Assembly (NCBI RefSeq): GCF_013408795.1
Contig: NZ_JACCCC010000001.1
Coordinates: forward strand, 3,224,001 to 3,288,000
Source of the DNA: Spinactinospora alkalitolerans
GTDB lineage: Bacteria > Actinomycetota > Actinomycetes > Streptosporangiales > Streptosporangiaceae
Direction of reading: 5' to 3'
Length of the DNA stretch: 64,000 nucleotides
This document shows, one piece after another, positions 1 to 64,000 of this stretch (position 1 is its first letter; the number at the start of each line of letters is the position of its first letter). The notes under the pieces were generated by a model. The model did not search any database and was not told the origin of the DNA. It saw only the letters and a program-made list of their open reading frames with translations. Both the position numbers and the translations under genes were made by a program.

Positions 1-54
1 GATCGCGGCGATGGCGATCAGCCACCCCACGGAGAGGTTCGCGGTGTCTGCCAT
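1..54 (-). CDS. N-terminus of a membrane protein, probably a permease (partial)
   Basis: Only the first 18 codons are in the window, reading leftwards from ATG at 54-52. The peptide begins Met-Ala-Asp-Thr-Ala-Asn and runs into a hydrophobic stretch (Val-Gly-Trp-Leu-Ile-Ala-Ile-Ala-Ala-Ile), as expected for the first membrane helix of a transporter. It is divergent from the U32-like/aldehyde dehydrogenase pair starting at 475, with repeated operator-like sequence between them, so a sugar-acid or related permease is plausible. The family cannot be named from 18 residues. Confidence 0.5.
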   Translation of the reverse strand, partial: MADTANLSVGWLIAIAAI

Positions 55-258
55 GGATACGGACCTGTCTGGGGCTGGGGACGCGGCGTCGGCGCGCCCG
101 ATCGGGGGGGAGTCCGGAGCCCGGGCTCGGCGCCTCGCGGCTGCGGCGTGGTCGGGGATGAGGGGGCTTCCCGGCGCCGGCCCGGCCGTTCGCGCCGAGG
201 GGGCGGCGACGCGGCCGGCGCCGGTGCTCGCGCGGACGGTCGAACACGACGCGTTCAA

Positions 259-466
259 TGTGTTCGATATTTCGTACTATGTCTGTTATTTCGGTAGCCT
301 AGAGCGGCCGCACGGCGCGGGTCAAGCCGACAAGTGGCACAGATCACCACCTTTCGACCGGGTGCGCACCGGCCGGTTCCCGGCAGTGGAGCACCACTCG
401 GCGTTGACCCTGATCCGCGCGTCGCCGTAGGCTGACATCCGAAATAAAGAACTGTGTTCGACATTT
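259..466. promoter_or_regulatory. Divergent intergenic control region with repeated operator-like motifs
   Basis: The 420 bases between the partial permease and the gene at 475 hold no convincing coding sequence. The motif TGTGTTCGAYATTT occurs at 259-272 and again at 453-466. The accompanying sequence GTTATTTCGG (285-294) reappears inverted as CCGAAATAAA at 439-448. The two composite sites sit near the two gene starts, as expected for a shared regulator. The regulator is not visible here and presumably lies to the left of the window. Confidence 0.45.
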
Positions 467-474
467 AGGACATC

Positions 475-1452
475 ATGACCGACGCCTCTTCCCCCTTCGT
501 CGCCGGCCGCTCCGCGCTGGAGTCGCTCGGCGTGTCCGGCATCGCCGCCGACCCGCCCGGGTCCGCACGCTCCTTCCCCGACGGCGGCGCCTGGCGCCTG
601 GAGATCCCCAGCGTCGAAGGCCCCCGGGCGATGGCGGCGGTCATCGAGGCCGCCGCCGAGTGGGAGGTGCCCGTGCACCGGGTCTCCCAGGGGTCGGGGG
701 TGACCATGCTGACCGACGGCGAGATCACGGCCATGGTGCAGACCGCCGAGGAGACCGGCATCGAGCTGTGCCTGTTCGCGCGTCCCGGCGCCAACTGGGA
801 CATCGGCGGCGCGCACGCCAGCGCCGCCGGGTCGGTCTCGGCCCGCAGCAGGGGCGGCGCGCAGCTCGCCGCGGGCGTGGCCGAGGCCGAGCGCGCCGCG
901 GGCCTGGGCGTGCGCAGCCTGCTGGTGGCCGACGAGGGCCTGCTGTGGGTGCTGCACCGGCTGCGGTGCCGCGGCGACCTCCCGGCCGACCTGCAGCTCA
1001 AGGTCTCGGTCATGGCGGCCCCGGCCAACCCGGCGGCGCTGCGCGTCCATGAGCTCCTCGGCGCCGACACGGTGAACGTCCCATCGGACCTGACGCTGCA
1101 CCAGCTCGCGGAGCTGCGCGCGTCGAGCCCGGTGGCGCTGGACTTCTACGTCGAGGCTCCGGACAACATCGGCGGGTTCGTGCGCCACCACGAGATCGCC
1201 GAGATCATCCGCGCGGCGGCACCGGTCTACGTGAAATTCGGACTGCGCAACGCCCCGGACGTCTACCCGTCGGGCGAGCACCTCGGCGCCACCGTCGTGG
1301 CCTCGGCCCGCGAGCGGGTGCGCCGGGCCAGGATCGGACTGGACGTCCTCGCCCGCACCCCCGCACCCCCGAAGATGTCCCCGCTGGGAGAGCGCGGGCA
1401 GCCGGCGGCGTCGCGCTTCGAGCTCCCCGTGGCCACCGGGGCCGCCGGGTGA
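475..1452 (+). CDS. Peptidase U32-like barrel protein of a sugar-acid-type locus
   Basis: This is a 325-residue protein without signal peptide or membrane segments. The body alternates hydrophobic strands and helices like a TIM barrel, and the text resembles proteins annotated as U32-family peptidases beside ketoglutarate-semialdehyde dehydrogenases in actinomycetes. I see no classical protease motif, so proteolysis should not be assumed. The ATG at 475 follows AGGA at 467-470. The dehydrogenase gene starts 44 bases downstream, so the two are probably co-transcribed. A lyase or isomerase role in sugar-acid breakdown is possible but is inference. Confidence 0.7.
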   Translation: MTDASSPFVAGRSALESLGVSGIAADPPGSARSFPDGGAWRLEIPSVEGPRAMAAVIEAAAEWEVPVHRVSQGSGVTMLTDGEITAMVQTAEETGIELCLFARPGANWDIGGAHASAAGSVSARSRGGAQLAAGVAEAERAAGLGVRSLLVADEGLLWVLHRLRCRGDLPADLQLKVSVMAAPANPAALRVHELLGADTVNVPSDLTLHQLAELRASSPVALDFYVEAPDNIGGFVRHHEIAEIIRAAAPVYVKFGLRNAPDVYPSGEHLGATVVASARERVRRARIGLDVLARTPAPPKMSPLGERGQPAASRFELPVATGAAG

Positions 1453-1496
1453 GGCCGCCGCGCGACCACCGCACGCCACCCCGAAGGGAGACGACG

Positions 1497-2996
1497 ATGA
1501 CGGAGACCAGCACTCGGGACACGACCGAGGCGGAACTGGACCGCGTCCTGGAGTCGGCCGCGGAGGCCGCCGAGCCGTTCGGCGCACTGGCCCCGCGCGA
1601 CCGGGCGGCCGTGCTGCGCGCCGTCAGCGGCGCCGTCGACGCCTCCGCCGACGAACTCGTGCCGATCGCGCAGCAGGAGACCCGCCTGGCCGAAGCGCGG
1701 CTGCGCGGGGAGCTCGCCCGCACGGGCTTCCAGCTCAGGCTGTTCGCCGACGTGCTCGACGACGGCGGTTACCTGGAGGCCGCCATCGACGGACCCGACC
1801 CCGACTGGCCCGTCGGCCCCCGCCCCGACCTGCGCCGCGTGCTGGAGCCGATCGGCCCCGTGGTGGTGTTCGGCGCGAGCAACTTCCCCTTCGCCTTCAG
1901 CGTCATCGGCGGCGACAGCGCCTCGGCGCTGGCCGCGGGCAACCCCGTGGTCGTCAAGGCGCACCCGGGCCACCCGGAGCTGTCCGTGCGCACCGGCGAG
2001 ATCGTCGCCGGCGCGCTGCGGGAGGCCGGCGCGCCGACGGGAACGTTCGCCGTGGTCCTGGGCGAGGAGACCGGGCGGCGCGCCGTCGTGCACCCGCGCA
2101 CCCGCGCCGTGGGCTTCACCGGTTCGATCCCCGGTGGCCGCGCCCTGCACGACCTCGCCGCGGGCCGCCCCGATCCGATCCCGTTCTACGGCGAACTGGG
2201 CAGTACCAACCCCGTCTTCGTCACCCGCGCCGCCGCGGCCGCGCGCGGCGAGAGCCTCTTCGCGGAGTACGCCGACTCCTTCACCCTCGGCGCCGGCCAG
2301 TTCTGCACCAAGCCCGGCGTCCTGCTGCTGCCGGAGGGCGCCGCCCTCGAACCGCTGGCCGAAGCGGTGCGGCGGCGCCCCGCCGCGGCACTGCTCAACG
2401 AGCGGATCGAGCGCGGTTTCACCGCGGGCCTGCGGTCGCTGGCCGACCACCCCGCGGTCGAGGTGCTCGTCGAGGGCGGCCCCTCCGACGACACCGTCGA
2501 CACCGACGGCGCCGACGGCGGCACCGCGTGGACGCCGTCGCTGGTGCACACCTCGGCGCGGCGGTTCCTGGAGCACCTCGACGACCTGCTGGAGGAGCGC
2601 TTCGGGCCGGTCTCGCTGGTGGTCACCTACTCCGAGGAGTCCGAACTGCTCGGCATCGCCGACGCCCTGCCGGGCCAGCTCACCGCGACCGTTCACGGCG
2701 AGGAATCCGACGGGGTGGCGGCGCCGCTGCTCGACCGGCTGCGCCGGCGCGCGGGGCGCGTCCTGTGGAACGGATGGCCCACGGGCGTCTCGGTCACGCA
2801 CGCCATGCACCACGGCGGCCCCTACCCCGCGACGACCTCGGTCCTGCACACCTCGGTCGGCGGCACCGCGATCCGGCGGTTCCTGCGTCCCGTCTGCTAC
2901 CAGCAGGTGCCCCAGCACCTGCTCCCGGAGGTGCTGCGCGACGGGAACCCGCTCGACGTCCCGAGGAGGGTGAACGGCGAACTGCGGCTTCCGTGA
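1497..2996 (+). CDS. Aldehyde dehydrogenase, alpha-ketoglutarate-semialdehyde (2,5-dioxovalerate) dehydrogenase type
   Basis: This 499-residue NAD(P)-dependent aldehyde dehydrogenase would oxidise 2,5-dioxovalerate to 2-oxoglutarate, the last step in non-phosphorylating breakdown of pentoses, glucarate or hydroxyproline. The catalytic cysteine is about residue 270 in GQFCTKPG, a form typical of this subfamily. The general-base segment ELGSTNP and the nucleotide-binding region ahead of it are present. The ATG at 1497 has AAGGGAG just upstream; an in-frame start at 1449 lacks such a site. It follows the U32-like gene. The lyase or dehydratase that would supply its substrate is not in the window. 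Confidence 0.9.
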   Translation: MTETSTRDTTEAELDRVLESAAEAAEPFGALAPRDRAAVLRAVSGAVDASADELVPIAQQETRLAEARLRGELARTGFQLRLFADVLDDGGYLEAAIDGPDPDWPVGPRPDLRRVLEPIGPVVVFGASNFPFAFSVIGGDSASALAAGNPVVVKAHPGHPELSVRTGEIVAGALREAGAPTGTFAVVLGEETGRRAVVHPRTRAVGFTGSIPGGRALHDLAAGRPDPIPFYGELGSTNPVFVTRAAAAARGESLFAEYADSFTLGAGQFCTKPGVLLLPEGAALEPLAEAVRRRPAAALLNERIERGFTAGLRSLADHPAVEVLVEGGPSDDTVDTDGADGGTAWTPSLVHTSARRFLEHLDDLLEERFGPVSLVVTYSEESELLGIADALPGQLTATVHGEESDGVAAPLLDRLRRRAGRVLWNGWPTGVSVTHAMHHGGPYPATTSVLHTSVGGTAIRRFLRPVCYQQVPQHLLPEVLRDGNPLDVPRRVNGELRLP

Positions 2997-3123
2997 GCCC
3001 ACCGGCCGGCGGCGGGCGCGAGGGCCGGTCGGTGAGCCGGAGCGCGCGACCTCCTTGATTACGGAGCGCTCTTGGGTGATGGTTTTCGGGTAACGGATCG
3101 CCCGGCGAACCTGCGGAGCCCGA

Positions 3124-6100
3124 ATGCGTCGTCCGACGTCCCCCGCCCCTTCCCCCGACACCTCGCCCTCCCCCGACACCTCGCCCTCCCCCGACCCCTC
3201 CCCCGAGCCCGCCGCCGACCCCGCCGCCGACCACGGCGCCGCCCTGCGGCCGCTGGGCCGCCGCGAGCTGTTCGCGGCGACCGGCAGGACCGCGCTGGCC
3301 GGCGGCGCCGTCTGGCTTCTCGACGCCCCCGCCGCGGCGGCCGCACCGCTGCCCGCCGAGGCGGAGGGCGAGCCGAAACTCACCGTCTCAGAGGGCACGA
3401 ACATCTCCGCGACCGCCTCACCCGACGGCCGGTGGATCGCCTTCGACCTGTACGCCTCGATCTGGCTGGCTCCGGCGACCGGCGGCCGGGCCAGGAGGCT
3501 GACCGGCGACCTGCAGGACGCCACCCGGCCCCACTTCGCGCCCGACTCCGGGCGCCTGGTCTTCCAGGGCTACCGCGAGGGCAACTACCACCTGTACGTC
3601 CTCGACCTCCCCGACGGGCGGCCGCGCCGGCTGACCGACGGCCCCCACGACCACCGCGAACCGCGGTTCTCACCCGACGGCGGCACCATCGCCCTGGCCG
3701 CCGACCGCGGCGACGGCTACGGCATCTGGCTCTACGACCTCGAATCCGAGAAGCTGACCGAGCTCACCGGGACCGGCGCCGACGCGGCGGCGCCCAGCTG
3801 GTCCCCCGACGGCGCGGAGGTCGTCCACACCCTCGGCGGGAACAGCGTGCACGCCGCCTCCCTCGACGGAGCGACGCGCGAGCTGGTCGCCGCGGAGGAG
3901 GACACCACCGTGTTCTCCCCGGTGCTGGCCGAGGACGGCGAGACCCTGGCCTACGTGCGGGCCCGCGCCGACACCGTGCGGCTGATGGTCGGCGGGGAGG
4001 CGGTCAGCGGCGATGAGGACGTGTTCGTCGGCGCTCTGACCTGGACCGCCGCCGACCGGGTGCTCTACACCGCCGACGGCCGCGTGCGCGTCCACGAGGT
4101 CGGTTCGGGCCGGACCTCCGACATCGGCTTCCGGGCCTCCGTGCCCTACCGCCGGCCCGAGGTCCGGGGCCCGCGCCGCGACCCCGACGACACGGCGAGC
4201 CACCCGGTGCGCGGAATCGCCGGTCCGGTGCTCTCCCCGGACGGCACGCAGGTGGCCTTCCGCGCTCTGGGCGCGCTGTGGGTCATGCCCATCGGCGGGC
4301 GGCCGCGCGCGATCGTCGAGGACGGCTCGTTCGCCTCCGACCCCGACTGGCACCCCGACGGCGGCTCACTCGTCTACTCCAGTGACCGCGGGGGCGCCCC
4401 CGCGCTGTGGCGGCACCGTCTCGGTGACGGCACCGACGAGCGGCTGACCGATCTCGACGGCGCCCAGATCACGCCCCGATGGGCGCCGGACGGGCGGCGC
4501 ATCGCCTACCAGGACCAGGACGGCGCCACCTGGATCCACCATCTCGACGACGACTCCGCGCAGCAGGTGCTGCCCGCCCTCTTCCAGCCCGGCCGGCCCA
4601 CGTGGTCGCCCGACGGGAGGGTACTGGCGCTCGCCGCGGTGAAACCGCGCTCGGACCGGTTCCGCGAGGGGACCAGCCAGATCCTCACCGTGGACCTCGA
4701 ATCCGGGGAGACCCGCTACATCGAGCCCGCCCCGTACCGGTCCCTGTCCACCCGCGGCGACGACGGGCCGGTGTGGTCCCCGGACGGCTCCCGCATGGCC
4801 TTCGTCATGGAGAGCGTGCTGTGGACCGTCGACGTGGCCGCCGACGGCTCCTTCACGGGCGAGGCCCGGCGGCTGACCGCCGAGGCCACGGACGCCCCCA
4901 GTTGGAGCGGGGACTCCGCGGCGCTGCTGTATCTGAACAACGGGCGGCTGCGCAGGATCGCGGCCGCGGGCGGAGAGCCCGAGACGGTGGCCGTTCCGCT
5001 CACCTGGAAGCGGAACCGCCCGCGCGGGCGGACCGTCGTCCAGGTCGGCGCGCTGTGGGACGGCGAGGCGAAGAGGCTCCGCCGCGACGTCGACATCGTC
5101 ATCGAGGGCAACCGCATCGCGGCCGTCGAGAAGCGCGCCGACCGCACCGGGGAGGAGGGCACGACGGTCGTCGACGCCGCGCACCTGACGGCGATGCCCG
5201 GACTCATCGACGGGCACGTGCACTGGCACCTGCGCGGCCGCCAATGGGGCTCGCGGCAGGGACCGCTGTGGCTGGCCTACGGCGTCACCACCGTGCGCTC
5301 GCCCGGCGATCCGGTTTACCAGATGCTGGAGACCCGGGAGGCGCTCGACGCGGGGAGGGTCCGCGGCCCCCGCTACTTCGCGACCGGCGAGGCGATCGAC
5401 GGCACCCGCGTCTACTACAACTTCATGCGCCCCACCCGCGACGAGGAGCAGCTCGGACTCGAGCTCGGCCGCGCCGTCGATCTCGACTACGACCTGGTCA
5501 AAACCTATGTCCGGCTGCCCGTGGCGCTGCAGAGGAGCGCGGTCGCCCAGTCGCACGCCGAGGACCTGCCGCTCAGTTCGCACTACCTCTACCCGGCGGT
5601 GCGGCTGGGCATGGACGGCATGGAGCACACCGGCGCGACCAACCGGCTGGGCTACTCCCACACCGTCAGCCTGCTGGGGCGGTCCTACGCCGATGCGACG
5701 GGGCTGTTCGCGAAGTCGGGGATGTCCATCACCCCGACGCTCTTCACCTCCCAGGCGATGTACGCCGAGGACACCTCGCTGGCCGACGACGAGCGCACGC
5801 GCGCGTTCTTCCCGGAGTGGGAGTACCGGTCGCTGCGGGACAAGGTCGAGGCCGCCGGGAGCGGCACGCCCGCCGCCAGGCGGGTCGAGGAGGCGCTGAA
5901 GGGCAACGTCGCCATGCTGCTGGAGATCCACCGCAACGGGGGGACGGTGATCGGCGGGACGGACGCGCCGCTGGACAACATCGCGATCAGCCTGCACCAG
6001 AACATGCGCGCGATGGTGCGCCACGGGTTCACCCCCAGGGAGGCGCTGATGGTGTCGACCGGCGCCACGGCGCGGTGGCTGGGGCTGGGCGATGACCTGG

Positions 6101-6384
6101 GCACGGTCGAATCGGGGCGGCTCGCCGACCTCGCGCTGGTCGAGGGCGATCCGCTCTCCGACATCGCGGCGGTCGCGGCGGTGCGGATGGTGGTGGCCAA
6201 CGGCGAGGTGCACACGGTCGAGGAGCTGATGGAGCCCTTCGGCGGCGGCGCCGCACCCACCCGGGGCGCGCGGACCACCGGAGGTCCGGGAGGAACGTCG
6301 GTGCGCGAACCCCTGGCGTCGGCCGCCGACGACCGGTACTGGTGGCACGGTGAGTCGGAGCGGGGCTCCCCGCACCGCTGCTGA
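3124..6384 (+). CDS. Secreted TolB-type beta-propeller/amidohydrolase fusion
   Basis: This 1086-residue protein starts with a Pro/Ser/Asp-rich segment made of a small tandem repeat (SPSPDT units). A twin-arginine-type signal (LGRRELFAATG then a hydrophobic stretch ending in an Ala-rich site near residue 80) follows. Residues ~85-640 contain many SPDG-type blades typical of TolB/WD40-like propellers. Residues ~645-1050 form an imidazolonepropionase-type amidohydrolase with the metal motif HVHWH at 698-702 and a late Asp near 947. Such fusions are thought to be exported hydrolases of small amides or dipeptides; the substrate is unknown. It stands alone and ends at a strong hairpin. Confidence 0.88.
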   Translation: MRRPTSPAPSPDTSPSPDTSPSPDPSPEPAADPAADHGAALRPLGRRELFAATGRTALAGGAVWLLDAPAAAAAPLPAEAEGEPKLTVSEGTNISATASPDGRWIAFDLYASIWLAPATGGRARRLTGDLQDATRPHFAPDSGRLVFQGYREGNYHLYVLDLPDGRPRRLTDGPHDHREPRFSPDGGTIALAADRGDGYGIWLYDLESEKLTELTGTGADAAAPSWSPDGAEVVHTLGGNSVHAASLDGATRELVAAEEDTTVFSPVLAEDGETLAYVRARADTVRLMVGGEAVSGDEDVFVGALTWTAADRVLYTADGRVRVHEVGSGRTSDIGFRASVPYRRPEVRGPRRDPDDTASHPVRGIAGPVLSPDGTQVAFRALGALWVMPIGGRPRAIVEDGSFASDPDWHPDGGSLVYSSDRGGAPALWRHRLGDGTDERLTDLDGAQITPRWAPDGRRIAYQDQDGATWIHHLDDDSAQQVLPALFQPGRPTWSPDGRVLALAAVKPRSDRFREGTSQILTVDLESGETRYIEPAPYRSLSTRGDDGPVWSPDGSRMAFVMESVLWTVDVAADGSFTGEARRLTAEATDAPSWSGDSAALLYLNNGRLRRIAAAGGEPETVAVPLTWKRNRPRGRTVVQVGALWDGEAKRLRRDVDIVIEGNRIAAVEKRADRTGEEGTTVVDAAHLTAMPGLIDGHVHWHLRGRQWGSRQGPLWLAYGVTTVRSPGDPVYQMLETREALDAGRVRGPRYFATGEAIDGTRVYYNFMRPTRDEEQLGLELGRAVDLDYDLVKTYVRLPVALQRSAVAQSHAEDLPLSSHYLYPAVRLGMDGMEHTGATNRLGYSHTVSLLGRSYADATGLFAKSGMSITPTLFTSQAMYAEDTSLADDERTRAFFPEWEYRSLRDKVEAAGSGTPAARRVEEALKGNVAMLLEIHRNGGTVIGGTDAPLDNIAISLHQNMRAMVRHGFTPREALMVSTGATARWLGLGDDLGTVESGRLADLALVEGDPLSDIAAVAAVRMVVANGEVHTVEELMEPFGGGAAPTRGARTTGGPGGTSVREPLASAADDRYWWHGESERGSPHRC

Positions 6385-6400
6385 GGGGCGGCGGGGGTGG

Positions 6401-6439
6401 ACGGGATGGCGTGCCCCGCTGCGGGGCACGCCATCCCGT
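6401..6439. terminator. Bidirectional hairpin terminator
   Basis: A perfect 19-base inverted repeat (6401-6419 and 6421-6439) with one central base lies between the convergent genes ending at 6384 and 6499. There is no T tract, as is usual for actinomycete terminators. Confidence 0.85.
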
Positions 6440-6498
6440 CAGGACTTCAAACGGGCCGGTGCGGGCGGGAGATCACTCCTCGACCGTTCCGTTCCGAC

Positions 6499-7680
6499 TC
6501 ACCGGACCGTCTCGGGGATGTCGTCGTAGCGGGCCGGGTCGGCCTGCTCGACCGAGCCGTCGGCGACGGCGTCCACCATCCCGACCAGGCCGCGTTCGAC
6601 CGTTGACACGAGCTGGCCGCGCATCTTGGCCCCCCAGCTCTGCGTCTGGCCGCGGACCTCGAACAGCACCGTTCCCGAACCGTTGAGCGCGAAGGAGCCC
6701 AGCGCCGTCCCCGGCAGGTCGATGTCCTGGGGGTAGAGGGTCAGGTTGCCGAAGGGGGATTCGCCGCGCTGCAGCTCGTCGTAGGCGGCGAGGGTGAGCT
6801 GCTTCGAGTAGTCGAGGTCGTAGTCCTCGGCGTACTCGGCGTGGTTCCCGATGTCGACGAACTTGCCCGACAGCGACATCGTCACCCGGTCGTCGCCGCC
6901 CTCGACCTCGTAGCAGGGCCCCTGGTGGTGCAGGTCGACGAATGTGTCGACGGAGCCGAACTCGCCGTGCAGGTCCACGTAGAGGTCGCGGACGGCCTGC
7001 GACTCGGGGTGGATGTACCAGCCCGGCTCGCTGGAGGAGCCGGGGAAGTCCGCCGGTCGGGGCACGTAGTCCAGATCGGGGTGGAAGTCGCGGTTGACGT
7101 CGAAGCCGGGGTCGGCCGCGTAGTCATCGCCCTGGCGGGCGCGGTCGTAGTAGTTCCAAGCGGGCTGGGAGCCGGCGAGCTGCGGGAAGTCCTCGACGAC
7201 CTCCTCCCACGAGCGGTCGTTGCCGCGGCGGTCGAGCTCGGCGGCGTCGGGGTTCATCTTCGGGACGGCGACCAGGGTGACCGCCTCGCGCCACTCCTGA
7301 GCCTGCGGCGTGCGGCCGGACATCGTCCGGAGCAGATTCAGCAGCGCCTCCGTGCCGGTCTTCTCGTTGCCGTGGATCTCGCTCTGGACCAGGATGACCT
7401 TGTCGCCTTCCCCCACCCGGGCCGACCAGATCTCACGGCCCTGGTTGGACTGCCCGATGACGTCGACCTGCAGGACTCCGTCCGAGCGCTTCTCCAGGCC
7501 GGTGAGCTCACGCTCCAGCTCGGCGTGGTCGGTCCAGGACGCGGTGCCGGTGTCACCGGTCTGCGTCCCGCAGTTCGCGTTGGTCGGCTCGGCCGACGCG
7601 GGTGAGGCCATCAGGACGGGGAGGACGAGGGCCGCAGCGGCCGGAACGGCCAGAGCGGCCAGGTGACGAGGTCGACGCAT
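6499..7680 (-). CDS. Secreted M14-family zinc carboxypeptidase
   Basis: This 393-residue exported metallopeptidase has an N-terminal signal peptide (Arg-rich start, long Ala/Leu core, cut near ASA-EPT). The zinc-binding HxxE pair is HGNE at about residues 103-106, and a later DLHHQ segment supplies the third ligand region. It should cleave C-terminal residues from peptides outside the cell. The ATG at 7680 has AAGGGA six bases upstream, which is better than the upstream in-frame start at 7722. The upstream spacer is AT-rich, with TTGACA on the minus strand at 7780-7775. It is a single-gene unit facing the MarR gene. Confidence 0.9.
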   Translation of the reverse strand: MRRPRHLAALAVPAAAALVLPVLMASPASAEPTNANCGTQTGDTGTASWTDHAELERELTGLEKRSDGVLQVDVIGQSNQGREIWSARVGEGDKVILVQSEIHGNEKTGTEALLNLLRTMSGRTPQAQEWREAVTLVAVPKMNPDAAELDRRGNDRSWEEVVEDFPQLAGSQPAWNYYDRARQGDDYAADPGFDVNRDFHPDLDYVPRPADFPGSSSEPGWYIHPESQAVRDLYVDLHGEFGSVDTFVDLHHQGPCYEVEGGDDRVTMSLSGKFVDIGNHAEYAEDYDLDYSKQLTLAAYDELQRGESPFGNLTLYPQDIDLPGTALGSFALNGSGTVLFEVRGQTQSWGAKMRGQLVSTVERGLVGMVDAVADGSVEQADPARYDDIPETVR

Positions 7681-7886
7681 CAAAGTCCCTTCGTCGGGCT
7701 CACATTCATGACCATCCGTCACAATGCGAGCATTTTATGTTAACCGTTATAATCAAGACATCCCACATTTCTCCTGTCAAGGGGATCCGATCAGCGGGAT
7801 CATCGCCGGGGGGCCGAGCCGCCGCCTCCCGCCGCCGAGGCCAGGCCGAACGCCCGCCCCTCCCCCAGGGCGCGCTCCGAGCACTC

Positions 7887-7903
7887 TTGCGGATGATCCG
7901 CAA
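7887..7903. promoter_or_regulatory. Perfect palindrome, likely MarR autoregulatory operator
   Basis: TTGCGGATGATCCGCAA is an exact 8+1+8 palindrome that ends 26 bases before the MarR start at 7930. The TTGC...GCAA layout is typical of MarR operators. A -10-like TATGCT lies at 7917-7922, so bound protein would block transcription of a nearly leaderless message. Confidence 0.65.
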
Positions 7904-7929
7904 CGGACCGGATCGCTATGCTGGCGGGC

Positions 7930-8418
7930 ATGACCGCCATGGCCCCCGCTCGCACCGAACCGGACCTGTCGTTCCTGCTGGACCACACCGGTCATGTCCT
8001 GCGGACCCGGATGTCGGCGGCGCTCGCCGAGATCGGGCTCACGGCGCGCATGCACTGCGTACTGGTCCACGCCCTGGAGGAGGAGCGCACCCAGATCCGA
8101 CTCGCCGAGATCGGCGACATGGACAAGACCACGATGGTGGTGACGGTCGACGCCCTGGAGAAGGCCGGCCTCGCCGAGCGCCGCCCCTCCACGAAGGACC
8201 GGCGGGCCCGGATCATCGCCGTCACCGAAGAGGGCGCGCGGGTCGCCGAACGGAGCCAGGAGATCGTCGACCGCGTGCACGAGCAGGCGCTGGCGGCGCT
8301 CCCCGAGGACGAGCGGAAGGTCTTCCTGCGGGCCCTGGACCGCCTGGCCACCGGGCACCTGGCCACGCCGGCCGAGGACTCCGGGACGGTGCGGCGGGCG
8401 CGCCGGCGGGAGAGGTAG
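7930..8418 (+). CDS. MarR-family transcriptional regulator
   Basis: This 162-residue winged-helix regulator has the MarR signature: a recognition-helix region near DMDKTTMVVTVDALEKAGL and the wing Asp-Arg-Arg (KDRRARIIAVTEEG), followed by a dimerisation helix. The ATG at 7930 is preferred over the one at 7918 because the TATGCT sequence next to 7918 looks like a -10 box, making the message leaderless. A perfect palindrome upstream suggests self-repression. The PPOX-type gene at 8631 lies downstream on the same strand and may be part of its regulon. Confidence 0.92.
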   Translation: MTAMAPARTEPDLSFLLDHTGHVLRTRMSAALAEIGLTARMHCVLVHALEEERTQIRLAEIGDMDKTTMVVTVDALEKAGLAERRPSTKDRRARIIAVTEEGARVAERSQEIVDRVHEQALAALPEDERKVFLRALDRLATGHLATPAEDSGTVRRARRRER

Positions 8419-8630
8419 CGGAAACAGAAATATCGTCTACTGCAAAACCATCTGCTACGGTCTCTCTTGTCGCCCCATCCACCGGGGAGACCGCCGTGTC
8501 CGCGTCCGCCGCCTCCGCTCCTTCCGCGCCGGGCTCGTCTCCGGACCTTTCAGCACCACCCGGTAGATCGGCATGGCCATGGACGTCACGGTGCTGTCCG
8601 CTTCCGCACGACCAGCGAGAGGACGACCCG

Positions 8631-9176
8631 ATGGACGCGATCGAGAAGGACGGTCCGGTGAACGCGGGCGGGAACAAGGCCGCGCCGAGCAGCGAGGAAG
8701 AGCGTCAGAGGCCGGGAGCCGGGCCGGCGCCCCGGGCCCTGGCAGAGGAGGAGCTGTCCCGCCTGCTGAGCGAGCAGCGGTTCGGGACGCTGGCCGGTGT
8801 CCGGCGCAGCGGACACCCGCACATGTCCACGGTGCTCTACCACTGGGACCCCGAGAAGCGCGTGCTGCGGGTTCCCAGCACGGCCGGCCGCCTCAAGGTG
8901 CGCCAACTGCGGCGCGACCCGCACGCCGCCCTGCACGTCAGCGGCCCGGACGTGTGGTCGTTCGCCGTCGCCGAGGGCGAGGCGGAGGTGTCTGAGGTGA
9001 CGGCCGTGCCCGGTGACGCTGTCGGGCGGGAGCTGCTGGCCCTGATGCCGGACCGCCCGGACTCCTCGGACGAGGCGGCCTTCCTCGAACAGATGGTGGC
9101 GGAGCGGCGCGTGGTGATCAGGATCGAGGTCTCCCGCCTGTACGGAACGGCCCTGGAGATCCCCGCCGAGAACTGA
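8631..9176 (+). CDS. PPOX-class flavin/F420-dependent oxidoreductase
   Basis: This 181-residue split-barrel protein belongs to the pyridoxamine-5'-phosphate-oxidase-like superfamily (FDOR-B type). After a ~40-residue disordered Glu/Ala/Pro-rich head come the typical elements: ELSRLL, FGTLAGVR..GHPHMSTVLYHWD and RLKVRQLRRDPHAALHV. Family members bind FMN or F420 and reduce quinones, biliverdin-like or nitro compounds; the substrate here is unknown. The ATG at 8631 follows GAGAGGA. It is the second gene after marR, 212 bases downstream. Confidence 0.85.
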   Translation: MDAIEKDGPVNAGGNKAAPSSEEERQRPGAGPAPRALAEEELSRLLSEQRFGTLAGVRRSGHPHMSTVLYHWDPEKRVLRVPSTAGRLKVRQLRRDPHAALHVSGPDVWSFAVAEGEAEVSEVTAVPGDAVGRELLALMPDRPDSSDEAAFLEQMVAERRVVIRIEVSRLYGTALEIPAEN

Positions 9177-9197
9177 CCCGAGCCCGGGATCGGCGCG

Positions 9198-9230
9198 GCC
9201 TCCCCGTTCGCCTCAGGCGAACGGGGAGGC
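9198..9230. terminator. Bidirectional hairpin terminator
   Basis: A perfect 16-base stem (9198-9213 with 9215-9230) around a single central C lies between the convergent PPOX gene and the sugar-porter gene. Confidence 0.85.
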
Positions 9231-9270
9231 CGGCGAGGCGGGCCGCCCTCCGCGATGCGGGACCCCTGTT

Positions 9271-10638
9271 TCAGGAGCGGCTCCCTCGCAGGTCGGCCTC
9301 GATCTCTTCGAGGGTGCGGCCCTTGGTCTCGGGGATGAAGCGCGCGGTGAAGAGCGCCAGGACGACGCACAGCAGCGCGTACATCCAGAAGGTGGCCGTT
9401 CCGCCGAGCGCCTCCAGCAGGGACAGGAAGGTCAGTGAGACCACGAAGTTCATGCCCCAGTTGGCGAACAGGGTCGCGCTCATGGCCGTTCCCCGCACCC
9501 GCAGCGGATACAGCTCCGAGGGGATGATGAAGACCACGACGTTGAGGCTCGTGGCCACCGCGACGATGTAGAGCACCACGGCGGCGAAGGCCAGGACGGA
9601 GGCGCCGGAGCCGGTCAGGCTCAGCGCGGTGGCCAGCAGCGCCAGCGAGACGGCCATGACCGTGGCGCCGGCCAGCAGCAGCCGCTTGCGCCCGATCCGG
9701 TCGACGACGGCCATGCCCACCAAGGTCATGAGCACGTTCACGGTGCCGATGCCGACGGTGGCCAGGATGGCGCCGGAGGCCGCCAACCCGGTCTCCTGGA
9801 AGATGGTCGGCGCGTAGTAGATGACCGTGTTGACGCCGCTCGCCTGGCCGAGGATCTGCAGCCCGATCCCGGCGACCAGAGCCGGGCGCACCCACGGCCG
9901 GACCAGCTCGCGCAGCCGACCGCCCTGCTCCTCAGGGCGGACCTCGGCGATCTGGGCGATCTCGGCCTCGACGTCCTCGTCCCGCCGCAGCCGGGCGAGG
10001 ACCGCGCGGGCCTCGGTGATCCGGCCGCTGCGCACGAGGAAGCGCGGGGTCTCCGACACGAACAGCATGCCGATGCCCAGAGCGGCGGAGGGCAGCAGCG
10101 CCGCGAGGAACATCGCCCGCCAGCCGCCGAAGTCGGCGAAGGCGTAGTTGGCGGCATAGGCCAGCACGATCCCGATGGTGATCATGAGCTGGTTGACGGC
10201 GACCATCCTGCCGCGCGACCGGGGCGCGGCCATCTCCGAGATGAACGTGGGCACCAGGGTCGAGGCCATGCCGACGGCCAGGCCCAGCACGACGCGCGCC
10301 GCGATGAGCGCCCCGGCGCTCGGTGCGGCCCCCGCGGCGATCGCACCGGCGGCGAAGATGACGGCCGCCGCGATGAGCAGCGGTCGGCGTCCCCAGCGGT
10401 CGGCCAGGGTGCCCGATCCCAGGGCCCCGGCCATGGCGCCGATCAGGATGGAGCTGACCACCATGCCCGACGTCAGCGGACTCAGCTCGAAGTCCTGCTC
10501 GATGAAGAGCAGGGCTCCGGAGATGACACCGGTGTCGTAGCCGAAGAGCAGGCCACCGAGCGCGGCGATGACGATGACGCCGGAGCCGGCGCGGTCGGAC
10601 GGCCTGGTGGAACCGGCCGGTCCGCCTGGCATGGTCAT
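9271..10638 (-). CDS. Sugar porter family MFS transporter
   Basis: This 455-residue, 12-helix major facilitator has sugar-porter signatures: GGLLFGYDTGVISGAL in helix 1, DRWGRRP after helix 2, the PETKGRTLEEIE tail, and a PSELYPLRVRG motif in the second half. It should import a hexose or amino sugar by proton symport. The ATG at 10638 follows GGAGGGGG; the in-frame start at 10659 lies upstream of that site. It is divergent from a GntR/ROK/NanE operon across an operator-bearing spacer, which points to N-acetylmannosamine or a related sugar as substrate. Confidence 0.92.
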   Translation of the reverse strand: MTMPGGPAGSTRPSDRAGSGVIVIAALGGLLFGYDTGVISGALLFIEQDFELSPLTSGMVVSSILIGAMAGALGSGTLADRWGRRPLLIAAAVIFAAGAIAAGAAPSAGALIAARVVLGLAVGMASTLVPTFISEMAAPRSRGRMVAVNQLMITIGIVLAYAANYAFADFGGWRAMFLAALLPSAALGIGMLFVSETPRFLVRSGRITEARAVLARLRRDEDVEAEIAQIAEVRPEEQGGRLRELVRPWVRPALVAGIGLQILGQASGVNTVIYYAPTIFQETGLAASGAILATVGIGTVNVLMTLVGMAVVDRIGRKRLLLAGATVMAVSLALLATALSLTGSGASVLAFAAVVLYIVAVATSLNVVVFIIPSELYPLRVRGTAMSATLFANWGMNFVVSLTFLSLLEALGGTATFWMYALLCVVLALFTARFIPETKGRTLEEIEADLRGSRS

Positions 10639-10674
10639 GGGTCCCCCTCCCTGGAACACCCATTTGAAATGGAC

Positions 10675-10768
10675 TGTACCAATAGTATGATCTGAGCAAC
10701 TTCTTGCTAGATTTATCGGTTATTGTACCGGTGTCAACCGGACGAATATCGACTTTGGTACGTACCAA
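10675..10768. promoter_or_regulatory. GntR operator region between sugar porter and regulator genes
   Basis: TTGGTACGTACCAA at 10755-10768 is a perfect 14-base palindrome just upstream of the GntR start. The shorter sequence GTACCAATA occurs at 10676-10684 near the porter start and again at 10762-10770, and TATTGTACC lies at 10721-10729. This arrangement suggests one regulator controlling both directions. Confidence 0.65.
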
Positions 10769-10788
10769 TATTCCACTAAGGGGGCTGC

Positions 10789-11508
10789 GTGTCGGGAACC
10801 GAGCGGGTCCCCAAGTACGAGAGGCTGCGGCGCCGCCTCACCGACCACATCGATCGGCTGCCCGCCGACTCACCGCTGCCCACCGAGCGCGAGCTCACCA
10901 CCCGCTACGGCGTGAGCCGGGCGACGGTGCGCCAGGCGCTCGACGCGCTGGAGGCGGCCGGCCTGGTCTACCGCGTCCAGGGGGCCGGAACGTTCGTCGC
11001 GGAGCAGACGGTGTCCAAGACGCTGTCCCTCACCTCGTTCAGCGAGGACATGCGCCGCAAGGGCCTCGTTCCCGACTCGCGCGTGCTCGTCGCCGACGAG
11101 ACCCCGGCCGACGAGCACAGCGGCGGCAGGCTGCGCCTGAGCCCGGGGACACCGCTCATCCGCCTGGTGCGGGTGCGACTGGCCGATTCCGCCCCGATGT
11201 GCCTGGAGACGACCTACCTGGTGGCCGAACGGGTGCCCGGACTGCTGGACCTGGAGCTCACGGGCTCGATCTACCAGGTGCTCGCCGAGCGCTACGGCGT
11301 CAACCTCGTTCGGGCGGACCAGGCGGTGCGCTCCGTCGCGGCCGGCGAGGAGCAGGCCGCGCTGCTCGGACTGGCGCCGAGGGCGCCGGCGCTGCGGATG
11401 GAGCGGGTCGCCTATGACGAGCGGGGCAGTGCGGTGGAGAGCACGGTCAGCCTCTACCGCGCCGACCGCTACGAGATCCGGTTCACCATCCACCGGGAGG
11501 CCACGTGA
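10789..11508 (+). CDS. GntR-family (HutC/UTRA subfamily) transcriptional regulator
   Basis: This 239-residue regulator has an N-terminal winged helix (residues ~8-75; LPTERELTTRYGVSRATVRQAL and the GAGTFVAE turn) and a C-terminal UTRA sugar-binding domain (~90-235). HutC-type regulators sense phosphorylated sugars and release DNA. The GTG start at 10789 follows AAGGGGG. The gene overlaps the ROK kinase by GTGA, so both are translated together. The palindrome at 10755-10768 is the probable target for control of itself and of the divergent sugar porter. Confidence 0.93.
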   Translation: MSGTERVPKYERLRRRLTDHIDRLPADSPLPTERELTTRYGVSRATVRQALDALEAAGLVYRVQGAGTFVAEQTVSKTLSLTSFSEDMRRKGLVPDSRVLVADETPADEHSGGRLRLSPGTPLIRLVRVRLADSAPMCLETTYLVAERVPGLLDLELTGSIYQVLAERYGVNLVRADQAVRSVAAGEEQAALLGLAPRAPALRMERVAYDERGSAVESTVSLYRADRYEIRFTIHREAT

Positions 11509-12464
11509 ACGAGACGCCCCCCGCCCACCGGCCGTCGGAGTCGCCCGGCACGCAGGCGATCGGCATCGACGTGGGCGGAACCAAGGTCGCGGGAGGGGTC
11601 GTCGACCGCGAAGGGGAGGTGCGCGGGCACCTGGTCGCCCCCACACCGACGACGGGCGGTCCCGAAGCGCTGCTGGACACGATCGCCGACCTGGTCGCCG
11701 AACTGCGCAGGAGCGGGTCCGCACCGATATGCGGTGTGGGCGTGGGCACCGGCGGCGTCATCGACCACGCCCGCGGACGCGTGGCGAGCGCCACCGACCT
11801 GCTGCCCGGCTGGGCCGGGACGCACGTCGGCCCCCGGCTGAGGCGGCGCACCGGCCTGCCGGTGGCGGTGGACAACGACGGCAACACCCACGCCCTCGGC
11901 GAGCTCCGGTTCGGCGCGGCGCGCACGCTGCACGACGTCCTCTTCGCCGCGGTCGGAACGGGCGTCGGGGGCGCCCTGGCCATCGGCGGAGCGCTGCGAC
12001 GCGGTCCGCACCACACCGCCGGCGAGATCGGGCACCTGCCGGCCCCCGGGGCGGAGGGGCTCCGGTGCAGCTGCGGCGGCACCGGCCACGTGGAGGCCGG
12101 CGCCGCCGGGCCCGCGATCGCCGAGCGCTACCGGCGGTTCGGCGGTGCGCCCCTGGACCTGCGCGCCGTGGCCGCCCGCGCCCGCGAGGGCGACGCGGCG
12201 GCCGGCAGGGCGATCGCCGAGGGCGCGCGGATCCTCGGCCGCTCGCTGGCCGGCCTGGCCGCCGTGCTCGACCCGCAGGCGGTCGTGGTCGGCGGCGGCG
12301 TGGCCGAGATCGGCGAGCAGTACTGGGAGCCGCTGCGATCGGCGTTCCACGACGAGCCGCATGTCGCCGCCGCCGGCACGCCGATCGTGCCGGCTCAACT
12401 GGGGTCGAGGGCGAGCATCGTGGGGGCCGCCGCGCTCGCCTTCGACGACACCGTGGACGATTAG
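11505..12464 (+). CDS. nanK: ROK-family sugar kinase, probable N-acetylmannosamine kinase
   Basis: This 319-residue ROK kinase has the ATP-binding motif DVGGTK near residue 21, the catalytic Asp in VDNDGN, and the zinc-binding cysteine cluster RCSCGGTGHVE. It would phosphorylate an amino sugar. The neighbour NanE acts on ManNAc-6-phosphate, which makes ManNAc the best candidate, although glucose and GlcNAc kinases look similar. The GTG start at 11505 overlaps the regulator stop (GTGA). NanE begins 10 bases after its stop. Confidence 0.85.
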   Translation: MNETPPAHRPSESPGTQAIGIDVGGTKVAGGVVDREGEVRGHLVAPTPTTGGPEALLDTIADLVAELRRSGSAPICGVGVGTGGVIDHARGRVASATDLLPGWAGTHVGPRLRRRTGLPVAVDNDGNTHALGELRFGAARTLHDVLFAAVGTGVGGALAIGGALRRGPHHTAGEIGHLPAPGAEGLRCSCGGTGHVEAGAAGPAIAERYRRFGGAPLDLRAVAARAREGDAAAGRAIAEGARILGRSLAGLAAVLDPQAVVVGGGVAEIGEQYWEPLRSAFHDEPHVAAAGTPIVPAQLGSRASIVGAAALAFDDTVDD

Positions 12465-12473
12465 GGGGAAGCA

Positions 12474-13151
12474 ATGCCCGTCCGGACCATTCTCGACGCC
12501 CTGCGGGGCGGCCTCGTCGTCTCGTGCCAGGCGCCGCCGGGGGACCCTCTGCACGGGCCCCGGTTCATGACCGCGATGGCGCTCGCCGCCGCGAACGGCG
12601 GGGCCGTGGGCATCCGGGCCGAGGGGATCGACGACCTCCGCGCGATCCGGGCCGAGGTGGAGCTGCCGCTGATCGGCCTGTGGAAGGTCGGGCGCGAGGG
12701 CGTCTACATCACGCCGACGCCCGAGCACGCGGCGGCCGTCGCCGCCACCGGCGCCGACATCGTCGCCGTCGACGCCACCCGCCGCCCCCGCCCCGGGGGC
12801 CACGCGCTGGAGGAGGTCATCGGCGCGGTCCACGCCTCAGGGCGCCTCGCCATGGCCGATGTGGCCGATCTCGACGACGCCCTGGCCTCCCTGGACGCCG
12901 GCGCCGACGTCGTCTCCACGACGCTGTCCGGATACGTCGGCGGCGCCCCGCGCCCCGACGGGCCCGACCTCGGCCTGGTCGCGCGGATCGCCGACCGGGT
13001 GTCCGCGCCGGTCTTCGCCGAGGGCCGCGTCTCAACGCCGGACCAGGCCCGCCGCGCCCTGGACGCCGGCGCCTTCGCCGTGGTCGTGGGAACCGCCATC
13101 ACCGCCCCCGGCGCCATCACCACCGCCTTCGCCCGGGCCCTGCGCCCGTGA
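12474..13151 (+). CDS. nanE: N-acetylmannosamine-6-phosphate 2-epimerase
   Basis: This 225-residue TIM-barrel enzyme converts ManNAc-6-phosphate to GlcNAc-6-phosphate. Family features are visible: GGLVVSCQAPPGDPLHGP at the start, GIRAEGIDDLRAIR, the K of GLWKVGREG, VAVDATRRPRP, and the C-terminal AEGRVSTPDQARRALDAGA phosphate-binding region. The ATG at 12474 has AGGGGGAAG upstream. It is the last gene of the regulator-kinase-epimerase operon. No sialic acid lyase (NanA) is present, so free ManNAc rather than sialate may be the imported sugar. Confidence 0.92.
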   Translation: MPVRTILDALRGGLVVSCQAPPGDPLHGPRFMTAMALAAANGGAVGIRAEGIDDLRAIRAEVELPLIGLWKVGREGVYITPTPEHAAAVAATGADIVAVDATRRPRPGGHALEEVIGAVHASGRLAMADVADLDDALASLDAGADVVSTTLSGYVGGAPRPDGPDLGLVARIADRVSAPVFAEGRVSTPDQARRALDAGAFAVVVGTAITAPGAITTAFARALRP

Positions 13152-13354
13152 GCGCTTCCCCGCGGCCGCCGTCGGGGTCCGGCCGAACACGCCCCCGAAG
13201 AGCCCGGACGCCCGCCGGCGGGCCGACCGGGTCCGGAGAGGAGCGGGATCCTCGTCCGCTGCCGCGCCGTCGGCTCCCCCGGAGACCGCGGCCTGGATTC
13301 CGCATGTGGCCACGGCCGCGTCCCGGCATGTGCGCGCTGCTAGCGTCTCACTCC

Positions 13355-14077
13355 ATGAATCCCGCCCACTACAGTGCCGCGCTGCGCCGGGAAGGCGCGA
13401 AGCTGGCCGACAGCGCCGCGTCCGATCTCAGCCTCCCGGTGCCGAGCTGCCCGGAATGGAACGTCGCCGACCTGGTCTGGCACACCGGGGAGGTGCACTG
13501 CTTCTGGCGGTCGATCGCCTCGGGCGAGATCGACGGGCCCGACGGCTACGTCGAGCCGCAGCGGCCGCACGACTCGGCCCTGGTGGAGTGGTTCGGCGCC
13601 GGCGTCGAGGAGACCGCCTCGGTGCTGGAGCGCCTCGACCCCGCCACGCCGATGTGGACCTGGGCGGCGCAGCAGGACGCCGCCTTCATCCAGCGCAGGA
13701 TGGCCCAGGAGACGGCCGTGCACTGCTGGGACGCCCTGGCCGCCGCGGGCCGCCCCGAGCCCGTCGAGCGATCCCTGGCCGCCGACGGCATCGAGGAGTT
13801 CCTGGAGTTCATGCTCACCGCGGGCCCGCCGTCGCAGGACGAGCGGGACGGGGCGGTGCGACTCGCGGCCACCGACCACACCGGCCGCTGGTCGGCCCGC
13901 TGCGACGACGGCGCCTGGCGGGCCGCACCGCCCTCCGGCACCGGCGACGCCGCGGTCGAGGCCACCGCCTCGGACCTGCTGCTGCTGTTGTGGCGCCGAA
14001 TCGACGCCGACGCGGTGCGGGTGCAAGGCGACCGCGCGGTGCTGCACCGCTTCCTCGCGGCCGCCGACCTCGACTGA
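13355..14077 (+). CDS. Maleylpyruvate isomerase/DinB-type mycothiol-dependent protein
   Basis: This 240-residue protein belongs to the actinobacterial TIGR03083/MDMPI-like family. It has the N-terminal DinB-fold metal-binding pattern (WNVADLVWHTGEVH, and later QETAVHCWDA supplying Glu and His) and the usual C-terminal domain of about 90 residues. Members use or are thought to use mycothiol as cofactor in isomerase or transferase reactions; the substrate is unknown. TAGCGT at 13341-13346 looks like a -10 box only nine bases before the ATG at 13355, suggesting a leaderless message. It is a single-gene unit. Confidence 0.85.
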   Translation: MNPAHYSAALRREGAKLADSAASDLSLPVPSCPEWNVADLVWHTGEVHCFWRSIASGEIDGPDGYVEPQRPHDSALVEWFGAGVEETASVLERLDPATPMWTWAAQQDAAFIQRRMAQETAVHCWDALAAAGRPEPVERSLAADGIEEFLEFMLTAGPPSQDERDGAVRLAATDHTGRWSARCDDGAWRAAPPSGTGDAAVEATASDLLLLLWRRIDADAVRVQGDRAVLHRFLAAADLD

Positions 14078-14134
14078 CTGTGGCTGGGCTTTTCGACCAA
14101 GCTCCTATGAGCTCGCAAGCACCCGTCCGGTCAC

Positions 14135-14231
14135 GTGTGGCGGCTTCCCCGGGCGGGCCGACGAGTCCCGAGCAAGGCAGTCGCGACGTCGGTCAGTCGG
14201 CGGGTCGGATCCACCGGAGAAGCCGCCACAC
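14135..14231. repeat. Inverted repeat between convergent genes, possible terminator
   Basis: GTGTGGCGGCTTC (14135-14147) is exactly complementary to GAAGCCGCCACAC (14219-14231), with 71 bases between. It lies between genes ending at 14077 and 14242. The long loop holds further short self-complementary stretches. It may end transcription in both directions, or be a structured remnant. Confidence 0.5.
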
Positions 14232-14241
14232 ATCCTCACAG

Positions 14242-15774
14242 TCAGTCGGCGGAAGACGGTGCCGAGCCCACACGGCCCACCCGCGCCAGTCCGATGATGC
14301 GCGCGGCCGCGACGGCGGTGCAGCCCAGTGCCGCTGCGCCGAGGAAGACCATGAAGGCGGGATAGAGATAGGACACCTGGGGCCAGGCCACGTCCCGGCC
14401 CCGGTAGAGGAAGCCGACCACCTGGTCGACCGTCGCGAACAGCACCGGCGGCACCGCCAAGGGCAGCAGCCGCGCCGCCGTGCGCCACGGCGGCAGCCCG
14501 GTCCGGGGCGCGGCCCAGCGGCGTGAACGCCGCACGCCGCGCCCGGCCAGGAGGACGGTGGCCGCGGAAAGGACCAGGAAGACCGCGTCGACCGCCGGGA
14601 GCACCGGATTCCGGGAGGGCGCGGGCGGCTCCCGGCCCTCGATCACGGCGATCAGGGCCTCGGCGACGGCCTGGGCGTCCCCGTAGGCCATCCCGGTGTT
14701 GGCCATGACCGCGACACCGTAGCCGGACCGGGGCAGCAGCGCCTGGTGGGCGGTCGAGGTGAACAGGTCCCCGCTGTGCTCGACGATCGGCGCCCCCGAT
14801 TCGGTCTCGTCGACGGACCAGCCCAGCGCGTAGGAGCCGGAGGCCGGTGAGGGGGTGCGCATCTGCGTGATGCTGTCGGCCGAGACGATCCGGGCGCCGT
14901 CGGCCCCCCGCCCCTCGTTGCTCTGCATGATCAGCCAGGCGGCCATGTCATCGGCGGTGCTGACCACGCCGCCGGAGCCGTTGCCGAAGGCGCTCGGCTC
15001 GGGCACGGCCACGGGTCGCCCGAGGACTTTGAGGTGACCGTGCGCGCTGGGCGGCAGGTCGCGGTCGGTGTCGACGGTGAGGCTGTGCTCCATGCCGAGC
15101 GGCTCGAAGACGCGGGCCTCCAGGTGGTCGGCGAACGGCCTGCCGCCGACCACCTCGACCAGCCGCGCGGCGACCTGGAAATTGGGGTTGTGGTACTCCC
15201 AGTGCGTGCCCGGATCGGCGGCCGGCTCCGCGGTGCGCATTCCCCGCACCGCCTCGCGCAGGGTGGCGGGCTGGGGACGGCTGAACGCGGGGAACGTGCT
15301 GTCGGACATGCCCGAGGTCTGGTTCAGGAGCTGGCGAACGGTGATGTCGGCCGCGCGCGGGTCGGCCATCGTGAACTCGGGCAGGTGCTCGTGCACGGGC
15401 GCGTCGAGCTCCACTTCCCCCGCCTCCACGAGCTGCAGCACCGCCAGCGCGGTGAAGGACTTGCTCACCGAGGCCACGGCCATCGGGGTCCGGGCGGTGA
15501 CGGCCGCGCCCGAGGGCGTGCTGCCATAGCCATCGGCGTGCACGACCTCGGTCCCGCGGGTGACGGCCACCGCGACGCCGGGCAGTCCGGTGGCCTCTCG
15601 GTACCCCTGCACAACGGCGTCGACGGATGCGGGCGTGACCCGTGCCGCGCCGTCGGCGCTCGCGCTCGGCGGCTGCACGGCGGCGGCGAGGAGGGCGGTG
15701 CACACCGCGGCGAGGCGGCCTGCGGTGCGCAGCGGTCGGCGAATGCGGTGACGCGGGGGCTCAGGTGTGGGCAT
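14242..15774 (-). CDS. Serine beta-lactamase-like hydrolase with C-terminal membrane segments
   Basis: This 510-residue protein has a signal-type N-terminus and a class-C beta-lactamase/esterase fold. The SxxK nucleophile motif is SVSK at about residues 102-105, the second motif is Tyr-His-Asn in WEYHNPNF, and HSG is the third. The last ~120 residues contain three hydrophobic helices, so the enzyme is anchored with the catalytic domain outside. Such proteins are usually peptidases or esterases rather than antibiotic resistance enzymes. The ATG at 15774 gives a normal signal peptide; the longer reading to 15915 adds a non-signal Arg/Pro-rich head. Confidence 0.88.
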   Translation of the reverse strand: MPTPEPPRHRIRRPLRTAGRLAAVCTALLAAAVQPPSASADGAARVTPASVDAVVQGYREATGLPGVAVAVTRGTEVVHADGYGSTPSGAAVTARTPMAVASVSKSFTALAVLQLVEAGEVELDAPVHEHLPEFTMADPRAADITVRQLLNQTSGMSDSTFPAFSRPQPATLREAVRGMRTAEPAADPGTHWEYHNPNFQVAARLVEVVGGRPFADHLEARVFEPLGMEHSLTVDTDRDLPPSAHGHLKVLGRPVAVPEPSAFGNGSGGVVSTADDMAAWLIMQSNEGRGADGARIVSADSITQMRTPSPASGSYALGWSVDETESGAPIVEHSGDLFTSTAHQALLPRSGYGVAVMANTGMAYGDAQAVAEALIAVIEGREPPAPSRNPVLPAVDAVFLVLSAATVLLAGRGVRRSRRWAAPRTGLPPWRTAARLLPLAVPPVLFATVDQVVGFLYRGRDVAWPQVSYLYPAFMVFLGAAALGCTAVAAARIIGLARVGRVGSAPSSAD

Positions 15775-16024
15775 CCACGTGAAGCTACGCGCCCCCGGCG
15801 GCCGCCGCCATGGGGGCGGCCCTCCACATCGGCTGCGGAAAACCACAGGGAACGACTCGGCCGCGGGACGTCGCCGCGCTCCCGACCGCCACGGGCGGTC
15901 GTCCCCGTCCCCCACCGATGCCGACCGCGTCCCTCGTCAGACGCCCTCCCATGCCGCGCCGGGAAGCGCTCCCCCGCCGCCTTCCGGCGGATCCGGCTCC
16001 CGGTGCTCGCGGTACGGTCCTGCC

Positions 16025-16675
16025 ATGTCCCGATCAGCCGACGCCGCCGCGTCCCCTGTGACCGCCGACGACCTCGACCGGGCCGTCCAGCTTGCCCTCG
16101 CCGTCCTCCGGGAGGCGCCCTCCGCGGCCTGGGACCGCAGGGCCGGCTCACTGGAGTGGGACTGCTGGGAGACCGCCGAGCACCTCGGCGACGACCTCTT
16201 CGCCTACGCCGTCCAACTCGGTCCCAGGACACCGCCCCTGGACGGCGACGTGCCCTTCGCGTGGGAGAGCCGCAGGTCCGGCGGTCCGGCCAGCGCCGTC
16301 CACGCCGACCGCGCGGCGGGGCCCGCCGGGCTGCTGCAGGTGCTGGAGGCCTGCGGCGCGCTGCTGGCCGCCATGGTGCGCACGACGCCGCCGCGGGTCC
16401 GCGCCCACCACGTCTACGGGGTGTCGGACCCGGAGGGCTTCGCCGCGATGGGGATCGTGGAGACCCTGGTGCACACCCACGACCTGGCCGAAGGGCTCGG
16501 GCTCGCCTGGACCCCGCCCGCCGACCTGTGCTCGCGCGCGCTCGCCCGGCTGTTCCCCGACGCCCCGCGGGACACCGCCCCCTGGCCCGCCCTGCTGTGG
16601 GCCACCGGCCGCGCCGAACTGCCCGGACGTCCCCGCCTCACCTCATGGCGCTGGTACGCCGAGCCCCGGCCCTAG
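16025..16675 (+). CDS. DinB/MDMPI-fold protein, function unknown
   Basis: This 216-residue soluble protein resembles the mycothiol-dependent/DinB metalloenzyme family. An early helix carries WDCWETAEHLGDDLFAY and a later one VETLVHTHDLAEGLG, which would supply the His/Glu metal ligands. No second domain is seen. The ATG at 16025 is preceded by a -10-like TACGGT (16013-16018), consistent with leaderless transcription. Several upstream in-frame starts exist but extend into the promoter of the divergent hydrolase. It lies between unrelated genes and its reaction is unknown. Confidence 0.8.
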   Translation: MSRSADAAASPVTADDLDRAVQLALAVLREAPSAAWDRRAGSLEWDCWETAEHLGDDLFAYAVQLGPRTPPLDGDVPFAWESRRSGGPASAVHADRAAGPAGLLQVLEACGALLAAMVRTTPPRVRAHHVYGVSDPEGFAAMGIVETLVHTHDLAEGLGLAWTPPADLCSRALARLFPDAPRDTAPWPALLWATGRAELPGRPRLTSWRWYAEPRP

Positions 16676-16845
16676 TTGTTCTGTCCTGTGAGCCTGGTGG
16701 CGCGGGAGGCGGGTGGGCCGCCGATGGAAGTGGAGAACCGGTGGTCCGCCGATTGCAGGCCGGTGGGCAGTGGGGGCGAGGACCGTATGGGGCCATCGGG
16801 CGGCGAAAGGGCCCGCCTGTCACCGCCCGCCGCCATAATCCAGGC

Positions 16846-17175
16846 ATGGAGATGCGACGTTGTGACCACTGCGATCTGCTCATCGGCGCGGGATGCGCGT
16901 GCTCAAGGCCCGCACAGCGGGAGGCGAAGGAGTTCGTCGGGCCGTCGGGGACGCGCTTCTCCGGGGCCTCGATGCTGATCTCGCCGACCCGCCACGCCCA
17001 CCGGCCCGGCTGCACGCACCTCTCGATCTCCGACATCACCCCGCCGGTGTGGGGCTGGATATCGGACCCCGACCCGCACCTGTGGGCCCGCCTCAGCGAA
17101 GAGCACCCCGTCCACGCCACCGAGGGCAACACGGCCCGCTACGCCACGAAACGCTGCCAGACCTGCGACGCGTGA
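16846..17175 (+). CDS. Small cysteine-rich hypothetical protein
   Basis: This 109-residue protein has paired cysteines at both ends: CDHCDLLIGAGCAC near residues 6-19 and CQTC just before the C-terminus, plus a mid-region Cys. The layout suggests a zinc-binding protein of the kind common in actinomycetes. No catalytic motif is seen and I do not recognise the family. The ATG at 16846 lies a few bases after CATAATCC, a good -10 box, so the message is likely leaderless. It is a single gene ending before a strong hairpin. Confidence 0.75.
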   Translation: MEMRRCDHCDLLIGAGCACSRPAQREAKEFVGPSGTRFSGASMLISPTRHAHRPGCTHLSISDITPPVWGWISDPDPHLWARLSEEHPVHATEGNTARYATKRCQTCDA

Positions 17176-17277
17176 GGCACCCGCCGTGCGGCCGAGCATC
17201 ACAGCGATGCGTCGGCGAACGCCGTGCCGATCGTCCGCCGCGCGCGCCAAGGGGGTCCGGTGGACGGCGTCCGGCCC

Positions 17278-17315
17278 GACGGGGCGCGGCGCGACCGACG
17301 GCTCCGCGCCCCGTC
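17278..17315. terminator. Hairpin terminator between convergent genes
   Basis: GACGGGGCGCGG (17278-17289) pairs perfectly with CCGCGCCCCGTC (17304-17315) around a 14-base loop. It lies between genes ending at 17175 (+) and 17359 (-). Confidence 0.7.
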
Positions 17316-17358
17316 CTCGGCGCATCGGAATGAGCGGAAGACGCCGATCTCCTAGCGT

Positions 17359-17841
17359 CTACTCCCCCGCGTGCGCCCTTTCGAGGGCGGCGATGTCGAA
17401 TTTGGTCATCGAGAGCATCGCCTCGGTGGTGCGCTTGGCCTTCTCCTGGTCGGGGTCGCCGATCAGGTCGAAGAGCACGGCCGGCACGATCTGCCAGGAC
17501 ACGCCGTACTTGTCCTTCAGCCAGCCGCACTGGACCTCCTGGCCCCCTTCGGAGAGCCTGCTCCAGTAGTAGTCCACCTCGTCCTGGTCGGCGCAGCGGA
17601 CCTGGAACGAGATGGAGTCGTTGAACGCGAAGGGCGCCGGCCCGCCGTTCAACGCGACGAACTTCTGGCCGTTGGCCTCGAACTCCACGGCCAGGACCGA
17701 CCCGGCGGGGCCCGGCCCGGCTTCGGTGTAGCGGCCGATCCTTCCGATCCCGGAGTCCTTGAAGATCGAGACGTAGTGGTCGGCCGCCTCCTCGGCCTGG
17801 TCGTCGAACCACAGGCACGTGGTGAATCCGTCGGTGGCCAT
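17359..17841 (-). CDS. VOC-superfamily protein (PhnB/YjdN type)
   Basis: This 160-residue vicinal-oxygen-chelate protein is of the PhnB-like group. Two beta-alpha-beta-beta modules are visible, with TCLWFDDQAEEAADHYVSIF at the start and SISFQVRCADQDEVDYYW in the middle, then KDKYGVSWQIVP. The ATG at 17841 follows GAGGAGG directly; upstream in-frame starts lack a ribosome site. Family members act on small molecules or bind drugs, and the function here is unknown. It is a single gene on the minus strand. Confidence 0.85.
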   Translation of the reverse strand: MATDGFTTCLWFDDQAEEAADHYVSIFKDSGIGRIGRYTEAGPGPAGSVLAVEFEANGQKFVALNGGPAPFAFNDSISFQVRCADQDEVDYYWSRLSEGGQEVQCGWLKDKYGVSWQIVPAVLFDLIGDPDQEKAKRTTEAMLSMTKFDIAALERAHAGE

Positions 17842-18042
17842 CGCCGCCTCCTCGTTGGTGAGCATGTCCACCTGTACCGACCGATCCCGCACCGCGAACT
17901 CATCGGTCGCGGCCGAATCCGGCACGGGAGTCCCCCGGCGCACCGGTCCCCGTACCACCGCCGGGCGGCCCGCGGCCGCCCGGCGGTGGCGGGGCGGCGC
18001 GGGGCCGGCGGTGCGCTCACACCGGTGGCCGCGCGGCCGGTG

Positions 18043-18513
18043 TCACTCGAACATCCGGTACACGGCCTCGGCGACGCAGGCCGGGCGCTGGCTGCCCTCC
18101 AGCTCGATGACGGCGTCGATCGTGACCTGGACCCCGCCCTTGGGGAGCTCCTCGTACCTCTTGAGAGCGGCGTTGAGGCGGACGCGGCCGTCGACGGGGA
18201 CCGGGGCGGTGAAGCGGACCTTGTTGAGCCCGTAGTTGACCGCCGTGCTCACACTCCTGACGGTGAGCACCTCGTTCCACATGGGGATGATCAGCGAGAG
18301 GGTCAGGTAGCCGTGGGCGATGGGGCCGCCGAAGGGACTCTCGGCCCTGGCCCGTTCGGGGTCGGTGTGGATCCACTGGTGGTCGCCGGTGGCGTCGGCG
18401 AAGGTGTCGACGCGGTCCTGGGCGATCCGGATCCAGGAGCTGGTGCCGAGGGACTCGCCCTCGAGTTCTTTGAGTTCGGCGAGCGTGCCGAGCGTGGTGG
18501 TGTCGGCGGACAC
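18043..18513 (-). CDS. MaoC-like (R)-enoyl-CoA hydratase/dehydratase
   Basis: This 156-residue single hot-dog-fold hydratase carries the signature hydratase-2 motif: the catalytic Asp/His region FADATGDHQWIHTDPERA (~38-55) followed by SPFGGPIAHGYLTLSL (~59-74). It would hydrate an enoyl-CoA during acid breakdown. It is the third gene of an operon with the amidohydrolase and the SDR dehydrogenase, which would oxidise the resulting 3-hydroxyacyl-CoA. The operon starts at the MarR operator at 20413-20427. Confidence 0.92.
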   Translation of the reverse strand: MSADTTTLGTLAELKELEGESLGTSSWIRIAQDRVDTFADATGDHQWIHTDPERARAESPFGGPIAHGYLTLSLIIPMWNEVLTVRSVSTAVNYGLNKVRFTAPVPVDGRVRLNAALKRYEELPKGGVQVTIDAVIELEGSQRPACVAEAVYRMFE

Positions 18514-18561
18514 GGTTCCTCCAAGCGTGCGGGTGGGTCTGGGGTGCTGCCGCCTGCTGCG

Positions 18562-19452
18562 TCAGCGCCGGATTCCGAGGACCTCGAGCGCGTTGCCCTT
18601 GAGGATCAGGGGGCGGACCTCGTCCTTGATCTCCAGGCCGTCGAAGTCGCGCATCCAGCGGTCGGGCTGGATGACCGGGAAGTCCGAGCCGAAGAGGACC
18701 TTGTGGCGCAGCATCGAGTTGGCGGCGCGGACCAACTGCGGCGGGAAGTACTTGGGGGACCACCCGGACAGGTCGATGTAGACGTTGGACTTGTGTGTCG
18801 CGCTGGAGATCGCGGCGTCCTGCCACGGCACCGACGGGTGGGCCATGATGATCGTCAGCTCGGGGAAGTCGGCCGCGACGTCGTCGAGCAGCATCGGGTC
18901 GGAGTAGCGCAGTTTGATGCCGTGCCCGCCGGGGAGCCCGGCTCCGATCCCGGTCTGGCCTGTGTGGAACAGGGCCGGCACGCCGGCTTCGGCGACGGCC
19001 TCGTAGACGGGGTAGAAGGCGCGGTCGTTGGGCTCGAACCCCTGCAGGCTGGGGTGGAACTTGAAGCCCTTGACGCCGTATTCGTCGACCAGCGTGCGCA
19101 CGCGCCCGGCGGCGGCCCTGCCCTGCCAGGGGTCGACGGAGCCGAAGGGGATCAGCACGTCGTTGTGCCGGGCGGCGCCCTCGGCGATCTCTTCGACGGA
19201 GTTGACGGGGTGGCCGGTGGCGGCGCCCGCATCAACGGTGAACACGATCGCGGCCATGTTGCGGTCGCGGTAGTGCCCGGCGATGGCGTCGAGGGAGGGC
19301 GTGCGCTCCGCGCCGGACTTGAAGTACTTCTCCGACGCCGCCATCAGCTCGTCGTCGAGGGACCTGTGGCCGCAGGCGTCGATTTCGGCGTGGGCGTGGA
19401 CGTCGAGCGCGGTGATGGCGTCGAAGTCGATGCCGTACTCGTACCGGCTCAT
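18562..19452 (-). CDS. Amidohydrolase-2 family hydrolase/decarboxylase
   Basis: This 296-residue metal-dependent TIM-barrel hydrolase is of the ACMSD/4-oxalomesaconate-type group. Metal ligands are suggested by DVHAHAE near residues 17-23, KFHPSLQG, MAHPS, and the final Asp in FGSDFPVIQP. Members act as decarboxylases, C-C hydrolases or lactonases on aromatic breakdown products. The ATG at 19452 overlaps the SDR stop (ATGA), so translation is coupled. Its presence between a hydratase and a dehydrogenase suggests that it releases or opens part of the substrate. Confidence 0.88.
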   Translation of the reverse strand: MSRYEYGIDFDAITALDVHAHAEIDACGHRSLDDELMAASEKYFKSGAERTPSLDAIAGHYRDRNMAAIVFTVDAGAATGHPVNSVEEIAEGAARHNDVLIPFGSVDPWQGRAAAGRVRTLVDEYGVKGFKFHPSLQGFEPNDRAFYPVYEAVAEAGVPALFHTGQTGIGAGLPGGHGIKLRYSDPMLLDDVAADFPELTIIMAHPSVPWQDAAISSATHKSNVYIDLSGWSPKYFPPQLVRAANSMLRHKVLFGSDFPVIQPDRWMRDFDGLEIKDEVRPLILKGNALEVLGIRR

Positions 19453-20360
19453 CGCGCCGTCGCCTCCTCGGGGAGCTCCTCGCCGACCGACTCCAGGTGG
19501 TCGGCGAAGGTGGACGGCCATTCGTCGGCGATCGTCCCGGCGTCCCAGCCGCCGTCGTGGTAGGCCTTGACGGTCATGTCGGGGTGCGACCACAGGGCGA
19601 GGCGGTCGCCCCCGACGCCGACGGCCTGGCCGGTGACGCCGGCGGCCGCGTCGCCGGCCAGGAAGGCCACGGCGCCCGCGGCGTCCTCCGGACCGCCGAA
19701 GCCGAGCTCGCGGCGGGCGAACGGCGGCAGCGGGTCGCCGTTGTCCATGGCCTCGACGTAGGGCTTGAGGAAGGGGACGGTCTCGGTCATCGAGGTGGCC
19801 GCGACCGGGACGACCGCGTTGACGGTGATGTCCGCCCGGCCGAGTTCCATGGCCCAGGTGCGCACCATGCCGAGGATGCCGGCCTTCGCGCCGGCGTAGT
19901 TCGTCTGGCCGAAGTTGCCGCGCTGACCGGCCGGGGAGCCGACGCAGATGATGCGGCCGCCCTCGCCCTGCTCGCGCATCCTGACGGCCGCGGCGCGCAC
20001 GCAGGTGAACGTGCCGCGCATGTGGACGTTGATCACCTCGTCGAAGTCGTCGTCGGTCATCTTCCACAGGACTCTGTCGCGGAGGATGCCGGCGTTGGTG
20101 ACGAGGACGTCGAGGCGGCCGAACCTCTCGACCGCGCCGTCGACCAGGGCCTGCGCGGTCTCCGTGCTCCCGACGGCGCCGACCACCGCGTGGGCGCTTC
20201 CGCCCGCCTCGGTGATCGAGGCGACGGCGGCGTCGGCCGTCTCCCGCCTGATGTCGTTGACGATGACCGATGCGCCGCGGCGGGCGAGTTCGCGGGCGTA
20301 GGCCAGACCGAGGCCCTGGCCGCTGCCGGTGACGATCGCGACCTTGTTGCTGAGATCCAT
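19449..20360 (-). CDS. Short-chain dehydrogenase, 3-hydroxyacyl-CoA dehydrogenase type
   Basis: This 303-residue SDR has the NAD-binding TGSGQGLG motif at ~12-19, NAG in VTNAGI, the catalytic Ser region VGSPAGQRG and YAGAK. The C-terminal extension after ~250 resembles the dehydrogenase domain of peroxisomal multifunctional enzyme type 2, which oxidises (R)-3-hydroxyacyl-CoA. This fits with the MaoC hydratase in the same operon. It is the first gene of the operon, divergent from marR with the shared operator between them. Confidence 0.9.
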   Translation of the reverse strand: MDLSNKVAIVTGSGQGLGLAYARELARRGASVIVNDIRRETADAAVASITEAGGSAHAVVGAVGSTETAQALVDGAVERFGRLDVLVTNAGILRDRVLWKMTDDDFDEVINVHMRGTFTCVRAAAVRMREQGEGGRIICVGSPAGQRGNFGQTNYAGAKAGILGMVRTWAMELGRADITVNAVVPVAATSMTETVPFLKPYVEAMDNGDPLPPFARRELGFGGPEDAAGAVAFLAGDAAAGVTGQAVGVGGDRLALWSHPDMTVKAYHDGGWDAGTIADEWPSTFADHLESVGEELPEEATAR

Positions 20361-20412
20361 GGGAGTCCCTGATGAGCTGGGGAATTGTCCAAATCAGATG
20401 TGAACATATACT

Positions 20413-20427
20413 ATTGACGATGTCAAT
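20413..20427. promoter_or_regulatory. MarR-type operator in the divergent SDR-marR promoter
   Basis: ATTGACGATGTCAAT is an inverted repeat (ATTGAC, three bases, GTCAAT). It contains TTGAC on both strands, so it overlaps -35-like elements for both the SDR operon and marR. A close relative lies upstream of the acyl-CoA dehydrogenase operon at 25331-25345. Confidence 0.7.
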
Positions 20428-20475
20428 GGTTTATGGTTGCTAATCTACTGAGCATCACGAACGGAAGGACGTTGG

Positions 20476-20952
20476 ATGGCCGCGAAGCGTTTGTTGACCG
20501 ACGACATCGGCTTTCTGCTGTCACGAGCGAGCGGTGCGGTGGCGCGGTCTGCGAGCAAGGCGCTGGCGCCGCTGGGGCTGCGGGTCCGCTCCTACTCGGT
20601 CCTGATGCTCGCGGGTGAGGGGACCGCCGGCGTCACCCAGCGGCGCCTTGCCGCCACCATGGGGCTGGACCCCAGCCAGATCGTGGCCCTCGTCGACGAC
20701 CTGGAGACGCGCGGCCTCGTCACCCGCACCCCCGACCCGGCCGACCGCCGCAACAAACTGATCACCGCGACCGACGAGGGCCACCGGGTCCGCGAGGACG
20801 CGCAGCAGCGCGTGGACCAGGCGCACGACGACTACTTCGACCGGGTGCCGCACGAGAGTCTGGACGAGCTCCGACACGCGTTGCGACGGATCGCCTTCCC
20901 CGATGACCTGCCGGTCGGACACGAGTCCGAGCCCTCGACGGCGCCGGAGTGA
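20476..20952 (+). CDS. MarR-family regulator of the acyl-CoA catabolic locus
   Basis: This 158-residue MarR protein has a helix-turn-helix around QRRLAATMGLDPSQIVALVDDLETRGL and the wing PADRRNKLITATDEG. The ATG at 20476 follows GGAAGGA. The gene sits between two minus-strand operons of the same pathway and is divergent from the first. The inverted repeat at 20413-20427 and the related one at 25331-25345 make it the likely repressor of both, probably released by a CoA ester or the acid substrate. Confidence 0.92.
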   Translation: MAAKRLLTDDIGFLLSRASGAVARSASKALAPLGLRVRSYSVLMLAGEGTAGVTQRRLAATMGLDPSQIVALVDDLETRGLVTRTPDPADRRNKLITATDEGHRVREDAQQRVDQAHDDYFDRVPHESLDELRHALRRIAFPDDLPVGHESEPSTAPE

Positions 20953-20962
20953 CGGCCCGTGA

Positions 20963-21014
20963 CGGCCCGGAGCCCCGGGGCGGCCCAGAGGCCGCGCCGC
21001 GGAGCTCCGGGCCG
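20963..21014. terminator. Hairpin terminator between marR and the MHS transporter
   Basis: CGGCCCGGAGC (20963-20973) pairs exactly with GCTCCGGGCCG (21004-21014). It lies between convergent genes ending at 20952 and 21026. Confidence 0.6.
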
Positions 21015-21025
21015 CCGGAGCCGGA

Positions 21026-22348
21026 TCAGAGGCTCTCCGCGGTGAGGTCGTTGTCCTTGCTCTCGCGCGTGGCGAGGATGAAGGCGCCGCTGACCGCGCT
21101 GACGATGACCAGGAACCATACGACGGACATGATGTCCCGCCCGGACGACGCGTACAGCGAGGCCAGGATCAACGGGGTCAGACCGGCGCCGACGAGCGTC
21201 GCGATCTGGTAGCCGAGGGAGGCGCCGGTGTAGCGGGCCTTGGTGCCGAACTGCTCCGAGATGAAGGCCGCCATCGGGCCATAGGTCATGGCGTGGCAGG
21301 TCAGGCCGGTGAAGAAGGCCAGGAAGATGAGCAGCGCGCTCCCGGACGCCAGCCACTGGAGCATCGGGTACAGCAGGACGGCGAAGAGGAGCAGGCCGCT
21401 GACCATGACCGGGCGCCGGCCCAGGGTGTCGGACAGGCGCCCCAGCCCGACGACGGTGAAGATCTGGCTGAAGGAGGCCAGACTGAAGCAGAGCAGCAGC
21501 AGTTGCTGGTCGGATCCCTGGGCCACGCCGTAGGTGATCGCGAACGTCGCGAACAGGACCTGCATCGCGAAGCTTCCGCTGCATCCGAACGCCGTGAGGA
21601 CCAGGTTCTTGGGTCGGCGCAGCACCTGCAGGATCGGCACCGGCGGCTTCTTCTCGGTCGAGCGGGCCATCGCGGCCTTGAAGATCGGGCTCTCCGACAC
21701 GCGGGAGCGGATGAACAGCCCCACGACCAGCAGCAGCACGGAGAGCAGGAACGGGACGCGCCAGCCCCAGGACAGGAACTGCTCCTCTGGCAGCGCGGAG
21801 AAGATCCCCATGATCAGCGTCCCCAGAACCGCGCCGGAGGGGGCTCCGGCGTTGGTGAACGACGCCGCGAATCCGCGCCGTCCCTTCTCGGAGTGCTCCA
21901 GGGACATCAGCGCGGCGCCGCCCCATTCGCCGCCGACGGCGATGCCCTGCCCCATCCTGAGGATGACGAGGATGATCGCCCCCCAAGAGCCGATGACCTC
22001 CGGCGATGGGATGAGGCCGATGAGGAAGGAGGAGACGCCCATCACGGTCATCGAGACGACCAGCATCTTCTTGCGCCCGATGCGGTCACCGAAATGGCCG
22101 AAGACGGCTCCCCCGACGGGGCGGGCGATGTAGCCCGCGGCGAACGTCCCATACGATGCGACCGTCGCGGCCAGCGGGTCGAGGCCGGAGAAGAAGACCG
22201 GCCCGAAGACCAGCGACGCGGCGGTGGCGTAGAGGAGGAAGTCGTAGTACTCGATGGTGCTGCCGAGGTAACTCGACAGGATGACCCGGCGTATCTCTCT
22301 TCTTCGTTGCGTGGCCGGCGTTTCTGCGGCGGCTTCGGCGGCCGTCAT
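21026..22348 (-). CDS. MHS-family MFS metabolite:proton symporter
   Basis: This 440-residue, 12-helix transporter is of the metabolite:H+ symporter group (ShiA/ProP/PcaT-like). Signatures are SSYLGSTIEYYDFLLYATAA in helix 1, ARPVGGAVFGHFGDRIGRKK in loop 2-3, and GQGIAVGGEWGGAAL in helix 4. These carriers import aromatic or aliphatic carboxylates. It is the last gene of the operon with acyl-CoA dehydrogenase and ligase, so it probably imports the acid that the ligase activates. Confidence 0.93.
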   Translation of the reverse strand: MTAAEAAAETPATQRRREIRRVILSSYLGSTIEYYDFLLYATAASLVFGPVFFSGLDPLAATVASYGTFAAGYIARPVGGAVFGHFGDRIGRKKMLVVSMTVMGVSSFLIGLIPSPEVIGSWGAIILVILRMGQGIAVGGEWGGAALMSLEHSEKGRRGFAASFTNAGAPSGAVLGTLIMGIFSALPEEQFLSWGWRVPFLLSVLLLVVGLFIRSRVSESPIFKAAMARSTEKKPPVPILQVLRRPKNLVLTAFGCSGSFAMQVLFATFAITYGVAQGSDQQLLLLCFSLASFSQIFTVVGLGRLSDTLGRRPVMVSGLLLFAVLLYPMLQWLASGSALLIFLAFFTGLTCHAMTYGPMAAFISEQFGTKARYTGASLGYQIATLVGAGLTPLILASLYASSGRDIMSVVWFLVIVSAVSGAFILATRESKDNDLTAESL

Positions 22349-22483
22349 CGGTGCTCCTAGAGGTCAGGGGGATGGCTCCGGCTGCGGCGGAGCGCTGGAC
22401 GGGAGGGCGCGGAGGTGGTTCCCTCTCGTGCGCGCCGGGGATCCGGTGCGGCGGATCACGGGGGGGCGAACGGGCGCGGAGCG

Positions 22484-24007
22484 CTAGTCGGCGTATTTGT
22501 CGCGGAGTTCGTTCTTGCGGATCTTCCCGCTCGCGTTGCGGGGAATTTCGTCCAGAACGACGAACGACTTCGGGATCTTGTACTTGGCGAGGCGCTCCCG
22601 CAGAAAGCCCGCCATGTCCTCCTCGGACAGGGAGACGCCGTCGACGAAGGTGACGGCCGCGCGTCCCACCTCGCCCCATTTCTCATCGGGGACGCCGAAC
22701 ACCGCGCAGCCCGCGATGCCGGGGAGGTCGAGCAGCACGCTCTCGACCTCGGCCGGGTAGATGTTCTCGCCACCGGAGATGATCATGTCCTTCGTCCGGT
22801 CGACGACGGCGACGAAACCGTCCTCGTCGGCGACTCCGACGTCGCCGGATCGGAACCAGCGCCCGTCGGCGAAGGCCTCGGCGGTGGCCTCCGGACGCCG
22901 CCAGTACTCCTTCATGACGTTGGGGCCGCTGATCTGGATCTCGCCCCGTTCCCCGACGCCGGCCGGACCGCCGGCCGAGTCGACCACGCGGACGTCGGTG
23001 AAGAAGTGCGGCACACCGGCGGTCCCGAGCTTCCGCTCGACGTTGCCGGGGGTGAGGATCAGCGCCCCGGGACCGGTCTCGGTGAGGCCGTAGCCCTGGC
23101 ACATCCTGATCCCGCGGTCGGCGTAGGCGCGCAGCGTTCGCCGCGGAACCGGGGCGGCGGCGACCACCACGCGGCGCAGTGAGGACAGGTCCGTCGACTC
23201 CCAGTCCGGATGGGCGCTGAGGGCGTCGTACATCGTCGGCACGCCGAACATGTAGGTGACGCCCTCGCGCTCGATCACGTCCAGGACGCGCTCGGCGTCG
23301 AACCCCTCCTCGATGCGGACGGTGCCGCCCTTGAGCAGGGTCGGCAGCGAGACGAAGTCCAGGGCCGCGGTGTGGAACAGCGGCGCGCAGACCAGCGCCA
23401 CCTCGTCGCCGGCCAGGTCGAGGTCGATGACCGGGTTCAGGACGGCGAACACGATGTTGCCGTGGGTCAGCACGACGCCTTTGGGTCGGCCGGTGGTGCC
23501 GGAGGTGTACATGATGAAGCAGGGATCGTCGTGGGTGACCCGCTCGTCGATCCGCGCCGTGTCGGCGCCCGCGATGACCGCTTCGTAGTCCGGTGCCCCG
23601 GCGTCGGACGCACCGCCGACCACGACCCGCTGACGCGTTCCGGCGCGCTCGGCGGCCGCGACGGCGACCTCGGCCGTCTCGGCGGAGTGGATGAGCACCG
23701 AGGCTCCCGAGTCCTCCAGGCAGAACGCGACCTCGGGGACCGTCAGGCGCGCATTGAGCGGGACGAAGACCGCCCCCAGCAGGCCCGACGCGAAGAGGGC
23801 CTCGAGGTAGGCGGGGTGGTTCGCGCTCAGCAGCGCCACGCGGTCGCCCCTGCCGACGCCGAGTCCGCGCAGCGCGTGGGCCAGGCGCGTCACCCGGTCG
23901 TCGAGCCGGACGTAGGTCCAGCGCTCTTCGCGGAACGCGATCGCGGTCTTCTCGGCTTCCAGGCGGACGCGCCGGTAGGGCCACGACCCCACGCCTTCGT
24001 TCAGCAT
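22484..24007 (-). CDS. Acyl-CoA ligase (AMP-forming)
   Basis: This 507-residue adenylating enzyme would activate a carboxylic acid to its CoA thioester. The P-loop-like motif YTSGTTGRPKG lies near residues 170-180, with YGLTETGP, the hinge SGDVG..DEDGF..VVDRTKDMI and the catalytic Lys in NASGKIRKNEL near the end. It resembles medium/long-chain fatty acid or aromatic acid ligases; the substrate cannot be read from sequence. It starts 30 bases after the acyl-CoA dehydrogenase stop and precedes the transporter. Confidence 0.93.
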   Translation of the reverse strand: MLNEGVGSWPYRRVRLEAEKTAIAFREERWTYVRLDDRVTRLAHALRGLGVGRGDRVALLSANHPAYLEALFASGLLGAVFVPLNARLTVPEVAFCLEDSGASVLIHSAETAEVAVAAAERAGTRQRVVVGGASDAGAPDYEAVIAGADTARIDERVTHDDPCFIMYTSGTTGRPKGVVLTHGNIVFAVLNPVIDLDLAGDEVALVCAPLFHTAALDFVSLPTLLKGGTVRIEEGFDAERVLDVIEREGVTYMFGVPTMYDALSAHPDWESTDLSSLRRVVVAAAPVPRRTLRAYADRGIRMCQGYGLTETGPGALILTPGNVERKLGTAGVPHFFTDVRVVDSAGGPAGVGERGEIQISGPNVMKEYWRRPEATAEAFADGRWFRSGDVGVADEDGFVAVVDRTKDMIISGGENIYPAEVESVLLDLPGIAGCAVFGVPDEKWGEVGRAAVTFVDGVSLSEEDMAGFLRERLAKYKIPKSFVVLDEIPRNASGKIRKNELRDKYAD

Positions 24008-24037
24008 GGCCTGTGTCTCCTAGAGGTAGAGGGCGGT

Positions 24038-25204
24038 CTACTGCCTCGTCAGCCTGCGGCCGATGATCTCCTTCATGACCTCGGTGGTGCCCGCGTAGAG
24101 AGTGCCGCCGCGGCAGTCGAGGTAGTCCCGGGCGACGTCGTACTCCTTCATGAAGCCGTAGCCGCCGTGCAGTTGCAGGCATCGCTGGACGACCTTCTGC
24201 TGCAGTTCGGTCACCCACCACTTGGCCATCGCCGCGTTGGCCTCGTCGAGGTCTCCGGTGGACGCGTCGAGGACGCAGCGGTCGACGAAGACCTGGGCGA
24301 TCTCGATCTCGGTGGCGAGCTCGGCGAGGTAGAAGCGGTTGGCCTGGAAGTCGGCGATGCGCCGGCCGAAGGCCGTGCGGTCGCAGCTATGGCTCAGCGC
24401 CTGCTCGAAGGTGCGCCGCATGGCCGCCATCGCCGTGACCGCCACGCTGAGGCGCTCCTGCGACAGGTTGTGGCGCAGGTAGCCGAATCCCGCGTTCTCC
24501 ACGCCGAGGACGTTGGCCCTGGGCACGCGGGCGTCGTCGAAGACGAGCTCGGCGGTGTCCTGCGCGCTCAGGCCGATCTTGCGCAGTGGGCCGTTGCGGG
24601 TGAAGCCGGGCGTGTCGGCGTCGACGAGGACGAGGCTCATGCCCCGGCGTCCGGCCGCAGGGTCGGTGCGGACCACGACGAGGAAGACGTCGGCGACCAT
24701 GCCGTTGCTGATGAACGTCTTGGCGCCGTTGAGCACGAGGTCGCCGCCGTCCGCGGTCGCCGTGGTGGTGATGGACGCGAGGTCGCTGCCGGCACCGGGT
24801 TCGGTCATCGCGATGGCGCTGATGATCTCCCCGGAGCACAGCGGCGCCAGCCAGCGCCGCTTCTGCCCGTCGTCGGCCAGGGAGACCAGGTACGGCGCCA
24901 CCAGGTCGTTGAATCCGCTGAGGTTCATCGCCACCGAGGTCGCGCCGACTCGGGCGAGCTCCTCGATCAGCACGGCGTTGAACCGGAAGTCGTCGATCCC
25001 GCCGCCGTTGTACTCCTCTTCGGCGCTGATGCCGAGCAGGCCCAGTTCCCCGGCACGGCGGTAGACCCCGCGGTCGACGTGTCCCTGCTCGGCCCACCTC
25101 TCCAGGTGCGGGGCGACCTCGCGTTCGGCGAAGGCCCGCGCGGTCTGGCGGAACACGTCGTGGTCCTCGTCGAAGACCGTCCGTTGCAGGGAGACCGAAT
25201 CCAT
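24038..25204 (-). CDS. Acyl-CoA dehydrogenase
   Basis: This 388-residue flavoprotein would introduce the 2,3 double bond of an acyl-CoA. Motifs seen are AMTEPGAGSDLASITTTA, the FAD region, ERLSVAVTAMAAMRRTFEQAL, and QLHGGYGFMKEYDVARDYLD followed by the catalytic-loop region GGTLYAGTTEVMKEII. The ATG at 25204 has GAGAGGA upstream; a longer reading to 25360 would run through the promoter and operator. It is the first gene of the operon with the ligase and MHS transporter. Confidence 0.93.
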   Translation of the reverse strand: MDSVSLQRTVFDEDHDVFRQTARAFAEREVAPHLERWAEQGHVDRGVYRRAGELGLLGISAEEEYNGGGIDDFRFNAVLIEELARVGATSVAMNLSGFNDLVAPYLVSLADDGQKRRWLAPLCSGEIISAIAMTEPGAGSDLASITTTATADGGDLVLNGAKTFISNGMVADVFLVVVRTDPAAGRRGMSLVLVDADTPGFTRNGPLRKIGLSAQDTAELVFDDARVPRANVLGVENAGFGYLRHNLSQERLSVAVTAMAAMRRTFEQALSHSCDRTAFGRRIADFQANRFYLAELATEIEIAQVFVDRCVLDASTGDLDEANAAMAKWWVTELQQKVVQRCLQLHGGYGFMKEYDVARDYLDCRGGTLYAGTTEVMKEIIGRRLTRQ

Positions 25205-25330
25205 GGCCGTCCTCTCGTACTGCGCGCCGTCCACTCGATCAAGCGCGGTTGGCTCATAGCGACCCGCCGACGCAGGGGCGTGGTGCTCCGCATGCGCCAC
25301 CATGCCGCAGATCACAGTGAAACAGCAACG

Positions 25331-25345
25331 ATTGAATAAGTCAAT
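25331..25345. promoter_or_regulatory. Second MarR-type operator, upstream of the acyl-CoA dehydrogenase operon
   Basis: ATTGAATAAGTCAAT has the same length, outer arms (ATTGA and TCAAT) and placement as the site at 20413-20427. Another half-like CTATTGATGATC lies at 25361-25372. Control by the MarR at 20476 is inferred. Confidence 0.6.
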
Positions 25346-25463
25346 GAAGAGTTTTCTCAACTATTGATGATCGTCCGGTAGGACGGCGATCCGCGAAACA
25401 ACCGTGGACACCGCTCCTGCCGCCGCGAGACCCTGTCCGGATGGTCACGCCCAAGATCCCCCG

Positions 25464-25570
25464 ATGCACCGCGACCTCGGCTTCAACGGCCCGCTCTCCG
25501 AGGAGCGCGCCGACCGGCTGATCCGCACGCTCGGCCCTCTCGCCGGGCGCCGGGTGGTCGACCTCGCCCT
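25464..25570 (+). pseudogene. Truncated N-terminus of a SAM-dependent methyltransferase
   Basis: From ATG 25464 the reading frame gives a typical start of small actinobacterial class-I methyltransferases: LGFNGPLSEERADRLI followed by LGPLAGRRVVDLA. The sequence should then continue into the glycine-rich SAM motif, but after the valine-valine-aspartate-leucine strand it turns into unrelated Arg/Thr-rich text. No continuation is seen in other frames up to 25756. I read this as the stump left by a deletion. Confidence 0.6.
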
Positions 25571-25756
25571 CGTCCGGACCTGGGATCACGCATCCGATCG
25601 GCGGGGAGGGAGCGCGTGCGGCCACACGGACCGAGGGACCGGATCGGAGGTGTCCGTGGTGCCCGCGCCCGCGATCGCCGCCGACGCACCGATGAGTTCG
25701 GGCGCGGTCCGTCGTCTCAACAGGTGCGACCGCATCGATCTCGACGGAGGTAATTC

Positions 25757-26299
25757 ATGGGCAGAATGCTGTACTCGGTCACCATGTCGCTGGACGGCTT
25801 CATCGCCGGCCCGGGCGGGGACATGTCCTGGCTGACCGAGCACCTCGGGCCCAACCCGACGGTGGAGAAGCTCATCGGCGACATCGGCGCCCTCCTCGTC
25901 GGCAACCGCACCTTCGGCGGCGACGACCCGCACAGGGGCACCGACAAGGAGGGCGAGCCGTTCGGCGGCGGATGGAGCGGACCCCAGTTCGTGCTCACCC
26001 ACCACGCCCCGGAGACCCCGGTGCCGGGGGTCACCTTCGTCGGCGACCTCGACAGCGCGGTCGCCGCGGCCAAGGCCGCCGCAGGGGACAAGTACGTCAA
26101 CGTCCTCGGCGCGAGCATCGCTCGGCAGTGCCTCGACGCGGGCGTGCTCGACGAGATCCTCGTGTTCATCGTGCCCGTCCTGCTCGGCGACGGCGTCCGG
26201 CTGTTCGACCGGCCGGGCGGGACCAACATCAGACTCGAACGCCTCAGCCTGACCCAGGCGCCTGGGGCGACGAGCATCTGGCTGCGCGTCGTCGGGTAG
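25757..26299 (+). CDS. Dihydrofolate reductase-like (RibD C-terminal domain) protein
   Basis: This 180-residue protein of the YyaP/RibD-C family opens with LYSVTMSLDGFIAGPGGDMSW and has GALLVGNRTF, FVLTHH, NVLGASIARQCLDAGVLDEI and PVLLGDGVRLFD, all typical of this fold. It likely uses NADPH, but the substrate is unknown; these stand-alone proteins are not proven folate or riboflavin enzymes. The ATG at 25757 has CGGAGG at a good distance. It follows a methyltransferase stump and is ended by a hairpin at 26341-26385. Confidence 0.9.
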   Translation: MGRMLYSVTMSLDGFIAGPGGDMSWLTEHLGPNPTVEKLIGDIGALLVGNRTFGGDDPHRGTDKEGEPFGGGWSGPQFVLTHHAPETPVPGVTFVGDLDSAVAAAKAAAGDKYVNVLGASIARQCLDAGVLDEILVFIVPVLLGDGVRLFDRPGGTNIRLERLSLTQAPGATSIWLRVVG

Positions 26300-26340
26300 C
26301 CGTCGGCCGGGACCTCGGGCTGCAGGGCGGCACGTGCGGA

Positions 26341-26385
26341 CTCCGGTGGGCGCGTCGCTCTCAGCCGACGCCCCGTCCACCGGAG
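26341..26385. terminator. Hairpin terminator after the RibD-like gene
   Basis: CTCCGGTGG (26341-26349) pairs with CCACCGGAG (26377-26385), with further partial pairing of GCGTCG-type bases inside. It ends transcription before the next promoter. Confidence 0.5.
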
Positions 26386-26484
26386 GTCCCCGTGCGCAAA
26401 GGCCCGCCACCGGACCGGAACCGGGCCGCGGCCGGCATCTTCAGGGCGAAAAGGCCCACTGAAACAGCCCGGCGAAATACCGGC

Positions 26485-26513
26485 TTGACAACGCAGTGGA
26501 AAGCGGTTTGAAT
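26485..26513 (+). promoter_or_regulatory. Vegetative-type promoter
   Basis: TTGACA at 26485-26490 is followed after 17 bases by TTGAAT at 26508-26513. This is one of the best -35/-10 pairs in the window. It directs transcription toward the Ddn-hemerythrin gene through a long leader. Confidence 0.6.
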
Positions 26514-26520
26514 TTTCCCG

Positions 26521-26617
26521 TGCCGCGTGGCGTCACCAGGGAGACCGGTGGCGAGTGGGCGGCACCCGACCCCAAGGAGATGATGCCGTCATGACGCACC
26601 TCATGGGAATCGTCTAG
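26521..26617 (+). promoter_or_regulatory. Structured 5' leader with a tiny upstream ORF
   Basis: Just after the promoter, bases 26521-26564 can form a two-part stem. The outer part is TGCCGC with GCGGCA; the inner part is CGTCACC with GGTGGCG around a nine-base loop. AAGGAG at 26574-26579 then precedes ATG at 26591, which encodes an eight-residue peptide (MTHLMGIV) ending at TAG 26615-26617. An overlapping M-M-P-S frame ends in the same ATGA. The layout resembles an attenuator leader, though no known class is recognised. Confidence 0.4.
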
Positions 26618-26790
26618 CGCCTTCGCGCCCGCGCGGCCTCCGCGTCCGGCAGCGTGCCCGGCACCGCCGTTCCGCCTGACCCCGCATGCTCTTCACGGTC
26701 CGCTCAGCGACCGTCACCTCTCTGCGGCTCTTTGCATCCACGCCGTTTCGTCATGCCCGAAAACGCATCCGTGCGCCATTCGGCCGACCG

Positions 26791-27717
26791 ATGCCGCAGT
26801 GCTTTCACCGCCATTTCCCCATTGGCGTGCGCCCGCATATCCGCACGTCTACGAGAAAGCGAGAAAACGCCATCGCCATTGATTTCAATCAGCAGGTCAT
26901 CGACGAGTTCCGCGCCAACCGGGGCCGCGTCGGGGGCATGTTCGAAGGAGGGCGGCTCCTGCTGCTGACCACCACCGGCGCCAGGACGGGCCTGCCCCGC
27001 ACCACCCCGGTCGGCTACCTGCCCGACGACGAGGCCGGCCGCAGGCTCGTCATCGCCTCGGCCGCGGGGGCGCCCGCGCATCCGGCCTGGTACCACAACA
27101 TCCTCGCCGATCCGCGGGTCACCGTCGAGGACGGCGTCTTCACCTACAGCGCCAACGCGGTCGTCACCGAAGGCGAGGAGCGCGACCGGCTCTTCGCCCG
27201 CGCCGTCGAGTCCGACCCCGGCTGGGGCGAGTACCAGGCCAAGACCGCCCGGACGCTGCCCGTCATCGCGCTGGAGCCGATCGACGGCGGGCCGCCGGAC
27301 CTGCCTCCGGGAGACGCCCTCAAGGCCGTCCACGACGGCATCCGCCGCGAACTGGGACTGATCCGGGCCGAGATCACCGCCGCCGGTCCCGGGGCCCTGG
27401 GCGCGCAACTGCGGATCAACTGCCTGACCATGTGCCAGGGGGTGCACCACCACCACACCGCCGAGGACGGCGGGCTCTTCCCCGCCCTGAGGGCCGGGCA
27501 CCCCGAGCTGGCGCCGGTCGTGGACCGCCTCAGCGGCGAGCACGAGAAGGTCGAGCGGTTGCTGAAGGAGCTGCAGAAGCACGTCTCCGACGGCGCGGAC
27601 ACCGTGTCGGCGCTGGGCGAGGTGGAACGGCTCACGGCGGAACTGGAGGCCCACCTCGACTACGAGGAGGAGCAGCTCGTGCCGCTGCTGAACGCGCTCG
27701 GCACCGGGCCGGCGTGA
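26791..27717 (+). CDS. Ddn-type F420/deazaflavin-dependent reductase fused to a hemerythrin domain
   Basis: The conserved part has two domains. The first is a Ddn-like split-barrel (IDFNQQVIDEFRANRG, RLLLLTTTGARTGLPRTTPVGY, HPAWYHNILADPRVTVE). The second is a C-terminal HHE hemerythrin domain with HHHHTAEDGGLFPAL and a later HEKVERLL and EEEQLVP. The first reduces quinones or nitro compounds with F420H2; the second binds a di-iron centre. The start is uncertain. The family normally begins at IDFNQ, where the codon in the expected start place is ATC (26872) behind an A-rich GAGAAAA. The ATG at 26791 and GTG at 26827 lack ribosome sites. Confidence 0.8.
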   Translation: MPQCFHRHFPIGVRPHIRTSTRKRENAIAIDFNQQVIDEFRANRGRVGGMFEGGRLLLLTTTGARTGLPRTTPVGYLPDDEAGRRLVIASAAGAPAHPAWYHNILADPRVTVEDGVFTYSANAVVTEGEERDRLFARAVESDPGWGEYQAKTARTLPVIALEPIDGGPPDLPPGDALKAVHDGIRRELGLIRAEITAAGPGALGAQLRINCLTMCQGVHHHHTAEDGGLFPALRAGHPELAPVVDRLSGEHEKVERLLKELQKHVSDGADTVSALGEVERLTAELEAHLDYEEEQLVPLLNALGTGPA

Positions 27718-27817
27718 CGCCGCGGCCGTCGAGGACGTGGTGGCCGTCTACCGGAGCCTGCTCGACCAGGGCGTCCCCGCGTCGCGGATCCCGCCGGCGG
27801 GAGAGTCGGCCGACGAG
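27718..27817 (+). pseudogene. Fragment of a hormone-sensitive-lipase-type esterase
   Basis: One frame reads AAVEDVVAVYRSLLDQGVPASRI followed by PPAGESADEA. This matches the run up to the nucleophile elbow (usually LAGDSAGG) of HSL-family esterases. The segment has no upstream oxyanion HGGG region and no continuation after the elbow, and the elbow itself has lost its glycines. It begins immediately at the stop of the Ddn-hemerythrin gene. It is a decayed remnant rather than a functional enzyme. Confidence 0.5.
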
Positions 27818-27935
27818 GCGCCGGGCCGGTGCGATGGTCGGGAAATCACTCAGGCGGCGACGATTTTCCCCGCCGACCGGAGTCCTATCCGTGTCACCGC
27901 GATCGCGGACGACCACTGAGAAAGGACGACTCGCC

Positions 27936-28775
27936 ATGTCCACCACCCACACCCTTGACGTCCCGGGCGCGCGCCTGCACTACGAGGTCCGCGGCGCGGG
28001 ACCGCTGTTTCTGGTCATGGGATCGCCGATGGCCGCGGCGGCCTTCGCGCCGCTGGCCGAGGCGCTCGCGGGCGACCGCACCGTCGTCACCCACGACCCG
28101 CGGGGCATCTCGGGCAGCCTCCTCGACGACCCCGAGCAGGACTCCACCCCCGAACTGCGGGCCGACGACGCCGCCGCCCTCCTGGACGCCCTCGGAGCCG
28201 AGTCCGCCGACGTGTTCGGCAGCAGCGGCGGCGCGGTGACCGGACTCGCACTGGCCGAGCGGCACCCCGGGCGGGTGCGCACGCTCGTCGCGCACGAGCC
28301 TCCCCTGCTGGAGCTGCTGCCCGACGCCGCCGAGCGGCGCGCCGGAGTCGAGGACATGATCGCGACCTTCCACCGGGAGGGCCTGGAGGCGGCGTGGAAG
28401 AAGTTCATGGCCGACGCCGGATTCGACGACGGCGACGGCGACGGCGCCCCCGCTGCTCCGCCCGGGGAGCCCTCGGAGCAGGACATCGCCGACAGCGCCC
28501 GCTTCTTCGGCCACGAACTGCGGGGCACCACGCGCTACGTGCCCGACGCCGCCGCGTTGAGCACCGGCCCGACCCGCGTCGTCGTCGGCATCGGCGCCGA
28601 CTCGGGCGGCCTGGTCACCCACCGGACCTCCACGGCGCTGGCCAAGCTGCTCGGCACGCCGCCGACCGAGTTCCCCGGCGACCACGGCGGTTTCATCGGC
28701 CAACCCGAGGAGTTCGCCGAGGTGCTGCGCGGGGTGCTGGCGGACCGGGGAACGAGCGGACCGCTCGCGCGCTAG
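27936..28775 (+). CDS. Alpha/beta-hydrolase
   Basis: This 279-residue soluble hydrolase has the oxyanion region LVMGSPMAAAAF, the nucleophile elbow GSSGGAVTG near residues 95-103 and a C-terminal His in FPGDHGGFIGQPEEFA. An unusual Asp/Gly-rich insert (DDGDGDGAP) lies in the cap region. It resembles small esterases annotated as putative hydrolases in streptomycetes; the substrate is unknown. The ATG at 27936 follows GAAAGGA. It is probably a single gene, convergent with the IclR gene. Confidence 0.9.
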   Translation: MSTTHTLDVPGARLHYEVRGAGPLFLVMGSPMAAAAFAPLAEALAGDRTVVTHDPRGISGSLLDDPEQDSTPELRADDAAALLDALGAESADVFGSSGGAVTGLALAERHPGRVRTLVAHEPPLLELLPDAAERRAGVEDMIATFHREGLEAAWKKFMADAGFDDGDGDGAPAAPPGEPSEQDIADSARFFGHELRGTTRYVPDAAALSTGPTRVVVGIGADSGGLVTHRTSTALAKLLGTPPTEFPGDHGGFIGQPEEFAEVLRGVLADRGTSGPLAR

Positions 28776-28810
28776 AGCGTTGACGGGAGACCGCCCGGGG
28801 GAAGGGCGCC

Positions 28811-29629
28811 CTACGGACCGGGGCGCCCCGACTCCTCGCCGGAGGGCGGGGCGCCCAGTTCGGCGGAGATCCGGGCGGCGACCTCGGCCACCTGCGGCCC
28901 CATCTCCCGCACCCGCGCCACAGGGAGCCGACTGACCAGCGACGAGACGCTGATGGCCGCGATGGGGTCGCGGCCGTGGTCGAACACCGGGGCCGCCACG
29001 CAGCGCACCTCCGGCTCGTTCTCCCGGTCGTCGATGGCGTAGCCGCGCACGCGCACCCGCCGCAGTTCCTCGTGGAACACCGCGGGGTCGGTGATGGTGT
29101 GCTCGGTCACGGACGGCAGCCCGTCGGCCAGCACATCGGCCACCAGGTCGGGCGGGCTGAAGGCGAGGATCGCCTTGCCCACGGCGGTCCGGTAGGCGGG
29201 CATCCGCGCGCCGATGCGCGAGGCCATCCGGACGATCGTGGTGTTCTCGACCTTGTCCGCGTAGACGACGTCGTGGCCGTCGGGCAGCACGAGATGGCAG
29301 GTGTGGCCGGTGCGGCGCATCAGCCCGCGCAAGTGGTCGGAGGCGACCGACCGCAGGTCCATCTGGTCCAGGTAGGCCTGCCACAGCGACAGGGCCGCCG
29401 GTCCCAGCCGGAACCGGCCGGCCCCGCTGTCGCGGTCGAGCAGCCGTGCTTCCACGAGCGGGGCCGTCAGCCGCAGCACCGAACTCTTGTTGATCCCCAC
29501 CGCATCGGCGAGTTCGGTGAGGGTCGCACCGCCGCTGCCGGGCGGTCGGCAGCGCACGAACTCCAGGATGGCCAGCGCCCGGCGCAGTGACACCGAGGCG
29601 TTGCGCCGCGGCGCGGTGTCGGCGTTCAT
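28811..29629 (-). CDS. IclR-family regulator of the sugar ABC importer
   Basis: This 272-residue regulator has an N-terminal winged helix (LTELADAVGINKSSVLRLTAPLVEARLL, ~36-63) and a GAF-like effector domain with DKVENTTIVRMASRIGARMPAYRTAVGKAILAF and a late PIAAISVSS strand. Its ATG at 29629 overlaps the permease stop (ATGA), so it is the last gene of the ABC operon. It probably controls that operon in response to the imported sugar. Candidate targets are the inverted repeats upstream of the binding-protein gene. Confidence 0.92.
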   Translation of the reverse strand: MNADTAPRRNASVSLRRALAILEFVRCRPPGSGGATLTELADAVGINKSSVLRLTAPLVEARLLDRDSGAGRFRLGPAALSLWQAYLDQMDLRSVASDHLRGLMRRTGHTCHLVLPDGHDVVYADKVENTTIVRMASRIGARMPAYRTAVGKAILAFSPPDLVADVLADGLPSVTEHTITDPAVFHEELRRVRVRGYAIDDRENEPEVRCVAAPVFDHGRDPIAAISVSSLVSRLPVARVREMGPQVAEVAARISAELGAPPSGEESGRPGP

Positions 29630-30462
29630 CCCTTGACCGCACCTCCCAGGCCCGAGGCCAGTCGGCGCTGCACGAACAGGAAGAACACCAGCACCGGAAC
29701 GGTCATCAGCACCGACCCGGCCATGATGGCGCCCCAGTCGTTCTGGTCGGGGCGGAAGAAGGACAGCAGCACGACGGGCAGCGTCTGCTTCTCCTGGGCG
29801 GAGATGATGAAGGTCGTCGCGAACAGAAAGTCGTTCCAGGTCATGATGAACGAGAAGATGCTCGTCGCGACCACCCCTGGAGCGACCAGCGGGAACAGCA
29901 CCCGCCAGACGAAGGTGAGGCTGCCGGCCCCGTCCAGCCGGGCGGCCTCCTCCAGCTCCCGGGGGACCGCCGCGACGAACCCGCGCAGCATCCAGATCGC
30001 CAGCGGGATCGCGAACGCCGTATGCACCAGCATGAGCGACCCCAGGTGGTTGAGCCCGAGCTGCGGAACCGTCTGCCCGATGCCGCGCATCAGGAAGAAC
30101 AGCGGAATCGTCAGGGCCTCCACCGGCACCATCTGCGCGATGAGCACCATGACCAGCAGCGTAACGCGCGACCGGAAGCGGTAGCGGGTCAGAGCCACCG
30201 CGGCCAGGAACGCGCACAGCGTCGAGAACACCACCACCGCGGCCGCCACCGTGGCGCTGTTGAGCAGGTACCGCCCGAAGTCCTCGACCAGCAGCACCCT
30301 GCGGAACGAGTCCAGGGTGGGCGAGAGCGTGAAGGGGGTGGGATCGCCCGCCTCCAGCGCGGTGCGGGGCTTGAGCGCCGACAGCACCATCCAGTACAGC
30401 GGGAACGCCACGGCCAGGGCGATCAGCAGACCGACCGTGTTGACGCGCAGTCCGCGGAGCAT
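29626..30462 (-). CDS. Carbohydrate ABC transporter permease (MalG type)
   Basis: This 278-residue inner-membrane permease has six predicted helices and the ABC-permease EAA loop (PRELEEAARLDGAGSLTFVWRVLFPL). The C-terminal FVQRRLASGLGGAVKG is typical of MalG-type subunits. The ATG at 30462 overlaps the upstream permease stop by one base (TGATG). It pairs with the MalF-type gene to import an oligosaccharide or sugar derivative. The ATPase is not encoded here, as is usual for actinomycete systems that share MsiK. Confidence 0.93.
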   Translation of the reverse strand: MLRGLRVNTVGLLIALAVAFPLYWMVLSALKPRTALEAGDPTPFTLSPTLDSFRRVLLVEDFGRYLLNSATVAAAVVVFSTLCAFLAAVALTRYRFRSRVTLLVMVLIAQMVPVEALTIPLFFLMRGIGQTVPQLGLNHLGSLMLVHTAFAIPLAIWMLRGFVAAVPRELEEAARLDGAGSLTFVWRVLFPLVAPGVVATSIFSFIMTWNDFLFATTFIISAQEKQTLPVVLLSFFRPDQNDWGAIMAGSVLMTVPVLVFFLFVQRRLASGLGGAVKG

Positions 30463-31412
30463 CACAGCACCTCCCCTTGGCGACGCAGCGCACGCAGGTA
30501 GACGAGGGAGATCACGAGCAGCAGCAGGGTGGTGATCACCCCGATCGCCGAACCGAGCCCGTACTGGCCGGAGGCGAACGCCTGCTGGTAGGCGTAGACG
30601 TTGAGCACCAGGTTCTGCCCGGCGATCCCGCCGCCGCCGGTCATGATGTAGATCTGCGTGAAGATCTTGAAGTCCCAGATGATGGACTGGATCGTCACGA
30701 TCGTCATCACCGGGCGCAGCATCGGCAGCATGACGCTCCACGCGATCCGGCCGGTCGAGGCGCCGTCCAGCCGCGCCGCCTCGATCACCTCGTGCGGGAT
30801 CGCGCGGATGCCCGCGTACAGCGTGACCATGACGAACGGGAACGAGCACCACACCACCTGGCTCAGCACCAGCCCGAAGGCCGACCACTTGGTGTAGGTC
30901 CAGGAGTGCCCCTCGAACTCGGTCAGCCCCAGGCCGGCCAGTGCCTGGTTGACCGGTCCCAGGGAGGGGTCGAACAGGAACAGCCACACCGCGCTGCCGG
31001 TGACCGCCGGGGTGGCCCAAGCGCCCAGCGCGGCCAGGAACAGCAGGATGCGCACCCAGGGCGCCAGCCGGGTGGCCAGCACCGCCAGGCACCCGCCGAC
31101 CGCGAGCGTGCCGAGGACGCAGGCGCCCGCGAAGACGACGGTGTTGAGCAGCACCTCCCAGAACTGGGGGTCGCCCAGCAGGGCCCGGTAGTTCTCCAGG
31201 CCGGTGAACCGCAGCGGCTCGGCGCCGGTGACCTGCGGCTGCCGGTAGTCGTAGAAGGAGACCAGGGCCAGTTGGTAGAGCGGATAGGCCAGCATCACGC
31301 CCAGCACCACCAGGGCGGGCAGCAGGTACATCCACGGTTCGATGCGGCCGCTCCGGCGCCGCCGGGAGGTGGCGCCCCCGGGGAGCCGGAGCGATGGTGC
31401 GGACATGCCCAT
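30462..31412 (-). CDS. Carbohydrate ABC transporter permease (MalF type)
   Basis: This 316-residue permease has an Arg-rich cytoplasmic start, a first helix at ~30-52, and the EAA motif (PHEVIEAARLDGASTGRIAWSVMLP). It resembles MalF/UgpA-type subunits. It sits 9 bases after the binding-protein stop and overlaps the MalG-type gene. A second ATG at 31406 is also possible. The complex would be energised by a shared ATPase elsewhere. Confidence 0.93.
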   Translation of the reverse strand: MGMSAPSLRLPGGATSRRRRSGRIEPWMYLLPALVVLGVMLAYPLYQLALVSFYDYRQPQVTGAEPLRFTGLENYRALLGDPQFWEVLLNTVVFAGACVLGTLAVGGCLAVLATRLAPWVRILLFLAALGAWATPAVTGSAVWLFLFDPSLGPVNQALAGLGLTEFEGHSWTYTKWSAFGLVLSQVVWCSFPFVMVTLYAGIRAIPHEVIEAARLDGASTGRIAWSVMLPMLRPVMTIVTIQSIIWDFKIFTQIYIMTGGGGIAGQNLVLNVYAYQQAFASGQYGLGSAIGVITTLLLLVISLVYLRALRRQGEVL

Positions 31413-31421
31413 GCGCGCCGG

Positions 31422-32720
31422 TCACTCCCCGGTGAAGGCGTCGTCGAGGGAGGCCGCGGCCTCCTGGGCCGCCTGGTCGACCGAGGCGTCCCCGGTGGCG
31501 ACGCGCTGCACCATGGTGGGGAGCACGCCCTCGGCGTCGATGCCGGCCCAGGCGCCGGTGACGGGGACGAACCGGGTTCCGGCGTCCAGCGTCTCGATGA
31601 ACGGCGCCACCTCCTCGTCGGTGGCGGCGACGTCGCTCTGCACGCTGCTGAGGGTGGGCAGGTTGCCCATGGCCTCGTACATCTGCTGCTGGTACTTCTT
31701 GCCGGACAGCAGCTTCACGAACTCCACCGACAGGGTGCGGTGGTCGGTTCCGGCCAGCACTCCCAGGTTGTTGCCTCCGGCGAAGGCGGGGGCGATCGAG
31801 TCGGGTTCGGCGCCGGGCAGCGGGACGACCGCTGTGTCCTCGGCGACGTCGCTGTCCTGCACGGCGTTGAGGTTGAAGTTGCCGCCGATGGTCATGGCGG
31901 CCTCGCCGGCGATGAAGTTCTGCACGCTCTCGTTGCCGGTCATCTGGGCGCACGTCTGCGGCGGGCAGACGTCCTCGGAGAGGATCTCGGCGTAGAGCTC
32001 GAGGCCGGCCTTGGCGTCCTCGGAGTCGATGGCGGCGGTGTGGGATTCGCCGTCGGCCTCGGCGATGTCGCCGCCGTTGGCCCAGACGAAGGGCAGGAAG
32101 CCGTAGGTGTAGGCGCCGCCGGTGGAGATCCCGAGCATGTCGGGGTCGTCCTCGCGCACCGCGCGGCCCGCCTCGACCACCTCCTCCAGGGTCTCGGGGA
32201 TGTCGATGCCCAGGTCGTCGAAGACGTCGGTGCGGTAGTAGAGGGCGCGCACCCCCAGGAACCAGGGCACGCCGTAGGTGCCGCCGTCGACCTGGGCGGT
32301 GGCGGCGACGTCGTCGGAGATGTCGCCGTGGTCCTCCCACTCGGCGAGTTCCGCGCCGATGTCGGCGAAGCCGCCGGCCTCGACGTAGCCGGCGAGGTCG
32401 GTGTTTCCGTACTCGGCGACGTCGGGGGCCGAGGAGGGGTCGTTGAAGGCTCCCTGGAAGCGCTCGGCGCGGGTGTCGATCGGGATGTACTGGACGTCCA
32501 CGGTGACGCCCTCGTGGTCGGCCTCGAACTCCGCGACGGCTTCGTCGACCACCTGCTCCTTGGGCTCCTGGTCGACTTCGGAGAACAGCCACACGCGGAG
32601 GGTGCCCTCCATCTCGTCGGCACCGGAACCGGGGGTGTCGGTCTGGGCGGGGGCGCAGGCGGCCAGCAGCGCCGCGAGCCCGAGAAGGGCACCGGCACGG
32701 GCCGGGCGGGGGATTCGCAT
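31422..32720 (-). CDS. Sugar-binding lipoprotein of an ABC importer
   Basis: This 432-residue extracellular solute-binding protein (family 1) has a lipoprotein signal with the lipobox LAAC at residue 22. It then reads TLRVWLFSEVDQEPKEQVVDE and the family-typical YGVPWFLGVRALYYRTDVF and FVKLLSGKKYQQQMYEAMGNLPT. It captures a sugar outside the membrane for the two permeases downstream. The sugar is unknown. It is the first gene of the operon, with two inverted repeats upstream, one of them similar to the DasR site of streptomycetes. Confidence 0.93.
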   Translation of the reverse strand: MRIPRPARAGALLGLAALLAACAPAQTDTPGSGADEMEGTLRVWLFSEVDQEPKEQVVDEAVAEFEADHEGVTVDVQYIPIDTRAERFQGAFNDPSSAPDVAEYGNTDLAGYVEAGGFADIGAELAEWEDHGDISDDVAATAQVDGGTYGVPWFLGVRALYYRTDVFDDLGIDIPETLEEVVEAGRAVREDDPDMLGISTGGAYTYGFLPFVWANGGDIAEADGESHTAAIDSEDAKAGLELYAEILSEDVCPPQTCAQMTGNESVQNFIAGEAAMTIGGNFNLNAVQDSDVAEDTAVVPLPGAEPDSIAPAFAGGNNLGVLAGTDHRTLSVEFVKLLSGKKYQQQMYEAMGNLPTLSSVQSDVAATDEEVAPFIETLDAGTRFVPVTGAWAGIDAEGVLPTMVQRVATGDASVDQAAQEAAASLDDAFTGE

Positions 32721-32766
32721 CTGATTTCCTTCGCCGGATCGGAGATGACGGGAAAGCGGGGCTTGT

Positions 32767-32782
32767 TCCGGTCTAGACCGGA
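32767..32782. promoter_or_regulatory. dre-like palindrome upstream of the sugar-binding gene
   Basis: TCCGGTCTAGACCGGA is a perfect 16-base palindrome about 50 bases before the lipoprotein start. Its core GGTCTAGACC is shared with the streptomycete DasR responsive element (TGGTCTAGACCA). Whether a DasR-like protein binds here is unknown. Confidence 0.55.
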
Positions 32783-32850
32783 TTGGACCGCTTGATGGTC
32801 ACCGAACTTAGGCAGGGAGCGCCGACCGGCTGAAGAGGATGCGGGCAAGA

Positions 32851-32865
32851 TTGTGTAATGCACAA
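32851..32865. promoter_or_regulatory. Inverted repeat, possible IclR operator
   Basis: TTGTG and CACAA flank a five-base centre in TTGTGTAATGCACAA. It lies about 130 bases upstream of the sugar-binding gene in a region without coding sequence. It is a candidate site for the IclR encoded at the end of that operon. Confidence 0.4.
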
Positions 32866-32959
32866 CGGCCGGGCGCCGATGCAGCACGCGTCCGGCCCCC
32901 TTCTCGCCGATCCTGACCTTGTGGGGCCTGAAAACGTTGCGATAACCCCACAACATCAA

Positions 32960-33343
32960 CTTGAGTTTTAACCTTGGCCACTGGGGGTCTTTGACCTCAG
33001 CCCCAGGAGGGATCCGCGGTGACCGGGCGATCCTCTCGCGTGGCCGAAGGCCCCCACAGGGATCGCCCCGGCGCCGCGCCACCCACGCCGCCACCGTGCC
33101 TGCCAGGACGCGACCGCGGTTTCGGCGCGCAGTGAAGAAACGGGCCACCACCCTCACCCGCCCCGGCCACCAGGCCGAAACCGCGGTGCCGTCCCGCGCC
33201 CACGGCGCCGGCGTGCGCTTCGCGCGCGGGAGGGCGATTTTGCGTCCACGGGCCTTCGGCCACGCGAGAGAATCGCCCACCCGCACGCCCTCCCTCCTGG
33301 GGCGGGCCTTCAAAACCCCCTGTGGTCGAGGTTGAAACCCAAG
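32960..33343. mobile_element. MITE-like 384-bp element with long inverted repeats and 5-bp target duplication
   Basis: The first 94 bases (32960-33053) and the reverse complement of the last 94 (33250-33343) align without gaps; I count 71 identical positions. The inner 21 bases (CTCTCGCGTGGCCGAAGGCCC) are identical. ATCAA lies immediately outside both ends (32955-32959 and 33344-33348), the expected target duplication. A nested perfect 14-base inverted repeat is at 33113-33126 and 33174-33187. No transposase is encoded. It fills most of the 650-base gap between the ABC operon and the next IclR gene. Confidence 0.65.
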
Positions 33344-33370
33344 ATCAAGATCGGCGAGGGAGCCGCCCGG

Positions 33371-34120
33371 TCAGGCGCGGGCGCTCCATCCGATCTCCTC
33401 GCTGATGGCGCCGGCGGTCGCGGTGAGGTCGGGGGCCAGCGCGAGCAGTCCCGCGCGGTCCAGGACCATGCCGGGGGCGGAGACCGACACCGCCGCGGAG
33501 ACGCGCCCGGAGGCGTCGCGGATCGGCGCGGCCACGCACTGGATGAACTCCTCGTGCTCGAAGTCGTCGAGCGCCCACCCCCGCTCGGCGACGGCCGCGA
33601 GGTCCTCGTCGAGCTCCGTCCGGGTCGTGCGGGTGTTGGGAGTGCAGCGGCCGAAGGGGGGCGGGCCGAGCAGCTCGTCGCGCTCTTCCTCGGACAGGTG
33701 CGCGAGGATCGCCTTGCCGACCCCGGTCGCGTGCAGCGGGGCCGACGCGCCGATGCGGGAGTACATCCGTACGGCGTGGCGCGACTCCACCTTGTCGAGG
33801 TAGACCACGCTGTCGCCTTCGAGCGCCGCGAGGTGCACGGTGTGGCCGCACGCCGCGCCGAGCGCGCGCAGGTGGCCGGTCGCCGCCGCACGGAGATCGA
33901 CGCCCTCCAGCGCGGCGTGTGCGAGCGTGGCCATGCGCGGGCCGATCCGGTAGCGGCCGTCCTCCGTGCGACGCACGAACCGCTCCTCCTCCAGCGTCCG
34001 CAGCAGGCGCAGCGAGGTGGTGCGGTGCACGCCGAGGCGCCGGCCCAGCTCGCTGATGGTCGCGGGGCCCGAGGCCAGTTCGACCAGGATGCGAAGCGCG
34101 CGTTCGAGGCTGCTGGGCAC
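33371..34120 (-). CDS. IclR-family regulator of the adjacent amino-sugar-acid-type locus
   Basis: This 249-residue IclR protein has a winged helix at ~5-65 (ISELGRRLGVHRTTSLRLLRTLEEERFV) and an effector domain with VYLDKVESRHAVRMYSRIGASAPLHATGVGKAILA and CVAAPIRDASGRVSAAVSVS. The gene lies 12 bases after the PfkB kinase stop and is transcribed with it, divergent from the amidohydrolase operon. The palindrome at 35245-35263 in the divergent region is its likely operator. Confidence 0.92.
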   Translation of the reverse strand: MPSSLERALRILVELASGPATISELGRRLGVHRTTSLRLLRTLEEERFVRRTEDGRYRIGPRMATLAHAALEGVDLRAAATGHLRALGAACGHTVHLAALEGDSVVYLDKVESRHAVRMYSRIGASAPLHATGVGKAILAHLSEEERDELLGPPPFGRCTPNTRTTRTELDEDLAAVAERGWALDDFEHEEFIQCVAAPIRDASGRVSAAVSVSAPGMVLDRAGLLALAPDLTATAGAISEEIGWSARA

Positions 34121-34132
34121 CGGTTCCCTCCC

Positions 34133-35152
34133 TCAGTCGTCCGGGTGTGCCGAGCGCACACCGGTGGTCTCGCACCGCTCCCGGCCCGGGGCGGCCCCGG
34201 GCCGCTCCGGCTCGGTCCCGGCCCGCGGGGGGATGTCGCCGCGCACCCGCAGCACGGTACCGGCCAGCCGGGCGCCCTCGGTCAGGCAGTTCCCGATCGG
34301 GGCCTTCGAGAGCAGCCCGCGCAGCACCCCGGCGGCGAACGCGTCGCCGGCGCCCACGGGCTCCACCACGTCGACCTCCGGCGCGGGCCGGTACCACCGC
34401 CGGTCGCCGCGGAAGGCGGTGGCGCCCTGCGGCCCCTGCTTGATGACGACCAGTTCGGGGCCCGACAGCAACGCGCGGGCCTCCTCGACGGTCGTCGCGC
34501 CCCACAGCGCCCGGGCCTCGTCGAGGCCGCAGAAGACGACATCGGCCCGGCGGGCCGCGGAGAGCAGGACCTCCGCATCGGAGGCGCCGTGCAGGGCCGG
34601 GCGGTGGTTGACGTCGAAGCTGCGCAGCGTGCCGGGGGGCGCGCCGGTCAGCAGCTCCTCCACCAGGCCACGGCCGGTGTCGGAGATCGCGGCGGTGATC
34701 CCGGTGGTGTGCACCAGCCGGGGGCGGTCGGCCCAGATCCGTGCGGCGTCGCGCCGGTTCAGCGCCGAGGCGGCGGAGCCTCGGCGGTAGTAGCGCACGC
34801 GGGTGCCCTCGGGGCCGGACTCCTTGGCGTAGAGCCCCGTGGGGCGCTCGGGATCCGTGCGGACCACGCAGTGCACGCCCTCGGCGGTGAGCCGTCCGAC
34901 CACATGGCGCCCGAACGCGTCGTCGCCCACGGCGCTGTGCCACGCCACCCGGTGCCCGGTCCGTGCCAGGTACACGGCGACGTTGGACTCGGCGCCGCCG
35001 ATGTCGAGGCGCAGTGTCGCCCCGCCGAGGGCCGCGGGACCGCGGAGGTCCGCGGGGTCGGGCAGCAGCAGCGCCATCGTCTCGCCGACGCACGCCGCGT
35101 CGACGGCGGAAGCGGAGGCGGAAGCGGCGGCGCGCCCGTGCTCGCTGCTCAC
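34133..35152 (-). CDS. PfkB-family sugar kinase, 2-keto-3-deoxygluconate kinase type
   Basis: This 339-residue ribokinase-family enzyme has the N-terminal GGAESNVAVYLARTGHRVAWHSAVGDDAFGRHV and the catalytic anion-hole motif PVGAGDAFAAG near residues 270-280. SFDVNHRPALH and the sequence as a whole resemble KDG kinases. The GTG start at 35152 follows GGGGAGG at six bases; the upstream ATG at 35185 has no ribosome site. It would phosphorylate a 2-keto-3-deoxy acid produced by the divergent operon. Other sugars are possible. Confidence 0.88.
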   Translation of the reverse strand: MSSEHGRAAASASASAVDAACVGETMALLLPDPADLRGPAALGGATLRLDIGGAESNVAVYLARTGHRVAWHSAVGDDAFGRHVVGRLTAEGVHCVVRTDPERPTGLYAKESGPEGTRVRYYRRGSAASALNRRDAARIWADRPRLVHTTGITAAISDTGRGLVEELLTGAPPGTLRSFDVNHRPALHGASDAEVLLSAARRADVVFCGLDEARALWGATTVEEARALLSGPELVVIKQGPQGATAFRGDRRWYRPAPEVDVVEPVGAGDAFAAGVLRGLLSKAPIGNCLTEGARLAGTVLRVRGDIPPRAGTEPERPGAAPGRERCETTGVRSAHPDD

Positions 35153-35244
35153 CCGCGACCTCCCCGGCGGTGACCCCGGACACATGGGGTGTTGACCTCC
35201 ATCACGGACGGATGCTATTCACTTTGCTGAAGAATACGCAACAG

Positions 35245-35263
35245 TGCTGCGCATGACGCAGCA
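35245..35263. promoter_or_regulatory. IclR-type operator in the divergent kinase-amidohydrolase promoter
   Basis: TGCTGCG and CGCAGCA flank five bases (CATGA), forming an inverted repeat between the kinase start (35152) and the amidohydrolase start (35295). TTGC and GCAA further upstream (35224-35242) may form a second, weaker site. Confidence 0.6.
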
Positions 35264-35294
35264 TTCGGTCAGTATCCGATCGGGGGTATCCGGC

Positions 35295-36566
35295 ATGTGG
35301 GATCTGCTGCTGCGCGGCGGCCGGGTCGTCGATCCCGCCTCGGGACAGGACGGGACCGCCGACATCGCCGTGCACAACGGCAGGATCGCCGAGGTGCGGC
35401 CCGCGCCGCCGACCGGCGCCGCCGACACCGCCGCCGAGGTCGTCGACGTCCGCGGCGCCCTGGTGACACCGGGGCTCGTCGACATGCACACCCACCTGTG
35501 GCACGGCGCCACCTACTGGGGGCTGGACCCCGATCCGATCGCCTGGCGCACGGGGGTGACCACCTGGGTGGACGCCGGCTCCGCCGGCGCCTACGGCATG
35601 GACGGCCTGCACCGCTTCGTCGCCGGGCCGGCGCGCGTCCGCGTTCACGCCCTGATCAACGTGTCCGGTCTCGGGCTGGTCGCGGAGACCGGGGAGCACC
35701 ACGTGCTCGACAACCTCGACGTCGACACCGCCGCCGCGGTGGCCGCGCGCCACGGTGAACTGGTACGGGGCGTGAAGGCGCGCATCGACGCCCGCACCGT
35801 CGGCCGGCACGGGCTGGAGCCGCTGCGCCGCGCGGCCGCGCTGGCGCGGCGGCTGGAGCGCCCGCTGATGGTGCACGTCGGCTACGGACCGCCCACCATC
35901 GCCGAGATCGTGCCGTTCCTCACCGAGGGCGACATCCTCACCCACTGCGCCTCGGGCTGCCCCGCCGACCTGGTCCGCGACGGCCGCCTCACCGACGCGA
36001 CCAAGCGGGCCCTGGACACCGGTGTGGTCTTCGACCTCGGCCACGGGTCCGGCGCCCTCGCCTTCGACGTGCTGGAGACCGAGCTGGCCGCCGGCGTCCG
36101 CCCGGTCGTCTCCTCCGACCTGCACGCCCGTTCGGTGCACGGCCCCGCCTTCGACCTGCCGACCGTGCTGACCAAGATGCTCGCCGTCGGCATGGAGCTG
36201 CCGGAGGCCGTCGAGGCCGCCACCGTCCGCCCGGCGCGTGCGCTCGGCCTCGACGCGGGGACCCTGGCGCGCGGCGCACCGGCCGACATCGCCGTGTTCC
36301 GCATGGAGCGGGGCGCCTTCCCGGTCCTCGACGTGCACGGCGGAGCGCGCGAGGCATCGATGCGGCTGACCAACACCGCCACCTACCTCGCCGGCCGGCC
36401 GCTTCCGCCGTGCGCGGCCGAGCCGCCCCCGGTATGGGTGCCGCTCAGCCCCGCCCAGCGGCGCGCCGAGGACGTCCGGCACGAGCGGACCCGGTCGGCC
36501 GTGCAGCGGCTGACCCGGCCCGAGGACTTCGACGAACCCTTTCCCCGTCCCGAGGCGCCATCATGA
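35295..36566 (+). CDS. Amidohydrolase/deacetylase-family metallohydrolase
   Basis: This 423-residue dihydroorotase-like enzyme resembles the EF_0837/AHA_3915 deacetylase group. Metal ligands are the HxH pair at residues 65 and 67 (DMHTHLWHG), the lysine likely to be carboxylated near residue 161 (RGVKARID), HVGYGPP, THC and the Asp in SSDLHAR. It would remove an acyl group from an N-acyl amino acid or amino-sugar acid. The ATG at 35295 is chosen because upstream GTG 35244 lies inside the operator. Its stop overlaps the next start by ATGA. Confidence 0.88.
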   Translation: MWDLLLRGGRVVDPASGQDGTADIAVHNGRIAEVRPAPPTGAADTAAEVVDVRGALVTPGLVDMHTHLWHGATYWGLDPDPIAWRTGVTTWVDAGSAGAYGMDGLHRFVAGPARVRVHALINVSGLGLVAETGEHHVLDNLDVDTAAAVAARHGELVRGVKARIDARTVGRHGLEPLRRAAALARRLERPLMVHVGYGPPTIAEIVPFLTEGDILTHCASGCPADLVRDGRLTDATKRALDTGVVFDLGHGSGALAFDVLETELAAGVRPVVSSDLHARSVHGPAFDLPTVLTKMLAVGMELPEAVEAATVRPARALGLDAGTLARGAPADIAVFRMERGAFPVLDVHGGAREASMRLTNTATYLAGRPLPPCAAEPPPVWVPLSPAQRRAEDVRHERTRSAVQRLTRPEDFDEPFPRPEAPS

Positions 36567-37879
36567 CCGAAGCATCCCCGCCCACGCCCCCGTCCCCGAT
36601 CGCCGGAGCCGGGCTGCCCGCCGCCGCCCTGGCCGGGCTCGACGCCGATCCGGTCGAGGCCCGCTGCCTGCCGGACAGCCCCGCGGCCCCGGCCGAGGTC
36701 CGGGCCGCCGGATTGCGGCTGAGCGACCTGTGGCTGCCCGCGGTGGTGCTGCGCGACGACGCGCTGCGGCACAACCTCGACCGCTTCGCCCGCTGGTGCG
36801 CCGAGCGCGGTGCGGACCTGGCGCCGCACGCCAAGACGACGATGTCGCCCCACCTCTGGTCGGCCCAACTGGACCGCGGCGCCTGGGGACTCACCGCCGC
36901 CACGGTGGCCCAGGCCCGCGTGCTGCGGCGGTTCGGCGCGCGCCGGGTGCTGATCGCCAACGAGGTGGTCGAATCCGGGCAGCTCGCCTGGCTGGCCGGC
37001 GCCCTCGCCGACGACGGTTTCGAGCCGCTGTGCCTGGTCGACTCCTCGGCCGGGGTGGAGCTGATGGAGCAGGGGCTCGCCGCGGCGCCGCGCGCGCTGC
37101 CGGTGCTGGTGGAGCTGGGCGTGCCCGGGCGGCGCACCGGCGTGCGCGATCCCGATGAGGCGCTCGCCCTCGCGCGGCGCGTGGCCCGCAGCCCCCGCCT
37201 CACGCTGGTCGGCGTCGAGGGCTTCGAGGGGGTGTTCCCGCAGCGCCGCGACGGCGACGCCCCCGCCCGCGCCCGCGCATGGCTCGACGGCATCGCCGGG
37301 CTCGCGCGGCGCGCCGACGCCGAAGGGCTGTTCGCCGACGCGGCCGAGGTGATCGTGACCGCGGGCGGCAGCAGCTATCCCGACCTGGCCGCCGACGCGC
37401 TCGCCGCGACACCGGAGCTGTCCCGCCCGACGCGGCGGGTCATCCGTTCCGGGTGCTACCTGACCCACGACGACCTGTTCATGGAGCGCGCCTCGCCGCT
37501 GCGCAGCGGGGCCGACGACAGCCCTCTGCGGCCGGCGCTGTCCTGCTACGCACGGGTGCTGTCGCGCCCGGAACCGGGCCGGGCGCTGCTCGGCGTCGGC
37601 AAGCGCGACGTCTCCTTCGACATCGACCTGCCCGTCCCGCGCGCCGTCCTGCGCGGCGGGCTGCGCACGCCGCTGGAGGGCCGGGCCCGCGTCACCGAAC
37701 TCAACGACCACCACGGCTTCCTCGACGTCGGCGACCTCTCCGGCATCGCGGTACCCGAGGTCGGCGACGTCGTGGAGCTGGGGCTGTCCCATCCGTGCAC
37801 CGTGTTCGACAAGTGGCCGCTGATCCCGGTGCTGGACGCGCAGGACAGGGTCGTGGACGCCGTCCGCACCCTCTTCTGA
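36563..37879 (+). CDS. Fold-III PLP enzyme, D-serine dehydratase/D-threonine aldolase-like
   Basis: This 438-residue enzyme has an alanine-racemase-type N-terminal barrel with the PLP lysine at about residue 91 (PHAKTTMSPHL) and a C-terminal beta domain of the D-serine-dehydratase-like type with the HGFLDV and HPCTVFDKW metal/PLP region. It would eliminate ammonia from, or cleave, a D-configured amino acid. It is translationally coupled to the deacetylase and followed by RidA, which handles the enamine made by such dehydratases. A D-glucosaminate-type dehydratase role is a hypothesis. Confidence 0.88.
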   Translation: MTEASPPTPPSPIAGAGLPAAALAGLDADPVEARCLPDSPAAPAEVRAAGLRLSDLWLPAVVLRDDALRHNLDRFARWCAERGADLAPHAKTTMSPHLWSAQLDRGAWGLTAATVAQARVLRRFGARRVLIANEVVESGQLAWLAGALADDGFEPLCLVDSSAGVELMEQGLAAAPRALPVLVELGVPGRRTGVRDPDEALALARRVARSPRLTLVGVEGFEGVFPQRRDGDAPARARAWLDGIAGLARRADAEGLFADAAEVIVTAGGSSYPDLAADALAATPELSRPTRRVIRSGCYLTHDDLFMERASPLRSGADDSPLRPALSCYARVLSRPEPGRALLGVGKRDVSFDIDLPVPRAVLRGGLRTPLEGRARVTELNDHHGFLDVGDLSGIAVPEVGDVVELGLSHPCTVFDKWPLIPVLDAQDRVVDAVRTLF

Positions 37880-37933
37880 AAGCGCTCCGCGCACCGGCCT
37901 CCCCGCACCACCGCTCATGAGAGGAGCATTTCC

Positions 37934-38314
37934 ATGGCCAAACGAGTGATCCGCACGTCCAACGCCGCACCGCCCGGAGGTCCGTACTCGCAGGCGGTCG
38001 TCGCCGGCGACTTCGTCCACCTCGCCGGAGCGACCCCGCACCGCACGGACCGCTCCCTCGTCGAGGGGACGTTCGCCGAGCAGGCCCGAGCCACCTTCGA
38101 CAACCTCGCGGCGGTCGCCGAGGCCGCGGGGGCGAGCCTGGCCGACGCGGTCCGGGTCGGCGTCTACCTGCGCGACCTCGGCGACTTCGCGGAGATGAAC
38201 GAGTTGTTCGGGGAGTACTTCGGCGCGGAGCCGCCCGCCCGCACCACCCTGCAGGCCGACCTGCCCGGCTTCGCCATCGAGATCGACGCGGTGCTGTACC
38301 GGCCGACCGGCTAG
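37934..38314 (+). CDS. RidA-family enamine/imine deaminase
   Basis: This 126-residue protein of the YjgF/YER057c/UK114 family begins with SNAAPPGGPYSQAVVAGDFVHLAG and has the conserved Arg in PPARTTLQADLPG. It hydrolyses reactive 2-aminoacrylate-like intermediates to keto acids and ammonia. Its position directly after the PLP enzyme suggests that it clears the imine formed there. The ATG at 37934 follows GAGAGGAG. Confidence 0.93.
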   Translation: MAKRVIRTSNAAPPGGPYSQAVVAGDFVHLAGATPHRTDRSLVEGTFAEQARATFDNLAAVAEAAGASLADAVRVGVYLRDLGDFAEMNELFGEYFGAEPPARTTLQADLPGFAIEIDAVLYRPTG

Positions 38315-38404
38315 CGGTCCGCCCCCGCGCCGCGCCGGGGCCGACGCGTCCCCTCCCCCTCCGACGCCCATCGGGCCGGACCTCCGGTCACTGGAGAGGC
38401 TCTC

Positions 38405-39892
38405 ATGATCGATGACAACCTGGTCTACCTCCTGGCCTTCCTGGGCGCACTCGCGGTGATGCTCGGCATCGGCGTGTGGGTCGCCCGGCGCACCGGCAGC
38501 GGGGAGGACTTCCTGATGGCCGGGCGCAGGCTGAACACTCCCCTGCTCATGGGGACCACGCTGGCCACCCTGGTGGGCACCGGCTCCAGCCTCGGCGCCG
38601 TGGGCTTCGCCTACGAGAACGGCTGGGCCGGCACGCTGTACGGCATCGGCGGGGCCTTCGGCGTCTTCGCCCTGCTCTGGCTGTTCTCCGACGTGCGCCG
38701 GCACGGGTTCATGACCTTCTCCGAGGAGATGAGCTACTACTACGGGGCCAGCCGCCTGATCAAAGGGGTCGTCTCCGTCATCCTGCTGCTCGCCTCGGTG
38801 GGGTGGCTGGGCGCGCACATCCTCGGCGGCGCGCTCTACCTGTCCTACCTCACCGGCATGGACCCGGCCGCGGCCAAGATCGTCGTCGCCTTCGGCTTCG
38901 GGCTGTACACGGTCGTCGGCGGCTACCTCGCGGTCGTGATCACCGACGCGGTGCAGGGCACGATCCTGTTCGTCGGCTTCTCCGTCCTCGCGGTCGTCGC
39001 CCTGGTGCGGATCGGCGGACTCGACGGCATCGCGGAGGGCGCGCCCTCCGCGGCCACCTCGATGCTGGGCGTGGAGGCGCTGGGGGTGCTGCCGGCGGTG
39101 TCGCTGGCCCTGGTCATCGCCGTGGGCGTTCTGGCCACGCCGTCCTACCGGCAGCGGATCTACTCCGCGGCGAACGTGCGGACCGTGCGGCGCAGCTTCG
39201 CCTGGGTCGGACTGCTGTTCGCCGTGTTCGCGGTGCTGCCGGCCGTCGCGGGCCTCGCGGCCCGCACGCTGGAGCCCGGTCTGGACAACCCCGACCTGGC
39301 CTTCCCGTACCTGGCCACCACGCTGTTCCCGGTGTGGCTGGGGGCCTTCCTGCTCATCGCCGGCCTGTCGGCCACCATGTCCTCGGGCGACTCCGACGCG
39401 GTGGCCGGGGTCACGATCCTGCTGCGCGACGTCGTCCAGCTCGTCACCGGAAGGCTCCCGCGGGCCGAGCACATGGTCCGCAACTCCCGGTTCGCGCTGG
39501 TCGGCGTGCTCGGGCTGGCGCTGGCCGGAGCGCTGACGGCCGACACCATCATCGACTACATCACGCTGATGATCTCGACCGTACTCACCGGACTGCTGGT
39601 CGCCTCCGTGCTCGGCAAGTTCTGGCCGCGCGCCACGTGGCAGGGCGGCCTCGCCGCCATGATCGGCGGCTCGGCGATGGCGCTGGCCGTCGAGAACATC
39701 GCGTCCTGGTCCGGTTTCTGGGGAAATCCGGTCATCCCGTCCCTGCTGACGGCCCTCGCGGCGGGGGTGCTGGTCAGCCTGCTCACCCCCAGGCGGCGCA
39801 TCTCCGGCGACGAGGCGCTGCGCCTGCTGGCCGAGGAGCGGGCGACGCTCGACGTCGGCACCCGCCTCCGCGGCGAGGAGCCGAAGGAGTGA
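38405..39892 (+). CDS. Sodium:solute symporter (SSS family)
   Basis: This 495-residue membrane carrier has about 13 hydrophobic helices. Family features include VARRTGSGEDFLMAGRRLNTPLLMGTTLATLVGTGSSLG near the start, the FSEEMSYYYG loop, and GLSATMSSGDSDAVAGVTIL in the core. It imports an organic solute with sodium. As the last gene of the deacetylase-PLP enzyme-RidA operon, it presumably brings in the N-acyl substrate. Confidence 0.93.
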   Translation: MIDDNLVYLLAFLGALAVMLGIGVWVARRTGSGEDFLMAGRRLNTPLLMGTTLATLVGTGSSLGAVGFAYENGWAGTLYGIGGAFGVFALLWLFSDVRRHGFMTFSEEMSYYYGASRLIKGVVSVILLLASVGWLGAHILGGALYLSYLTGMDPAAAKIVVAFGFGLYTVVGGYLAVVITDAVQGTILFVGFSVLAVVALVRIGGLDGIAEGAPSAATSMLGVEALGVLPAVSLALVIAVGVLATPSYRQRIYSAANVRTVRRSFAWVGLLFAVFAVLPAVAGLAARTLEPGLDNPDLAFPYLATTLFPVWLGAFLLIAGLSATMSSGDSDAVAGVTILLRDVVQLVTGRLPRAEHMVRNSRFALVGVLGLALAGALTADTIIDYITLMISTVLTGLLVASVLGKFWPRATWQGGLAAMIGGSAMALAVENIASWSGFWGNPVIPSLLTALAAGVLVSLLTPRRRISGDEALRLLAEERATLDVGTRLRGEEPKE

Positions 39893-39976
39893 CGGACGGC
39901 CCTGGCCGGAAAGGCAACGACAGCGAGGGCCGCTCCAACGGATACGTCCTGCTGTCCGCGCCTCGTGCGGTGCCTC

Positions 39977-41377
39977 TCACCGATCCGTTCCGGTGTCCGG
40001 GTCGCCCGGTGCCCGGACCGTGCGCGCGCGGCGTCCGCCGTAGCCGCCGAAGAACTGGGCCGCGGCTTGCTGCACCGCGATCGCGTGCGTGGGGTAGGCG
40101 TGCATCGTCTGTGCGAGGCGGCCGGTGAACATCCCGATCCGCAGGGCGAGCGCGATCTCGTGGACCAGCTCCCCTGCGCGCTCGCCGACGATGGTCGCGC
40201 CCAGCACCCGGCCGCCCCCGAGGTTCCCCGTCCAGGTCCGCCGAACCGCGATGATCTTCACGAACCCGTCCGTCCTCCCAGCGGTGACCGCGCGGTCGAC
40301 CTCCGACATCGGCAGGTAGGCCACCCGCGCGTCGGAATGGGTCCGCGCGGCCTCGGCCTCGGTGAGTCCGACCTGCGCCACCTCCGGAGACGTGAAGGTG
40401 ACGCGGGGCACCTCCGCGTCGTCGAAGCGCGCCCGGCCCCGGCCCCGGCGCAGCGCGTTCGCGGCGGCGATCCGGCCCATGGCGTCGGCGGCGTGGGTGA
40501 ACGCCGGCCGCCCGGTCACGTCGCCCGCGGCATAGCTGCCCCGCCGGGACGTCGTGGCCATGCGGGGGTCGGTGCGGATCGCGCCGTGCTCGTCGGTCGC
40601 GACTCCGGCCGCGTCCAGTCCCAGCCCGGCCGTGACCGGACTGCGCCCGACCGCGACCAGCACCCGGTCCGCGACCACCGACGCTCCGGTGTCGAACTCC
40701 AGCCGGCTCCCTCCCGGCACCGGCCGCGCCCGCGCCACCGCCGCACCGGTGCGCACGGCGACGCCCTCCGCCGTGAACCGGTCGGCGACCACCCGCGAGG
40801 CCTCGGGGTCCTCGTGGGACAGCAGCCGCTCCCCGGCCTCGACCACGGTGACGTCGGCGCCGAAGCGGGCGAACGCCTGGGCGAGTTCGCAGCCGATCGG
40901 GCCGCCGCCGAGAACCACCAGGCTGCGGGGCGGTTCGGCCAGATCGAACACGGTCTCGTTGGTGAGGTGGTCGAGGCCGTCCAGTCCGGGCACCGGCGGG
41001 ATCAGCGGCTCGCTGCCGGTCGCGATCACGACCCGCTCGGCCGAGACCACGCGCCCCTCCACTTCAACCTCCCCCGGGGACCGGAACACCGCGCGTCCGC
41101 GCAGCACGTCGACGCCCTCAGCGGCGAGCGCCGCCTCGTCCTCGCCTGCCGCGATCCGCGCCACCGCATCGCGCATCCGCCGCACGGCGGAGTCGAAGCC
41201 CTCCCCGCGCTCGGCCGCCTCGATCAGCGTCTTGGAGGGGACGCAGCCGGTGAACGTGCAGTCGCCCCCGGGCGGGCCATCGGTGACCAGCAGCGGGCGC
41301 GCGCCTCGGGCGACCGCGGTCCGGACGGCGGCGAGCCCGGCCGCGCCGCCGCCGATCACCAGCAGATCATGGCTCAC
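39977..41377 (-). CDS. Mercuric-reductase-like pyridine nucleotide-disulfide oxidoreductase
   Basis: This 466-residue FAD enzyme has VIGGGAAGLAAVRTA at the N-terminus, the redox-active disulfide in GGDCTFTGCVPSK, VVLGGGPIGCELAQ for NAD(P)H, and the C-terminal HAYPTHAIAVQQA. No N-terminal heavy-metal domain and no C-terminal vicinal cysteines are seen, so mercury reduction is unlikely. A quinone/thiol reductase of the LpdA/SthA-like group is more probable. The GTG start at 41377 overlaps the stop of a 37-codon DUF427 remnant by GTGA. Confidence 0.88.
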   Translation of the reverse strand: MSHDLLVIGGGAAGLAAVRTAVARGARPLLVTDGPPGGDCTFTGCVPSKTLIEAAERGEGFDSAVRRMRDAVARIAAGEDEAALAAEGVDVLRGRAVFRSPGEVEVEGRVVSAERVVIATGSEPLIPPVPGLDGLDHLTNETVFDLAEPPRSLVVLGGGPIGCELAQAFARFGADVTVVEAGERLLSHEDPEASRVVADRFTAEGVAVRTGAAVARARPVPGGSRLEFDTGASVVADRVLVAVGRSPVTAGLGLDAAGVATDEHGAIRTDPRMATTSRRGSYAAGDVTGRPAFTHAADAMGRIAAANALRRGRGRARFDDAEVPRVTFTSPEVAQVGLTEAEAARTHSDARVAYLPMSEVDRAVTAGRTDGFVKIIAVRRTWTGNLGGGRVLGATIVGERAGELVHEIALALRIGMFTGRLAQTMHAYPTHAIAVQQAAAQFFGGYGGRRARTVRAPGDPDTGTDR

Positions 41378-41487
41378 GCGAACGTTCCCGACCACGGCGT
41401 CAGCCGGCGGAAAGCAGTGGTCTCCCCGACCACGGCGCTGTATTCGGCCTCGGTCGGCACGGTGTCGTTCCACACGGCGCGGATCAT
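41374..41487 (-). pseudogene. Frameshifted, truncated DUF427 remnant translationally coupled to the flavoprotein gene
   Basis: From ATG 41487, behind GGAGAG, the frame reads MIRAVWNDTVPTEAEYSAVV, a good start of a DUF427 protein. The expected continuation (V-E-G-N-H-Y-F-P-P) is found in the next frame as GDHCFPPADAVV, so one base is missing after the GTGGTC codons. The rest of the domain is absent. The remaining 37-codon ORF ends in a TGA overlapping the GTG start of the downstream gene, so it may survive only as a leader ORF. Confidence 0.6.
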
Positions 41488-41611
41488 CGGTGATCACTCT
41501 CTCCGGTTCTCTGACGGGGCCGACCGGACCCGGCCCTACCCACGGTGCCCGGCCGCGTCGCCTCTGCACGCATACCCGGGGACGCCGCACTCCGTCGCGG
41601 CGGCCGGGGAG

Positions 41612-42160
41612 TCAGTGCCGCAGGCCGGGGGCGGGTGGGACGTCGAGCTCTGTTTCGGCGTAGTGGTTGAAGAAGTTGGTGTAGAGGTTCACAGCGACGT
41701 GCGCGAAGAGCTCGGTGAGTTCGGTATCGCTCCATCCGGCCTGCCGGGCGGCCTTCCACGCGGAGTCATCGACGTCGCCCCGGTCGGCGGTGATCTGGCG
41801 GGCGAGCGTGACGAGCGCGGCGAGCTCGGGGTCGAAGGCGACCTCGCCGGAGCGGACTTCGACGGTCTGGTCGAGTGTCATGCCCGCTGCCTTGGCCCCC
41901 AGGGTGTGCGCGGACTGGCAGTAGTCGCATCCGTCCACGGCTCCCACGGCGAGCGCGATGGCTTCGCGGGTCCTGGCGTCGAAGCTTCCGTGCTCGGCGA
42001 TGGCCTGCTGCATGCCGTGGTAGGCGGCCAGCACCACGGGAGCGTGCGCCATCTCGGCATGGATGTTGAGCAGCTTGCCCTGCTTGCGCCGCAGCGCCTC
42101 CAGGGTCTCGCGAGCCGCTTCGGGCGCGTCGTCGATGGTGTGCACCGGGATGCGTGCCAT
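41612..42160 (-). CDS. Carboxymuconolactone decarboxylase/AhpD-like protein
   Basis: This 182-residue helical protein of the CMD/AhpD superfamily has the CxxC-His motif DGCDYCQSAHTLGAKAAGM near residues 77-95. It forms the thiol peroxidase/reductase-type active site. The C-terminal part (ELFAHVAVNLYTNFFNHYAETELD) is typical of the YciW-like group. It likely acts in peroxide or thiol defence. The ATG at 42160 follows AAGGGGA; the start at 42178 precedes that site. Confidence 0.9.
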   Translation of the reverse strand: MARIPVHTIDDAPEAARETLEALRRKQGKLLNIHAEMAHAPVVLAAYHGMQQAIAEHGSFDARTREAIALAVGAVDGCDYCQSAHTLGAKAAGMTLDQTVEVRSGEVAFDPELAALVTLARQITADRGDVDDSAWKAARQAGWSDTELTELFAHVAVNLYTNFFNHYAETELDVPPAPGLRH

Positions 42161-42459
42161 GAGAATCCCCTTCCGCATCGGTCCCTCGGAGCGCGGAAGC
42201 CGCGCCTTTCCGGCCCGTTTCCGTCTTACTCGAAGTCGTCGAGTGCTGCCGGCCGTGCCCGCAGATCCGCGAGGACGGCCGGGGCAACCGCTGCGGCACC
42301 GTATGCCGCAGCGGACTCACCACCCACCGCAGCACATGCGCCGACCCGGGGAGGAGACTTCGTCAGCGACACGACACAGTCGCCCCGGCCGTGTCCGGCT
42401 GGAACCGCGGAGGCCGGTTCCACCGGGTTAAGGCGGAGGAGTACGGGCAGAGGCCCGTG
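42161..42459. other. Non-coding divergent spacer
   Basis: This is the promoter region between the AhpD-like gene and the hydrolase at 42460. A minus-strand frame of about 65 codons ends in LADLRARPAALDDFE but has no recognisable family or ribosome site. CGCTGCGGC and GCCGCAGCG (about 42288-42312) form an inverted repeat that may be an operator. Confidence 0.35.
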
Positions 42460-43290
42460 ATGGTGGAATCACACACGGTTTCAGTGGACGGTGTACCCGT
42501 GCGCTGGGAGGAGACGGGACCCGGTACCGCGACTGCGGTGGTGTTCATCCACGGCATCCCCACCTCGCCCGGCCTGTGGCGCGATGTGCTTTCGCACGTC
42601 AAGGCGGCACGCTGCCTCGCCTTCGAGATGGTTGGCTACGGTGAGAGCGTCCCCGCCGGTCGAGGCCGTGACATCTCCGTGGCCCGCCAGGCCGACTACC
42701 TCCTGGGATGGCTGGAGGCGATCGGCGTTGAACGCGCCGTGTTCGTCGGCCACGACCTGGGGGGCGGAGTGGCGCAGATCGCGGCGGTACGGCGCCCGGA
42801 GAGCTGTGCGGGCCTGCTGCTCACCAACGCCATCGGTTACGACTCCTGGCCGATCCCGTCGGTGAAGGCGCTCCAGGGATCGGCGGGGCTCCTGGAACGT
42901 CTGCCGCCGGCCGCCCTGCGGCCACTGCTCGCCTCCCTCATCCTGCGCGGCCACGATGACCTGGCTGCGGCGCGACGCTCCTACCGGGTGCACCGGCGCC
43001 AGTACGCGGCCCACGACGGGGCCGCGGCGCTGGCCCGCCAGGTCCGCGCCCTCGACGTGGGCGACACCCTGGCCGTGTGCGGCGACCTGGCCCGTTTGCG
43101 GGTGCCCGCCCGCGTGGTGTGGGGAACCGCTGACCGGTTCCAGAAACTCCACTACGGCGAGCGGCTCGCCGCCGATTTGGAAGCGCCGCTGCTGCGCATC
43201 CCCGGAGGGCGGCACTTCACCCCCGAAGACCATCCGGGAATCATCGCGGCGGCCACCAACGACCTCGTCCGGGCGGTGGAGCGGCGGTGA
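42460..43290 (+). CDS. Alpha/beta-hydrolase of the haloalkane dehalogenase/epoxide hydrolase-like group
   Basis: This 276-residue enzyme has the oxyanion motif FIHGIPTSPGLW and an aspartate nucleophile elbow (GHDLGGGVAQ) instead of serine. A cap domain follows, then RVVWGTADRFQKL and the catalytic His in GGRHFTPEDHP. The Asp nucleophile points to epoxide, haloalkane or haloacetate hydrolysis. The ATG at 42460 follows AGAGG; an in-frame ATG at 42391 lies further upstream without a better site. It appears to be a single gene. Confidence 0.88.
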   Translation: MVESHTVSVDGVPVRWEETGPGTATAVVFIHGIPTSPGLWRDVLSHVKAARCLAFEMVGYGESVPAGRGRDISVARQADYLLGWLEAIGVERAVFVGHDLGGGVAQIAAVRRPESCAGLLLTNAIGYDSWPIPSVKALQGSAGLLERLPPAALRPLLASLILRGHDDLAAARRSYRVHRRQYAAHDGAAALARQVRALDVGDTLAVCGDLARLRVPARVVWGTADRFQKLHYGERLAADLEAPLLRIPGGRHFTPEDHPGIIAAATNDLVRAVERR

Positions 43291-43649
43291 TGGTGACGGG
43301 CCTCCTGCCACGAACGCTCCGGCGCCTTGGAATCGGGAACACCACGCTCGGTGCGTGCCCTCGCGCAGGGCCCACACGATAGGGCCCTGCGCTCGGTCGG
43401 CGCGTTCTCCAGCAGCGCGAGCCCTTTCCGCGCCAGGTCGCCCGACCCCCGATATCCGGTGGCGTCGAACCCCCTCCCGGTCGAGGACGGCGCGTCGAGG
43501 CGGACCCGGTCCATCCGCTCCCCGAGGGGCTGCGGCCGCGGGAGGCCGCAGCGCCCGTGGCTCTTCGCCCACCGGCACCCGTTCCGGCCCCAAGGGCAAC
43601 GGCGCACGGCCGGAGCCGGGGTGTGCGCGGCGGCGCTTACCCTCGTACC
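43291..43649. other. Spacer without a recognised gene
   Basis: About 360 bases between the hydrolase and the sirtuin gene. Both strands are open in several frames, as expected at this GC content. One minus frame reads GRGFDATGYRGSGDLARKGLALL and could be a decayed gene, but I cannot assign it. A -10-like TACCCT at 43638-43643 precedes the sirtuin start. Confidence 0.3.
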
Positions 43650-44495
43650 GTGACCAACGCGCTCGACGTCGACGACCTGAAGGCCGGGGCCGCCCGGATA
43701 CGCGAGGTCCTCGGGCGGGGGCCGGTCCTCGCGCTGACCGGGGCGGGCGTCTCCACCGACTCGGGGATCCCGGACTACCGGGGACCGGACTCGCCTCCGC
43801 GGAAGCCGATGACGTACCAGCAGTTCGTCGGCGACGCCGCGTTCCGGCGCCACTACTGGGCCCGCAACCACGTCGGTTGGCGCCACGTCCACCGGACACG
43901 GCCCAACGACGGCCACCGCGCGCTGGCCGGGCTGGAGGCGCTCGGCGTCCTCTCCGGCATCATCACCCAGAACGTGGACACCCTGCACGAGATAGCGGGC
44001 AGCAGGCGGGTCATCGACCTGCACGGCCGCTACGACCGGGTCGTCTGCCTCTCCTGCTCGCGGGCGGTCTCCCGGTCGCGCCTGGCCGAACGCCTCACGG
44101 CGCTGAACCCGGGCTTCACCGGCGGGGTCGCCGACGTGGAGATCGCCCCCGACGCCGATGCGGTCCTGGCCTCGACCCGGGGGTTCCGGGTGGCCGACTG
44201 CGAGACCTGTGGCGGGATACTCAAACCCGACATCGTGTACTTCGGTGAGAACGTGCCCAAGGACCGCGTGCTGGACGGGTACCGGCTCGTCGACGAGGCG
44301 GCCGCCCTGCTGGTGGCGGGCTCCTCGCTGACCGTGCTGTCGGGGCGGCGGTTCGTCAAGCGCGCCGCCGACCAGGGCAAGCCGGTGGCGATCCTCAACC
44401 GGGGCGCGACCCGGGCCGACGGGATCGCGACGCTCACCGTCGAGGCGGGCTGCTCCCCGATGCTGCGCGCCCTGGTCGAGGCCTACACCGGCTGA
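43650..44495 (+). CDS. Sir2-family NAD-dependent protein deacylase (sirtuin)
   Basis: This 281-residue sirtuin has LTGAGVSTDSGIPDYRG (~32-48), TQNVDTLHEIAG, the catalytic His in DLHGRYDRVVC, four zinc cysteines (CLSC and CETC) and KPDIVYFGENVP. It removes acetyl or longer acyl groups from lysines using NAD. It lacks the Tyr/Arg pair typical of desuccinylases, as far as I can see. The GTG start lies a few bases after a TACCCT -10 box, suggesting leaderless transcription. It is a single gene. Confidence 0.93.
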   Translation: MTNALDVDDLKAGAARIREVLGRGPVLALTGAGVSTDSGIPDYRGPDSPPRKPMTYQQFVGDAAFRRHYWARNHVGWRHVHRTRPNDGHRALAGLEALGVLSGIITQNVDTLHEIAGSRRVIDLHGRYDRVVCLSCSRAVSRSRLAERLTALNPGFTGGVADVEIAPDADAVLASTRGFRVADCETCGGILKPDIVYFGENVPKDRVLDGYRLVDEAAALLVAGSSLTVLSGRRFVKRAADQGKPVAILNRGATRADGIATLTVEAGCSPMLRALVEAYTG

Positions 44496-44913
44496 CGCGC
44501 CCCCCACTCCCCGGAGTCCTCAGGCCTTCTCCGGGCAGCGGAACCCGACTCCCCGGCCCGCACGGACGGTCCTCGCCCGTGTGCGGCTGCGTCGCCCCGC
44601 CGGACCTCGCCCGCCGCCGCCCGGCGGTGGGACAGCGGTCCCCGACCGCGTCCGCACGAGGTGCGTCCTCCATCACCGCTCGCCGCCTGAGCATAATCAC
44701 CTGGTCTTTTGGTAGGGGCCGACCGCACGGGCACGTGGATGCGCCTCGCGGGAGCGGGCGCCGCGGCACCGCTGGAGTGGGGCGGCGCCCACTCCGCCGC
44801 CCGTGGAGATTTCCAGTCCCGGCACGGACCGTCCGCGTCAACAGGGGCGCCCGTACCTCGGAAGGGCGGAGGAGCCGCGCTCCTCCGCCGATACGGAGCA
44901 GGGGAAGAAGAAG
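44496..44913. other. Spacer with likely promoter of the DUF2267 genes
   Basis: This stretch of 418 bases has no recognisable gene. A TA-rich CATAATC at about 44693-44699 and GGTCTTTTGGTAGGGG just after are the only promoter-like parts. The start of the DUF2267 gene has GGAGCAGGGG upstream. Confidence 0.35.
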
Positions 44914-45315
44914 ATGAAGCACGACGAATTCATCGGGCAGGTCCAGGCGCGTGCGCACCTGGACAGCCGCGGAGCCGCCGAGGCGGCCACCCGGGCGACC
45001 CTGGAGACGCTGGCGGAGCGGATCAACCCGGACCTCGCCGACGATCTCGCCGCGCAGCTTCCCGTGGAGATCGGGGAGCACCTGCGCCGGGTCACCTCCG
45101 CCGCGGACGTCATCCCGGCGCAGCGGTTCGGCCAGGACGAGTTCATCTCCCGGGTGACCGAGCGGGCGCACACCGACGACCCGAAGTCCGCGTACCTGAT
45201 CCGGGTGCTGTTCGAGGTCATGGACGAGGCGACCACCGGCGGCATCATGGACAGGATCCGCCAGAGCCTGCCCGATGACCTGCGCCAACTGACCGCCGCG
45301 GGCAGCACGGGCTGA
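44914..45315 (+). CDS. DUF2267 domain protein
   Basis: This 133-residue all-helical protein is made of two similar halves (each about 65 residues: DEFIGQVQARAHLDSRGAAEAATRATLETLAERI and DEFISRVTERAHTDDPKSAYLIRVLFEVM). That is the DUF2267 pattern. Such proteins accompany stress and general-maintenance genes and have no known activity. It leads a group with a second DUF2267 protein and a DUF2795 protein, all on the plus strand. Confidence 0.88.
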   Translation: MKHDEFIGQVQARAHLDSRGAAEAATRATLETLAERINPDLADDLAAQLPVEIGEHLRRVTSAADVIPAQRFGQDEFISRVTERAHTDDPKSAYLIRVLFEVMDEATTGGIMDRIRQSLPDDLRQLTAAGSTG

Positions 45316-45443
45316 CCGCGGCCGACGGGCCGGACGCGGACGAACCCGGACCGCTCACCCCGCCGACGGCGAGCACCGGCATCGCGTCCCCGGCCCGCCC
45401 CGCCGCGAACCGATCCCCGGAGTCGTCAGGAGGAGGAAGGCCG

Positions 45444-46154
45444 ATGGTCGCCCACCAGGAACTCGTGGACCGCGTGGCCGCGCACGACGGCGTCGCCGAC
45501 GCGGAGGAGGCCCGCCGCGCGATCCGGGCCGTCGTGGCCGCACTGGCCCGGCAGCTCGGCCCCGAAGCACGGGACGCACTGCGGCAGCGGATGCCGGCGT
45601 CGCTGTGGAGCGACACCGGCGGCGCGCGCACCGATCCGGCGGCGGACTCCGGCGACCTGGCCCGGAACGTCGGCCGGGAGCTCGACTGTCCGCCCGAGCG
45701 CGGTCTGCACCTGGTCCGGACGGTGCTGTCGGAGGTCGCCCTGTCCGAGCCCGACCTGACCGATGGCCTGGCCGGTTCACTGCCGGAGGAGCTCGCGCAG
45801 TGGACGCGTGATCCGATCGGGGCGGCCGGACGATCCGACACGGGGGCCTCCGGCGCACCGGGCCGCATCGACGAGGAGACCCTGCGCGCCGCTCAGACGC
45901 GGCTGCCCGACTGGGAGGGCGACACCCGCGGACTGACCAGATCGGTGCTGCTGCCGAGCGACCGGATTCCGCCGCTGCTGGCCCGCGTCGACCGGATCGG
46001 CCGCGATCTGGACCACTCCGCGCACCATGAGATCACCGACGACGGGATCGCGTTCACGGTGCGGACCGTGTCGGTGGGGGCGGTGACCACCCTCGACATC
46101 GAGCTCGCCGAACGCATCGACCAGGCGGTCGCGGAGGTCGGATCGGGCGGATGA
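45444..46154 (+). CDS. DUF2267-pterin dehydratase-like fusion
   Basis: This 236-residue protein joins a DUF2267-type half (residues ~1-125, again two helical repeats) to a C-terminal domain (~150-230) resembling pterin-4a-carbinolamine dehydratase. The latter shows LPDWEG...LTRSVLLPS, a His-His pair at 194-195 and VGAVTTLDIELAERID. The third conserved His (usually in a Thr-His pair) appears as Val209, so dehydratase activity is doubtful. RNA- or protein-regulatory roles of this fold are known elsewhere. It follows the other DUF2267 gene after 128 bases. Confidence 0.8.
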   Translation: MVAHQELVDRVAAHDGVADAEEARRAIRAVVAALARQLGPEARDALRQRMPASLWSDTGGARTDPAADSGDLARNVGRELDCPPERGLHLVRTVLSEVALSEPDLTDGLAGSLPEELAQWTRDPIGAAGRSDTGASGAPGRIDEETLRAAQTRLPDWEGDTRGLTRSVLLPSDRIPPLLARVDRIGRDLDHSAHHEITDDGIAFTVRTVSVGAVTTLDIELAERIDQAVAEVGSGG

Positions 46155-46204
46155 GCCCGTGCCCGCGACCGAGATCAGCCAACCCGATCCCTTGAGGAGG
46201 AGCA

Positions 46205-46543
46205 ATGGCGGTCCTGCACGACGTCAACGAGGTCAAGAGGGCGCTGTCCGATCTGGACTACCCGGCCGACAAGGAGCGGGTCGTGGCGTGCGCCGAACGC
46301 AACGCCGCTTCGGAGGAGGCGCTGCGCGCCCTGCGGACGCTTCCTCTCGGCGACTACGCCAACGAGGCCGAGGTCCTGCGGTCGCTCCCCGTCGATCCGG
46401 CCGCCCCGGAGGAGCGGACGAGGGCCGAGCGGGCGCGCCAGAGCCGTGAGCGCACCAGGACCAGGCCCGGCCTGGCCGAGCACATGACGGACACGCCGCC
46501 CTCCCCCATCGAGGAGGAGCTCGGCGAGAACAGGGAGAGCTGA
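46205..46543 (+). CDS. DUF2795 domain protein
   Basis: This 112-residue protein has an N-terminal DUF2795 domain (VNEVKRALSDLDYPADKERVVACAERN..LRTLPLGDYANEAEVLRSLP) and a charged, flexible C-terminal tail. The function is unknown; homologues occur near stress and envelope genes in actinomycetes. The ATG at 46205 follows GAGGAGG. It ends just before a strong terminator hairpin. Confidence 0.88.
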   Translation: MAVLHDVNEVKRALSDLDYPADKERVVACAERNAASEEALRALRTLPLGDYANEAEVLRSLPVDPAAPEERTRAERARQSRERTRTRPGLAEHMTDTPPSPIEEELGENRES

Positions 46544-46551
46544 CCGGCCGC

Positions 46552-46585
46552 GGCCGGGGAAGCGCCGCTCGGCGCTTCCCCGGCC
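46552..46585. terminator. Hairpin terminator between convergent genes
   Basis: A perfect 16-base stem (46552-46567 with 46570-46585) and a two-base centre lie between genes ending at 46543 (+) and 46640 (-). Confidence 0.85.
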
Positions 46586-46639
46586 GGAGGCGGGCGGAGC
46601 GCCGCGGCCACGGCGGGCGCCCGCCCCGCCGCCGGGCCG

Positions 46640-47002
46640 TCAGGAATCGCGTCCGGGGTTTTCGAGCTGGAAGAAGTTGCTGGTCTGCCCGTCCTTCTTG
46701 TGTTCCTGGTAGATGAAGTTCAGTCGGCGTTCGTCGAAGGCGTCGAACCACTCCTCCCAGGTGATGTGTACGAGCTCTTCACCGCCGTAGCCCGGGAAGT
46801 CGAACAGCAGGCGGCCGGGGCGGCCGTCGTACTCGCTTCCGGGCACGGTGGCGGGGCTCGCTCCGCGTTCTTCGGCCCACTGCCGGATCACGTCGTGGTC
46901 GGTGGTGATCAGGCTCTTCCCCGCGCGCTCCTCGTGCTGATCCGGGGAGTCGACGTGCTGCTCATAGCGGTGGTCGCCCCGAATGGGCCGATCGCTCGAC
47001 AT
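46640..47002 (-). CDS. Conserved hypothetical protein, stress-associated
   Basis: This 120-residue soluble protein has a polar first 30 residues followed by a conserved core: TTDHDVIRQWAEERGASPATV, then RLLFDFPGYGGEELVHITWEEWFDAFDERRLNFIYQEHKKDGQTSNFFQLEN. This core is widespread in proteobacteria and actinomycetes, sometimes mislabelled as glucan-branching enzyme; no function is established. A start at 47011 is also possible. It faces the DUF2267/DUF2795 genes across a terminator. Confidence 0.8.
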   Translation of the reverse strand: MSSDRPIRGDHRYEQHVDSPDQHEERAGKSLITTDHDVIRQWAEERGASPATVPGSEYDGRPGRLLFDFPGYGGEELVHITWEEWFDAFDERRLNFIYQEHKKDGQTSNFFQLENPGRDS

Positions 47003-47167
47003 GGTGTCCACGCTCCTCGCTCTTCCGACACCGGTTCTGGGGCGGTCCTCTGCCCTGAACGGCCGGCGTCTACCGCGCTCTCCGCTCAGCCGCCGGCATC
47101 GCTCACCGGCCGGGGCGGCGGGAACCCCCTCCCCCCGCCTCCTTCCACCGTGTGCGGCCGCCGGCCG

Positions 47168-47312
47168 GTCAGACCTCGCCCAGTTGGGCGATCGACTCGG
47201 GGCCGTATCCGGCAGCCGTCAACGGCTCCCGAACGTCCCGTCAGACCTCGCCCAGTTGGGCGATCGACTCGGGGCCGTATCCGGCAGCCGTCAACGGCTC
47301 CCGAACGTCCCG
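47168..47312. repeat. Exact 72-bp tandem duplication at the 3' end of manA
   Basis: The 72 bases from 47168 to 47239 are repeated exactly from 47240 to 47311, with one further matching base. The unit contains the last codons and stop of the isomerase gene. The extra copy lies after the stop codon, so the protein is unchanged. The period is a multiple of three, so readthrough would add 24 residues. Confidence 0.95.
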
Positions 47313-48299
47313 GTCGAGGTCGGGCAGGTAGCCGAGCAGCACGTCCGCCGGACCAGCGATCTCCATCCGGCCGACGGCGGCCGGCAGGAGCAGGGACTCG
47401 GCCCGCCCGAGTTCCTGCGTCACCTCGCCGCACACCACGGTGACCGGAGTCCCGACGTTGCTGAGGACCACCGCCGTCGAGAAGGCGTGCCGCATGGGCG
47501 CAGCGGTCCCCGCCCGCCACCGTTCGAGGGCGAAGTGGGGCCCGGCGCACAGGAACACACGCTCGACGCCGTCGTCGACGCCGATCCGCAGCCCCGGGCC
47601 GAAGTCGGGCCTGGCCCCGGGTCTCCACTCCTCCAGCAGCGCCTCCAGGTTGGCGTGCCACTGCTCGTCGTCGATCGGGGAGCCGTCCTCCATCCGCCAG
47701 CGCATCGCGTGCTGCTGCACGTCCGAGGTCTGCTCGATCTCATAGATCAGCGTGTCGGGGCCGAAGCTGTGCAGCGTTCCGCCCGGCACGTAGATCGTCT
47801 CACCGGGGCGCACCGGCAGGCGGCGCATCACCGAGTCGAAGTCCTGCGCCAGCAGCGCCCGGTGGAGCCGTTCGCGGTCGACCCCCTCCCGCACGCCGCA
47901 CAGGGCGGTGGCTCCCGGCGCGGCGTGCAGGACGTGCCAGGCCTCGGTCTTGCCGTTCGCCGCGCCCTCCAGGCGCCGGGCGGTCTCGTCGTCGGCGTGC
48001 AGGTGCACGGGCAGCATGCCGCTGGCGTCGATGAACTTCGTGAGCACCGGGAAGTGCGCGCCCCTCCACCCGCGGCCCATCAGCTCCTCGGGGTGATCCT
48101 CCACCAGCGAGCGCAGGGAACGGCCGGCGAGGGGGCCGTCCATCACCTCGGCACCTGCTCCCTCGACGTCGCTGACCTCCCACGCCTCCCCGATGGGCCA
48201 GTCCGGCAGGCCCTTCCGGCCCAACCGGCGGGCGATGGCCCGCCCGCCGAAGACCACCGGCCTGGTCGGCGCCGTCAACCTCAGTGGATACCGGTCCAC
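47241..48299 (-). CDS. manA: Mannose-6-phosphate isomerase, class I-like
   Basis: This 352-residue cupin-type isomerase interconverts mannose-6-phosphate and fructose-6-phosphate. Zinc ligands and motifs are present: PVLTKFIDASGMLPVHLHADDE, KTEAWHVL, PGETIYVPGGTLHSFG, and EIEQTSDVQQHAMRW. It resembles the compact bacterial group rather than the larger ManA. The GTG start at 48299 follows GGAAGGG. It is downstream of the SDR gene by 14 bases and likely in one operon. Confidence 0.88.
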   Translation of the reverse strand: MDRYPLRLTAPTRPVVFGGRAIARRLGRKGLPDWPIGEAWEVSDVEGAGAEVMDGPLAGRSLRSLVEDHPEELMGRGWRGAHFPVLTKFIDASGMLPVHLHADDETARRLEGAANGKTEAWHVLHAAPGATALCGVREGVDRERLHRALLAQDFDSVMRRLPVRPGETIYVPGGTLHSFGPDTLIYEIEQTSDVQQHAMRWRMEDGSPIDDEQWHANLEALLEEWRPGARPDFGPGLRIGVDDGVERVFLCAGPHFALERWRAGTAAPMRHAFSTAVVLSNVGTPVTVVCGEVTQELGRAESLLLPAAVGRMEIAGPADVLLGYLPDLDRDVREPLTAAGYGPESIAQLGEV

Positions 48300-48313
48300 G
48301 GGACCCTTCCGGC

Positions 48314-49150
48314 TCACAGGATCGGCTGGCCGCCGGTGACCGCGATGCGGGCGCCGGAGACGTACCCGGCCTCGTCGGAGGCGAGCATGACGTACACGGG
48401 CGCCACTTCGGCGGGCTGACCGGGACGCTTCAGCGGAACCTGGGAGCCGAAGCTCTCGACCTGCTCCGGCGGCATCGTCGCCGGGATCAGCGGCGTCCAG
48501 ATCGGGCCGGGCGCCACGCTGTTGACCCGGATGCCCTTCTCTCCCAGCAGCTGCGACAGGGTCCCCGCCATGTTGGCGATGCCGGCCTTGGTGACGTTGT
48601 AGGGCAGCAGCGTCGGCGGCGGCATGTCGGAGTTGACCGACGTCGAGGCGATGATGGACGAGCCCGGCCGCATGTGCGGGACCGCGGCCTTGGCCAGGTG
48701 GAAGAACGCACTGAGGTTGGTCGCGAGCGTGTGGTCCCACTCCTCGTCGGGGATCTCCTCCAGCGACGCGCGGGTCATCTGGAACGCCGCGTTGCTGACC
48801 AGCACGTCGATCCGGCCGAACTCCTCCACCGCCTTGGCGGCCACCGCCCGGCAGTGCGCCGGGTCGGCGAGGTCGCCCGGCACGAGCGCGGCCGTGCGGC
48901 CGGCCTCCTCCACCCACCTCGCGGTCTCATGGGCGTCGTCATGCTCGTCCAGGTAGCCGACGAGCACGTCGGCGCCCTCGCGGGCGAACGCGATGGCCAC
49001 CGCCCGCCCGATGCCGCTGTCGGCACCGGTGATGACGGTCGCCTTGCCGGCGAGCCGCCCCGACCCCCGATACGACGCCTCGCCGTGGTCGGGCCTCGGG
49101 TCCATGGCGTCGGTGCGGCCGGGCGGGGACTGCTGCTGCGGCTGGGGCAT
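48314..49150 (-). CDS. Short-chain dehydrogenase, glucose/ribitol dehydrogenase-like stress type
   Basis: This 278-residue SDR is of the GSP39/YhdF-like group, with a polar N-terminal tail (PQPQQQSPPGRTDAMDPRPDHGE). It then has TGADSGIGRAVA, NAA in VSNAAFQM, a Ser in STSVNSD and YNVTKAG for catalysis. Such proteins are often induced by osmotic or general stress; the substrate is uncertain. It is transcribed with the isomerase gene. No strong promoter is evident in the 150 bases upstream. Confidence 0.9.
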   Translation of the reverse strand: MPQPQQQSPPGRTDAMDPRPDHGEASYRGSGRLAGKATVITGADSGIGRAVAIAFAREGADVLVGYLDEHDDAHETARWVEEAGRTAALVPGDLADPAHCRAVAAKAVEEFGRIDVLVSNAAFQMTRASLEEIPDEEWDHTLATNLSAFFHLAKAAVPHMRPGSSIIASTSVNSDMPPPTLLPYNVTKAGIANMAGTLSQLLGEKGIRVNSVAPGPIWTPLIPATMPPEQVESFGSQVPLKRPGQPAEVAPVYVMLASDEAGYVSGARIAVTGGQPIL

Positions 49151-49305
49151 GGCGGCCTCCCGTGGACGAAGTCCCCAACAAGGCTACGGTCCGTGTGCGG
49201 CAATGACGGAAAGAGACCGGGCCGCCTGTGCAAAAACCGAATTTAACGTCGAGCACACCGCTCTCGCGGGCGAGCGGTCTCATGCCTCCGGCGAGCTCCC
49301 GGGGT

Positions 49306-50325
49306 TCACCGTGCGAGGTCGGTGAGGTCGAGGGCGGCCAGGCGCACCTCGGCGACGAGCGTGGCGAGGGAATGGGGCGCGTCGTCGGCGGCGGCGAGCC
49401 GGGTCAGCGGCTCGGCCAGCTCGCGGGCGTGACGGCGGCGTTCCGCGGAGCGGATGTCTTCGGCGAGCACCTCCACCGCCCGGGCGAGGTCGCCGACCGC
49501 GCGGACCACCCGCTCGGGGACCGCGCACCGTCGGTCGACGAGCTCGTGGGCGGCGTGCGCGACGAGGAGGGCATCGGTGTAGAGGGAGTCCAGGCGAGCG
49601 AGGCGGTCGTCGAGTTCGCGCACGCTGCGCCGTTGTCCGCGCCCGCGCAGCGTCCAGCGGACGATCTCGCGGCCGGTCTCCCGGGCCGCGTGCAGCGCGA
49701 CCAGTTCCCGGTATCCGGCGCGAAGGGTCTCCAGGGCGTCGTGCGCCGCCGCGGGATCGGAGCCGGTGAGAGCCCGGCCGACGCCGCGCAGACCCTGGAC
49801 CGCCGGGGTCAACGCCGCACGCGCGGCGCGCCCGAGCATGGCCGGTGGACCGGGGGTCGCCAGCACCTGGCTGACCACGAGCGCCAGGAGCCCGCCGATC
49901 AGCGCGCTGAGCAGGCGGTCGGATCCGGCTTCCGGAGTGTGCATGGCGACCACCAGCAACGCCGCGATACCGGCCTGTATGACGGTCAGCGGGTTCGTGC
50001 TGAACATCGACGCCAGGAGGACGGCGATCCCCGCGGCCGCCCCGATCTCCCAGGCCCCCGTTCCCAGATGGCGCACCAGGACCTCGCCGACGACGACCCC
50101 CACCACGACGCCGCCGATGACGCGGAACGCGCGTCGGCCCCGCGTCCCCGGCGCGTCGAGCAGGCTGACCATCGCGGCGATCGGAGCGAAGATCGGGGTG
50201 GGTTCGCCGAGGACGAGTTGGGCGAGCCACCAGGCCAGTGCCGCGGTCGCGGCCGCCAGGACGGTCCGCCAGGCGGTCTGGCGGACGCGTTGCGCGGCGT
50301 TTCGCGGAACCTGTGACCACACCAT
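49306..50325 (-). CDS. FUSC/aromatic acid exporter-like membrane protein
   Basis: This 339-residue protein has about six N-terminal helices (residues ~10-150; AWWLAQLVLGEPTPIFAPIAAMVSLLDAPGTRGRRAFRVIGGVVVGVVVGE pattern) and a long helical cytoplasmic C-terminal part. It resembles FUSC-family or AaeB-like proteins, which may export aromatic acids or support the envelope. The ATG at 50325 gives a normal start; longer readings run into the palindrome at 50362-50415. It is apparently a single gene. Confidence 0.85.
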   Translation of the reverse strand: MVWSQVPRNAAQRVRQTAWRTVLAAATAALAWWLAQLVLGEPTPIFAPIAAMVSLLDAPGTRGRRAFRVIGGVVVGVVVGEVLVRHLGTGAWEIGAAAGIAVLLASMFSTNPLTVIQAGIAALLVVAMHTPEAGSDRLLSALIGGLLALVVSQVLATPGPPAMLGRAARAALTPAVQGLRGVGRALTGSDPAAAHDALETLRAGYRELVALHAARETGREIVRWTLRGRGQRRSVRELDDRLARLDSLYTDALLVAHAAHELVDRRCAVPERVVRAVGDLARAVEVLAEDIRSAERRRHARELAEPLTRLAAADDAPHSLATLVAEVRLAALDLTDLAR

Positions 50326-50361
50326 CGGCTGAGACGTCCTCGCGCTGCTCGAGAATGCGCC

Positions 50362-50415
50362 ACCGCGGTGCCGGCCGTTCCCCTGGACGTCCAGGGGAAC
50401 GGCCGGCACCGCGGT
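50362..50415. terminator. 54-bp perfect palindrome, terminator of the LLM gene
   Basis: Bases 50362-50388 and 50389-50415 are exact reverse complements with no spacer. It lies between the stop of the LLM gene (50459) and the start of the FUSC gene (50325), both on the minus strand. It would form a 27-base-pair hairpin in RNA, with a small loop opening at the centre. Confidence 0.8.
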
Positions 50416-50458
50416 CGGAGGCCTGGACGGGGTGCCCTCGGATCCGGGCCCGGTCCGG

Positions 50459-51436
50459 CTACCGCGTCCGGCGCGGGGTGAGCCGGCGGATCGGTTCGTT
50501 CAGCTCGCGCCGGTAGAAGTCGATGAACCCGTCGGAGTCGGGGCCGGCGTTCTGCATGACCAGCCGGTCGAAGCCGGCGTCGACGAACTGCCGGGCGGTC
50601 TCGATGTGGCGGTCCGGATCCGGTCCGCAGGCGAACAGCGTCCGGACGTCCTCCTCGCGGACGGTGGTGGTCGCCGCGGCGAAGTTGACCGGGTTGGGCA
50701 GCTCGCTCATCACCTTCCACCCGGTCAGGGCCCACCGCGAGGTGTCCAGGACGGCCCGCGCCGCGGTGTGCTCGTCGGCGGCCCAGGCCACGGGTACCTC
50801 GGCGTAGCCGGGACCGGTGCCGCCGGCGTCGTGGTAGTACCGGACGATCTCCGGCTTCGCCTCGTTCGCGAACAGTCCGTCTCCGAGCTCGGCGGCGATC
50901 CGCGCCGCGGCCTCCCCGCTGGCCGCCACCGCGATCAGCGGCGGCTCCTCGGGAAGATCGAACACCCGGGCGTCCTCCAGCCGCAGGTGCCGGCCCTCGT
51001 AGGAACGGTACCCGCCGCGCCACAGCAGCCGGATGATCTCCAGCGCCTCGCGCAGCATCTCGTGGCGCACCCGGACCGAGTCGGGGAACCCGCGGCCCAC
51101 GACGTGCTCGTTGAGCCGCTCCCCCGATCCGACGCCGAGGACGAACCGGCCGCCGGAGAGCAGGGCGAGCGTCGCGGCGGCCTGGGCGATGATCGCCGGA
51201 TGGTAGCGCACGGTCGGACAGGTCACGCCGCTCACCAGCCCGATACGCTCGGTCCGCGCCGTGATGGCGCCGAACACCGTCCAGCTGAACGACGAGTGCC
51301 CCTGGACGTCCAGCCACGGGTGGAAGTGGTCGCTCATCTCCACGAAGTCGAACCCGGCCTGTTCGGCCAGTACCGCCTGCCGGACCAGTTCGTCCGGCCC
51401 GAAGGCCTCCGACGCCAGCTTGTAACCGATCTCCAT
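50459..51436 (-). CDS. F420-dependent LLM-class oxidoreductase (FGD-like)
   Basis: This 325-residue TIM-barrel enzyme of the luciferase-like family belongs to the TIGR03557-type F420 glucose-6-phosphate dehydrogenase group. It has EIGYKLASEAF, SDHFHPWLDVQGHSSFSW, VTCPTVRYHPAIIAQAAATL, LGVGSGERLNEHV and LFACGPDPDRHIE. It probably transfers hydride between a sugar phosphate or alcohol and F420. The ATG at 51436 follows GAGGGA. It is a single gene ended by the large palindrome. Confidence 0.9.
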   Translation of the reverse strand: MEIGYKLASEAFGPDELVRQAVLAEQAGFDFVEMSDHFHPWLDVQGHSSFSWTVFGAITARTERIGLVSGVTCPTVRYHPAIIAQAAATLALLSGGRFVLGVGSGERLNEHVVGRGFPDSVRVRHEMLREALEIIRLLWRGGYRSYEGRHLRLEDARVFDLPEEPPLIAVAASGEAAARIAAELGDGLFANEAKPEIVRYYHDAGGTGPGYAEVPVAWAADEHTAARAVLDTSRWALTGWKVMSELPNPVNFAAATTTVREEDVRTLFACGPDPDRHIETARQFVDAGFDRLVMQNAGPDSDGFIDFYRRELNEPIRRLTPRRTR

Positions 51437-51675
51437 CCGTTCCCTCACCCCCGAAAAGCCCCGCGCGGTCGTCCCGGCGCCGCCTCGTGACGGGATGCCG
51501 CGAACGCGGCGGGCGGATGGGCCCCGCGCCGCCGTGCGTGCGTGGAAGGCGCACCCGGCGCGACGGCGCCGCGCGAAAGCGGCCGCACCGCCGGTCAGCG
51601 GTTCCCCCCGCACTGCATCGCAGCGTAGGACGGGGTCCGGCCGAACGGGAAGCGGCGCGCCGGGGAGGGCCTGAT

Positions 51676-51885
51676 GTGATCGGTCCGGGGAGCGGCGCCG
51701 TCCTGGGCTGCAACTACGGCTCCAGCGTTCCCTCGGTCGACTCCCCCCGGCTGGCCCGGATGTATCTGTCGGGGCGGCTGCCACTGGACCGGATGATCGG
51801 CCGCAGCGCCCGGCTGGAGGAGGCCGACGACGCCCTGGACGACCTGCGCAACGGCCGCGGCCTGCGCACCATCCTGCACATGTGA
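51676..51885 (+). pseudogene. C-terminal fragment of a zinc-type alcohol dehydrogenase
   Basis: The 69-residue frame reads VLGCNYGSSVPSVDSPRLARMYLSGRLPLD..IGRSARLEEADDALDDLRNGRGLRTIL, the last ~65 residues of medium-chain zinc alcohol dehydrogenases. The zinc-binding and NAD domains are missing upstream. A GTG at 51676 with GGAGGG at eight bases could still allow translation. The stop codon is part of a perfect hairpin shared with the opposite gene. It is most likely a deletion remnant. Confidence 0.65.
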
Positions 51886-51935
51886 CCGCGCGGGCGGGCC
51901 GGTCGGGGGCGCCGACCGGCCCGCCCGCGCGGTCA
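51883..51935. terminator. Hairpin terminator carrying both convergent stop codons
   Basis: A perfect 24-base stem (51883-51906 with 51912-51935) and a five-base loop. The outermost TGA is the stop of the plus-strand fragment, and its complement TCA is the stop of the minus-strand DUF6221 gene. One palindrome therefore ends both transcripts and both reading frames. Confidence 0.85.
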
Positions 51936-52151
51936 AGAGGCGCCGAGATGGCCGTTGTCGGGCCGGAGCTGGGCGACGATCGCCGGGAACAGGGTGTTCA
52001 CCGTCCCCGACTCGGTGCTGTCGGCGACGGTCGCGGCGTGTCCGCCGTTCTCCAGCCGCGTATCCGCTGCCCGCCATCGCTCCGCAGCGGCTTGACGCGC
52101 CACCCGCTCGTCCTCGTCCAACCGGGCCTGCAGGAACTCGACGAGGGTCAC
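51933..52151 (-). CDS. DUF6221-like small protein, shorter than usual
   Basis: This 72-residue protein starts TLVEFLQARLDEDERVARQAAAERW, the pattern of actinobacterial DUF6221 proteins, which are usually over 100 residues and contain a second conserved His/Asp-rich half. Here the second half is short and ends inside a terminator stem, so it may be a truncated copy. The start is GTG at 52151. It lies 20 bases downstream of the flavin reductase gene and may be read with it. Confidence 0.55.
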   Translation of the reverse strand: MTLVEFLQARLDEDERVARQAAAERWRAADTRLENGGHAATVADSTESGTVNTLFPAIVAQLRPDNGHLGAS

Positions 52152-52171
52152 GACGCCGTCCGCTTGGGCGG

Positions 52172-52687
52172 CTACCGGTCGGCCTCCGGGGCCGGGATGA
52201 GCCGGCCACCGTCGTAGAACCGACCGCCGCTGTAGACCATGGGCGGCGCCGAACTGTACTCGGCCTCGACCACGCGTCCCATGAAGACGGTGTGCGTGTT
52301 CGTCTGCAGCCGCTCGCCGATCCGCGCGACCAGGCTCGCGGAGGTGCCTTCGATGATCGGGGTCTCGGCCGTCGCCGGCCGCCAGGCGACTCCGGAGAAC
52401 TTGTCACCGGACTTGGATGCGAAGCGCGCGACGATGTCGGCCTGGTCGGCCGCGAGGATGTTCACGCCGAAGTGTGTGGAGGCGAAGAGCGAGGGATAGG
52501 TCGAAGACGTCTTCTGCACGCAGACCAGGACCAGCGGAGGGTCGAGGGATACGCTGGAGAACGCGTTGACCGCCAGGCCCCGGGGACGGCCCTCGACGTT
52601 GGTGGTGACGATGGTGACGCCGGAGACGAAGGACCGATGGACCTGCTTGAGTGTCTCGATGTCGACGGCCTCAGACGTGAGGGGCAT
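52172..52687 (-). CDS. tgnA: Flavin reductase, reductase component of a two-component monooxygenase
   Basis: This 171-residue FMN-binding split-barrel reductase has FVSGVTIVTTNVEGRPRGLAVNAFSSVSLDPPLVLVCV, the GVNILAADQ segment, and MGRVVEAEYSSAPPMVYSGGRFY. It supplies reduced flavin to a partner oxygenase, here the LLM protein at 55629. The ATG at 52687 follows GGAGGAA. It is third after the BCCT transporter and SnoaL-like genes on the minus strand. The tgnA label rests on gene context and is tentative. Confidence 0.85.
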   Translation of the reverse strand: MPLTSEAVDIETLKQVHRSFVSGVTIVTTNVEGRPRGLAVNAFSSVSLDPPLVLVCVQKTSSTYPSLFASTHFGVNILAADQADIVARFASKSGDKFSGVAWRPATAETPIIEGTSASLVARIGERLQTNTHTVFMGRVVEAEYSSAPPMVYSGGRFYDGGRLIPAPEADR

Positions 52688-52715
52688 GGTTCCTCCATTC
52701 GCAGTGGTCGATTGA

Positions 52716-53147
52716 TCAGGCACCGGACTCGAGGCTGATGATGCCGAGAGCGGTGAGCAGGGCCCGAGGGTCCCAGGTGACGTGTTCGGCATGGATCAAT
52801 CCGGAGTCGAGGTGGGCGAACGTGGCTCCCGAGACGGCCACGGAACGACCCGTCGGCGGGACGCCGAGCATGGAGCCGCTGTGCGTTCCCGCGCTCTCCC
52901 AGCGAATGGCGATCCGGTCGCCCTCTCTCACCAGATCAACGATGGCTGTCGACAGGTCGGGGAAGGCGGCCCGACAGAGCGCGATGGACTCTTTGAAGGC
53001 TGCAAGGCCCTGGCCTTCGCGGTTGCTCGCCGTGTACCGCAGGTACTGCGGCGCCAGGATCGCATCGAGGGCGTCGACCTGGCCGGTGTTCCATGCGGCG
53101 TGCCAGGCGTCTCGGACCTCGTCCGCCGTCAGGAGGCCGGTGGTCAT
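52716..53147 (-). CDS. SnoaL/NTF2-like ester cyclase-type protein
   Basis: This 143-residue NTF2-fold protein reads EVRDAWHAAWNTGQVDALDAILAPQYLRYT..REGQGLAAFKESIALCRAAFPDLST and GDRIAIRWESAGTHSGSMLGVPPTGRSVAVSG, as in SnoaL-like cyclases. The activity is unknown; within this cluster it could rearrange or hydrolyse a ring-opened intermediate. Its start overlaps the BCCT stop by ATGA. It is not a part of the tgn set that I recall from Acinetobacter. Confidence 0.85.
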   Translation of the reverse strand: MTTGLLTADEVRDAWHAAWNTGQVDALDAILAPQYLRYTASNREGQGLAAFKESIALCRAAFPDLSTAIVDLVREGDRIAIRWESAGTHSGSMLGVPPTGRSVAVSGATFAHLDSGLIHAEHVTWDPRALLTALGIISLESGA

Positions 53148-54703
53148 GCTCTTTCACTCCTTTCCTCCGCCGGAAGAGCGGCGGGCGGGGTTTCCGTGGT
53201 GATCAGCGGGTCGGTCCGCAGGTCTCTCCAGAACGCGACCGCCACGCCGACGATGACGACGATGAAGGGGGCCGAGGAGACGATCACCGTCTGCTGCAGC
53301 GCCTGCAGGCCGCCGGAGAGCAGCAGGATGGTCGCCAGCGCGCCGGTCATGGCGCCCCAGAGCAGCAGAACCGGGATTCGGGGCTGCACCGAGCCCTTGG
53401 TGGTGAGCATGCCCAGTACATAGGTGTTGGCGTCCGCCCCGGAGATGAAGAAAAGCAGGGCGAGCAGGACCACGATGCCGGCGGTGAGGGCGGGCAGCGG
53501 GAATTCGGCGAGAGTCGCGAAGAAGGCGTTGTTGATGTCCTGGGCGGTCTTGCCGGCGATGTCCGTGGCGTGGTTGAGGTCGAGTTCGATGGCCGAGCCT
53601 CCGAAGACCGAGAACCAAGCGAAGAAGGCCAGGCTGGGCGCTCCCAGCACGACGCCGACGAACTGGCGGATCGTCCTGCCGCGGGAGATGCGCGCCAGGA
53701 ACACGCCGACGAAGGCGCCCCAGGAGATCCACCACGCCATCATGAAGAAGGTCCAGCTCTGCATCCAGCCGACGTCTCCGAAGGCCGGCCCGCGCAGGCT
53801 CATCAGGACGAAGTCGTTCACGTACCGGCCGAGCGACTCGAAGAACAGGCTGATCAGGAAGGCCGTGGGGCCCAGGGCCAGGACGAACAGCAGCAGGAGC
53901 GAGGCCAAGGAGAGGTTGGCTTCACTGGTGAAGCGGATACCCCGCTGTACCCCGGAGGCGGCGGACAGGCTGAACAGCGCCGTCACCACGATGATGACGA
54001 TGATCTGGGTGAGCGTTCCGGTCGGGGTGCCGATGAGCCGGTTGAGGCCGTTGTCGATCTGCATGGCGCCCAGCCCCAGCGACGTCGTGGTGCCGAACAG
54101 GGTCGCGAAGACCGCGAAGACGTCGATCGCCGAGCCGAGCGGGCCGGACGCCCGGCGGCCCAACAGCGGGGTGAACATGGCGCTGACCAGCCCTGGACGC
54201 TGCTTTCGGTACATCGAGTAGCCGAGGGCCAAGCCGAAGGTCGCAAAGATCGCCCATGCGTGCAGGCCCCAGTCGTAGAACGAGTACTGCAGGGCGAGCA
54301 CGGCCGCCTGCGGGGTCTGGGGCTCGGCGAGGCCGTGGGGCGGTTCGCTGAAGTGGGAGATCGGTTCGGCGACCCCGTAGGAGACCAGTCCGATCCCCAT
54401 GACGGCACACAGGATCATGGCGATCCACGTGTAGGTCTTGAACTCGGGCCGGTCCTCGTCCCGTCCGAGGCGGATGCGGCCGTAGCGGCTGCACGCCAGT
54501 GCGACCAGGCCGATCAGGAGCAGAAGCGGAAGGGTGAGATAGACCCACCCGAATCCGCCCGTGATCCGGTCGAGCGCGGCGCTCATCAGCGCGTTCTGGT
54601 TGTCCGGCGCGAGGACTCCCCACGCCACGAACAGCGCGGACACCCCGATCGACACCCAGAACACCGCGCCGAGTCCGTGTCGTTGCGGCGGCGCGCTCCT
54701 CAT
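53144..54703 (-). CDS. BCCT-family transporter for a betaine-type compound
   Basis: This 519-residue, 12-helix carrier of the betaine/carnitine/choline family has the signature segment SWTFFMMAWWISWGAFVGVFLARISRGR and VSYGVAEPISHF, with conserved Trp residues of the binding box. Such carriers import quaternary ammonium compounds. It is the first gene of the minus-strand operon, with promoter TTGACG-17-TAGCGT (54805-54777). Its presence beside a flavin monooxygenase system suggests an N-methylated heterocyclic betaine such as trigonelline. Confidence 0.93.
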   Translation of the reverse strand: MRSAPPQRHGLGAVFWVSIGVSALFVAWGVLAPDNQNALMSAALDRITGGFGWVYLTLPLLLLIGLVALACSRYGRIRLGRDEDRPEFKTYTWIAMILCAVMGIGLVSYGVAEPISHFSEPPHGLAEPQTPQAAVLALQYSFYDWGLHAWAIFATFGLALGYSMYRKQRPGLVSAMFTPLLGRRASGPLGSAIDVFAVFATLFGTTTSLGLGAMQIDNGLNRLIGTPTGTLTQIIVIIVVTALFSLSAASGVQRGIRFTSEANLSLASLLLLFVLALGPTAFLISLFFESLGRYVNDFVLMSLRGPAFGDVGWMQSWTFFMMAWWISWGAFVGVFLARISRGRTIRQFVGVVLGAPSLAFFAWFSVFGGSAIELDLNHATDIAGKTAQDINNAFFATLAEFPLPALTAGIVVLLALLFFISGADANTYVLGMLTTKGSVQPRIPVLLLWGAMTGALATILLLSGGLQALQQTVIVSSAPFIVVIVGVAVAFWRDLRTDPLITTETPPAALPAEERSERA

Positions 54704-54776
54704 CTCGATCCCCCTTGAGCGCGACAGGGGTCAGGGGGCTCAGTGATGGACGGCACAGTACGTTGCATGGCACATG

Positions 54777-54899
54777 ACGCTAAATTCTGCGTGTCGCTCC
54801 GTCAAGAGGGCAGGTTAATTTTCCATCTAACTCGATTTTCGGAGGTAGATCCGTAGTTCCGTCACCGCCTTGACGACCTCCACATCTCTCGCCTAGCTT
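54777..54899. promoter_or_regulatory. Divergent promoters of the BCCT and GntR-led operons
   Basis: On the minus strand TTGACG (54805-54800) and TAGCGT (54782-54777) are spaced by 17 bases. On the plus strand TTGACG (54870-54875) and TAGCTT (54894-54899) are spaced by 18 bases, with the GntR start only seven bases beyond, so that message is nearly leaderless. The bases between are rich in A and T and may hold the GntR operator. Confidence 0.65.
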
Positions 54900-54906
54900 C
54901 TGTGCC

Positions 54907-55629
54907 ATGCAAGAGATTTCGGACAGGTCGACGTCCGCTCCGGCCGACCGGCCCTCAGGAACGCGGGCTCGTGTCCTGGAGGACCTGCGCAACGCGATCA
55001 TCAGCGGCGCGCACCCGCCGGGCACCCCGCTCTCGGAGGGCGCGCTGGCCGAGGCCTACGGTGCGAGCCGCACCCCCGTCCGCGAGGCGCTGAAGCAGCT
55101 CCAGGTCGAAGGGCTCGTCGAGATCCGCGCCCGGGTCGGCACCTTCGTGCGGCAGCCCTCCCGGCGCGAGGTCGTGGAGCTGTTCCAGATCAAGGAGATG
55201 CTCGAAGGACTGGGGGCCCGCCTGCTCGCGCGCCGCGGGAGTGTTCCCGAGCTCGATCTGCTCCGGCACAACATCGCCGCATCCGAGGCCGCGGTGGCTT
55301 CGGGCGACGCCGACCGCTACGCACACCTGGTGCACGAGTTCCACGACCTCATCCTGCAGGGCGCCGACAACACCAGGCTGCTGGCGCACTACCGGCAGCT
55401 GATGAACCAGCTCGCCTACCACCGGCTCGTCATCAGCTCGCTGCGGCGCCCCGGGCGCCCCGGCGCCTCCCTCGGTGAGCACCGGACCGTGGTCGAGCGG
55501 ATCGCGGAGAAGGACGGTTTCGGCGCCGAGCTGGCCATGCGCGACCACGTCCGGGCCAGCGAGCGCGGGGTCATGGCCGACCCGGCGCCGGGCGGGCCCG
55601 GCGAGGACGACGAAAGAAAGGACACTTGA
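54907..55629 (+). CDS. tgnR: GntR-family (FCD/FadR subfamily) regulator
   Basis: This 240-residue regulator has a winged helix at ~20-85 (LRNAIISGAHPPGTPLSEGALAEAYGASRTPVREALKQLQVEGLV) and an FCD ligand-binding domain (~95-225) with helical repeats and metal-type His residues (HEFHDLI, GEHRTVVERI). It stands between the two divergent arms of the cluster and its stop overlaps the LLM start by TGATG. It probably represses both arms until the substrate or its product binds. The symbol is by context. Confidence 0.9.
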   Translation: MQEISDRSTSAPADRPSGTRARVLEDLRNAIISGAHPPGTPLSEGALAEAYGASRTPVREALKQLQVEGLVEIRARVGTFVRQPSRREVVELFQIKEMLEGLGARLLARRGSVPELDLLRHNIAASEAAVASGDADRYAHLVHEFHDLILQGADNTRLLAHYRQLMNQLAYHRLVISSLRRPGRPGASLGEHRTVVERIAEKDGFGAELAMRDHVRASERGVMADPAPGGPGEDDERKDT

Positions 55630-56765
55630 TGCGATTCTCCATCTTCCACGCACTGGGCGCCCCCGGCCGGCTGGGCGAGTACGCCGCGGTCATGGACGAG
55701 GCCCGGGAGTTCGCCTGCGCCGCGGATGCGGCCGGCTACTGGTCGGTGTGGTACACCGAGCACCACTTCGGCCACGAGGGGTACGAGATCACCCCCAACC
55801 CCGTGCTCATGGGCGCCGACATCGCCGCGCGCACCCGGAACATCCGCATCGGGCAGGCCGCCGCGATCTCCACCTTCTGGCACCCGTTGCGGCTGGCCGA
55901 GGACATCGCACTACTGGACCAGCTCTCCGGGGGCCGCGTCGAGGTCGGCGTCGGCCGGGGCCTGTACGGGCGCGAGGCGCTGAACCTGAACAGCGCCGCC
56001 GACCCGCGCGACCAGGAGCAGAACCGGGCTCTGTTCGACGAGGGCCTGGAGATCATGACCAAGGCGTGGAAGGGCGACTTCTTCGACCACAAGGGTCGGT
56101 TCTATGAGTTTCCCGCGCCGGGCGTGAAGTGGGAGCACCCCCTGTCTCCTCCGAGCGAGGAGTTCATGGCCGATGGCGAGATCAGCCGCCTCGCCGTGGT
56201 CCCCCGCACCCTGCAGCGCCCCCACCCGCCGCTGTGGCAGGTCATCGACAGTCCCCGGTCGATCGCCTCAGCGGCCGAAAGCGGCATCCAGGGACTCTTC
56301 TGGCTGCCGCCGGTCTCGGCCCTCAAGAGCCGGTTCGAGCTGTACCGCGACCGGGCGAGCGAGGCCGCGGGCCGAGAGTTCGCGCTGGGTGAGGGCATCG
56401 GCCTGGTCCGCGACGTCTACGTCGCCGACACCATGGAGCAGGCACGCCGCGATTTCGAGGAATCGCTGCTGACCACCTACAAGTGGGTGACTCACTGGCG
56501 AGGGCTGAGCAACCTGATGGAGGAGGGGGAGGAACCGACCCCCGACCACCGGCTGTCCTTCGACTTCCTGCACCCGCGCAACCTGCTGGTGGGAACCCCC
56601 GAATACGTCGCCGAGAAGATCCACGAGCTGCGCACCGAACTGAATCTCGAGCATCTCCTGCTGTGGACCACCCACCCCGGCCTGGAACACGCCAAGGCGA
56701 TGCGCAGCCTGGAGCTGTTCACCGAGAAGGTCATGCCCCGCTTCGCCAACGGCGGGGAGGGGTGA
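55629..56765 (+). CDS. tgnB: LLM-class flavin monooxygenase, trigonelline oxygenase-like
   Basis: This 378-residue bacterial-luciferase-type monooxygenase has SVWYTEHHFGHEGYEITPNPVLMGADIAARTRNIRIGQA, ISTFWHPLRLAEDIALLDQLSGGRVEVGVGRG and LWQVIDSPRSIASAAE. It needs reduced flavin from a partner reductase, present at 52172. In the tgn system of Acinetobacter baylyi, such an oxygenase opens the pyridine ring of trigonelline. Orthology is inferred from context. It is coupled to tgnR and to the AA_synth gene after it. Confidence 0.85.
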   Translation: MRFSIFHALGAPGRLGEYAAVMDEAREFACAADAAGYWSVWYTEHHFGHEGYEITPNPVLMGADIAARTRNIRIGQAAAISTFWHPLRLAEDIALLDQLSGGRVEVGVGRGLYGREALNLNSAADPRDQEQNRALFDEGLEIMTKAWKGDFFDHKGRFYEFPAPGVKWEHPLSPPSEEFMADGEISRLAVVPRTLQRPHPPLWQVIDSPRSIASAAESGIQGLFWLPPVSALKSRFELYRDRASEAAGREFALGEGIGLVRDVYVADTMEQARRDFEESLLTTYKWVTHWRGLSNLMEEGEEPTPDHRLSFDFLHPRNLLVGTPEYVAEKIHELRTELNLEHLLLWTTHPGLEHAKAMRSLELFTEKVMPRFANGGEG

Positions 56766-57361
56766 AGGTGCCCCGGATCCGCAAGATCGTCACCCTCACC
56801 GATGAGCTGCTGAGTGAACCGGGTGGGCCGTCGATCACGCCCACGCGTAGAGTCGCGGCGGCGGCCGTTCTCACCAACCCGTGGGCCGGACTGCCCGTCG
56901 GGGCCGATCTGGGAACGGACTCCGCCGAGGCGGCGGCCCGGCTGGCGGTGTGCCTCACGGAACGGCTCCTCGCCCCCCTCGGAGGCCCGACCGGTCTCCA
57001 GGCTTTCGGCAAAGGCGCCGTCGTCGGAGTCGACGGAGAGATCGAGCACGGGGCCGCTCTCATCCACACCCCCTATTTCGGGAACCTGTTCCGCGAACTG
57101 GTGCAGGGGACGTCGATCATCGCCTTCGCCGACGAACGATCCGCCCCGGGCGCCCCGCTGACCGTGCCCATGTGGCACAAGACCGAGGCCGCCACCCGAT
57201 CGCACTACCAGACGGTGCAGGTGAAGATCGCTGACGCACCGCGCCCGGACGAACTGATCATCATCGCCGCGGGAGCGGCCGGCCCTCGGCCGCACCCGCG
57301 GATCGGAGACCGCACCACCGATGCGCGCATCGGCCTGAAAGACATGGAGCACGCACTGTGA
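56762..57361 (+). CDS. AA_synth (PF06684-type) protein, first copy
   Basis: This 199-residue protein of the so-called amino acid synthesis family shows ITPTRRVAAAAVLTNPWAG and AFGKGAVVGVDGEIEHGAALIHTPYFGNLFR. It is paralogous to the next gene, and the two overlap by GTGA. The name of the family is historic; members occur in catabolic clusters and their activity is not established. The GTG start at 56762 overlaps the LLM stop. The paired, coupled genes suggest a heteromeric complex. Confidence 0.85.
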   Translation: MKVPRIRKIVTLTDELLSEPGGPSITPTRRVAAAAVLTNPWAGLPVGADLGTDSAEAAARLAVCLTERLLAPLGGPTGLQAFGKGAVVGVDGEIEHGAALIHTPYFGNLFRELVQGTSIIAFADERSAPGAPLTVPMWHKTEAATRSHYQTVQVKIADAPRPDELIIIAAGAAGPRPHPRIGDRTTDARIGLKDMEHAL

Positions 57362-57909
57362 ACGTCCGCAGGATCACGACGACCGTCGAGGAACTGCTCA
57401 TCGAGGGAGGGCGCGAGGTCACACCGCATGCCGAGGTGGCCGTGGTCCTCGCCGTCATCGACAACCCCTGGGCCGGACAGGGATTCGTCGAGGACCTCGG
57501 ACCCCGAATCGAAGAGGTCGCCCCCCGCCTGGGCGCCCTGCTCGCGCCGCGCGTGCTCGAGGCGCTCGGCAAGCCCGCCGAAGCCTACGGCAAAGCCGCC
57601 ATCGTCGGACTCGACGGAGAGATCGAGCACGGCTCCGGCCTGATCCACACCCTGAAGTTCGGCGACCACTTCCGCAACGCCGCCAAGGCGACCACGCTGC
57701 TGCCCGCAGTGGAGAAGCGCGCCCCTGCGGGCACGGTCTTCGACATTCCGCTCAAGCACATCACCGACGCCACCACCCGGTCCCACCACCAGACGGTGGA
57801 GGCGCGCGTTCCCGATGCGCCCCGCCCCGACGAGATCGTCATCGGCCTTGCCGCAGCCGCGCAGGGACGGCCGCACGCTCGTCTCGCGCCGCTGTCCGCC
57901 GACCGTTGA
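57358..57909 (+). CDS. AA_synth (PF06684-type) protein, second copy
   Basis: This 183-residue paralogue of the preceding gene has the same blocks, including NPWAGQG, AYGKAAIVGLDGEIEHGSGLIHTLKFGDHFRNAAKAT, PLKHITDATTRSHHQTVE and PRPDEIVIGLAAA. Conserved His/Asp/Glu residues occur in GEIEHG and SHHQT. Its start codon is GTG and its stop overlaps the next start (TTGA). A role in processing a ring-fission intermediate, possibly as an isomerase or hydrolase, is inference. Confidence 0.85.
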   Translation: MNVRRITTTVEELLIEGGREVTPHAEVAVVLAVIDNPWAGQGFVEDLGPRIEEVAPRLGALLAPRVLEALGKPAEAYGKAAIVGLDGEIEHGSGLIHTLKFGDHFRNAAKATTLLPAVEKRAPAGTVFDIPLKHITDATTRSHHQTVEARVPDAPRPDEIVIGLAAAAQGRPHARLAPLSADR

Positions 57910-58691
57910 TCAGCGCACAGATCACCGGCGAGGGCAGTGATCTGGTGCTCCTGCACGGTGTCGGGCTGGACCGCAGCATGTGGGACCGCTGCCTGCCCGA
58001 CCTGGCCGAGCTGCACCGCGTCCGCGCGCTCGACCTCCCCGGGCACGGGCGCTCCGGGGAGGTTCCTGAGGGGGTCACCGCCGGTGACATCGCAGACGCC
58101 GTGCAGCAGGAGCTGCCGGAACCGGTGCACCTCGTCGGGTTCTCGCTGGGCGCGCTGATCGCTCAGGAGCTCGCCCTGCGCGCTCCGAGCCTGGTCCGCT
58201 CGCTCACTCTCGTCAGCTCGGTCGCCGCGCGCACGCAAAAGGAACGCGGCGATGTCCTCGGTCGCCTCGAACTCGCTGCGACCGATTTCGAGGCGACCGT
58301 GGAGGCGGCGGTACTGCGGTGGTTCGACGAGTCGTGGCGGCGAAGGGAGCCGGCGCTCGCCCAGCGGACGCGGTCGACCCTGCTGGCCAACGACCGCGAG
58401 CAGTATCTGCGCTGCTACCGCGTCTTCGCCACGGCGGACGCGTCCTTGTGGCCCCGGTTGGGTGCGATCACCGCACCCACGCTCGCGGTCACCGGCGCAC
58501 AGGATCCGGGATCCACGCCGCGAATGGCCCGCGACCTGGCCGCCGCCATCCCCGGCGCCCGCAGCGCCGTGGTGCCCGAGACGCGCCACCTCCTGCCGTT
58601 GGAACGTCCCGATGACCTTGTCCGCTTGATTCTCGACCACGTAGGGAGCGTCGACCGTGAGCACCTCGACACCGGTACCGACACGGCATGA
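57906..58691 (+). CDS. tgnD: Alpha/beta-hydrolase, TgnD-like
   Basis: This 261-residue serine hydrolase has LVLLHGVGLDRSMWD for the oxyanion hole, the nucleophile at about Ser80 in GFSLGAL, and a late His in TRHLLPLERPD. In the trigonelline pathway an enzyme of this fold hydrolyses N-methylformamidomethylene-succinate to succinate semialdehyde, formate, methylamine and CO2. The start is TTG at 57906, overlapping the AA_synth stop; no better start is nearby. It overlaps the dehydrogenase gene by 35 bases. Confidence 0.82.
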   Translation: MISAQITGEGSDLVLLHGVGLDRSMWDRCLPDLAELHRVRALDLPGHGRSGEVPEGVTAGDIADAVQQELPEPVHLVGFSLGALIAQELALRAPSLVRSLTLVSSVAARTQKERGDVLGRLELAATDFEATVEAAVLRWFDESWRRREPALAQRTRSTLLANDREQYLRCYRVFATADASLWPRLGAITAPTLAVTGAQDPGSTPRMARDLAAAIPGARSAVVPETRHLLPLERPDDLVRLILDHVGSVDREHLDTGTDTA

Positions 58692-60156
58692 GCACTACAT
58701 CGGCGGATGCTGGACTCCGCCCGCCGAAGGAGGGTACTTCCCCAGCATCGACCCCTCTTCCGGAGCGGTGCACTACGAGGCGGCCGAAGGAACGAAGACC
58801 GATGTCGAGCGGGCCGTCGCGGCGGCGCAGGCGGCGTTCAGGGACCCCGCATGGCGTGACTTGAGCCAGACCCGCCGCGGCGCGCTGCTGCGACGCATGG
58901 GTGATCTGATCGGCGAGAACGCCGAACGCCTCGCGTTGGAGGAGAGCCGTGACAACGGCAAGCTTCTGCGGGAGATGCGCGCCCAGCTCGCCGGGCTGCC
59001 GGAGTACTTCTACTATTACGCCGGATTGGCCGACAAGATCCACGGCCAGGTGATCCCGGCGGCGCAGCCCAGCCTGCTCAACTACACGGTCCGCGAGCCG
59101 GTCGGTGTGGTCGGGGCGATCACGCCCTGGAACTCGCCGCTCCTTCTCACCGCCACGAAGCTCGCTCCCGCGCTGGCCGCGGGCAACACCATCGTCGTCA
59201 AGCCCTCCGAGCACACCTCCGCCTCCCTCCTGACGCTGGCTCCCCTGTTCGAGCAGGCCGGGTTTCCTCCGGGGGTCGTCAACGTCGTGACCGGCGACGG
59301 GGCAAAGGCGGGCGCCGCCCTGGTCGAACACCCCGACGTGGCGAAGGTGAGCTTCACCGGAAGCAGCGCCACCGGCGCCGCGATCGCTCAGACCTGCGGG
59401 AGCCGGCTGGTTCGGGCGACTCTCGAACTGGGCGGCAAGTCGCCCAACATCGTCTTCGCCGATGCCGACCTCGCCAGTGCCGCCATGGGAATCGTCGCCG
59501 GCATCTTCGCGGCGGCCGGACAGACCTGCGTCGCCGGCAGCCGTGTCTTCGTGCAGCGCGAGGTCTACGACGAGGTCGTCTCCAAGGTGCGCGATCGGGC
59601 GGCGGCGATCCGCGTCGGCGACCCCCTTGACGCCGCCACCGAACTCGGCCCGCTCGCGACGGCGGACCAGCGCGACAAGGTCGAGGAATACGTGCGCATC
59701 GGCGTCGAGGAAGGTGCGACGCTCCTTTACGGCGGCAAGCGGCCGCAAGTCCAAGGGGACGGGTTCTACTTCGAGCCGACGATCTTCGTCGACACCGCCA
59801 ACGACGCCCGGATCTGCCGGGAGGAGATCTTCGGCCCCGTCGTCGTGATCATGCCCTTCGACTCCGAAGAGGAGGTCACGGCCTTGGCGAACGCCACCGA
59901 GTACGGTCTGGCCGCAGGCGTGTGGACGCGGGACCTCAACCGCGCCCACCGTATGGCCGCCAACCTCGAGGCGGGAACGGTGTGGATCAACACCTACCGT
60001 TCCATGTCGCCGATGTCGCCGCGCGAGGGCTTCGGAAGCAGCGGTCTCGGGGTCGAGCACGGGACCGAGGTGGTGAAGGAGTACACCCGCATCAAGAGCG
60101 TGTGGGTCAACACGAGCGAGGAACCCACGGGTGATCCGTTCGTACTGCGATCCTGA
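58657..60156 (+). CDS. tgnC: Aldehyde dehydrogenase, TgnC-like
   Basis: This 499-residue NAD-dependent aldehyde dehydrogenase has ITPWNSPLLLTATKLAPALAAGNTIVVKPSE, FTGSSATG, ELGGKSPN with the general-base Glu, and the catalytic Cys near residue 291 in GQTCVAGS. In the tgn scheme an ALDH of this kind oxidises the lactol/lactone product to MFMS. The GTG start at 58657 follows AGGGAG and lies within the end of tgnD. It is the last gene of the operon. It could equally be the succinate-semialdehyde dehydrogenase. Confidence 0.85.
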   Translation: MSTSTPVPTRHEHYIGGCWTPPAEGGYFPSIDPSSGAVHYEAAEGTKTDVERAVAAAQAAFRDPAWRDLSQTRRGALLRRMGDLIGENAERLALEESRDNGKLLREMRAQLAGLPEYFYYYAGLADKIHGQVIPAAQPSLLNYTVREPVGVVGAITPWNSPLLLTATKLAPALAAGNTIVVKPSEHTSASLLTLAPLFEQAGFPPGVVNVVTGDGAKAGAALVEHPDVAKVSFTGSSATGAAIAQTCGSRLVRATLELGGKSPNIVFADADLASAAMGIVAGIFAAAGQTCVAGSRVFVQREVYDEVVSKVRDRAAAIRVGDPLDAATELGPLATADQRDKVEEYVRIGVEEGATLLYGGKRPQVQGDGFYFEPTIFVDTANDARICREEIFGPVVVIMPFDSEEEVTALANATEYGLAAGVWTRDLNRAHRMAANLEAGTVWINTYRSMSPMSPREGFGSSGLGVEHGTEVVKEYTRIKSVWVNTSEEPTGDPFVLRS

Positions 60157-60175
60157 TCCTCCTGCCTCTTCGGCG

Positions 60176-60290
60176 GGTGCGGCCCTTGATCTGCGCCTGC
60201 GCCCGCCGGTGGGGCCGCCCCCCATCGCCGACCGGCTCGACATGGCCGCCTCCACCGTGCACCGCGTCCTGGCCCGCTATCGCTTCCGGG
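60176..60290 (+). pseudogene. IS481-type transposase fragment
   Basis: One frame reads ALDLRLRPPVGPPPIADRLDMAASTVHRVLARYRF, the helix-turn-helix part of IS481-like transposases (G-P-x-x-I-A...S-T-V-x-x-V-L). No DDE catalytic part and no terminal repeats are seen; the frame dissolves into Arg-rich text. The 290 bases between ALDH and CaiB genes hold nothing else that I can assign. It marks an old insertion event beside the tgn-like cluster. Confidence 0.45.
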
Positions 60291-60445
60291 CTTCCCGCTC
60301 GCGGCAGCGTCGGCGGCTCGGCCGCGGCGCCGGCCGCCGGGCTCGGGCGACTCGGCACCGGCAACGACCTCGGCGGCGGCCTGCGCACCCCGGCCGGGCA
60401 CCGCGAATGGGGCGCTCTGCCCTCCACCGTCCGGAGTGCCCGTTC

Positions 60446-61612
60446 TCAATCGGCTTGCCGGAACTCCCTCGCGAACTCCCGGCGGACCGCCTCGGTGTGG
60501 CGGCCGAGTTCCACGCCCGGGCTGCGGACGGCGCCGGGACTCCTGCTGAACTTGGGCACCACGTTCGGCATGGGGACGGGTTCGGTGTAGCCGGGCACGG
60601 GCATCCGGACGATCATGTCGCGTGCGGCGTACTGCTCATCGCCGACGATGTCCTCCGGGGTGTAGATCCGGCCGCGCGGGATCCTGTACTCGTCGAGCCG
60701 CGCTTCGAGACGCTCGACTGCCAGCGCGCTCGCCCACCGCTGAATGATCTCGTCGAGTTCCGCGGCGTTCCTGCCGCGCGCCTGATGGGTGCTGAAGCGG
60801 TCGTCCGACTTCAGCTCCTCGCGCTCCATGGCCTCGCAGAGGCGACGGTAGAGGCCGTCGCTGTTAGCCGCGATGAGCACCTCGTGTCCGTCCGCGCTGG
60901 TGTAGACGTTCGACGGCGCGACACCAGGCAGGGTGCTGCCGGTCCGTGTTCGGGTGACACCGCCGAGTTCCCAGTCGGATATGAGTGATTCGGTGAGCGC
61001 GAAGGCGCTCTCGTACAGGGCTACGTCGACTTCCTGGCCGTGTCCGCTGCGGTCGCGCTCGTACAGGGCGGCGAGCGTGCCGTTGACCGCGAAGAGGCCG
61101 GCGAGTTCGTCGCCGAGGCTGACTCCGGCCCGGACCGGGGGCCTGTCCGGATAGCCGGCGAGTGCGCGGAGCCCGCTCATGGCCTCCGCGACGCTCCCGA
61201 ACCCCCGGTCGGCGGCGCGCGGCCCGGTCTGCCCGAAGCCCGAGACGTGGACCATGACGAGGCGCGGATTGTCCTCGGCCACGGATTCGTAGTCCAGCCC
61301 CCAGGAGGCGAGCCGTCCCGGCGCGAAGTTCTCGATGACGACGTCGACCTGCCGGAAGAGGTCAGCGGCGAGCGCACGGTCCCCCTCCTGCCTGAGGTCG
61401 AGCACGATCGACTCCTTGTTGCGGGCCAGCGAGGGCCACCACAGGCTCTGGCCGTTCTCGAGGACGCCCCAGCTCCGTATGGGGTCGCCATCGGGGGGTT
61501 CGATCTTGATCACCCGTGCCCCGTAGTCACCCAGGAGCTGGCCGGCGAACGGTCCGGCGATGAAGCCTCCGATCTCAACGACGGTGATTCCGTCCAAGGG
61601 CCCGTTCGTCAT
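60446..61612 (-). CDS. CaiB/BaiF-type class III CoA-transferase
   Basis: This 388-residue family III CoA-transferase has GITVVEIGGFIAGPFAGQLLGDYGARVIKIEPPDGDP at the start, NKESIVLDLRQ, and the catalytic Asp near residue 168 in VSLGDELAG. It would move CoA from a donor thioester to a carboxylic acid. It is next to a TetR regulator, and an HpaB-fold enzyme and an acyl-CoA dehydrogenase are divergent from them. The acid is unknown. The start ATG at 61612 has GGAGG upstream. Confidence 0.92.
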   Translation of the reverse strand: MTNGPLDGITVVEIGGFIAGPFAGQLLGDYGARVIKIEPPDGDPIRSWGVLENGQSLWWPSLARNKESIVLDLRQEGDRALAADLFRQVDVVIENFAPGRLASWGLDYESVAEDNPRLVMVHVSGFGQTGPRAADRGFGSVAEAMSGLRALAGYPDRPPVRAGVSLGDELAGLFAVNGTLAALYERDRSGHGQEVDVALYESAFALTESLISDWELGGVTRTRTGSTLPGVAPSNVYTSADGHEVLIAANSDGLYRRLCEAMEREELKSDDRFSTHQARGRNAAELDEIIQRWASALAVERLEARLDEYRIPRGRIYTPEDIVGDEQYAARDMIVRMPVPGYTEPVPMPNVVPKFSRSPGAVRSPGVELGRHTEAVRREFAREFRQAD

Positions 61613-61651
61613 CGGCCACCTCCTGCGTCTGCCCGGGTGAAGCAGCGGCTC

Positions 61652-62305
61652 CTACGTCCGGTTGCACCCGCACGCACATCCGGGGACGGGATGGAAGACG
61701 GTGCGGTACCAAAGGGCGCTGAGCGTGTCGATCGCGGTTTCGTCGTCGGGTACGTCCACATCCGGATCACCGCCCATCGCCATCCATGTCCAGCAGAACG
61801 ACTCCAGCATCGACACCAGGGCCGAGGCGAGGGTGCCATGGTCCAGGTCGACCCGATGGCCGGTCCGCTCCGCGCTCCTGATCCCGGCGAGCACGCCGCG
61901 GATCCCGGCGGCACGGTTCGCCTGCCAGCGGGCGGCGAACTCCGGATCGGTCATGGACATCTGGAACACGCCGATCATCTCCGGCAGGTACTTGCGGTAC
62001 GTGAGCCAGTAAGCACGGACCGCCCCTCTGATGCCTTCGAGCGGATCGCCGGTCCTGCTCTTCAGGGAGGCTTCGAGCACCTCGGTCGAGAACTGGTCCA
62101 GCAGGGCTTCGAGGATCTCCTCCTTGTTCTCGTAGTAGTTGTAGAAGGAGCCCGGCGAGCGCCCGGCCACTTCCGCGATGTCTGAGATCTTCGCGTTGAA
62201 ATACCCCTTCTCCGCGAACACCTGCCGCGCCGCTCCCAGGAACGCGGCTTCGGTTCGCTGCCCTTTCGGTGTGGCCGCCACCGTGTCCAACCCCCGATTC
62301 CTCAA
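61652..62305 (-). CDS. TetR-family transcriptional regulator
   Basis: This 217-residue regulator has the TetR helix-turn-helix (AARQVFAEKGYFNAKISDIAEVAGRSPGSFYNYYENKEEILEAL pattern, ~25-70) and a helical ligand-binding part. The C-terminal end has Cys residues (GCACGCN). The start is uncertain: TTG at 62305 has GGAAGG at five bases, while GTG at 62281 is possible. It is divergent from the HpaB-fold gene and likely controls both sides. An imperfect inverted repeat at 62399-62429 is the candidate operator. Confidence 0.88.
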   Translation of the reverse strand: MRNRGLDTVAATPKGQRTEAAFLGAARQVFAEKGYFNAKISDIAEVAGRSPGSFYNYYENKEEILEALLDQFSTEVLEASLKSRTGDPLEGIRGAVRAYWLTYRKYLPEMIGVFQMSMTDPEFAARWQANRAAGIRGVLAGIRSAERTGHRVDLDHGTLASALVSMLESFCWTWMAMGGDPDVDVPDDETAIDTLSALWYRTVFHPVPGCACGCNRT

Positions 62306-62398
62306 GCGCGCCTTCCAGAGCGCGCCGCATATCGTCGTCCGAGTCTAAATACAGCGAGTGTCGCCGCCGCCGCATGTCGTCTCCCATCGACGCTTGTC

Positions 62399-62429
62399 AT
62401 TTCCTGAAACTGAACTTAGCATCAGAAAT
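62399..62429. promoter_or_regulatory. Candidate TetR operator upstream of the HpaB-fold gene
   Basis: ATTTCCTGA (62399-62407) and TCAGAAAT (62422-62429) form an inverted repeat with one unpaired base. It is placed in the AT-rich part of the divergent promoter. The assignment is tentative. Confidence 0.35.
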
Positions 62430-62479
62430 ATGGCGCGGCAAAGCACCCGATCCCACCAGCCCCCCGAGGAGACGCCTTC

Positions 62480-63862
62480 ATGGTGATGATGACGAAGGCC
62501 GAGTACCTGGCCTCGCTCAACGACGGCCGACGGATCTTCGCCGACGGGGAGGAGATCAAGGACCTCACCACCCACCCGCAGTTCGCCACCTCTCTGGAGC
62601 TCGTCGGCGACGGATACGACAGGCATCACCGACCGGGCCGCGGCGCGTGCGGACCGTACTTCTCGATTCCGCACAGCCGGGAGGAGCTGAAGGAGCTCCT
62701 CGAAACGCTGCTCGGTTGGGACATGGTGACCGTGACCACTTCGCAGGGCCTGCTCGCGCTGCTCACCGCGGCCGCCCGGATGCGGTCGGCCCACCCCGAG
62801 TACGCCAAGCGCATCGAGGACTACTTCGACCACTGCAAGGACAACGACCTGCGCTGCGTGCAGGCGATCACCGACGCCAAGGGCGACCGCACGGTGGCGC
62901 CGGGCAAGCAGGAGGACCCGGACGTCTACACCCGCATCGTCGAGCGCCGTTCCGACGGCATCGTGGTGCGCGGCGCCAAACTGCACATCTCCTCGGCCTC
63001 GATCAGCCATGAACTGGTCGTCATGCCGACGAAGAAGATGAAGCCCGGCGAGGAGGACTGGGCCGTCGCCTGCGCCATCCCCGTCAACGCGCCCGGCGTC
63101 CGGATCGTCAACACCAACTACGCGCCGCGCGACCGACATGAGGACTTTCCGCACAGCTCCCGCCACAACATGCCGGAGGGCTTCGTCCTGCTCGACGACG
63201 TCTTCGTGCCGAACGAGCGCGTCTTCCTGGCCGGGGAGACGGACCACTCCGCCACGTTCGCCCACTCCCTCGGCCTGTGGGAGCGCCTGGGCGGAACCGC
63301 GCACCTGGTCGAGATCGGCGACACCCTGGTCGGCCTGGCGCAACTGATCGCCGAGTCCAACGGGACCCAGCGCATCTCCCACATCCGGGAGAAGATCGCC
63401 GAGATGGTCATCTACGCGACCCTGGTCCGCGCGGGCCTGGAGGCGGCGATCGCCAACGCCGAGCCCAGCCCGGAGGGCTGGTACTTCCCCAGCGAGCTGT
63501 TCACCAACGCCGCCAAGCATTTCGGCGCCGCCGAGTTCAGTCACATGGTCCGGCACCTGCACGACATTGGGGGCGGCTCCATCGTGACCGCGCCCTCCAT
63601 CGCGGACCTGGAGAACGAAGAGGTCGGCGAGCAGATCAAGAAGTACATGCACACGGTGGACGGCGTGGACGGGGAGTACCGGACCCGACTGTTCCACGCG
63701 ATCCGCGACTACACCGCGGACGCCTTCGGCGGCTGGCAGCTGGTCACCATGATCCAGTCGGGCGGCGGCCTCTACGCCCAGCGGCTCGTCTCGCGCAAGC
63801 ACTACGACATGGACAAGGCCAAGGCGCTCGCGCTGGAGGTCGTGAACGGCCCGAAGGGCTGA
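62480..63862 (+). CDS. HpaB-fold protein (4-hydroxyphenylacetate 3-hydroxylase/4-hydroxybutyryl-CoA dehydratase family)
   Basis: This 460-residue protein of the HpaB/AbfD superfamily shows AITDAKGDRTVAPGKQEDPDVYTRIVERRSDGIVVRGAK, HELVVMP, DDVFVPNERVFL and a C-terminal HDIGGGSIVTAPS. The spacing follows 4-hydroxybutyryl-CoA dehydratase, but the three Cys and one His that hold its iron-sulfur cluster are not at the expected places. A FADH2-using monooxygenase is therefore more likely. It starts at ATG 62480 behind GAGGAGA. With CaiB and an acyl-CoA dehydrogenase it may act on a CoA ester. Confidence 0.85.
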   Translation: MVMMTKAEYLASLNDGRRIFADGEEIKDLTTHPQFATSLELVGDGYDRHHRPGRGACGPYFSIPHSREELKELLETLLGWDMVTVTTSQGLLALLTAAARMRSAHPEYAKRIEDYFDHCKDNDLRCVQAITDAKGDRTVAPGKQEDPDVYTRIVERRSDGIVVRGAKLHISSASISHELVVMPTKKMKPGEEDWAVACAIPVNAPGVRIVNTNYAPRDRHEDFPHSSRHNMPEGFVLLDDVFVPNERVFLAGETDHSATFAHSLGLWERLGGTAHLVEIGDTLVGLAQLIAESNGTQRISHIREKIAEMVIYATLVRAGLEAAIANAEPSPEGWYFPSELFTNAAKHFGAAEFSHMVRHLHDIGGGSIVTAPSIADLENEEVGEQIKKYMHTVDGVDGEYRTRLFHAIRDYTADAFGGWQLVTMIQSGGGLYAQRLVSRKHYDMDKAKALALEVVNGPKG

Positions 63863-63872
63863 GCCCGCCGAT

Positions 63873-64000
63873 ATGACCATCACGCAAGAACGGCAGACCG
63901 ACCTGACCGACTTCCGCGACGGGCTCCGGGCCTTCCTGAGGAGGATCGCCGACGACTTCGGCGCCGGTGCGCGGCTGAGCGACGAGCACCAGGGCTGCGA
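63873..64000 (+). CDS. Acyl-CoA dehydrogenase, N-terminus (partial)
   Basis: The last 128 bases hold the first 42 codons of a gene starting 10 bases after the HpaB-fold stop. The peptide (TDLTDFRDGLRAFLRRIADDFGAGARLSDEHQGC) matches the N-terminal helical domain of acyl-CoA dehydrogenases. The rest lies beyond the window. Family assignment from such a short stretch is provisional. Confidence 0.55.
   Translation, partial: MTITQERQTDLTDFRDGLRAFLRRIADDFGAGARLSDEHQGC

Follow-up and report, generated by a model that had tools for sequence, protein, structure and literature searches.

Trigonelline is a common plant and marine compound, and a pathway for its breakdown (tgn) was reportedly described in Acinetobacter baylyi ADP1 by Perchat et al. 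in 2018. The Acinetobacter locus used here for comparison (L113) comes from a record that is labelled phage and reads as bacterial chromosome. It carries genes for a GntR regulator, an AA_synth protein, a hydrolase, a flavin reductase, an LLM-class flavin-dependent oxygenase (LLM), an aldehyde dehydrogenase (ALDH), an NCS1-type transporter and an SSADH, which we take to be the gene set of the published tgn pathway. For TgnB itself, a formamido hydroxybutyrolactone is reported as the product obtained from trigonelline with O2. The pyr genes of Arthrobacter sp. 68b are said to encode direct cleavage of the pyridine ring by an LLM and a flavin reductase, followed by a dehydrogenase, a hydrolase and an SSADH. 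In S. meliloti, an LLM cluster on pSymA (L007) is located between nodulation and nif genes, and its LLM falls in the TgnB clade. S. meliloti without pSymA shows no growth on trigonelline (PMC4207669), and this cluster is likely the trigonelline catabolism region.

The locus described here occupies positions 52172-60156 of the window, which is the whole 64 kb stretch of DNA analysed, on a closed actinobacterial chromosome of 6.68 Mb. According to Pfam and ORF inspection, nine genes are arranged in two divergent groups (Table 1), and all the families listed in an earlier note on this DNA are present. The minus-strand group consists of the BCCT transporter, the SnoaL-like protein and the flavin reductase. 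The plus-strand group consists of the GntR/FCD regulator, the LLM, two AA_synth proteins (AA1 and AA2), the alpha/beta hydrolase and the ALDH, and the two groups are separated by the gap 54704-54906. Overlaps of 1-4 bases are located at the BCCT/SnoaL, GntR/LLM, LLM/AA1, AA1/AA2 and AA2/hydrolase junctions. As most junctions overlap in this manner, the genes inside each group are likely translationally coupled. The earlier note read the overlaps as one translation unit; the five overlaps are confirmed, but the genes diverge from the central gap as two groups. The flavin reductase ORF opens at 52792. Its start is probably at 52687, because the homology to Arthrobacter and to G102, a genome of another genus in the same family, begins there. 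The LLM ORF opens at TTG 55626, and the likely start is ATG 55629.

Table 1. Genes and predicted operators of the nine-gene locus (positions in the window).
Feature	Position	Strand	Evidence
Flavin reductase, TgnA-like, supplying reduced flavin	52172..52687	-	PF01613 (Flavin_Reduct), 137 bits; 71% to G102, starting at residue 36; top hit in this genome for Acinetobacter flavin reductase
SnoaL-like protein	52716..53147	-	PF07366, 103 bits; homologous stretch fused to flavin reductase in Arthrobacter L009
BCCT transporter, predicted betaine uptake	53144..54703	-	PF02028, 581 bits; NCS1 transporter alternates with BCCT in related cassettes
Predicted GntR operator 1, TTGCATGGCA	54763..54772	+	Exact TTGCATGSCA match
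Predicted GntR operator 2, lying over the start codon of GntR	54903..54912	-	Exact TTGCATGSCA match
GntR/FCD regulator, TgnR-like role	54907..55629	+	PF00392 and PF07729; 57-59% to Arthrobacter L009 GntR
LLM-class flavin-dependent oxygenase, proposed ring-cleaving enzyme, outside the TgnB clade	55629..56765	+	PF00296 (Bac_luciferase), 170 bits; 53-89% relatives in Actinobacteria, Bacillota, SAR11
AA_synth protein 1, TgnF family	56762..57361	+	PF06684; 52-57% to Arthrobacter AA1
AA_synth protein 2, TgnF family	57358..57909	+	PF06684; 74% to Arthrobacter AA2
Alpha/beta hydrolase, TgnD-like role	57906..58691	+	Abhydrolase; top hit in this genome for Acinetobacter hydrolase
Aldehyde dehydrogenase, TgnC clade, precise start uncertain	58657..60156	+	Aldedh, 585 bits; top hit in this genome for Acinetobacter TgnC-type ALDH

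In G102, all nine genes are found in the same order with identities of 60-89%, the LLM showing the highest. The flanking genes for a CoA-transferase, an HpaB-like protein, an SDR, an FUSC-like protein and a second LLM are absent at the syntenic G102 locus, and the TetR query gave one weak partial match there (30% over 74 aa). As the tested flanking genes are absent in G102, the weak TetR match aside, the limits of the nine-gene unit are fixed. Thus, the CoA-transferase, TetR and HpaB-like genes (60446-63862) were excluded from the unit, as was the second LLM (50459-51784). The nine-gene unit, with AA_synth, is kept across phyla.

The Tgn-type proteins of Acinetobacter L113 were queried against the whole genome. 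For the flavin reductase, LLM, hydrolase and ALDH, the top match in each case is located in this cluster. The ALDH match is 461 bits against 334 for the next own-genome protein (a margin of 127 bits), and the hydrolase match is 105 against 48 bits, with only about 32% identity to the Acinetobacter hydrolase. The LLM match of Acinetobacter TgnB is weak (90 against 73 bits, 34% over 168 residues), and the margin of the flavin reductase is only 4 bits (97 against 93). The ALDH is 48-49% identical to TgnC of Acinetobacter, S. meliloti and Leisingera. According to the tree, the ALDH and TgnC form one clade with a support of 99, separate from the SSADHs and from the remaining ALDHs that this genome encodes. 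In this clade, the ALDHs of clusters with a TgnB-type LLM and of clusters with the LLM type found here (the window type) interleave by lineage, and in alphaproteobacterial clusters that have the window-type LLM, the ALDH is the proteobacterial TgnC. The tgn-like nature proposed by the earlier note is therefore upheld by the four top matches and by the grouping of the ALDH with TgnC, which that note had suggested to examine, but not by the tree position of the LLM, which is not TgnB.

A. baylyi TgnF belongs to the AA_synth family and assists the oxidation of succinate semialdehyde (PMC7913881). AA_synth is present in the tgn loci of Acinetobacter, S. meliloti, Leisingera and Pantoea, and two PF06684 proteins (189 and 200 bits) are found in the present cluster. 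As TgnF is a family member and these four loci each carry one, the AA_synth proteins are not an addition to the tgn set, contrary to the previous reading. The SSADH (TgnE) is absent from the cluster, and three SSADH-like genes with 52-60% identity to the Arthrobacter SSADH are located elsewhere in the genome. An SSADH was also not found near the Leisingera and Pantoea tgn loci, and a true SSADH is located beside the window-type clusters in L034, L066 and L085.

When the window LLM is compared with LLMs of the TgnB type from Acinetobacter, S. meliloti, Leisingera, Pantoea and Arthrobacter, the identities are only 29-32%. In the tree, the window-type and TgnB-type LLMs form separate clades, each with an SH-aLRT value of 100, and TgnB is more distant from the window type than are the LLMs of a Peribacillus plasmid, L019 and L020. 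The identification of the window LLM as TgnB, expected from the earlier note, was rejected according to both the identity and the tree. Grouping with enzymes known to act on some other substrate, the outcome which the same note had named as contrary to its proposal, was not seen in the tree either, and no substrate assignment for any member of the window-type family was found in the literature. In the TgnB clade, the Micrococcaceae members are only about 50% identical to TgnB of Acinetobacter and S. meliloti, and the Rhizobium member (L112) is part of a different cluster. Thus, the TgnB clade may cover more than one substrate.

Using a profile of the window-type LLM, 480 relatives were obtained in the scan of named genomes. 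Among the best 80 of the 480, identities are 71-80% in Streptomyces, Pseudonocardiaceae and Micrococcaceae, 62-66% in Bacillota, and 51-57% in SAR11 and other marine alphaproteobacteria. No relatives were found in viral contigs. In nearly all the Gram-positive window-type loci, the LLM is accompanied by GntR, AA_synth, hydrolase, ALDH, BCCT or NCS1, and flavin reductase. The SAR11 window-type LLM adjoins ectoine-utilisation genes, and in L029 a basal member of the family is accompanied by an amidohydrolase. The modelled LLM has the luciferase fold (pLDDT 84; best PDB match 7bip, E 3.5e-26). The nearest solved structures (7bip, 2i7g, luciferases and 3,6-diketocamphane monooxygenase) give no pointer to the substrate. 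Both LLM clades keep Y114, E117, H155, W42, F84 and W347 without exception, which is mostly not the case in the other relatives compared; these six residues offer a lead for active-site work.

The two LLM types can be compared within one family of bacteria. Of 226 genomes of the Arthrobacter family, 30 carry the TgnB type, six carry the window type and none carries both. As about 0.8 co-occurrences are expected, this exclusion is not significant alone, and the comparison of the cassettes was relied on. Both kinds of cassette are otherwise alike, containing the transporter, SnoaL-flavin reductase, GntR, AA1, AA2, hydrolase, ALDH and tautomerase. The window-type LLM is located directly after GntR, and the TgnB-type LLM at or near the 3' end. 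L143 and L157 share NCS1 (92%), GntR (92%) and ALDH (94%) with a mean core identity of 90%, and L144 and L152 share BCCT (94%), GntR (92%) and ALDH (93%) with a mean of 88%; in each pair, the LLMs belong to different clades. None of the 109 loci contains both types, although these loci were gathered through an LLM query and the finding of one LLM per cassette is thus partly ascertainment. In a concatenated tree of five backbone proteins, at least seven changes of LLM type are needed, and at least five of them are forced by strongly supported branches. These changes include a deep actinobacterial pair outside the Micrococcaceae (L117 and L065). The transporter type changes eight times in the same tree, and BCCT and NCS1 are equally frequent with both LLM types (11/11 and 7/6). 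The alternation of these carriers is in keeping with a substrate that combines betaine and heterocycle character. As the carrier, regulator and ALDH do not change with the LLM, both LLM types most likely convert the same substrate to the same intermediate.

Enumeration of palindromes upstream of GntR gave TTGCATGCAA, and nothing useful was found with generic FCD-type operator patterns. The motif TTGCATGSCA has two exact matches in the window against 0.08 expected, both located in the BCCT-GntR region. With one mismatch allowed, it is found in 14 of 14 TgnB-type and 19 of 21 window-type actinobacterial loci, and in 3-5% of shuffled sequence. Thus, the predicted operator is common to clusters of both kinds.

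From these comparisons, we presume, with a probability of about 0.65, that the locus serves the catabolism of trigonelline or of an N-methylpyridinium carboxylate very close to it, with TgnB replaced by an isofunctional and repeatedly swapped non-orthologous oxygenase. By analogy with the tgn pathway, from which the substrate and every reaction are taken, the steps would be as follows. The BCCT transporter would import the betaine, and either this substrate or a product would release the GntR regulator from the two TTGCATGSCA sites at which it is presumably bound. The flavin reductase, to which the SnoaL-like protein is likely an accessory, would supply FMNH2 or FADH2. With the reduced flavin and O2, the LLM would cut the pyridinium ring next to the nitrogen, and an N-methylformamido aldehyde would be formed. 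The ALDH would oxidize this aldehyde to the acid, and the hydrolase would then release methylamine, formate, CO2 and succinate semialdehyde. From the semialdehyde, succinate would be made in trans by one of the three SSADHs encoded elsewhere, and the two AA_synth proteins may have a helper role like the one reported for TgnF towards TgnE.

The same chemistry could be directed to another N-methylated heterocyclic betaine, for which homarine is the obvious candidate, if the window-type LLM opens that ring. The ALDH and hydrolase would then yield, for example, 2-oxoglutarate with methylamine and formate, and an SSADH would be needless. Such a substrate is consistent with the separate clade of the window LLM, with the occurrence of its family next to the ectoine-utilisation genes of marine SAR11, with BCCT carriers, which suit any betaine, and with the actinobacterial window-type cassettes, which are without an SSADH except beside L034. 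However, the regulator, transporter and ALDH remain at least 90% identical, and the operator the same, across the change of LLM type. A true SSADH is also located beside three window-type clusters, and the TgnB clusters of Leisingera and Pantoea likewise have no SSADH nearby. We consider this substrate unlikely, and it seems rather unlikely, too, that the window-type LLM opens a betaine such as homarine and that the cassettes were retargeted by oxygenase exchange alone. If the homarine-type breakdown were true, this LLM would be its first gene marker, from soil actinobacteria to marine SAR11.

A pyridine without betaine character or another N-heterocycle, degraded as in the pyridine route of Arthrobacter sp. 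68b, is improbable. That route reportedly uses the same kinds of enzymes, NCS1 carriers take neutral heterocycles, and the amidohydrolase next to the basal member in L029 would suit this substrate; but BCCT in about half of the cassettes points to a charged betaine, and the ALDH falls in the TgnC clade. As LLMs, ALDHs and alpha/beta hydrolases all belong to large families, with 20 LLM matches in this genome alone, an unrelated catabolic cluster with no pyridinium link might also be assembled from common families. This is very improbable, since four proteins of the Acinetobacter cluster independently have their top match within one 8 kb stretch and the nine-gene unit is conserved across phyla.

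If breakdown of trigonelline or a very close relative is the correct reading, a second family of ring-opening oxygenases would serve trigonelline-type breakdown in Streptomyces, Pseudonocardiaceae, Bacillota and SAR11, and a search based on TgnB would miss it. The poorly understood AA_synth family (DUF1185) would also be tied more firmly to such pathways. The Micrococcaceae cassettes represent a natural experiment, in which one set of regulator, transporter and downstream enzymes is combined with two oxygenase types through at least five exchanges. Thus, whether the exchange keeps or changes the substrate is directly testable.

Compared with the known systems, the locus resembles Acinetobacter tgn in its flavin reductase, LLM, TgnC-clade ALDH, alpha/beta hydrolase, AA_synth, GntR and dedicated transporter. 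It differs in the clade of the LLM, in BCCT instead of NCS1, in two AA_synth genes, in the free SnoaL protein beside the flavin reductase, in the absence of an SSADH from the cluster and in the gene order. The pyr system of Arthrobacter sp. 68b, as reported, shares the two-component flavin oxygenase and the dehydrogenase and hydrolase steps, with an SSADH step as well, whereas its substrate is uncharged. The S. meliloti locus L007 likewise combines GntR, AA_synth, hydrolase, flavin reductase, LLM and ALDH, whereas its LLM is of the TgnB clade, and an ABC transporter, a NIPSNAP protein and an SSADH are present in the locus. In the Micrococcaceae cassettes (Arthrobacter dokdonellae L009, Sinomonas humi L050 and L143-L162), SnoaL is fused to the flavin reductase and an extra tautomerase gene is present, and L009 and L149-L162 have a TgnB-type LLM at the operon end instead. 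However, nearly the whole cassette is orthologous to the present locus with the same operator motif, and L050 and L143-L148 also share the window-type LLM.

The SnoaL-like protein and the flavin reductase of the cluster are encoded by separate, adjacent genes in the window. In Arthrobacter dokdonellae (locus L009, 12533-13471), a single protein is a fusion of the SnoaL and flavin reductase parts. The fusion in one organism and the neighbouring genes in the other suggest that the two proteins act jointly.

The genes adjoining the cluster, and a locus elsewhere in the same genome, are listed in the table below. The genes downstream of the cluster perhaps constitute another catabolic unit. The LLM protein encoded upstream is of another type and is not related to the cluster. 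At the distant locus L191, the AA_synth protein shares 48% identity with the second AA_synth protein of the window, and the succinate semialdehyde dehydrogenase (SSADH) shares 60% with that of Arthrobacter. ORFs resembling, as judged by eye only, ABC transporter, class-III aminotransferase, hydantoinase, nitrilase and F420-synthesis genes are also present. L191 may thus encode a pathway of its own, pyrimidine- or hydantoin-like in kind.

Features outside the cluster
Feature	Position	Strand	Remark
Second LLM protein, other type	window 50459-51784		in one clade with own-genome proteins L178 and L179
CoA-transferase family III	within window 60446-63862	-	adjoins cluster, not a member
TetR-like regulator	within window 60446-63862	-	adjoins cluster, not a member
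HpaB-like flavin monooxygenase or dehydratase	within window 60446-63862	+	adjoins cluster, not a member
L191	G000:C1:2532000-2551000		further AA_synth gene near another LLM and SSADH

The clusters of SAR11 containing an LLM of the window type (L104 and L110, at about 7-16 kb) adjoin divergent ectoine utilisation-like genes (DoeA/EutD, EutA) and an ABC transporter; L110 has an insertion between the LLM and AA_synth genes that encodes an acetolactate synthase-type TPP enzyme. The Bacillota clusters (L068 and others) additionally contain an MsuE/SsuE-like FMN reductase, a riboflavin-kinase-like protein, an isochorismatase-like protein and a second ALDH, which is about 34% identical to SSADH and closest to a lactaldehyde dehydrogenase model.

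As for the TgnB clade, the Acinetobacter catabolic locus (L113, CAKLQH020000001.1) lies in records of 328-379 kb that bear the name 'Acinetobacter phage MD-2021a'; these records look like bacterial chromosome, not phage. On a plasmid of Rhizobium sp. N324 (L112), a TgnB-clade LLM, about 43% identical to that of S. meliloti, is accompanied by ALDH, flavin reductase, hydrolase, a carboxymuconolactone decarboxylase-like protein, an amino-acid ABC transporter, AA_synth and SSADH. This gene set is a different cluster around a TgnB-clade LLM, and it probably acts on another substrate.
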